Of a stretch of DNA of 27,326 bases, positions 1 through 27,326 are shown in pieces (the first letter of the stretch is position 1; each line of letters opens with the position of its first letter). Origin of the DNA: a virus; IMG/VR virus record IMGVR_UViG_3300048505_000002, positions 1 through 27,326 of that record. The stretch is one strand, 5' to 3'. The position numbers and the translations under genes were made by a program. The notes under the pieces are model-generated. The model was not told where the DNA came from. It saw only the letters and a program-made list of their open reading frames with translations, and searched no databases.

Positions 1-57
1 AGCGTGTACATATAACTTAATTAATTTTGTTCCTGTGAAGTACCATCCTGTTGTCAT
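1..57 (-). CDS. Start of a leftward gene, cut by the left edge
   Basis: An ATG on the minus strand at 57-55 opens a frame that stays open for all 19 codons to the edge and begins MTTGWYFTGTKLIKLYVHA. A good Shine-Dalgarno sequence, AAGGAGA on the minus strand at 70-64, lies six bases upstream of the start. The gene diverges from the structural operon, so it is probably the first gene of a leftward early or middle transcript. The visible part is too short to assign a family. Confidence 0.6.
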   Translation of the reverse strand, partial: MTTGWYFTGTKLIKLYVHA

Positions 58-104
58 TTTATTTCTCCTTGTTTATTAATTAATATTCCCTTACCACAGT
101 TCCT

Positions 105-132
105 ATTATATACTAATCAGGATTTAATGCAA
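105..132 (-). promoter_or_regulatory. Possible leftward promoter, weak -35
   Basis: On the minus strand a perfect -10 TATAAT (110-105) lies 16 bases from TTGCAT (132-127). The -35 matches the consensus at only three of six positions. It is placed correctly to transcribe the leftward gene starting at 57. A further isolated TATAAT on the same strand (179-174) has no convincing -35. Confidence 0.35.
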
Positions 133-240
133 GCGTTTGGACAACTATTTTTAATTATTTAATAGATCATTTTATTATAACTGTTATTCCTTTAAAGCAT
201 AAATAGATCAAGACATTAGATCTTATCCCTGGTTATTTTT

Positions 241-269
241 AATGTACCAGAAACCCGGTTAATTGTCAA
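241..269 (-). promoter_or_regulatory. Leftward sigma-70 promoter with extended -10
   Basis: On the minus strand TTGACA (269-264) is followed after 17 bases by TACATT (246-241), preceded by TGG, an extended -10. The -35 sits in CGCTTGACA, the same nonamer as in the rightward promoter at 693, so the two look like one promoter family. The spacer holds an interrupted palindrome AACC-C-GGTT that could be an operator. It would drive the leftward gene at 57. Confidence 0.55.
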
Positions 270-366
270 GCGTTGTGGAGTTACTGTGTTGTTGCTGTGG
301 AGTGTTGTGAGGCTACTTAACAAACACATACTCCCCTGGATTTAACCCCCTCTAAATTTAATAACC

Positions 367-499
367 TGTGGATAACTTGTGAGTAGTTTGTGGATAACTT
401 TGTTGCACTGCTTAATGCGAATAGTTATCATTTACAAACGTGAATGCGAATGATTCTCATTTACAGCTTGTGGATAACTTGTGGATGAATTGTGGATAA
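367..499. other. DnaA-box cluster, candidate replication origin
   Basis: TGTGGATAA, the complement of the canonical DnaA box TTATCCACA, occurs exactly at 367-375, 389-397, 469-477 and 491-499, all in one orientation. A one-mismatch copy (TGTGGATGA) is at 480-488. Four exact nonamers in 133 bases is far above chance. An AT-rich stretch follows at about 528-590 and could be the unwinding element. The position between divergent operons is usual for an origin. No initiator gene is visible in the window, so the site may depend on host DnaA. Two Fur-like repeats lie between the second and third boxes. Confidence 0.6.
414..465 (+). repeat. Pair of 23-base direct repeats, each a Fur-like box
   Basis: Copies at 414-436 and 443-465 share AATGCGAAT and TCATTTACA around a variable five-base core, with 20 of 23 bases identical and starts 29 bases apart. 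Each holds a 15-mer resembling the Fur 7-1-7 box TGATAATNATTATCA: TGCGAATAGTTATCA (416-430) and TGCGAATGATTCTCA (445-459), each 11 of 14 defined positions. The second resembles Fur sites of gammaproteobacteria. They lie inside the DnaA-box cluster, so a bound protein could affect DnaA loading. A phage protein could equally be the binder. Confidence 0.5.
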
Positions 500-592
500 C
501 TTTATAGACGGGGGGTAGGTCAGTCGCTAAAATAAAATATTATTAATACCCTAACAGACACAAAAAAGATGAAAATAAGAAAAGGAGGAACG

Positions 593-628
593 ATGTACTG
601 GGTAATGGGAAAGAATAAGCCCTGGTAA
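593..628 (+). CDS. 11-codon mini-ORF with perfect Shine-Dalgarno
   Basis: AAAGGAGG (581-588) is followed by ATG at 593 and an 11-codon frame, MYWVMGKNKPW, ending in TAA at 626-628. An in-frame ATG at 569 would give 19 codons, but the ribosome site lies inside that extension and favours 593. It may be a leader peptide, a true micropeptide or a remnant of a decayed gene. No function can be assigned. Confidence 0.35.
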   Translation: MYWVMGKNKPW

Positions 629-633
629 GCTCG

Positions 634-674
634 TTTAGAACTGGATAATGTCCATTTAGAACTAAGTTATGTCC
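634..674 (+). repeat. Tandem 20-base repeat upstream of the main promoter
   Basis: TTTAGAACTGGATAATGTCC (634-653) is followed one base later by TTTAGAACTAAGTTATGTCC (655-674), 16 of 20 positions identical and 21 bases apart, two helical turns. Such phased sites suit a protein binding on one face of DNA, just upstream of the -35 at 693. It could be an activator site or a leftover transposon end. No transposase is present. Confidence 0.5.
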
Positions 675-692
675 CCTACTAAAAAATAACGC

Positions 693-721
693 TTGACAAA
701 TCTATAAAAATATGCTATAAT
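693..721 (+). promoter_or_regulatory. Main rightward sigma-70 promoter of the structural operon
   Basis: TTGACA (693-698) and TATAAT (716-721) are both perfect and are separated by 17 bases, with TGC before the -10 giving an extended -10 element. Transcription should start near 728 and serve the terminase genes from 819. Its sequence closely matches the promoter at 4506-4534, including AAAAATATG before the -10. Confidence 0.85.
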
Positions 722-747
722 GCGTTCTACTATGTAGACCTAAAGAG

Positions 748-762
748 AGATAATAATTATCA
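748..762 (+). promoter_or_regulatory. Fur-like operator in the leader of the terminase operon
   Basis: AGATAATAATTATCA matches the Fur 7-1-7 consensus at 13 of 14 defined positions and holds a 13-base perfect palindrome, GATAATAATTATC. It lies 27 bases after the -10 at 716-721, in the early transcribed leader, a place from which a repressor could block RNA polymerase. It could also bind a phage-encoded repressor. Confidence 0.5.
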
Positions 763-818
763 TAATCATATTTCTAATTAGAACTACATAGATCTAATTA
801 GTCTAAAAGGATAAACAT

Positions 819-1214
819 TTGTCTGATACAGATAATGTCCCTAAGAAGAGAGGGCGTGGTAGACCTCGTAAGAGTGAGGTAGAAGCCAAAAAGAAACGTG
901 GTGTTGTCGGTAGACCGCCAGGTGAGGCTTCAAGAATAAAAGAGTTTCATGCTAGGTTGTTAGCAACCAGTGGTGAGACTGTGATTAATACGATCATAAG
1001 TAAAGCACTTGATAATGATGACAAAGATCAGGTGGCTTGTCTAAAGATGTGTATTGATCGTGTATTACCTATGTCTTACTTTGACAAGGGTAAAGACGCA
1101 GGTAGAGGTAGCGTCAACATTCAGATATCAATGGTAGGTGATAAGCAAGCAGAAGTTATAGAGGAACCACAAGATATTGAGTACGAGACTGTAGATGTCA
1201 GACCTGAAGATTAA
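819..1214 (+). CDS. Terminase small subunit-like protein
   Basis: This 131-residue protein is the first gene of the structural operon and directly precedes the large terminase, the usual place of the DNA-recognition subunit of the packaging motor. It opens with a basic AT-hook-like stretch (KRGRGRPRKSE, residues 10-20, then GRPPG), followed by a helical middle with TVINTIISKALDNDD and ACLKMCIDRVLPMSYF, a pattern I associate with small terminases of marine podoviruses. The start is TTG at 819, supported by AAAAGG at 805-810; an in-frame stop (804-806) and no nearby ATG leave little alternative. Its end overlaps the next gene by 20 bases. The assignment rests on context and pattern. Confidence 0.7.
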   Translation: MSDTDNVPKKRGRGRPRKSEVEAKKKRGVVGRPPGEASRIKEFHARLLATSGETVINTIISKALDNDDKDQVACLKMCIDRVLPMSYFDKGKDAGRGSVNIQISMVGDKQAEVIEEPQDIEYETVDVRPED

Positions 1215-2466
1215 GCTACTACCGTGGCAACAAGAGGTCTGGACTGATGAGTCTCGATTTAAGGTCATAGCTGCTGGTCGTAGGACAGGTAAGAGTATGT
1301 TAGCAGCGTGGAGACTGATAGTGTCTGCGTTAGAAGCTAAGAAGGGTCAGGTGTGGTATATAGCCCCTACGCAGCAACAGGCTAGGGACATTATGTGGCA
1401 ACAGCTACTGGAGTTAGGTAACCCAGTCATAGCTAGTAGTCACATAAACAATATGCAGGTTACATTGATTAATGGTTCTGTTATATCGTTAAAAGGAGCA
1501 GATAGACCAGAGACAATGCGAGGTGTAGCTTTAAAGTTTGTTGTACTCGATGAGTATGCAGATATTAAACCTACAGTGTTTGAGCAGATTCTTAGACCAG
1601 CGTTAGCTGACTTGAAGGGTCACTGTATATTTATAGGTACACCGAAGGGACGTAATCACTTCTACGACATCTACAAGATGGGACAGAGTGGTAAGCCAGA
1701 GACTAAAGACTGGAAGTCCTGGCACTTTACTAGCTTTGATAATCCACTACTAGATAAAGAAGAGATTGAAGTAGCAAAGAACACTATGTCTACGTTTGCG
1801 TTTAGGCAGGAGTTCATGGCTAACTTTGAAGCACCACAGTCAGATATATTTAAAGAAGACTGGGTGGTAGTAAAAGATAAAGAGGAAGAACCAGAGCATG
1901 GTACTTATTATATGGCGGTGGATCTGGCTGGTTTTGAGAATGTCTCGAAGCAAGCCAGTAACAAAAAGAAGTACCTAGACCAGACGTCTATAGCTATTGT
2001 CAAGGTAGGAGATGACAACAAGTGGTGGGTAGATAAGGTTGATGCAGGAAGGTGGGATATAAAGGAGATATGCGAGAGAATCCTAGATCATGTCCGATTA
2101 TACGACATTCAAGTAATTGGAATAGAAAAAGGTTCTCTAATGAGAGCATTACTGCCATACTTAACAGAGATGATGTTAAAGCAAAGTGTATATCCAAGAA
2201 TAGAAGAAATACGGATAGGCAATAGAAGTAAAGTAGACAGAGTTGTAGGTGCATTGCAAGGTAGGTTTGAACACAAGCAGGTAGAACTCTGTGATGGAGA
2301 CTGGGTAAGAGAGTTTAAAGACGAGTTACTTAACTTTCCTACTACTGGTGTGCATGATGACATGGTTGATTCAGTGAGTCTAATAGCTCACATAGCTAAT
2401 GCAGCAGTGTACTTTGATGACTACGAAGATGATTATGAACCCTTAGATTGGATATCAGGATATTAA
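1195..2466 (+). CDS. terL: Terminase large subunit (packaging ATPase and nuclease)
   Basis: This 423-residue protein is the motor that drives DNA into the prohead and cuts it. The ATPase half has a Walker A motif AGRRTGKS (residues 27-34), Walker B VVLDE (116-120) and a coupling motif IGTPKG (147-152). The RNase H-like nuclease half begins with AVDLAG (metal-binding Asp243), continues with IGIEKG (Glu311) and ends with HDDMVDS (387-393). All expected acidic residues are present, so it should be active. Length is somewhat short for the family but both domains are complete. It starts inside the small terminase gene and ends one base before the portal gene, indicating coupled translation. Confidence 0.95.
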   Translation: MSDLKIKLLPWQQEVWTDESRFKVIAAGRRTGKSMLAAWRLIVSALEAKKGQVWYIAPTQQQARDIMWQQLLELGNPVIASSHINNMQVTLINGSVISLKGADRPETMRGVALKFVVLDEYADIKPTVFEQILRPALADLKGHCIFIGTPKGRNHFYDIYKMGQSGKPETKDWKSWHFTSFDNPLLDKEEIEVAKNTMSTFAFRQEFMANFEAPQSDIFKEDWVVVKDKEEEPEHGTYYMAVDLAGFENVSKQASNKKKYLDQTSIAIVKVGDDNKWWVDKVDAGRWDIKEICERILDHVRLYDIQVIGIEKGSLMRALLPYLTEMMLKQSVYPRIEEIRIGNRSKVDRVVGALQGRFEHKQVELCDGDWVREFKDELLNFPTTGVHDDMVDSVSLIAHIANAAVYFDDYEDDYEPLDWISGY

Positions 2467-2467
2467 T

Positions 2468-4495
2468 ATGGCTGAACAATACGCAGAAATCAAAACTGAA
2501 GAAGAAGATTTAGAGGCACAGAACGAAAGAGATCTGGTATCTTTTGTTGTTGACCACTGTGACAGGTGGAGAGACTGGAGGGATACTAATTATGAAACCA
2601 AGTGGGATGAATATGAAAGGATATACTATGGAATTTGGAGCGCAGAAGATCGTACTAGGGATAGTGAGCGTAGTAAAATCATTAGTCCTGCTACCCGTCA
2701 AGCTGTTGATAACAGGGTTGCGGAAACTATGGAAGGCTTTGCTGGATCCGGAAAACTGTTTGAAATAAGTGATGATGGAAAAGACCAGGATCCTACTGAT
2801 ATAGAGGTAATGCAAGCGTTATTGGTTGAAGATACACATAATAATGCTTATATCAACAATGTTTCTTCTATTGTTAAGTTAGCAGAGATCTATGGTACTG
2901 GTGTAGGGGAAGTTTTAGTTAAAACTGAGCTAGAACGTGTCCCTACTACCAATGAAATACCAGAACAAGGTATGGCAGAGGTAGGAGTTACCGAAAGAGA
3001 GAAAGTTTCAGTAAAAATTAAGCCAGTTAACCCTAGAAATCTGTTAATTGACCCAAATGCTGATTCTGTAGATGATTCTATGGGTATTGGTGTTGAAGAA
3101 TACATTAGTTATCACCAAATTGTCAGAGGAATTGCTTCTGGTGTGTATCGAGACGTAGACGTTACTCCTCATTACGATGATGATGATTTGGAGGCTTCTC
3201 AGATAGAAACTTCACACTATCAAGACGATAAAGTTAAGATTATTAGGTATTATGGTCTAGTCCCAAGAGAATTACTAGAAGGATCTGGAGAAGTAGAGCA
3301 AAGAGCAGAAGAATTATTCCCTGATGACGAGGAAAAAGCTACTTTAGCTGATATGGTTGAAGCAGTGATTGTTATTGCTAATGATGGTCAGTTATTGAAG
3401 GCAGAACGATCTCCTTACATGATGGAAGATAGACCTATCGTTATATATAGACCTGAGGTGCGTCCAGGGCGTTTCTACGGTGTTGGAACAGTAGAGAAAG
3501 CATACAATATGCAGAAAGCTATTGATGCCCAGCTACGCAGTCATATGGACTCCTTAGCCCTAACCACTGCGCCTATGATGGGTATTGATGCGACAAGATT
3601 ACCGAGAGGTATGAAGTTCGAAGTTAGACCTGGTAAAAACATCCTAACTAATGGAAACCCTGCAGAAATCTTACAACCGTTTAAGTTCGGTAGTACGGAT
3701 GCTTCTAACTATGAAACAGCAAAAGGTTTTGAAGCAATGCTGCTGCAAGCAACAGGCACACTAGACTCGGCAGAGTTGGTCAAGAGCGCAGCAGGAGGTG
3801 GAGGGCAAAACAACGGTATGGGTATGTCATTAGCTATGTCTGCTATTGTCAAGAAGAATCGTGTGGCAATGGCTTCGTTTCAGGATGACTTCATCATACC
3901 GATGGTCAAGAAGGTTGCGTATCGTTATATGCAGTTTGACCCGGAGCGTTATCCAATGAAGGACTTCAAGTTTACTACGATGTCCTCTATCGGTGCTTTA
4001 GCTAGAGAACATGAGCAACAACAGTTGATTGGTCTGTTACAGACACTAGGACCAAACTCACCTATTGTCCCTATGATCCTAAGAAGTATTGTATCTACCT
4101 CTGGTTTGATGAACAGAGAGCAGTTAATGGTTCAGTTAGATCAGATGTCTCAACCTAACCCACAAGCTCAAGAGATGCAGATGCAAGCACAACAAGCTCA
4201 GATGCAATACCTTGCTGCCCAGACCGCTGAGTTACAAGCTAGAGCGCAAGAGTCTATGGCTGATGCTCAAGAGGCACAAGCTAGAGCACAGAAGCTCATG
4301 GTTGAGGCTTCTCTTATGGAGGATAAGGTTAAGACTGATATGGTTAGAAACTTATCTGCTAACATCAAGGATGAAGATACTAACGAGTTCCAGAAGAGAG
4401 CTAAGATTGCTGATCTACTAATTAAAGAGAAAGACATTGAATCAAAAGAAAGAATAGTAGATAAGCAAATGGCAGAGAAAAGGATGACTCAATAA
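2468..4495 (+). CDS. Portal (head-tail connector) protein
   Basis: A 675-residue protein directly after the large terminase, in the place and size range of podovirus portals. The portal forms the ring at the capsid vertex through which DNA enters and leaves. The N-terminal half has the pattern around SERSKIISPATRQAVDNRVA and a mixed body with YRPEVRPGRFYGVGTVEKAY typical of connector proteins. From about residue 560 to 670 it is a Gln/Ala/Glu-rich helix that should form a coiled coil, as in portals with a long C-terminal barrel that protrudes into the head. Assigned by order, size and pattern. Confidence 0.85.
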   Translation: MAEQYAEIKTEEEDLEAQNERDLVSFVVDHCDRWRDWRDTNYETKWDEYERIYYGIWSAEDRTRDSERSKIISPATRQAVDNRVAETMEGFAGSGKLFEISDDGKDQDPTDIEVMQALLVEDTHNNAYINNVSSIVKLAEIYGTGVGEVLVKTELERVPTTNEIPEQGMAEVGVTEREKVSVKIKPVNPRNLLIDPNADSVDDSMGIGVEEYISYHQIVRGIASGVYRDVDVTPHYDDDDLEASQIETSHYQDDKVKIIRYYGLVPRELLEGSGEVEQRAEELFPDDEEKATLADMVEAVIVIANDGQLLKAERSPYMMEDRPIVIYRPEVRPGRFYGVGTVEKAYNMQKAIDAQLRSHMDSLALTTAPMMGIDATRLPRGMKFEVRPGKNILTNGNPAEILQPFKFGSTDASNYETAKGFEAMLLQATGTLDSAELVKSAAGGGGQNNGMGMSLAMSAIVKKNRVAMASFQDDFIIPMVKKVAYRYMQFDPERYPMKDFKFTTMSSIGALAREHEQQQLIGLLQTLGPNSPIVPMILRSIVSTSGLMNREQLMVQLDQMSQPNPQAQEMQMQAQQAQMQYLAAQTAELQARAQESMADAQEAQARAQKLMVEASLMEDKVKTDMVRNLSANIKDEDTNEFQKRAKIADLLIKEKDIESKERIVDKQMAEKRMTQ

Positions 4496-4505
4496 AATAT
4501 TTTAC

Positions 4506-4534
4506 TTGACTTTTATATAAAAATATGATATAAT
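4506..4534 (+). promoter_or_regulatory. Second rightward sigma-70 promoter
   Basis: TTGACT (4506-4511) and a perfect TATAAT (4529-4534) are 17 bases apart, with TGA forming an extended -10. The spacer ends in AAAAATATGA, almost as in the promoter at 693-721. It starts a transcript for the small proteins, scaffold and capsid genes, which would raise capsid dosage relative to terminase and portal. Confidence 0.85.
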
Positions 4535-4551
4535 ACGCACGTTAGTGTAAA

Positions 4552-4566
4552 TAAGAATCATTATCA
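4552..4566 (+). promoter_or_regulatory. Fur-like operator downstream of the second promoter
   Basis: TAAGAATCATTATCA matches the Fur 7-1-7 consensus at 12 of 14 defined positions and overlaps a further CATTATCATTATTATT stretch. It begins 18 bases after the -10 at 4529-4534, over the early leader. The same arrangement of promoter then box is seen at 693-762. Confidence 0.5.
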
Positions 4567-4597
4567 TTATTATTAACATTTACAGGAGAACTCCATT

Positions 4598-4831
4598 TTG
4601 GACAAAGAACTCCAAGAGTATTACGAAGCAAGGTTCGACATGATGTCAACTAAGGGTTACAAAGACTTGTTGGCTGATGTTGAAAGAATGATTGAAGAAA
4701 GAAATAATCTGATGGCTACTACAAGCCTTGAAGATTTAAACTTTCGTAAAGGACAGTTAGATGTCCTACATTGGCTTAGAACTCTCAATAAACTTTCTGA
4801 AGAAGCCTGGGAGCAACTAAACGATGAGTAA
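4598..4831 (+). CDS. Conserved small phage protein of unknown function
   Basis: A 77-residue acidic, mostly helical protein (begins MDKELQEYYEARFDMM) that I associate with the portal-scaffold interval of marine podoviruses, but no function is known to me. The start is TTG at 4598, supported by AGGAG at 4584-4588; the first in-frame ATG would remove 14 residues. Like the terminase small subunit, it is the first gene after an extended -10 promoter and uses TTG, which may keep its level low. It overlaps the next gene by eight bases, so the two are probably translated together. Confidence 0.75.
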   Translation: MDKELQEYYEARFDMMSTKGYKDLLADVERMIEERNNLMATTSLEDLNFRKGQLDVLHWLRTLNKLSEEAWEQLNDE

Positions 4832-5057
4832 GAGAATGTTTGAGTTTCGGTGTGAAGAAAACCACACCACAGAGAGTTATGTTGATGACACGGTAAACGC
4901 TATTGAGTGTCCAGTGTGTCAACGTATGGCACTTCGTATTATCTCAGCACCACGCATTGCGCTAGAAGGAGTCACTGGAGACTTTCCGACTGCTGCTGAT
5001 GCTTGGGCTAGGAAGCACGAAGAAGCAACAAGAGTCGCTGAAAAACGCAGAGGCTGA
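4824..5057 (+). CDS. Small zinc-ribbon protein, FmdB-like
   Basis: A 77-residue protein with FRCEENH near residues 8-14 and CPVCQ near 29-33, two knuckles that fit a zinc ribbon of the FmdB regulatory type (C..H, CxxC then a hydrophobic RIISAP segment). The tail, DFPTAADAWARKHEEATR, resembles versions in other marine phages next to scaffold and capsid genes. Its role is unknown; an accessory part in head assembly is possible from position. It overlaps the preceding gene, and 56 bases separate it from the scaffold gene. Confidence 0.7.
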   Translation: MSKRMFEFRCEENHTTESYVDDTVNAIECPVCQRMALRIISAPRIALEGVTGDFPTAADAWARKHEEATRVAEKRRG

Positions 5058-5113
5058 GCGTCCAGTGGCATTTTTTATATCCTATAATCACATGGTGACA
5101 GGAGTTTATATAT

Positions 5114-5947
5114 ATGGCTAAGTTTGAAGATCCGTTACAACAAGACCTTGATTTTACCCCTGATGAGGTAGGTGAGGAGCCTACTAAAGAAGAGGAACAA
5201 GTAGAAGCACAGGCCCCTGAAGAGCAACCTGCTGTTGAGGCTAAACCTGAAGATATACTACCTGATAAATACAAGGGCAAGACAGTTGAAGAACTTGCAA
5301 AGATGCACCAAGAGGCTGAGAAGTTAATTGGTAAACACGCACAAGAAGTAGGTGAGCATCGTAAGTTTTTTGATGATATGATGAAACGGGAACTTCTTCA
5401 AAAGAAAGCGCAACAGCCAACAGAAGAAGATGAAGATCCAAACGAGAAGTTTTTTAAGAAACCTACAGAGGCGATGGATGATTACTTAGCTAATCACCCA
5501 ACGATTAAACAAGCACAAGAACAAGCCATCATTATGAAGGCTCAAACTGCTCAACAACAACTGCAACAACAGTTTCCTGATTATGTTCAGGTGATTCAGA
5601 ACCCAGAGTTTAAACAATGGGTAGATGCTTCACCAATCAGACAAAAACTGTACCAAGATGCAGATGGTGGATATGATGTAGCTTCTGCTGCTGAATTGAT
5701 TAGCACTTGGAAAGCTCTTTCAGGTACTAAACAACAGGCAGAAACTCCAACAATAACCCCAAAGTCTCAAGAGACTAGAACTAAATCTCTAAAGGCTGCT
5801 GCTGTTGATACAGGTGCTCCGAGTATGAGTTCTAAGAAACGATATAGTCGATTGGCTCTACAAGATCTTCTAAGGACTAACCCTGATAAATACTATGCTA
5901 ATTCAGACGAGATCCTCCTCGCTTATGAGGAAGGAAGAGTCTACTAA
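5114..5947 (+). CDS. Scaffolding protein
   Basis: A 277-residue, highly acidic, Gln- and Glu-rich protein directly before the major capsid gene, the standard place of the podovirus scaffold that shapes the prohead and is then lost. The first 60 residues are Glu/Pro/Ala-rich and probably disordered, followed by a helical segment (residues about 60-180) with coiled-coil-like heptads and a basic region near KSLKAAAVDTGAPSMSSKKR that could bind coat protein. The ribosome site AGGAG (5100-5104) fits the ATG at 5114. The family is fast-evolving, so the call rests on order and composition. Confidence 0.8.
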   Translation: MAKFEDPLQQDLDFTPDEVGEEPTKEEEQVEAQAPEEQPAVEAKPEDILPDKYKGKTVEELAKMHQEAEKLIGKHAQEVGEHRKFFDDMMKRELLQKKAQQPTEEDEDPNEKFFKKPTEAMDDYLANHPTIKQAQEQAIIMKAQTAQQQLQQQFPDYVQVIQNPEFKQWVDASPIRQKLYQDADGGYDVASAAELISTWKALSGTKQQAETPTITPKSQETRTKSLKAAAVDTGAPSMSSKKRYSRLALQDLLRTNPDKYYANSDEILLAYEEGRVY

Positions 5948-5964
5948 CTGAAAGGAAATAAAAA

Positions 5965-6909
5965 ATGGCACTAGGTACTAATCATGTCACCAAGACCACT
6001 GCGGATAAGTTTATCCCAGAGATTTGGAGTGACGAAATCATCGCAGCATACAAGGCTAATCTTGTTGCTGCAAACATGTTCAGCAAGATGTCTTTCAAAG
6101 GTAAGAAGGGCGATACGCTTCACATTCCGAAGCCTACTCGTGGTTCTGCATCTGAGAAAGCAGCTTCTACTCAGGTAACGCTTATTGCTGCAACTGAGTC
6201 AGAAATTCAAGTTCTTATCAACAAGCACTATGAGTATTCACGTTTGATTGAGGACATCGTTGAGACACAAGCTTTAAGCTCTCTACGAAAGTTCTACACT
6301 GATGACGCTGGTTACGCTCTAGCTAAACAAGTTGATACTGACTTGATTCAGCTTGGTCGAGGTGTTAACGGTGCTACCGTTGGTACTAATGACTATGCTA
6401 CTGCTGCTGCATCTACTAACGCTTTCATCGGTTCTAACGGTACAACAGTCTATAACAGTTCATCATCTAACGCTGCTGCGTTGACTGATGCTGCTATCAG
6501 ACGTTCTATCCAGCGACTCGATGATGCTGACGTACCAATGACAGATCGTTGCATCATTGTCCCACCAACAACAAGAAACACTCTTATGGGTCTAGCTAGA
6601 TTCACTGAGCAAGCTTTTGTTGGTGAAGTTGGCGGAGCAAACACAATCCGTAACGGTATGATTGGTGATCTATACGGTGTAATGGCGTATGTATCAACTA
6701 ATGCTGATAGCGGTGCTGGAAGCTCTGGCGCTGACCGTATCTGCCTACTTGCACACAAGGATGCTTTTGTTCTTGCTGAGCAGATGGGTGTACGTTCTCA
6801 GACCCAGTACAAGCAAGAGTACCTCGGTACATTGTTCACATCAGATATGCTTTACGGTGTAGCTGAGTTGCGTGACGATGCTGCTGTTGCTCTAGCTGTT
6901 CCTGCTTAA
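5965..6909 (+). CDS. Major capsid protein
   Basis: A 314-residue protein preceded by AAAGGA and followed by a strong terminator, as expected for the most abundant virion protein. It begins MALGTNHVTKTTADKFIPEI and continues with a pattern (IWSDEIIAAYKANLVAANMF, then GDTLHIPKP and LIEDIVETQA) that I recognise from HK97-fold coat proteins of marine podoviruses. The C-terminal part has DRCIIVPPTTRNTLMG and GDLYGVMAYVSTN, typical of the A-domain region. It builds the icosahedral shell around the scaffold. Confidence 0.88.
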   Translation: MALGTNHVTKTTADKFIPEIWSDEIIAAYKANLVAANMFSKMSFKGKKGDTLHIPKPTRGSASEKAASTQVTLIAATESEIQVLINKHYEYSRLIEDIVETQALSSLRKFYTDDAGYALAKQVDTDLIQLGRGVNGATVGTNDYATAAASTNAFIGSNGTTVYNSSSSNAAALTDAAIRRSIQRLDDADVPMTDRCIIVPPTTRNTLMGLARFTEQAFVGEVGGANTIRNGMIGDLYGVMAYVSTNADSGAGSSGADRICLLAHKDAFVLAEQMGVRSQTQYKQEYLGTLFTSDMLYGVAELRDDAAVALAVPA

Positions 6910-6921
6910 TTAAGTAGGTAT

Positions 6922-6955
6922 CTCCCCAGGCTCATAAGGTCTGGGGAGTTTTATT
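6922..6955 (+). terminator. Rho-independent terminator after the capsid gene
   Basis: CTCCCCAG (6922-6929) pairs perfectly with CTGGGGAG (6941-6948) around an 11-base loop and is followed by TTTTATTATT. It lies 12 bases after the capsid stop codon. No clear promoter is visible between it and 7026, so downstream genes probably rely on read-through, as in T7-like late regions. Confidence 0.88.
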
Positions 6956-6960
6956 ATTGT

Positions 6961-7002
6961 CGTTCATCCATTAGGACGGAAGTAGGGAAACCGAAGGAAC
7001 GC
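6961..7002 (+). promoter_or_regulatory. Glutamine riboswitch (glnA / Downstream-peptide RNA type)
   Basis: The RNA can fold as a three-stem junction that matches the glutamine riboswitch consensus. The closing stem is CGTTC (6961-6965) with GAACG (6997-7001). The second stem is TCC-ATTA-GGA (6967-6976), followed directly by the conserved CGGAAGTA (6977-6984). The third stem is GG-GAAA-CC (6985-6992), followed by the conserved GAAGGAACGC (6993-7002). Known aptamers of this class bind L-glutamine and in cyanobacteria control nitrogen genes; the Downstream-peptide variant sits before short ORFs in marine cyanobacteria and phages. Here it lies 14 bases before a ribosome site and a 31-codon gene, the same setting. 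Recognised from memory of the consensus, not by a covariance search. Confidence 0.85.
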
Positions 7003-7025
7003 ATCTTTCTTTATTGGAGGGTGTT

Positions 7026-7121
7026 ATGACTTGGCAAGACTTCTGCCGTAAGCGTGAATTAAATGATCACAAAAAGCAACAACTACTTAAACTACGACAA
7101 AGGAAACACTATGTGGACTAA
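7026..7121 (+). CDS. 31-residue basic peptide under the glutamine riboswitch
   Basis: ATG at 7026 follows GGAGGG (7016-7021) and opens a 31-codon frame starting [19 protein letters not shown] and ending RQRKHYVD. It is rich in Lys and Arg, probably helical, with one Cys at residue 7. It is the peptide expected directly after a Downstream-peptide RNA. In cyanobacteria, glutamine riboswitches control small basic inhibitors of glutamine synthetase; this peptide is shorter and I see no clear sequence match, so a role in host nitrogen metabolism is only a guess. Its last 11 bases overlap the PqqA-like gene in another frame, and the ribosome site of that gene lies inside it, which suggests coupled translation. 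Confidence 0.75.
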
Positions 7122-7182
7122 ACCTGAATACACTGAAATGAGATTTGGTTTTGAAGTCACGATGTATATTGCAACTAAGTAA
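7111..7182 (+). CDS. pqqA: PqqA-like precursor peptide of PQQ
   Basis: A 23-codon gene with AAGGA at 7100-7104. The peptide starts [14 protein letters not shown] and ends EVTMYIATK. It shares with bacterial PqqA the Trp2, Lys4-Pro5, Arg11, Gly13, the core EVTMY with Glu15 and Tyr19, and the 23-residue length. In PQQ synthesis those Glu and Tyr are cross-linked by the radical SAM enzyme PqqE with the chaperone PqqD and then cut out to form the cofactor. No pqqB-F is in the window, so the peptide would feed, compete with or decoy host enzymes. It lies in a riboswitch-led two-peptide unit between capsid and tail-fibre genes, and its stop overlaps the ribosome site of the next gene. Confidence 0.88.
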
Positions 7183-7191
7183 GGACGTATA

Positions 7192-8832
7192 ATGGCTATA
7201 TTTAGAGGAGCAGGAGGACCAGGAGATGCCACAACAGATGCTGCTAATGAAGCTAGTGTAGCATCTACAAAGGCTGCTGAAGCTGCTGCATCTGCTACTG
7301 CTGCTGCGTCCTCTGCCACTTCTGCTGCTACCTCAGCAACTTCTGCCGATGCTGATGCAACGTCAGCTTCTACTTCAGAAACTAATGCTGCTGCATCTGC
7401 TTTATCTGCAACTACTTCAGAAACTAACGCAGCTACTTCAGAAACTAATGCAGGGACTTCTGCTGCTAATGCTGCTATTTCTGCTACGGCTGCAGCTACA
7501 TCCGCAACTAATGCTGCAACATCAGAGACTAACTCTGCTACAAGTGAAGCAAACGCTGCTACATCGGCTGCAACGGCTGCTGCAGAGGCTGCTGCTGCAC
7601 TAGCTGCTTTTGATAACTTTGATGATAAATACTTAGGTGCTAAGGCATCTGACCCAACACTAGATAATGACGGTGACGCTTTAGTTGCTGGTGCATTATA
7701 CTTTAACACTACTTCAGGTGTTATGAATGTATACACTGGTTCTGCTTGGGTAGCTGCTTATGTATCTGCTGCTGGTGTTTTACTTCAAGCTAACAACTTA
7801 TCTGATGTTGCTAGTGCGTTAACGTCAAGAGCTAATCTTGGTTTAACTATAGGTACTGATGTACAAGCACACTCTGCTGTACTAGATGCTACTACTGCAT
7901 CATACACAACTGCTGAAGAGACTAAGTTAGCTGGTATAGAAGCCAGTGCTGACGTAACAGACGCAACTAATGTAACTGCTGCTGGTGCGTTAATGGATAG
8001 TGAAGTTACTAACCTAGCACAAGTTAAAGCATTTGATTCAACAGACTATGCTACTGCTGCTCAAGGTACGTTAGCTGATAGTGCTATACAGCCTGGTGAT
8101 AGTCCATCATTTGCTAGTTTAACAGTAGACACAGACACACTTGCTGTTGACTCTACAAACAACAGAGTTGGTATTGGTACAACCACTCCCCTTACAAAGT
8201 TGGTTACTGTTGGTACGACAATGGCTACTAGTCAAGCCTTTGTTGGAAGTGTCTCTGATACTAGTTATTCTGGTGGAATAATTAATCTCAGCAATTCAAG
8301 TAGATCAATAGGTATAACATCTGACCCAACTAATTCAGGTGCAAGTTCAATACTTAATTTTAGTGTTGATGGCTCAGAAAAAATGCGCATTAACTCTAGT
8401 GGCAACGTTGGTATTGGTACTACTAATCCTAGTACAGAATTGGATGTTTCAGGTACAGTAAACGCTACATCATTTACAGGTAGTGGTTCATCTTTAAGTG
8501 GATTAGTTAGTCAGACATCTGCAACAGGCTCTGCTGAGATGCCAGCAGGTACTACAGCACAACGAGACGTATCTCCTAGTGCTGGTTATTTAAGATTTAA
8601 TTCTACTGATAGTTCCTTTGAGGGCTACGATGGCTCTGCATGGGGTGCTATTGGTGGTGGAGGAGGAGCTAGTGGTGGAGGTTCTGATGCTATCTTCTAC
8701 GAAAACGGACAAACTATTACTACAAGTTACTCGATAACAGCAAGTACTAATGCAATGTCTACAGGACCACTAACAGTTAATAGTGGTGTTTCAGTAACAG
8801 TTCCTAGCGGATCAAGATGGGTGGTGTTATAA
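7192..8832 (+). CDS. Large tail-fibre protein with Ala/Ser/Thr heptads
   Basis: A 546-residue virion fibre. Residues about 22-140 are almost only Ala, Ser, Thr, Asn and Glu in seven-residue periods such as ATSETNA, likely a trimeric coiled-coil shaft. Then comes FDDKYLGAKASDPTLDNDGD, a segment often found in podovirus fibres after the shaft, followed by repeats with RVGIGTT.P and a glycine-rich linker (GGGGASGGG) before a final small domain ending SVTVPSGSRWVVL. The short N-terminus (MAIFRGAGGPGDATTDAANE) probably fixes it to the tail. Its stop directly abuts the next start, and the next gene copies its last domain. It probably binds the host surface. Confidence 0.85.
   Translation: MAIFRGAGGPGDATTDAANEASVASTKAAEAAASATAAASSATSAATSATSADADATSASTSETNAAASALSATTSETNAATSETNAGTSAANAAISATAAATSATNAATSETNSATSEANAATSAATAAAEAAAALAAFDNFDDKYLGAKASDPTLDNDGDALVAGALYFNTTSGVMNVYTGSAWVAAYVSAAGVLLQANNLSDVASALTSRANLGLTIGTDVQAHSAVLDATTASYTTAEETKLAGIEASADVTDATNVTAAGALMDSEVTNLAQVKAFDSTDYATAAQGTLADSAIQPGDSPSFASLTVDTDTLAVDSTNNRVGIGTTTPLTKLVTVGTTMATSQAFVGSVSDTSYSGGIINLSNSSRSIGITSDPTNSGASSILNFSVDGSEKMRINSSGNVGIGTTNPSTELDVSGTVNATSFTGSGSSLSGLVSQTSATGSAEMPAGTTAQRDVSPSAGYLRFNSTDSSFEGYDGSAWGAIGGGGGASGGGSDAIFYENGQTITTSYSITASTNAMSTGPLTVNSGVSVTVPSGSRWVVL
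7261..7610 (+). repeat. Low-complexity GCT/ACT/TCA repeat coding for the fibre shaft
   Basis: The DNA is a degenerate run of GCT, TCT, ACT, TCA and AAT codons giving heptads such as ATSETNA and ATSATNA. Several near-copies (for example TCAGAAACTAATGC at 7375 and 7438) could recombine and change shaft length. The composition also creates a false 214-codon frame on the other strand. Confidence 0.7.
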
Positions 8833-9015
8833 ATGTCAATTATATTAAACGGATCATCAGGAATACAGTTTCCTAACTTTATAGAGAACGAACAAAGCAT
8901 AGACGCTGACTACACTGTTGCAGCAACTAAGAACGCTGCAAGCATAGGTGACATAGAGATTAGTAGTGGCGTTACAGTAACTGTGACAAGCGGTGGAAAC
9001 TGGGTGATCTTATGA
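8833..9015 (+). CDS. Short fibre-tip-like protein (60 residues)
   Basis: The product begins MSIILNGSSGIQFPNF and ends SSGVTVTVTSGGNWVIL, very like the end of the preceding fibre (NSGVSVTVPSGSRWVVL). It therefore looks like a free-standing copy of that C-terminal domain with a short fibre-type leader. It starts on the base after the previous stop and overlaps the next gene by four bases (ATGA). It is probably part of the fibre tip or a decoration; no enzyme motif is present. Confidence 0.7.
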   Translation: MSIILNGSSGIQFPNFIENEQSIDADYTVAATKNAASIGDIEISSGVTVTVTSGGNWVIL

Positions 9016-9488
9016 GTACGCTAAGAGTAGACAGCATACAAGACACTGCTGGTGCTGATAATCAAGGCAAGATATTACAAGTTGTGCATAACACTACTCC
9101 TGTAGCCAGATATCAAGCTACCGTTACAACGTTTACAGATACTGGTTTTTCAGTAACTATTACGCCTAAATTTGCAAACAGTAAAATTAAAATAAATGTT
9201 TCATCAACTGTTTATGCTACTAGTCATTATAATTATTTAGATATTTATAGAAACGGTACAACAAGTTTAAGTGGAGATACTACTAACGGTCTTACAGGAG
9301 GTATATCTTATTACACAACATACTGGCAAAACGTATCTGTGTTTGCATTTGATTCTCCAAATACAACTTCTGCGGTTACTTATAATATTTTTGCAAAAAC
9401 TGTAAGCGGTCAGGTTATTGTTGGCTTTGAAACTAGCACAATTTATCCAAATGCAGTTTATATATCAGCTACGGAGATTGCACAATGA
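9012..9488 (+). CDS. Tail-fibre protein, beta-rich tip domain
   Basis: A 158-residue protein with the leader MSTLRVDSIQDTAG common in podovirus fibres, then a beta-rich domain (ILQVV, then FSVTITPKFANSKIKI, and FAFDSPNTTSAVTYNIFAK, ending ATEIAQ). The product of 10978-11583 has the same domain order and motifs, so the two are paralogues. Position and start overlap (ATGA) place it in the polycistronic fibre array. It probably forms a trimeric receptor-binding tip. Confidence 0.75.
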   Translation: MSTLRVDSIQDTAGADNQGKILQVVHNTTPVARYQATVTTFTDTGFSVTITPKFANSKIKINVSSTVYATSHYNYLDIYRNGTTSLSGDTTNGLTGGISYYTTYWQNVSVFAFDSPNTTSAVTYNIFAKTVSGQVIVGFETSTIYPNAVYISATEIAQ

Positions 9489-9799
9489 TTAACTTAGATG
9501 GAGTTGCTGACAAATCAGATGCAATTATATCTTTACGCCCTGACGCACAATGGGCATTGCGTGGTGATGTGCTTGAGTGGTTAGACACAGAGCAAACACA
9601 GCCAACTGACGCAGAGATAGATGCTGAGGTTATTAAACTACAAGCTGAATACGATGCTAGGCAGTATGCAAGAGACAGAGCATCTGCTTATCCATCAATG
9701 CAAGAACAACTCGACATGCAGTATTGGGATAGTGTGAATGGTACGACTACTTGGAAGGATGCTATTGCTGCTGTTAAGACGGAGAATCCTAAGCCATGA
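9485..9799 (+). CDS. Fibre-associated small protein, assembly or adaptor type
   Basis: A 104-residue protein with LRPDAQWALRGDVLEWLDTE near its start, a helix with DAEVIKLQAEYDARQYARDR, and a C-terminal motif YPSMQEQLDMQYWDSVNGTT. The YPS..EQLD..Y motif is common to small proteins encoded right after tail fibres, thought to help fibre folding or assembly, and recurs in the product of 11580-11846. It overlaps both neighbours by four bases. The helper role comes from context. Confidence 0.7.
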   Translation: MINLDGVADKSDAIISLRPDAQWALRGDVLEWLDTEQTQPTDAEIDAEVIKLQAEYDARQYARDRASAYPSMQEQLDMQYWDSVNGTTTWKDAIAAVKTENPKP

Positions 9800-10137
9800 G
9801 TACAGTTAAGGTAGACACAATCAAGACCACAGGCAACGTAGAAGTCTATACCTGCAAGGCGTGGGTTAACTTCAATGGCACAGGCACTGTGGCAATCAGA
9901 GCATCTGGGAATGTGAGCAGCATTACTGATCACGGTACTGGCGCACAATCAATAAACATGACCAACGCTATGGTAGATTCATCTTACTGTGTTCTTGTAA
10001 CAGGAAAAGCAACTGGTTCTGTTGATTATCAGACTCCATTAAACTCTATCACTGATTCATCAACATTTCGTATATACACATCAAACGGAACCACGCTCAC
10101 TGATACAAGTACTGTATGTTGTAGCGTCTTTAGGTAA
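9796..10137 (+). CDS. Tail-fibre tip protein, KAWVNFNGTGTVAI family
   Basis: A 113-residue protein: leader MSTVKVDTIKTTGNVEV, then CKAWVNFNGTGTVAI and SGNVSSITDHGTG, followed by a beta-rich end. This domain is frequent in fibre tips of marine phages. The next gene encodes a paralogue with almost the same core. It starts with a four-base overlap on the previous gene. Two Cys near the end (TVCCSVFR) are unusual for the family. Confidence 0.75.
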   Translation: MSTVKVDTIKTTGNVEVYTCKAWVNFNGTGTVAIRASGNVSSITDHGTGAQSINMTNAMVDSSYCVLVTGKATGSVDYQTPLNSITDSSTFRIYTSNGTTLTDTSTVCCSVFR

Positions 10138-10142
10138 AACAA

Positions 10143-10541
10143 ATGAGTACACTTAAAACAGGAAAAGTAAAGACAACAACAATAGCTGACGAGTTAGACA
10201 CAGAGTCTACTGCGGTCACTAATGTGATTAACGGATCTGCAAAGGCATGGGTTAACTTTAATGGTACAGGTACAGTTGCAATTAGTGGATCATTTAACGT
10301 AACTAGCATTACTGATAATGGAGCAGGTGATTACACGGTGAACTTTACAAATGCTATGCCAGATGCAAATTATGCTATTTCAGGATCATCAGGAAGTGGA
10401 AATAGTTGGGGCAGTTATGATTTTGCTCAACAAGGTGTTGGATCAAATACCGCAGCTGGTTCTTGTCGTTTTAATACTTACGTTTCTCAAACCGCTGGAA
10501 AAACCGATGTTAACCAAGCGTGTTTAATAATTCATAGATAA
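10143..10541 (+). CDS. Tail-fibre tip protein, paralogue of the preceding one
   Basis: A 132-residue protein with leader MSTLKTGKVKTTTIAD and the same core as the previous product (KAWVNFNGTGTVAI, then FNVTSITDNGAGDYTVNFTN). After the shared core, the ends differ in length and sequence, as expected of receptor-binding tips under diversifying selection. Five bases separate it from the previous stop. The similarity also shows at the DNA level around 9853-9925 and 10240-10310, so it arose by duplication. Confidence 0.75.
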   Translation: MSTLKTGKVKTTTIADELDTESTAVTNVINGSAKAWVNFNGTGTVAISGSFNVTSITDNGAGDYTVNFTNAMPDANYAISGSSGSGNSWGSYDFAQQGVGSNTAAGSCRFNTYVSQTAGKTDVNQACLIIHR

Positions 10542-10550
10542 GGAGCAGTA

Positions 10551-10739
10551 ATGGATAAAAGAATTATATATCCCACAGATGACGGAGGAGTTGCAGTCAT
10601 AGTACCTGCTCCTAATTGTGGATTAACAATAGAACAAATCGCAGAGAAGGATGTACCTACTGGTAAAGAATATCAGATTGTAGATGTAATTGACATTCCT
10701 GGTGATAGAACTTTTAGAGATGCTTGGGAGTATTCATAA
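10551..10739 (+). CDS. Conserved small protein in the fibre array
   Basis: A 62-residue protein beginning MDKRIIYPTDDGGVAVIVPA and containing CGLTIEQIAEKDVPTGKEY and a final RTFRDAWEYS. I associate this family with a position between tail genes of podoviruses, where it is paired with a small helical protein like the next gene. Function unknown. The ribosome site AAGGAG fits the ATG at 10551, and the stop overlaps the next start (TAATG). Confidence 0.7.
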   Translation: MDKRIIYPTDDGGVAVIVPAPNCGLTIEQIAEKDVPTGKEYQIVDVIDIPGDRTFRDAWEYS

Positions 10740-10978
10740 TGCCGATTGTAACAAACTTAACTAAAGCAAAGACTATTGCACATGAGATGCGTAGAGCGAG
10801 TCGTGAGGAAGAGTTTAAGCCACACGATGAAGTAATTATGAAGCAGATACCAGGGGCTGATGCTGATGCTGCTGAGACTGCTAGAGTAGCTGTTAGGGCT
10901 AAGTACGAAACAGTTCAGACTGACATCGATGCTGCTATCAATGAAACAGAGTTGCTTAATGTTGTGGAGAGTATGTAA
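10739..10978 (+). CDS. Small helical protein, partner of the preceding gene
   Basis: A 79-residue helical protein (MPIVTNLTKAKTIAHEMRRA, then EFKPHDEVIMKQIPG and a charged end). The ATG at 10739 overlaps the previous stop; a TTG upstream at 10724 would add five residues but is unlikely, since the TAATG overlap is the pattern in this operon. In other podoviruses a similar protein follows the YPTDDGGVAV type. A role in fibre assembly is possible; no motif confirms it. Confidence 0.7.
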   Translation: MPIVTNLTKAKTIAHEMRRASREEEFKPHDEVIMKQIPGADADAAETARVAVRAKYETVQTDIDAAINETELLNVVESM

Positions 10979-11583
10979 TGAGTAAAGTTGTTATTCAGGG
11001 ACACGCTAGTGGGACAGGTGACTTTACCATTGCTGCCCCTAATAGCGACACTGATAGAACTTTGACGTTGCCTGATGCTGGTGGAACTTTAGATCGTCTT
11101 GATCGTACTGGTAATGTGTTGCAGGTTGTTCAAACTGTTAAGACAGATACGTTTAGCGTTACTGGAACTACATGGACAGACGTTACTGGGCTAAGTGTAA
11201 ACATAACTCCATCAAGCTCATCTAATAAAATTTTAATGCTGGCTGACGTATCTGTAGGTACTTCTACCTTTGCTGCTTATATAAAGTTTAAAAGAGATTC
11301 TACTGACATTTATCTTCCAGACGTAGCCGGAAGCCGTCCGAGAATTCAAGGTAGAGGTGGTCACTCTCCTGGATCTGGGGATGCTTACGGTTTAAATAAA
11401 ATTTCTGTTATGTATTTAGATAGTCCGTCAACTACAAGTCAAATTACATACAAGATGCAACTACGCACTTATGCAGCATCAAGTGTTACAAGTTATATAA
11501 ACAGGACGCATGGAGATAGAGACAACGCAAACTATGATCCACGATCAGTATCATCAGTAACAGTTATGGAGATAGCAGCATGA
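10978..11583 (+). CDS. Tail-fibre protein, paralogue of the 9012-9488 product
   Basis: A 201-residue fibre-type protein. Its start, MSKVVIQGHASGTGDFTIAA followed by TLTLPDAGGTL, is a common leader of phage fibre proteins. The rest (NVLQVVQTVKTDTFSVTG, LSVNITPSSSSNKILML, YLDSPSTTSQITYKM, SSVTVMEIAA) is the same beta-rich domain as at 9012-9488 with longer loops. Overlaps of start and stop with both neighbours show coupled translation. It is a likely alternative or additional receptor-binding tip. Confidence 0.78.
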   Translation: MSKVVIQGHASGTGDFTIAAPNSDTDRTLTLPDAGGTLDRLDRTGNVLQVVQTVKTDTFSVTGTTWTDVTGLSVNITPSSSSNKILMLADVSVGTSTFAAYIKFKRDSTDIYLPDVAGSRPRIQGRGGHSPGSGDAYGLNKISVMYLDSPSTTSQITYKMQLRTYAASSVTSYINRTHGDRDNANYDPRSVSSVTVMEIAA

Positions 11584-11846
11584 ATCATAAAGCTATTTAC
11601 GCACTTTACTCTAATGTTGTATCTGTCGATGATACTGCAGGTGCAAAAGATGCTAACGGTAACTCGGTTACTATCGACATGGATGCAGTTAATGCATGGG
11701 TTGATCCTGACGCATACAAGTTTAGTAGAGTATCTGAGTATCCAACAATAGGCGATCAACTAGACGCACTGTATCACGCTGGTGTGTTTCCTGATGACAT
11801 GGCTGCACAGATTCAAGCAGTTAAAGACAAGTATCCAAAAGGTTAA
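11580..11846 (+). CDS. Fibre-associated small protein, paralogue type of 9485-9799
   Basis: An 88-residue protein, with MNHKAIYALYSNVVSVDDTA at the start and YPTIGDQLDALYHAGVFPDD followed by AAQIQAVKDKYPKG at the end. The YP.I.DQLD.LY motif matches that of the 9485-9799 product and of many phage proteins encoded directly after fibres (XkdW-like). It follows a fibre gene here too, so fibre and helper seem to have moved or duplicated as a pair. It overlaps the previous gene by four bases. Confidence 0.75.
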   Translation: MNHKAIYALYSNVVSVDDTAGAKDANGNSVTIDMDAVNAWVDPDAYKFSRVSEYPTIGDQLDALYHAGVFPDDMAAQIQAVKDKYPKG

Positions 11847-11848
11847 TT

Positions 11849-12961
11849 ATGAGTACAATCGCAGTCAATGCAATTACTGATGCCAATGCTGGTAACACAA
11901 CAAGCATCAATGGAGTCACGCCTAATGCTAATAACGTAGTAGGTAAAAACATAATTATCAACGGTGCGATGCAGATTGCACAGCGTGGTACTAGTAGTAA
12001 TACAACTGGTTATACGACAGTAGACAGGTTTTCTTCTTTTGCGGCTCAAACAGATGAATTAGCTGTTACTTTAGAGCAATCAACTGATGCTCCTGACGGG
12101 TTTAGTAACTCATTTAAATGGACTACCACAACCGCAGAAACTACTATTAATTCTGACGAACATGCAGGTTTTCAAACAAGGCTTGAAGGTCAATCAGTAC
12201 AACAACTTGCTCATGGCACATCATCAGCAAAAAAAGTAACATTATCTTTTTGGGTTAAATCCTCTGTTACAGGAACATTTGCAATAAGTATATTTAAATC
12301 GGATAGTTTTAGAATTATAGGTTCTACTTATGCAATTAATAGCGCAAACTCTTGGGAGAAAAAAACTATTACAATTGATGGGGACACAAGCGGTGCTATT
12401 CCAAACGACAATTCAAATGAGTTTCAAATTAATTGGCTTTTAGCTGCTGGTTCTGCCTTAGATTCTACAGACAACACTTCTTGGGGTGCATATACCACTG
12501 GCAATTGGGCATATGGGCAAGCACAAGATAGTGTTTTAACAACTACTAATGCAACTTGGCAAATCACAGGAGTTCAGCTAGAGGTTGGTGAGTCAGCTAC
12601 TGAGTTTGAGCATAGACCGTATGGGACTGAGTTAAGTCTGTGTCAGAGGTATTACTTTAGGACTGCCAGTATTGCAAGTTATCCTACAGTTGCCATTGGA
12701 TATTTAAATACATCAACACAAGCTAATTTTAGTTTTCAATTTCCAGTTGAAATGAGAGCATCTCCCTCATCTTCTTATAGTGGATGTAGAATTAGATATC
12801 AAGGAGGTAGCGGAACTATTTCTGGTATTGCTTCTACATTTGCCAGTTCATCTCACGCAGAGTTAGGAATAACTACAAGTTCAATACCAACAGGTTATCC
12901 TGTTGGACTACAAATAAACGGTAATGCTACAAACTTTGTAGCTTTTAGTGCGGAGCTATAA
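11849..12961 (+). CDS. Tail-fibre protein with INGAMQIAQRG domain
   Basis: A 370-residue fibre. After MSTIAVNAITDANAGNTTSI comes KNIIINGAMQIAQRGTSS, a well-known motif of phage fibre proteins, then a carbohydrate-binding-like beta-sandwich region (KVTLSFWVKSSVTGTFAISI, then SWEKKTITIDGDTSG and TNATWQITGVQLEVGESATE) and ELSLCQRYYFR, with a variable C-terminal domain. The middle is similar to carbohydrate-binding modules, so it probably binds surface glycans. The last 100 residues probably set specificity. The next start follows its stop at once. Confidence 0.82.
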   Translation: MSTIAVNAITDANAGNTTSINGVTPNANNVVGKNIIINGAMQIAQRGTSSNTTGYTTVDRFSSFAAQTDELAVTLEQSTDAPDGFSNSFKWTTTTAETTINSDEHAGFQTRLEGQSVQQLAHGTSSAKKVTLSFWVKSSVTGTFAISIFKSDSFRIIGSTYAINSANSWEKKTITIDGDTSGAIPNDNSNEFQINWLLAAGSALDSTDNTSWGAYTTGNWAYGQAQDSVLTTTNATWQITGVQLEVGESATEFEHRPYGTELSLCQRYYFRTASIASYPTVAIGYLNTSTQANFSFQFPVEMRASPSSSYSGCRIRYQGGSGTISGIASTFASSSHAELGITTSSIPTGYPVGLQINGNATNFVAFSAEL

Positions 12962-13114
12962 ATGTATAAATTATCACCATCGGAAGAAGGAATAACGTTG
13001 AGTGTAATTCGTGTAACAGACAATGTTGCTATACCTTTTGACGAAGCAAACAGAGACTATCAAGAATACTTAGAATGGTTAGCAGAAGGCAACACACCTG
13101 ATCCAGCAGATTAA
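12962..13114 (+). CDS. 50-residue protein after the last fibre
   Basis: The ATG lies one base after the preceding stop and the frame gives MYKLSPSEEGITLSVIRV, ending DYQEYLEWLAEGNTPDPAD. The final motif (YLEWLAEGNTP.PA) is seen in many short proteins or C-termini linked to phage tail fibres. The stop overlaps the next start (TAATG). It probably assists the fibre encoded before it, but the role is unproven. Confidence 0.7.
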   Translation: MYKLSPSEEGITLSVIRVTDNVAIPFDEANRDYQEYLEWLAEGNTPDPAD

Positions 13115-13389
13115 TGAAGAACTTTGATCTAGCTACGTTACTTGCTGGAATCATACCAGTAATGCTCGCAGCAATGTGGTGGGTTATTAGTAATGTCAAT
13201 GAGTTAAGAGGTGAGATACAACTGTTGCAAGCTAACATGATGATGTTAGTAAGCCCTCAAGGACAGATTATTCCTAGTCCTGGTAATGCTTTTGCAAGAC
13301 ATGAGTTAAAAGAAGAGATATTTCAAAGATTCGCAGACTTACACGTTAGAGTAAAGTTACTGGAGGCTGAAAGTGAAGAAAGACAGTAG
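13114..13389 (+). CDS. Small membrane protein with coiled coil, possible holin
   Basis: A 91-residue protein with one membrane segment near residues 7-27 (LATLLAGIIPVMLAAMWWVI) followed by a helical, charged part and a C-terminal heptad region (LKEEIFQRFADLHVRVKLLE). A short membrane protein at the start of a lysis-type cluster fits a holin or antiholin. It could also be a minor virion protein. It overlaps both neighbours, the next gene by 17 bases. Confidence 0.6.
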   Translation: MKNFDLATLLAGIIPVMLAAMWWVISNVNELRGEIQLLQANMMMLVSPQGQIIPSPGNAFARHELKEEIFQRFADLHVRVKLLEAESEERQ

Positions 13390-13651
13390 ACTAGAAAGAG
13401 CAGGAGTAGCAGGTTATAACAAACCTAAGCGTACACCTAACCATCCTAAGAAGTCTCATGTTGTTGTGGCTAAAGAAGGTGACAAAGTTAAGACTATAAG
13501 GTTTGGTCAGCAAGGTGTATCAGGTGCAGGTAAGTCTCCTAAGACAGCATCAGAGAAAGCTAGACGTAAATCATTCAAAGCTAGACACGCTAAGAATATA
13601 TCTAAAGGTAAGATGTCAGCAGCATATTGGGCTAATAAGGAGAAGTGGTAA
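13373..13651 (+). CDS. Conserved basic protein of marine podoviruses
   Basis: A 92-residue, very basic protein starting at GTG (13373) with GGAGG at 13362-13366. It has KRTPNHPKKSHVVVAKEGDK, IRFGQQGVSGAG and FKARHAKNISKGKMSAAYWA, a strongly conserved pattern I know from T7-like marine phages (a DUF family). The charge suggests it binds nucleic acid or the packaged genome. It sits among lysis and structural genes, so it may be a minor virion protein. Function unknown. Confidence 0.75.
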   Translation: MKKDSRLERAGVAGYNKPKRTPNHPKKSHVVVAKEGDKVKTIRFGQQGVSGAGKSPKTASEKARRKSFKARHAKNISKGKMSAAYWANKEKW

Positions 13652-13806
13652 TGCCAGCTAAAAAAGGATTATACGCAAACATCCATGCTAAACGTAAACG
13701 TATTAAAGCAGGTTCTGGTGAACGTATGAGAAAAGTAGGTAGTCCTGGTTCTCCTACTGCTACAGCGTTTAAGAAAGCTAAACGAACAGTTAAGAAAGCT
13801 AAATAA
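13651..13806 (+). CDS. 51-residue basic protein, MPAKKGLYANI family
   Basis: The ATG overlaps the previous stop (GTAATG) and the frame gives MPAKKGLYANIHAKRKRIKA, GSGERMRKVGSPGSPTATA and a Lys-rich end (KKAKRTVKKAK). The GLYANIHAKR..I..GSGE.M motif is shared with short proteins of many marine T7-like phages. It is highly basic and may be a genome-bound virion protein; its function is unknown. Its stop overlaps the next start. Confidence 0.75.
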   Translation: MPAKKGLYANIHAKRKRIKAGSGERMRKVGSPGSPTATAFKKAKRTVKKAK

Positions 13807-13997
13807 TGGAAGATCTAAACCAACAAATAGGTAGGCTAGAAGCACAGGTAGAATCTTTACAGCGTCAGATGGAACAGTTGCGTATAGACGTTCAAGGAAT
13901 GACTGAAGTAGTAACTAAATGGAAAGGTGCTGGTGTACTGCTACTAATACTAGGTGCTTCTTTTGGGTGGCTAGTAGACCTTATCCTTAATAGATGA
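13806..13997 (+). CDS. Holin-like protein: coiled coil plus one membrane helix
   Basis: A 63-residue protein. Residues 1-40 are heptad-like (LNQQIGRLEAQVESLQRQ), and residues about 42-60 (AGVLLLILGASFGWLVDLIL) form one membrane helix. This layout, N-terminal coiled coil then a C-terminal membrane helix, is that of XhlA-like or related small holins. It comes directly before the spanin-like gene with a four-base overlap, a usual order in lysis cassettes. No endolysin is next to it. The call is by structure and place. Confidence 0.6.
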   Translation: MEDLNQQIGRLEAQVESLQRQMEQLRIDVQGMTEVVTKWKGAGVLLLILGASFGWLVDLILNR

Positions 13998-14410
13998 CTA
14001 AAAAGTACTTGACTTTATTGTCAATATGTGCTATAATATCCTTACAAGGATGTACTGCATTAGGATTAGCTAAAGCTGTTTTACCGAGTAAGTCTGGTAC
14101 TAATGTTAATGCTAATGCTCAGGTAGGTAAAGAGAATACACAGCAGGTAGTAGGTCAACAAGACAACACCAAAATAGAAGGTGAGAATGTTAATGTTAGT
14201 CAGAAGGAAAATGACACCAGCATTAACACATCTAAAGTAGATAGCCTAGTGCAAAATAATACTAATGTACCAATGTGGTACTTATTGTTGTTGGTATTAG
14301 GGTGGTTACTTCCTAGCCCACAAGAGATATGGAATGGGTTTATCGGATCAATAGAAAGATTAATTCATGGCAAGAACAGTAAGCGTAGCAAAAACACTAG
14401 ACTCAAGTAG
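13994..14410 (+). CDS. Spanin-like lipoprotein with C-terminal membrane helix
   Basis: A 138-residue protein with a lipoprotein signal peptide (TLLSICAIISLQGC; lipobox Cys at residue 19), an Asn/Gln/Thr-rich middle with KENTQQVVGQQDNT, and a membrane helix near residues 94-107 (MWYLLLLVLGWLLP) ending in a basic tail. A lipoprotein tethered at both membranes is the layout of unimolecular spanins, which fuse outer and inner membrane in the last lysis step of Gram-negative hosts. It follows the holin-like gene. It overlaps the next gene by 44 bases, and a strong promoter lies inside its start (14009-14037). Confidence 0.65.
   Translation: MTKKYLTLLSICAIISLQGCTALGLAKAVLPSKSGTNVNANAQVGKENTQQVVGQQDNTKIEGENVNVSQKENDTSINTSKVDSLVQNNTNVPMWYLLLLVLGWLLPSPQEIWNGFIGSIERLIHGKNSKRSKNTRLK
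14009..14037 (+). promoter_or_regulatory. Third extended -10 promoter, inside the spanin-like gene
   Basis: TTGACT (14009-14014) and TATAAT (14032-14037) are 17 bases apart, with TGC before the -10. It shares ACTTGACTTTAT and AATATG with the promoter at 4506. A perfect inverted repeat, ATCCTT-AC-AAGGAT (14038-14051), follows over the expected start site and could be an operator. It would serve the downstream adaptor, nozzle and internal virion genes. It overlaps codons of a signal peptide, so part of the fit could be chance. Confidence 0.6.
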
Positions 14411-14735
14411 TAGTCCTGCTGCTAATGTAAAGCAAGTATTATTTACTGTACCTGCTAAAAACACAGGACTATGGTTAGTTAAATATATTATTAGTTTAGA
14501 TGGTAACGAAACACCAAAAGTTTATTGGTATGATTCTTCAGAGAATGAAGAGTATCTTATAGTTGCTGGTAAAAACTTAGGCGTTGGTGAAAGTATTTTA
14601 CTAGATGGTCAAGCTTCTGTTGCAATGCAAGAGCATGACGAAATACGAATACAAAACTCAGGCACTACTCATGCAGTAACTTACTTATCAACAATAGAAT
14701 TACAACCAGCACAAGCAACACAATTTCATAACTAA
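14367..14735 (+). CDS. Conserved beta-rich phage protein of unknown function
   Basis: A 122-residue protein beginning MARTVSVAKTLDSSSSPA and containing LLFTVPAKNTGLW-like and GVGESILLDGQASVAMQEHD segments, all beta-type. I associate it with the structural regions of marine podoviruses, so a minor virion or head-fibre protein is likely. The ATG at 14367 lies within the spanin-like gene with an overlap of 44 bases, unusually long; the next in-frame ATG is far downstream, so the long overlap seems real. Confidence 0.7.
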   Translation: MARTVSVAKTLDSSSSPAANVKQVLFTVPAKNTGLWLVKYIISLDGNETPKVYWYDSSENEEYLIVAGKNLGVGESILLDGQASVAMQEHDEIRIQNSGTTHAVTYLSTIELQPAQATQFHN

Positions 14736-14747
14736 TAGGAGATAGAT

Positions 14748-14822
14748 ATGCCAGGATATGGATACGGTAAAAAGATGAAACCAATGAAGAAAAAGAAGAA
14801 ACCAGTAAAGAAAAAGAAGTAA
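14748..14822 (+). CDS. 24-residue Lys-rich micropeptide
   Basis: AGGAG lies just upstream of ATG at 14748. The frame reads MPGYGYGKKMKPMKKKKK and ends PVKKKK, with 14 of 24 residues basic. Tiny Gly/Tyr-Lys peptides like this recur before the adaptor gene in marine T7-like phages, which argues for a real gene. It may bind DNA or RNA. The stop overlaps the start of an 11-codon frame. Confidence 0.65.
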   Translation: MPGYGYGKKMKPMKKKKKPVKKKK

Positions 14823-14857
14823 TGCCTAATAGCAAGAAAACCAAAAGGTTTAGATAA
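14822..14857 (+). CDS. 11-codon linking mini-ORF before the adaptor gene
   Basis: An ATG at 14822, overlapping the preceding stop (TAATG), opens MPNSKKTKRFR, which ends in TAA at 14855-14857 and itself overlaps the adaptor start (TAATGA). It could pass ribosomes from the Lys-rich peptide to the adaptor gene, which has no clear ribosome site of its own. The peptide product may be unimportant. Confidence 0.35.
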   Translation: MPNSKKTKRFR

Positions 14858-15504
14858 TGAACTACTTAGATTTAGTTAATGACGTACTAATAAGACTTAG
14901 AGAAGACGAGGTAACTGCTACAACAGATACTCCGTACTCTAAACTTATCGGTAAGTTTGTTAACGATGCTAAAAGAATAGTAGAAGATTCGTATCAGTGG
15001 AATGCTTTGTCTGAAACGTTGACGGTTACTACTGCTAATGATTTGTTTAACTATGTTATGACAGGATCAGGACAACGATTTAAAGTCATTGATGTTATTA
15101 ATAGTGAGGACAATTTTTTCTTAGAGTATATGCCTTTCAGTCAGATGAATAATTTGTTTCTTAATCAGACACCACAAAAAGGTTCTCCGTACTACTATAA
15201 CTTTAACGGTGTAGATGCTAATAACGACACTCAAGTGGATATCTTTCCTATTCCTGATGGGGTTTACAATGTGTTCTTTAACATTTATAAACCACAAGAA
15301 ACTCTGAGTGCTGGAGCAGACGTACTTAAAGTTCCTTCAGAGCCTGTACTTAAATATGCTTACGCTATGGGTGTAGCAGAACGAGGTGAGGATGGTGGGT
15401 TAGCTGCACAAGAAGCTACTGCACTAGCTGATGCGTCTTTAGCAGATCATATAGCTATTGAGAACGGCAGATACAGTGACGAATATGTCTGGCATCAAGT
15501 CTAA
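14857..15504 (+). CDS. Head-tail adaptor (tail tubular A-like)
   Basis: A 215-residue protein starting MNYLDLVNDVLIRLREDEVT, a first helix typical of podovirus head-tail adaptors (T7 gp11 and P22 gp4 type), with KLIGKFVNDAKRIVEDSYQW and later YFNFNG/DVFPIPDG-like beta segments, and a helix-rich end with LKYAYAMGVAERGEDGG. It sits between portal and nozzle in the virion and completes the connector after packaging. Gene order, next to the nozzle-like gene, supports it. The final base is shared with the next start. Confidence 0.82.
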   Translation: MNYLDLVNDVLIRLREDEVTATTDTPYSKLIGKFVNDAKRIVEDSYQWNALSETLTVTTANDLFNYVMTGSGQRFKVIDVINSEDNFFLEYMPFSQMNNLFLNQTPQKGSPYYYNFNGVDANNDTQVDIFPIPDGVYNVFFNIYKPQETLSAGADVLKVPSEPVLKYAYAMGVAERGEDGGLAAQEATALADASLADHIAIENGRYSDEYVWHQV

Positions 15505-17126
15505 TGGCTGGTCGATTACAATCATCAACAATATCAGCACCAGGCTTTCTTGGTATTAATACACAAGAGAGCAGTGTTGATCTTGCATCAGGCTATGCAC
15601 TAGAAGCATACAACTGTGTCATAGATAAGTTTGGTCGTATTGGTGCTAGACGAGGTTGGCAGAAAGTAAACAGTTCTACTAACTCTGATCTAGTAGCAAA
15701 CGACATTGAGTTTATTTATAACATACCTGAGACAGATGTAACGCTATGTGCAGGTAATAATTTAATACTATCCAAAGCTAGTGGTGCAAGTACATTAGTT
15801 ACTGAAGTAAACACAACAGTAGCTGATGCAGCAGGAACAGGTACAACAGCATACAGCATCACAGGTAATGATTGGATGGGTGCTAGTATTGTGTTTGGTG
15901 AAGGACCAGATATTAGTCCTCATGCTTACTTAGCACAGGCAGGACACTTACCGTTAGTCTATCACAAACTAGGAGCTAGTCATGCACACACAGGTGCTTA
16001 TGGTTTTAACTTACTTAGCGATGCTGGCTCAGTACCTACCACCTACGCTTCTCCTAGTGATTTTAAGCCTAATGTAGTTATAGGTGCATACGGTAGAACA
16101 TGGTGGGCAGACATTGTTAATGATGAACAAACACTTTACTTTAGTGCGTTATTAGATGGTACTAATCTTGCAACAGGTGACTCAGGTTACTTGTCATTAA
16201 TTGATGTGTTTCCTAACGGAGACGAGATAGTAGGACTAGCAGCACACAACGGTTTCTTAATTATATTTGGTAGAAGAAACATTGCTGTTTACGCTAACCC
16301 TATTGATGTTACTCGATTAGAGTTAGTAGATCTAGTAGCTAACGTAGGATGTATTGCTAGAGATAGTATTGTCAATACAGGTACGGATGTTATGTTCTTA
16401 TCTGACACAGGTGTAAGAAGTATTGCTCGTGTTATTCAAGAAAAGTCAGCACCTATAAACGACATATCGTTTAATGTTAGAGATGACTTAGTATCTTTTG
16501 TAGAATCTCAAGGTACTAACACAATAAAGATTAAAGCAGCTTACTATCCTAAAGATGCTTTTTATATTTTAACACTGCCTTTATCTAAGTATGTATTTTG
16601 TTTTGATTTGCGAGGTAGACTACAGAATGGTGCAGCAAGGGTTACTATCTGGGATAGCATTGAACCCACCGCCTTACATGTCACTTATACAGGCGATCTT
16701 CTTCTAGGTAAAGAAGGTTACTTAGGTAAATACACTGGTCATTTAGATGACACAGAAACCTATAAAATGAAATACTTTACTAATCATTTTGATTTAGGTA
16801 GTCCTACAACATTAAAGTTTTTAAAGAAAGGAAACTTTACAGTTGTTGGTGGTATTGGTCAGAACGTAGTTATTAAATATGGATTTGATTATGTTAGTTC
16901 TTATCGAGACATAAGAAAAACATTAAAGGCAGGTACTGTTACTGAATACAACATTGATGAATATAGTATCGGTGAGTATACAAACGGTCTTGCATTAGAA
17001 GAAGTTAAGTCTAACTTAGCAGGTTCTGGTTCTATTATTCAACTAGGATTTGAAGCAGATATTAATCAGAATCCTTTATCAATACAAAAGATAGATGTTT
17101 ATGTTAAAGCAGGTAAAACAATTTAA
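15504..17126 (+). CDS. Tail nozzle-like / DNA stabilization protein
   Basis: A 540-residue, beta-rich protein directly after the adaptor. It begins MAGRLQSSTISAPGFLGINT followed by QESSVDLASGYALEAYNCVID and FGRIGARRGW, the characteristic start of podovirus nozzle-type proteins (T7 gp12 / P22 gp10 kind), then beta-propeller-like segments (LAAHNGFLIIFGRRNIAVYA, GCIARDSIVNTGTDVMFLSD). It would close the portal channel and form the tail tube below the adaptor. Start is at the stop of the adaptor gene. Confidence 0.82.
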   Translation: MAGRLQSSTISAPGFLGINTQESSVDLASGYALEAYNCVIDKFGRIGARRGWQKVNSSTNSDLVANDIEFIYNIPETDVTLCAGNNLILSKASGASTLVTEVNTTVADAAGTGTTAYSITGNDWMGASIVFGEGPDISPHAYLAQAGHLPLVYHKLGASHAHTGAYGFNLLSDAGSVPTTYASPSDFKPNVVIGAYGRTWWADIVNDEQTLYFSALLDGTNLATGDSGYLSLIDVFPNGDEIVGLAAHNGFLIIFGRRNIAVYANPIDVTRLELVDLVANVGCIARDSIVNTGTDVMFLSDTGVRSIARVIQEKSAPINDISFNVRDDLVSFVESQGTNTIKIKAAYYPKDAFYILTLPLSKYVFCFDLRGRLQNGAARVTIWDSIEPTALHVTYTGDLLLGKEGYLGKYTGHLDDTETYKMKYFTNHFDLGSPTTLKFLKKGNFTVVGGIGQNVVIKYGFDYVSSYRDIRKTLKAGTVTEYNIDEYSIGEYTNGLALEEVKSNLAGSGSIIQLGFEADINQNPLSIQKIDVYVKAGKTI

Positions 17127-17135
17127 GGAATAAGA

Positions 17136-17570
17136 ATGTCATCGTATAGTAAATCTACAAATTTTACAACTAAAGATGGATTAACTTCTGGAGATCCAGG
17201 TAAACTTATTAAAGGATCAGAAGTAGATGCAGAACTTATTGCTGTTGAAGCTGCTGTTAATTCTAAAGCAGATCTTGACGGTCCTACTTTAACTGGAGTA
17301 CCTTCAGCACCTACAGCTTCTGCAGGAACTAATAGCACACAGATTGCTAGTACAGCTTTTGTAACTACTGCGGTAACAAATGCTACAGGTTCTCTTGGAA
17401 CTTTATCTACTCAAGACGCTAACGCAGTAGCTATAACAGGAGGTACTCTTACAGGTACTACAGTTAATGGTATTACCGTAGGCTCTAATGGCTCAGGAAC
17501 TAAAACGATATCAACTGCTAGTCCTAGTGGTGGGTCTAATGGTGATATTTGGTATAAAGTTGCATCATGA
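17136..17570 (+). CDS. Fibre or tail-tip protein, head-binding type
   Basis: A 144-residue protein. MSSYSKSTNFTTKDGLTSGD followed by KLIKGSEVDAELIAVEAAVN is a common N-terminal anchor of podovirus fibres, and the middle has STQIASTAFVTTAV, a typical fibre repeat, then Gly/Thr/Ser-rich triple-helix-like sequence. It ends SNGDIWYKVAS. It is far from the main fibre array and directly after the nozzle gene, so it may be the adaptor that attaches fibres to the tail. It overlaps the next gene by four bases. Confidence 0.7.
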   Translation: MSSYSKSTNFTTKDGLTSGDPGKLIKGSEVDAELIAVEAAVNSKADLDGPTLTGVPSAPTASAGTNSTQIASTAFVTTAVTNATGSLGTLSTQDANAVAITGGTLTGTTVNGITVGSNGSGTKTISTASPSGGSNGDIWYKVAS

Positions 17571-18193
17571 GATTATCTGTTAAACATTCAGGTACTATTA
17601 AAGATCCTAATGAACTTTATGTTAAGGATGCAGGTACTTGGAAAACAGTTACTAATCTTTATGTGAATGATGCTGGTGTCTGGAAGCAAGTATTCCCACC
17701 CACAGGTACTCAAGAATATACTACAGCAGGTACTTACTCATTTGTAGTTCCTCAAGGTATTTTTAGTTTAAGTTTAGATAAGATGTCTGGTGGAGGAGGC
17801 GGTGGTCCATCTGGTTATCATTCAGGTGATTGTCATTCAGGTTTTCCTGGACTTTCTGGAGAAGCCTATACAACGGCACAATCTTTTGCTGTAACACCCG
17901 GAGAAACACTAACAGTAGTTGTAGGCGCAGGTGGTATAGGTGGTTGTTGCTGGGCGTTTCAAGCACCACAAAGAATAGGTACTGCCGGAACAGCAACACA
18001 GATTAAAAGAGGCGCAACTGTTTTATATACAAGATCAGGAGGACCTGCTGTAAGTGGTTACTTTTATAGTGGTTCTGATTTTGTAACACCAGGACAAACT
18101 AACGGGACTGGTTACGGAACAGGCGGATATGGCGGTAGCTGTACAGGAAACGGTGGTAATGCTTTAGCTGGAGGGGCTAAGTTATCATGGTAA
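17567..18193 (+). CDS. Glycine-rich tail protein, likely adhesin tip
   Basis: A 208-residue protein. The start (KHSGTIKDPNELYVKDAGTW, then NLYVNDAGVWKQVFPP) carries the repeated VKDAGTWK/VNDAGVWK motif of phage tail proteins. From about residue 50 it has a Gly-rich domain (SGGGGGGPSGYHSG, VVVGAGGIGG, TGYGTGGYGGSCTGNGG), like the Gly-rich domains of T-even adhesins that bind receptors through polyglycine loops. Several Cys (CHSG, GGCCW, GSCTG) are notable. It shares the operon with the preceding fibre-like gene and probably forms its tip. Confidence 0.72.
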   Translation: MRLSVKHSGTIKDPNELYVKDAGTWKTVTNLYVNDAGVWKQVFPPTGTQEYTTAGTYSFVVPQGIFSLSLDKMSGGGGGGPSGYHSGDCHSGFPGLSGEAYTTAQSFAVTPGETLTVVVGAGGIGGCCWAFQAPQRIGTAGTATQIKRGATVLYTRSGGPAVSGYFYSGSDFVTPGQTNGTGYGTGGYGGSCTGNGGNALAGGAKLSW

Positions 18194-18195
18194 TA

Positions 18196-18351
18196 ATGCC
18201 TAAACTCACAGATAAAGAAACAGAAAGCAGACGTAAAGAAATATGTAATTCTTGTGAAAAAAGTAAACTAGGTGTATGCACCAAATGTGGCTGTGTACTT
18301 AAATTAAAAGTTAAATTTGAACAGAATGAATGTCCGTTAAATAAATGGTGA
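18196..18351 (+). CDS. 51-residue Cys-rich zinc-binding protein
   Basis: The ATG at 18196 is two bases after the previous stop and the frame gives MPKLTDKETESRRKEICNSC, then C28-TK-C31-G-C33 and a last Cys at 46. The pattern CNSC-x7-CTKCGC-x12-C suggests a zinc site, and ends CPLNKW, a conserved end of this small family in cyanophages and other marine phages. Its role is unknown. It is easily missed because of its length. Confidence 0.7.
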   Translation: MPKLTDKETESRRKEICNSCEKSKLGVCTKCGCVLKLKVKFEQNECPLNKW

Positions 18352-18364
18352 AGAGGATAAAGAA

Positions 18365-19480
18365 ATGGGGTTTTTAAAAGACATCGCATCAGTTGCAGCA
18401 CCTATTGTAGGAGGAATGGTTGGTGGTCCTATGGGAGCGCAGATAGGTTCTGCTATAGGTGGTGCTATATCTGGTAGACAGATGGCTAAGCAAGCAGGGG
18501 AGACTGCTGCTCAGTATGATGCTAGGATGCGTCAACTAGGACAGCAAGGTTTCTTCAAACCTGTTGCTATGAAAACTCTTTACGGTCAGTCTGAGTTTAA
18601 AGTAGATCCTACTACGGGAGCAGTAACTTCTGCTAGTTACACACCTAGTGAATCCGTACAAGAGCAACAAGGTAGGCTTGGTGTTCTTATGGGTCAAGGA
18701 TTAACTGCTGCTGAACAAGCTGTACCGTTTGCTCAACAGTATGCTGCACCAGCGCAAGGACTGTTTAGTCTAGGACAGGAATATTTAGCTGATACCCCAG
18801 AAGAAGCTAGACAGCGTTATATGCAACAACAGATGGATGCCTTACGTCCTTATGATATTGAAGAAGAACAAAGACTAGCTGCTGGTGTGTTTGGTCGTGG
18901 TCGAGGTGGTCTAAGTGTTGGTACTGGTGGTCAACCAGAACTACAAGCACTTGCTGAGGCTCGTAGACGTAGAGACTTACAGTTAGCTGCTGGAGCAGAA
19001 CAAGCTGCACAGCAACAGATAGGCTTTGGAACACAGCAGTTAGCTAAGGCTGCTGGACTAATGGGAACTGGTTACGATATGATGCAGGGATCACTAGCAC
19101 CATACCAGAGTTACTTAGCTAACCAAGCAAGACTAGAAGAGCTTGCACAACAACCATTAGAGATGGGTCTTAATGTAGGATCAACAGCTATGACAGGGCA
19201 ACAGTTCGGTGCTAACATGGGCAAGGCTGGTGCTGGAGTAACTGCTCAACAACAGCTTGCTGCTGCTGAAAGAAAGAACGAAATGATGCAAGGTTTGTTT
19301 GAAGGAGATTTACTTACAGATGCAGGTAGCGCAATTAAAACAGGAATTGGTAAGATAGGTGGTTTGTTTAGTGGTGGAGTTCCTGGTTTTGGTGGTGGTA
19401 GTTTTGGAGGAGGTCAAGCAGTCCCTTACTCATCAGGTATGTCAACACCTAATCTAGTGTTTGGTCAAAGATCATATTAA
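18365..19480 (+). CDS. Internal virion protein with glycine-zipper helix
   Basis: A 371-residue protein. Residues 14-37 (IVGGMVGGPMGAQIGSAIGG) form a Gly-zipper membrane-type helix, then the chain is Ala/Gln-rich and helical, with a Gly-rich C-terminus (FSGGVPGFGGGSFGGGQ). This composition and its place before three other large helical proteins match ejection (internal core) proteins of podoviruses, which leave the head and form a trans-envelope channel for DNA. The Gly-zipper could insert in the membrane. Assigned by composition and order. Confidence 0.7.
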   Translation: MGFLKDIASVAAPIVGGMVGGPMGAQIGSAIGGAISGRQMAKQAGETAAQYDARMRQLGQQGFFKPVAMKTLYGQSEFKVDPTTGAVTSASYTPSESVQEQQGRLGVLMGQGLTAAEQAVPFAQQYAAPAQGLFSLGQEYLADTPEEARQRYMQQQMDALRPYDIEEEQRLAAGVFGRGRGGLSVGTGGQPELQALAEARRRRDLQLAAGAEQAAQQQIGFGTQQLAKAAGLMGTGYDMMQGSLAPYQSYLANQARLEELAQQPLEMGLNVGSTAMTGQQFGANMGKAGAGVTAQQQLAAAERKNEMMQGLFEGDLLTDAGSAIKTGIGKIGGLFSGGVPGFGGGSFGGGQAVPYSSGMSTPNLVFGQRSY

Positions 19481-19489
19481 GGAATAATT

Positions 19490-20458
19490 ATGGCGAATAG
19501 TGTTTTAGATGTTTTTGGACCTACTCCTGAAGAGTTAGAATACCAAAAAAGACAAGAGCAAGAGGAACTTGCAAGACAAGACTACAGAGACAGATTATCT
19601 ACTGCTGGTCAAGGTCTTGGAATGTTTGCAGGATTAGCTCGTTCAGGAGTAAGACAAGGAGAGCAACTTAGAAAAGCAAGACTATTCGGTGAGTCTCCAT
19701 CTCCTCAAATGGAAAGAGCTACTGTCATGAAGCAGATCATGGATAAGTATCAAGGACAAGATATGTCTAATCCTAAAGTCTTAGCTCAAATGTCTGGAGA
19801 GCTAGGGGAGATGGGTTATCCAAGAGAAGCTATGCAGTTGATGGATCAAGCTAAAACTAAAACAATAGGTATGCAAGAAGCTCAGAGAAAAGCAATACTA
19901 GATGATATTGATCTTCAAACAAAGAAAGCAGACTTATTAAAATTACAAAGAGAAGCTGAAGGCGGTGCTGGTGATAAGATGACTGGCAAAATGATTGATG
20001 ATTTTCTTGGAGAAGCTAAAGTAGCAAAGTCTTATGCTAATCTATCTAGCACATTTGATCCTAAATTTGCAGGATATGGAGTTGATGCTCTAGGTGATCT
20101 AAAGAAATTACAAGCAAGAGCAGCACCGATGAGTGAATTTGATAGAGACTTAACTGCTTGGTGGATGAAGTATCAAGAACAAGTAAACGCTGTTAGAAAT
20201 GATTTGTTTGGTTCAGCCTTGACTGAGACAGAAAAGAATGAATTCTTAAAAGCAATGGTTACTCCAGGAATGGACTCAGAGATTGCTAAACGAAACTTAG
20301 AGACTCAAGCTAGAATTCTTAGAGATGCTTACAATACAAAAGTAGATGTTCATAGAAAACAAGGATGGAAAGTGTCTGGTCTTGAAGGACAAGCAGGTGC
20401 AGCAGAATCTTCTACAACATCGAGTGGAGATTGGTCTATTGAGGTAATGGAGGAATAA
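19490..20458 (+). CDS. Internal virion protein, helical
   Basis: A 322-residue, charged helical protein (starts MANSVLDVFGPTPEELEYQK). The N-terminal 60 residues are charged coiled coil, the middle is Met/Gln/Lys-rich, and there is a later segment (KSYANLSSTFDPKFAGYGVD). It shares the ejection-protein neighbourhood: the stop overlaps the start of the next such gene by one base. I see no enzyme motif. It likely is an internal core protein. Confidence 0.65.
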   Translation: MANSVLDVFGPTPEELEYQKRQEQEELARQDYRDRLSTAGQGLGMFAGLARSGVRQGEQLRKARLFGESPSPQMERATVMKQIMDKYQGQDMSNPKVLAQMSGELGEMGYPREAMQLMDQAKTKTIGMQEAQRKAILDDIDLQTKKADLLKLQREAEGGAGDKMTGKMIDDFLGEAKVAKSYANLSSTFDPKFAGYGVDALGDLKKLQARAAPMSEFDRDLTAWWMKYQEQVNAVRNDLFGSALTETEKNEFLKAMVTPGMDSEIAKRNLETQARILRDAYNTKVDVHRKQGWKVSGLEGQAGAAESSTTSSGDWSIEVMEE

Positions 20459-22098
20459 TGGCTAAATATAAAGTAACAGCACCAGATGGAAAACAATTAG
20501 TTGTTACTGGTCCTGAAGGAGCATCACAAGAAGAGGTGTTAGCTAAAGCTCAAGAGCTATATGCTGCTCAACAAGGACAGTCAACAGCAACAGAGCCAGA
20601 AGCTGTTACAGAAGAGCCACAAGAAGATCAAGACCCTTTAACTGCTGGAGAAGTAGCAGAGGGAGCAGTAGAGAGCTTCTTACCTTCTCTTGGTAGAGAA
20701 GTGTCTGGAATATGGGAGGCTGTGACTAATCCTATAGATACTGCTTCAACAGTGTTAGATCTTGGTGCTGGTGTTCTACAGAATGTACTTCCTGAAAGCG
20801 TAGTTCAACTGATAGGAGAAGATGAAGAAAGTAGAGCGTTAGCTTCTGCTGTTGGAGAATATATAGCTGATCGTTATGGTGGTCTTGAGAACATAAAGAA
20901 AACCATAGCCACAGACTCAGCAGGGTTTGCTGCTGATCTAGCTGGATTATTAAGTGGTGGTTCTACTATAGCAGCTAAGATAGCAACTAAATCTTCTAAG
21001 TTAGCTAAAGCAGCACCTGCATTAAAGAAGGCAGCAGAGAAAGCCGCATTGATTGATCCAGTAACTCTTACAGCAAAAGTAGGAGCTAAAGGAACAACTA
21101 AAGTAGCAGGAAAAGTAGTAGCTCCTGTGGCTGCTCTTACATCTGGTGTAGGTAAGAAGTCTATCGAGCAAGCGTATGAAGCAGGGTTTGAAGGTGGTCA
21201 AGCATTAGAAAATTTTAGAGATAATATGAAGGGTGCAGACCCTCAGTTAATACTAGACGATGCTATGTCTAATTTAGAAAAGTTAAGGCAGCAAAAGAAC
21301 GCAACCTATTTAGAAGGAATGAAGGATTTAAAGGCTTCTGATGTAAAAGTAAGTTATAACAAGATAGACTATGCTCTTAATCAAGCAAAACAAAATGTAG
21401 GAAAAATTGATGACACAACATTAAGAGTTATTAGAAAAGTAGAAGCAAAGATTAATCAAGCAAAACAATTTGGGTATAGTTCTCCAGTTCAGATGGATGA
21501 ATTAAAAAGAGCGATTAACGAAATAAGGATGGAGCAACCTGCTGGAAGTGCCAGACAAACTTTGATAGGAGAGATACAAAATACTGTAAAAGATTCCATT
21601 ATTAAAGCAGCGCCTGAGTATGGTAAAACTATGGAGCTATACGCAGACGCTTCTGAAAAGATGAAAAAGTTAAAGCAAGTTTTAAGTTTAGGTAAAAATC
21701 CTGATACTGCGTTAAGAAAGCTATTGTCTGTTATGAGAGATAACGTACAAACTAACTATGGTAAGAGAGCTACACTGGCAGAAGAGCTAGGAGGATCGTC
21801 ACTCTTAAACAAAGTAGCAGGGCAAGAGTTGTCATCTATAGTACCTAGAGGTATTACAGGTAGGTTACTAGGTGGAGGTGCTGTTGGCTTTGGTGCTGTA
21901 ACAGGAGGTGTAGGAGGTCTGTTAACTCCAGGTGCTATTCCAGCATTAGCTGCTGCATCTCCTAGAGTAATCGGAGAAGCTGCACAACTAACAGGACAAG
22001 CAAGAAGAGTTACACAAAGAGCAGCACAAGTATTACCATCAGCAACACCAAGTTATTTAGGAATAGCAGGTAGAGACTTAGAAGAGGAAGAAAGATAA
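20458..22098 (+). CDS. Internal virion / DNA ejection protein
   Basis: A 546-residue protein. Its first residues (MAKYKVTAPDGKQLVVTGPE, then GASQEEVLAKAQELYAAQQ) form a small domain found at the start of many phage internal virion proteins. An acidic linker follows, then an Ala/Lys/Glu-rich helical body with possible amphipathic membrane segments (AGFAADLAGLLSGGSTIAAK), and near the end a Gly-rich hydrophobic stretch (LLGGGAVGFGAVTGGVGGLL). This fits ejection proteins that span the inner membrane. It overlaps both neighbours by one base. Confidence 0.72.
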   Translation: MAKYKVTAPDGKQLVVTGPEGASQEEVLAKAQELYAAQQGQSTATEPEAVTEEPQEDQDPLTAGEVAEGAVESFLPSLGREVSGIWEAVTNPIDTASTVLDLGAGVLQNVLPESVVQLIGEDEESRALASAVGEYIADRYGGLENIKKTIATDSAGFAADLAGLLSGGSTIAAKIATKSSKLAKAAPALKKAAEKAALIDPVTLTAKVGAKGTTKVAGKVVAPVAALTSGVGKKSIEQAYEAGFEGGQALENFRDNMKGADPQLILDDAMSNLEKLRQQKNATYLEGMKDLKASDVKVSYNKIDYALNQAKQNVGKIDDTTLRVIRKVEAKINQAKQFGYSSPVQMDELKRAINEIRMEQPAGSARQTLIGEIQNTVKDSIIKAAPEYGKTMELYADASEKMKKLKQVLSLGKNPDTALRKLLSVMRDNVQTNYGKRATLAEELGGSSLLNKVAGQELSSIVPRGITGRLLGGGAVGFGAVTGGVGGLLTPGAIPALAAASPRVIGEAAQLTGQARRVTQRAAQVLPSATPSYLGIAGRDLEEEER

Positions 22099-23789
22099 TG
22101 GCTAGTGCATTTGATGATCTGTTAGGTAATTTAGTTAATAAACTAAAAGGTGCAGGAGTAGGTTCTAAAACAGCAGCACAGAAAAGGGCTGAGATAGATT
22201 ACTTGACTCCTAGCAACATAGCAGCACAAGCTGGTCAAGGAACTGTAAGCGGTCCTGCTGAATTCTATGACATGAGTAGAAGAACAGACTACACATATAA
22301 ACCAAGAGAATATGACAAGACGATACCTATGAATAGAGGTATGTTGTCTGGTGCTGGTCTAGGTCTTGCTGCACCTGCTACAAGCTATAGCTCTACTCCT
22401 ACGTCAACTACTGATAGAGGATCTACTGGTAGAGGTATGTACGGTATGGGTACAACTTTATCAGAAGGACCGTTACCTGCTTCTGAAATTAATCCTTTAT
22501 TCTCAGGAAGTGATATGGATTCAATCATAGAAGCAGGAGGAAGAGCTACAGATAACTCTAGCGTGTTCACAACCACAGACGCACAAACAGGTAAAGAAGT
22601 TGTTGTAGATGGTTACGGCAATGCTTTCTTTCTACCACCAAAAACTACTACTAGACCTGGATTTGAGGACGAGAACGGTAACTTGAATCTTCCGGGAATG
22701 CTTAGTTATGCTTTTGGTTCTGATGGTAGAGGAGCTTTACTTGATGAAGCAAACCCGGCAGGTGTAGGATATGCTCGTGATTTAGAAGGAAATCCTTTTA
22801 GTTTTATGGCTGATGGTATTGGTAATTTGTTAAGTGACTTAGATGCAAAAGCTGATCCTGGTAATGTTAGAGATCAGACTGTAAGAGCGAGAAGGGCTGA
22901 TAATGCTCGTGATGTTGCAGAAGAAAAAGCCAGCATAGAAAAAAGATTAGTTGAACAAGGAATGGATCAAAAAACTGTAGCTAGTCCACGAGTACAAAGA
23001 CAGATAGAAGAAGAACAACTTAAACGAAAGCAAGAAAGAGATTTAGCATTATTAAGAACAGGCAACCTTCCTGGCAGAGAAGGAGTAGAAACTACTCTTG
23101 ATGAAGACATGGACTTAGAGATACAAAGGTTTGCAAATAAAGCACCTAAAAGAGAAGAGAAGGAGCAGGGTATCTTTGATAAGTTAATGAACCTGTTTGT
23201 GTCTCCTGTGTATGGTTCAGATACTATAGAAGATGCAGAAACACAATTTGATTCTTTTGGTAATGTTGTTAACGCAAGTACGTCTAGGTTTATCTCTCCT
23301 GCTGCTGCTCAATCAGATCAATTGTTTTCAGGTCATCTTAATAGACTTGGAGGTGATAACCCTGAATCCAGAGCAAGACTCACTGATCTAGCAAGTAAGG
23401 TAGCTATGATTGAAAGTGATGGGAATATGGGAGCTAAGAATAAGAGTTCTTCTGCTACTGGCTTATATCAGTTTTTAGTAGATGACTCTAAAGGTCAAAG
23501 TGCTTTACAAACTGCCGTAAACAGAACTAAGAAATATGTTAAAGCTGACTGGTTAGATGAGGTAGCTAGGACAGGTAAGGTAGAAGACCTAAGCGCAGAA
23601 AAACAAACTATTCTTTTCTTTGGTGACATAATGGAAAAAGAAGGTAGCGACCAGTATCTTAAAAAGTTATTAGATCCTAACGCTAGTGAAGAACAAATTA
23701 ATGATGCTATGATGGATATATATTTAAAACTTCATCACACCGACCCAGACGAAAAGACACTAAAAAGAGCAAAGAAGTTTATTAAGTAA
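22098..23789 (+). CDS. Internal virion protein with lytic transglycosylase domain
   Basis: A 563-residue protein. The N-terminal 420 residues are a Gly/Ser-rich and helical region without clear domains. From about residue 425 an SLT-type lysozyme-like domain appears: VAMIESDGN with the likely catalytic Glu439, then KNKSSSATGLYQF with the GLYQF motif (455-459), and a helical end. In phage virions this domain cuts peptidoglycan locally during DNA entry, as in the T7 core protein gp16, but here it is at the C-terminus. It is the last of four ejection-type proteins. Confidence 0.8.
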   Translation: MASAFDDLLGNLVNKLKGAGVGSKTAAQKRAEIDYLTPSNIAAQAGQGTVSGPAEFYDMSRRTDYTYKPREYDKTIPMNRGMLSGAGLGLAAPATSYSSTPTSTTDRGSTGRGMYGMGTTLSEGPLPASEINPLFSGSDMDSIIEAGGRATDNSSVFTTTDAQTGKEVVVDGYGNAFFLPPKTTTRPGFEDENGNLNLPGMLSYAFGSDGRGALLDEANPAGVGYARDLEGNPFSFMADGIGNLLSDLDAKADPGNVRDQTVRARRADNARDVAEEKASIEKRLVEQGMDQKTVASPRVQRQIEEEQLKRKQERDLALLRTGNLPGREGVETTLDEDMDLEIQRFANKAPKREEKEQGIFDKLMNLFVSPVYGSDTIEDAETQFDSFGNVVNASTSRFISPAAAQSDQLFSGHLNRLGGDNPESRARLTDLASKVAMIESDGNMGAKNKSSSATGLYQFLVDDSKGQSALQTAVNRTKKYVKADWLDEVARTGKVEDLSAEKQTILFFGDIMEKEGSDQYLKKLLDPNASEEQINDAMMDIYLKLHHTDPDEKTLKRAKKFIK

Positions 23790-23947
23790 TGGAGCAGTTC
23801 ATCATCAACTTCTGGGAGATCATCTCAGGGCTACTGTTCGTAGTGTTCTTAGCCATAACTTGGAAGGCAGAAATTGGGGCACGCATCTCAGTGTTAGAAG
23901 AGAAAGTACGTGCCCTGTTTGATTTAATTAATAATAAGAAAGATTAG
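23789..23947 (+). CDS. 52-residue membrane protein, holin-like
   Basis: The ATG overlaps the preceding stop (TAATG). The frame gives MEQFIINFWEIISGLLFVVF, one membrane helix, followed by a charged helix (WKAEIGARISVLEEKVRALF) ending LINNKKD. N-terminal membrane helix plus short coiled coil resembles small phage holins and virion-linked membrane proteins found at the end of such operons. It is the last rightward gene, and it overlaps the convergent reductase gene by four bases. Confidence 0.7.
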   Translation: MEQFIINFWEIISGLLFVVFLAITWKAEIGARISVLEEKVRALFDLINNKKD

Positions 23948-25836
23948 ATCTCACAAGCTCCTGCTGTACAAGCCAGTGTCTGCGCTCCTTCCACGTTGTC
24001 ATCAATCTCTATGAGGCTGTTCCACTCAATGCTCTTTGGCATCTTATGAAGGAGTTCTTTATACTCCTCTTCAGTGCATTCCTCATAGGGTGCTTGCTTG
24101 TATGTCCCACCATCATACGGCAGGAAGCTAACACCACTGACATCATCGAAGTTCTTCCAGATCCATGAGCCTACCTCAGGCCACTCATGCTCTTCAACAG
24201 AGATAGTGACTGACGGCTTATGCTCACACCAATGCTTCTGATACATCAGCCACAACTCTAAGTGTTCAATAGCTGTGATGTCCTCACGCAGTAGCGCACT
24301 GTCTGGTGACTTCTTAGGAAAACTAAACACAGTAGTAGACTCTGGTCGTAGCACACAGTCCTCAGACGGTATGCCTTGATCAGTCATGAACGTGGATAGA
24401 GGATCTTTCTTATCGCCTCGTACCCTGCGGACATAATACTTACTGTGTCTCGTATGAATCCCAGAGGCAGAGTCAACAAGCTGACTAACAGTGCCAGAAG
24501 GCTTAATACAAGTGATGGCAGCAGATACAGGGATATCAAGCTCAGTGGATAGCTGTAAGTTTGTAGCAACCGAAACATCTCTGAGTCTTTCAAGCATTGC
24601 CTTAGTCTTGTCACTGGTTTCTCCCATAAGTTTGTTGTCCAGGATACCAGTCAGTGATACACCGAGTAGTCTCTCAGCCTCAGTATTCTTCTGCCATACC
24701 TTACGTAGATAAGGGAAGTGAGTCATCGTAGACTGATACGTTCCTAAGATAGTAGCTAGTCTGACCTTGCGTTCTAAGTCTTGCTTGGTATCTGTAGATC
24801 TAACTACTACCTCAGACAGGTTACAGAACTGGTAAGGTCTAAGGATAATCTCTGAACAAGGGTTAGTACCGTACTCAAAGTCTGTATCCCTACGTCCGTT
24901 CTTCTTAGCAGTAGCAACAGCAGCCTCACGATTAAAGATACCACGCTCACCACTGTGACTGTGATACAAGCTAGTCCACTCGTTTAGGAACTGTCCTACG
25001 TCAGGCTTAGTAGCATACACAGCAGAGTTGTTAGCCAACGCACGTTGAGGGTTAGCTTCCCACCACTGACCTACCTTAGCGTGACGCATCTTGTCATCCT
25101 CTAAGTCAGACAGTGAGATCATAGCTGAACGTCTAACACCACCCACTACTACAACCTCAGCCACCTTGCACATGATGTCGTGGCACTCTAGTGTGTTTAG
25201 CTTACGTCCTGCTGCACCTTTAAACCTAGTGATAACAAACTTAAACAACTCATGTAAAGGTTCTGGTCCACTAGCCCTACCACCAAACGTCTTGAGTCTA
25301 GCACCTGCTGGTCTGACCTTGCTTGTGTCCCACTGAGGTATCTCACCAGAGTACAGCAAAGCAATGACCTGACGCAATGACTTAGCCCAACCTTCCTTGC
25401 TATCAGGTACAACAATAGTTGTGTCAGAATCAAACAGCTTGTCAGGTATCTCAGGTAGCTTGTCAACGTACTTATGTTCAACACTAAACCCTACACCAGT
25501 ACCACATAGTAGGATGTACATAGCCTCATCGAACGCTTTAGGATCATCGACAGGCATGTAGCTACAGTTGTATCCTGCTGTGTTGTCCCTATCGAGTGCC
25601 TTACCAGCAGCCATGATAGCTCTCATAGAAGGTACAACCTCTAGGTTCTTGATAGCCTCACGCATCTCTGAGTCTGTCTCCATTGGCATGACATGGTTAT
25701 GCTTAGTCTCCAGATGGTTCTTCATAAAGTCCATGTACCTATCGACTGTCTCAAACCAATCTTCCCTACGTCCTTCTGCTTCTACGAATCTGCAATACCT
25801 ACTCTTAGCAATGTACTCCTGGTAAAAATCCATCAT
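23944..25836 (-). CDS. nrdJ: Adenosylcobalamin-dependent ribonucleotide reductase (class II)
   Basis: A 630-residue enzyme that converts ribonucleoside triphosphates to deoxy forms for phage DNA synthesis. The residues of monomeric class II reductases are present: Cys91 in AGYNCSY, NPCSEI with radical Cys327 and Glu329, Cys338 in QFCNLSE (11 residues after Cys327, as in the Lactobacillus enzyme), and a C-terminal redox pair C623-x4-C628 in ACTAGACEI. It is shorter than that enzyme (about 740 residues), as phage forms often are. It needs coenzyme B12, so the host must make or import cobalamin. Its start overlaps the upstream gene (ATGATG) and its end overlaps the convergent rightward gene. Confidence 0.92.
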   Translation of the reverse strand: MMDFYQEYIAKSRYCRFVEAEGRREDWFETVDRYMDFMKNHLETKHNHVMPMETDSEMREAIKNLEVVPSMRAIMAAGKALDRDNTAGYNCSYMPVDDPKAFDEAMYILLCGTGVGFSVEHKYVDKLPEIPDKLFDSDTTIVVPDSKEGWAKSLRQVIALLYSGEIPQWDTSKVRPAGARLKTFGGRASGPEPLHELFKFVITRFKGAAGRKLNTLECHDIMCKVAEVVVVGGVRRSAMISLSDLEDDKMRHAKVGQWWEANPQRALANNSAVYATKPDVGQFLNEWTSLYHSHSGERGIFNREAAVATAKKNGRRDTDFEYGTNPCSEIILRPYQFCNLSEVVVRSTDTKQDLERKVRLATILGTYQSTMTHFPYLRKVWQKNTEAERLLGVSLTGILDNKLMGETSDKTKAMLERLRDVSVATNLQLSTELDIPVSAAITCIKPSGTVSQLVDSASGIHTRHSKYYVRRVRGDKKDPLSTFMTDQGIPSEDCVLRPESTTVFSFPKKSPDSALLREDITAIEHLELWLMYQKHWCEHKPSVTISVEEHEWPEVGSWIWKNFDDVSGVSFLPYDGGTYKQAPYEECTEEEYKELLHKMPKSIEWNSLIEIDDNVEGAQTLACTAGACEI

Positions 25837-25988
25837 GTTATTTCCTTCATTAGTTTATCGTAGTTATGTTCAATTAAATCTTCAAACCTGTCTAATATAT
25901 CTTCAGTCGTAAGATTCAATAATTCTATTATATCCACTTCATCAAATAGATACAACTTTTCTTTTAGCTCATTAATCGTTAAGTTCAT
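25833..25988 (-). CDS. 51-residue acidic protein before the reductase
   Basis: On the minus strand, ATG at 25988-25986 opens MNLTINELKEKLYLFDEVDI, then IELLNLTTEDILDRFEDLIE and ends HNYDKLMKEIT. The L..L....TTEDI.DRFED.IE pattern is found in many small marine phage proteins next to nucleotide genes. Its stop overlaps the reductase start and its start lies inside the upstream gene, so it is translated with both. Function unknown. Confidence 0.75.
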   Translation of the reverse strand: MNLTINELKEKLYLFDEVDIIELLNLTTEDILDRFEDLIEHNYDKLMKEIT

Positions 25989-26259
25989 ATTTATCTTTCT
26001 CCATATCTTCATTAGTCATGACAACTAACGCTGCATACCCACCTATGTCATGCCATGAATCATTCAGATAGTAGTTACCGTTGAGTATCCTAGCCATCTT
26101 GTTAGCAATCATGTCCAGGCTTTCTCTCATATAAGTAGGCATAGCCTTATAATTAGGAGAGTCTTTGATTATTGACTTTATGTTTTGAGATATGTCACTC
26201 ACAACACGGTACTGTCCATACTGTCCTTCTCTTGTTGATAATGTCTCATTAATTTCCAT
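25972..26259 (-). CDS. DUF6378-like small protein
   Basis: A 95-residue protein. REGQYGQYRVVSDISQNIKS, then MRESLDMIANKMARILNGNY and SWHDIGGYAALV fit a phage family (the pattern R...YG......, M..KMARILNG, D.W.DIAGYA, which I recall as DUF6378) whose members resemble MazG-like helical proteins and are near nucleotide genes. A role in nucleotide clean-up is plausible but unproven. Ribosome site AAGGAACC precedes its ATG. It overlaps the next gene by 17 bases. Confidence 0.7.
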   Translation of the reverse strand: MEINETLSTREGQYGQYRVVSDISQNIKSIIKDSPNYKAMPTYMRESLDMIANKMARILNGNYYLNDSWHDIGGYAALVVMTNEDMEKDKYELND

Positions 26260-27013
26260 ATTGGTTCCTTAAATAAGTTATAGATACAGGCATCTCGTCA
26301 AAGCTACCGTTGTTTACTTCATTAAACATCCATACACCAGACCAGCTACCATTAGTCTGAGGATTAAGATATTCCTCATCATGTTGGTAAAAGATACCAG
26401 CAAATAGACCAGTGATCCTAGAGCCGTCAGCTTTTTTACTAAACGCTATAGCTCTGTCTTGGACATGACCCATAATACAACTCATATGCTTCTTCTGCAA
26501 TAGCAGACTAGGGTTGCTTACTGGTCTACCCATAACACCAGAAGTAAAGTAATGGCTATAAGCTATACCATTGATGACAGCTACATCAAGAAAGTTATGT
26601 ACTTCCCAGTTATACTTCTTTAAGTTAAAGTCGTTGTAACCGATCAGTCCTTCTAACTTTCTATCTGACTCAATAGCTCTCTCAATACGTTGCTCATGAT
26701 TACCAATTAAGAAAACCTTCTTAGGCTTCCATACTTTCTTCTTGTTATCTCTCTGCCTCCTCTGCTCACTTATTATTGGTTTCATAAATGTATCCATAGC
26801 TTTGTTACCTGCCTGGATATCATCATTGTAAGTCCTACCTTCAAAAGACTTCTTACCTATGTCGTATACACTAAGACTAGGCATATCCCAGTGATCGCCC
26901 AGATGGACAATAACATCAGGCTTAGTCTTAGCAGCATACTTACCAGCCCATTCTAAATGCTCAAATGAATGACCTGGTTTACACTGTGTATCAGGAATTA
27001 TCAAATGTCTCAT
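26249..27013 (-). CDS. Calcineurin-like metallophosphoesterase
   Basis: A 254-residue protein with all motifs of the family: Asp8 (IIPDTQ), GDHWD (39-43), GNHE (104-107), His154 in YSHYF and GH at 182-183. These coordinate two metal ions. Phage relatives are annotated as phosphoesterases or DNA-repair exonucleases (Mre11-like). In this operon with a nuclease and a reductase, a role in DNA processing or in clearing nucleotide products is likely. The substrate is unknown. GAAAGGAACC precedes its start; it overlaps the gene before and after. Confidence 0.85.
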   Translation of the reverse strand: MRHLIIPDTQCKPGHSFEHLEWAGKYAAKTKPDVIVHLGDHWDMPSLSVYDIGKKSFEGRTYNDDIQAGNKAMDTFMKPIISEQRRQRDNKKKVWKPKKVFLIGNHEQRIERAIESDRKLEGLIGYNDFNLKKYNWEVHNFLDVAVINGIAYSHYFTSGVMGRPVSNPSLLLQKKHMSCIMGHVQDRAIAFSKKADGSRITGLFAGIFYQHDEEYLNPQTNGSWSGVWMFNEVNNGSFDEMPVSITYLRNQYGN

Positions 27014-27326
27014 TGGTTCCTTTCAGTAATTTAACATAATACTCAGCATCGATAACAGCAAGAGGTTTAGAATGATTCTGCTTAATAATAACCACAGGCT
27101 CTCTACCTTCAGGGCAATTATCAGCAGCTTGAGAATAAAAAGCATAAACAGCTATAGACTCTCTTGATTTACATTCAATAGATATACCTAACTGATCTCC
27201 TACTTCTTGAGAGAACAGTATGTCCTCTCCACCGGCTCCCATACTTGTAGATCTTACATCGGACCTGGAAAACGAGAATTGCTCAATGAGCCGATCTCTA
27301 AACCATTGCTGGAGCTTTCTACCTTT
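26991..27326 (-). CDS. PDDEXK-type nuclease (resolvase-like), cut at the right edge
   Basis: The frame stays open from the edge, 28 codons upstream of the first ATG (27242), and those codons read as part of the protein (WFRDRLIEQF, then SDVRSTSMGAGGEDILFS). This shows that the true start is outside the window. Catalytic residues fit a PDDEXK fold: Asp in GGEDILF and Glu/Lys in IECKSRE, 16-18 residues on. The pattern up to KPLAVIDAEYYVKLL is common in phage proteins called Holliday junction resolvase or RecB-like nuclease. It would act on branched replicating DNA. It overlaps the phosphoesterase gene. Confidence 0.8.
   Translation of the reverse strand, partial: KGRKLQQWFRDRLIEQFSFSRSDVRSTSMGAGGEDILFSQEVGDQLGISIECKSRESIAVYAFYSQAADNCPEGREPVVIIKQNHSKPLAVIDAEYYVKLLKGTNETFDNS

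Follow-up and report, generated by a model that had tools for sequence, protein, structure and literature searches.

The locus examined here raises the question of why a phage should carry pqqA, the gene for the precursor peptide of PQQ, standing apart from the other genes of the pathway. PQQ is a redox cofactor in bacteria, made from a glutamate and a tyrosine of PqqA. Because one peptide is used per cofactor, PqqA is spent in the synthesis, whereas PqqB–E are reusable. The window, by which we mean the whole stretch of DNA analysed (27,326 bases of an IMG/VR virus record), is a podovirus fragment with terminase, portal, capsid and tail genes around pqqA (Table 1).

A standalone pqqA among structural genes

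Examination of the sequence alone had pointed to PqqA by way of Trp2, Pro5, Arg11, Gly13, Glu15 and Tyr19, all of which are present in the translation, the last two making up the E-x3-Y core. Both family models bear out this identity: PF08042 matches the peptide at 43.9 bits (E 2.1e-11; cut-off 21.1) and the NCBIfam equivalog TIGR02107 at 47.7 bits (E 8.8e-13; cut-off 20), and the profile search returned it as the sole PqqA of the window. It has the length of PqqA from cellular pqq operons, as described by these two models, and shares their Trp-x2-Pro, Arg and Gly-x-Glu-Val-Thr-x-Tyr; compared with PqqA of two cellular genomes, 20 of its 23 residues are equal. An AAGGAA (7100–7105) lies some 6 nt 5' of the ATG. 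By these measures the peptide is a real PqqA, carried by a phage.

Table 1. Features in and around the pqqA locus of the window.
Feature	Position	Strand	Evidence
Major capsid protein gene, upstream neighbour	5965..6909	+	PF19821, E 9e-10
Intrinsic terminator ending capsid gene	6922..6948	+	11-pair stem, then T run
Glutamine riboswitch aptamer (glnA leader)	6959..7005	+	Rfam RF01739
Upstream ORF, 31 residues, basic	7026..7121	+	GGAGGG at 7016–7021; recurs in relatives
pqqA, 23-residue PQQ precursor peptide	7111..7182	+	PF08042 and TIGR02107 matches; selection
Tail fibre-like gene	7192..8832	+	PHROG tail fibre matches

Unlike pqqA of cellular operons, the gene stands alone, lacking pqqB–E and lying inside a block of phage structural genes. 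The sequence-only reading had seen no other PQQ gene in the window, and this holds: searches for pqqE and PQQ alcohol dehydrogenase found neither there nor in the three longest relatives tested (31–36 kb), and no pqqB–E match occurred in the flanks of this pqqA or of any listed viral pqqA locus, while cellular controls were detected. By contrast, both pqqE and PQQ alcohol dehydrogenases were present in each of the 19 cellular genomes tested.

Relatives were gathered through homology of capsid or portal, with pqqA sequence playing no part in the choice. Eighteen contigs have a portal identity of at least 75% and extend beyond the capsid gene, and in all 18 the capsid and tail-fibre genes flank pqqA. 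It is absent at this place from a sister group (portal identity at most 61%), and an HMM search of that group's near-complete records (~37 kb) did not find it. The open reading frame is kept in 23 homology-found relatives, with Glu15 and Tyr19 invariant, a pN/pS of 0.118 among distinct sequences, and 19.5 synonymous changes to 9.5 replacements (P ~6e-8, simple binomial test), which excludes a chance ORF. This pattern of substitution indicates that pqqA is under purifying selection. A metabolic gene of host type that has become fixed in a phage lineage, it is a candidate auxiliary metabolic gene. A more distant capsid relative (L178 1726) has a different pqqA elsewhere in its contig, which suggests a separate gain.

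Glutamine riboswitch, upstream ORF and tail-fibre gene

Three features had escaped the sequence-only reading: a riboswitch upstream of pqqA, an ORF overlapping it, and the spread of the gene over several phage lineages. The aptamer matches RF01739 at 55.9 bits (E 5.4e-10; gathering threshold 35), and several relatives also pass the Rfam threshold. By pattern, it lies 149–154 bases 5' of pqqA in at least 41 viral loci; its hairpin arms covary by eye (UCC..GGA becoming UCU..AGA in L285). About one-third of the window-type loci listed for the window's phage group lack the riboswitch by pattern search, as does one full record (L264) by Rfam, so regulation by it is not essential. In L123 and L270 the gap between capsid and pqqA is short and holds no aptamer by pattern; such members show pqqA to be independent of the aptamer.

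The upstream ORF recurs between riboswitch and pqqA in relatives (pN/pS 0.25) and, among the relatives fetched, was seen only alongside the riboswitch. It matched no protein family and is possibly a leader peptide. In the window its 3' end overlaps the start of pqqA in another frame, an overlap that suggests translational coupling, and in three relatives (L257, L259, L285) it is fused in frame to pqqA.

Only 9 bases separate the pqqA stop from the tail fibre-like gene and there is no terminator-like site between them, and the two genes are on these grounds probably co-transcribed. Since pqqA immediately precedes the tail-fibre gene, one riboswitch may govern the two, and one could imagine that the tail-fibre gene is what the riboswitch and upstream ORF are there for, with pqqA a mostly neutral acquisition from hosts. 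We consider this improbable: pqqA persists in members without the riboswitch, bears the marks of purifying selection, and is found in all informative close relatives as well as in unrelated phage lineages.

A glutamine riboswitch in a phage was reported in 2022 for Melnitz (PMC9004378). It belongs to the same Rfam family and is from a phage of a heterotroph, but it was described with a tmRNA rather than with pqqA, whereas that of the window precedes pqqA.

Host and proposed role

The capsid protein is 29–35% identical to cyanopodovirus capsids (e.g. that of Anabaena phage A-4L), which together with the riboswitch prompted us to consider a cyanobacterial host. Such a host is not favoured, because the peptide resembles beta/gammaproteobacterial PqqA, because in a close relative the genes for replication have their nearest counterparts in proteobacterial phages, those of Pelagibacter and Roseobacter, and because glutamine riboswitches also occur in phages of heterotrophs (PMC9004378). 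The peptide differs from the nearest cellular PqqA at 3–4 residues, too few to place the host. A metallophosphoesterase is nearest to that of the methylotroph phages MEP401/402, and on the minus strand (23944–25836) the window encodes a B12-dependent ribonucleotide reductase, at most 67% identical to the enzymes of Lentibacter, Rhizobium and Roseobacter phages.

The peptide of phage P19250A is identical to PqqA of cellular genomes of ~1.3 Mb and 36% GC, the presumed host group, which we infer to belong to the order Burkholderiales. These genomes also encode PqqE and PQQ alcohol dehydrogenases. The pqqA core pattern has 2–3 matches in them and up to 7 in larger relatives. In Methylophilaceae, 3–12 pqqA copies accompany one set of the other pqq genes, with a single pqqB–E (PMC4109929), and the extra copies are also standalone (PMC9851590). 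This multiplicity suggests that the dosage of the peptide matters.

We propose, with a probability of roughly 0.75, that the phage PqqA serves as a genuine substrate for the host's PQQ enzymes and so could raise or keep PQQ supply. The phage would carry only the 72-base pqqA and leave PqqB–E to the host; because it is spent in making PQQ, the peptide would be the component that a small genome gains most from encoding. If host PqqA is limiting during infection, as we assume, phage PqqA could keep or raise PQQ supply after host transcription falls, and PQQ-dependent alcohol or methanol oxidation would be sustained or raised in the infected host. The riboswitch and coupled upstream ORF may tie expression of pqqA, and perhaps of the tail-fibre gene too, to glutamine. 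In this model we infer the host, the expression of the peptide, its conversion to PQQ, the benefit to the phage and the sign of the switch. A cell-free extract given PqqA peptide yielded PQQ (Wang 2021, as cited in PMC9851590). Counting against a supply role, pqqA sits in a block of structural genes that are probably expressed late, where a gene for boosting metabolism would hardly be expected.

Three functions had been offered from the sequence alone, namely support of host PQQ supply, competition for PqqD and PqqE, and use by another radical SAM maturase; the first fits best, both cross-linked residues being kept and some phage peptides being the same as cellular ones. A competing peptide would act as a decoy, occupying PqqD/PqqE so that the host makes less PQQ, perhaps to halt alcohol oxidation or to deprive rivals. 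Excess phage peptide could indeed compete with host PqqA, and no other PQQ gene is carried by the phage in the loci and relatives searched. A decoy would, however, be expected to lose or alter its cross-linking site, and neither reactive residue varies among the relatives found by homology; moreover, provided that the enzymes are there, extra substrate should yield extra product. We thus regard a decoy as unlikely, since the identity of the P19250A peptide with a cellular PqqA, the invariant core and the selection on the gene favour a real substrate. Least probable of all is that a different enzyme matures the peptide, giving some other modified peptide or a signal. As RiPP precursors, PqqA-like peptides would allow this, and the in-frame fusions with the upstream ORF might fit such a product, but the peptide scores above the cut-off of the PqqA equivalog and follows the PqqA pattern over its whole length, and neither the window nor the three long relatives contain a gene of pqqE type.

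A substrate role would recall cyanophage psbA, which likewise stands in for a single short-lived or consumed component of the host's energy system; psbA specifies a protein subunit, however, and pqqA a cofactor precursor peptide. We would go further only tentatively, with a generalization that may well fail: that the consumable cofactor precursor, without its enzymes, has been taken up again and again by phages of PQQ-dependent bacteria, and that in one large podovirus group a glutamine riboswitch and coupled upstream peptide let nitrogen status set cofactor supply during infection.

Spread over other phages and earlier reports

A degenerate PqqA pattern matched at least 120 stretches in IMG/VR, every one of those listed being a 22–23-residue ORF counted from the Trp, with Met at or just before it, and a window-type pattern gave 116 matches. 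Pooled with the other loci found, they amount to at least 199 distinct viral pqqA loci, cultured methylotroph phages among them, and at least 70 peptides. In phage records, tblastn detected the gene in MEP301, MEP401, MEP402, Venkman, P19250A, four Melnitz isolates and one spring-water virus. The genes in the named phages encode the same peptide family as that of the window and are likewise standalone, but they belong to other phage lineages, occupy other gene positions and have no PqqA annotation.

The sequence-only reading had allowed that similar phage peptides might have been noted before, and this suspicion was correct: PqqA was reported in 2020 for the Lake Baikal population VP_266, where it was interpreted as an auxiliary metabolic gene carried by viruses of methylotrophs (PMC7678222). 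Both VP_266 and the window encode the peptide, but VP_266 is T4-like and has a methanol dehydrogenase gene as well (PMC7678222), whereas the window represents an uncultured podovirus group with a glutamine riboswitch, in which no dehydrogenase was found. According to the same paper, the genes it reports are missing from P19250A; the P19250A record nevertheless encodes PqqA at 28085–28153. A search confined to the open-access literature found neither standalone pqqA described for a range of methylotroph phages nor pqqA joined with a glutamine riboswitch. Phage PqqA as such is thus already known, and it is the breadth, standalone form and riboswitch arrangement that appear new.

If the supply role holds, viruses would affect methanol and alcohol oxidation in water through a 23-residue substrate missed by gene callers, several cultured phage–host pairs could be used to test directly whether PQQ supply is limited by PqqA, and tiny RiPP precursor genes would form an overlooked class of viral metabolic genes.

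In the records of cultured methylotroph phages pqqA is either unannotated or overlain by an antisense hypothetical protein. Antisense calls of this kind in the spring-water virus (L236, 2067–2195) and Melnitz (L237, 3961–4056) are, from their position over pqqA, probably gene-calling errors. Two further tblastn matches, to Acinetobacter ‘phages’, were dropped because they look bacterial, with a full pqq operon in the one examined. This record (L240, CAKLQF020000010.1), labelled Acinetobacter phage MD-2021a, contains pqqB, C, D and E-type genes and a polyphosphate kinase, and resembles a bacterial chromosome.
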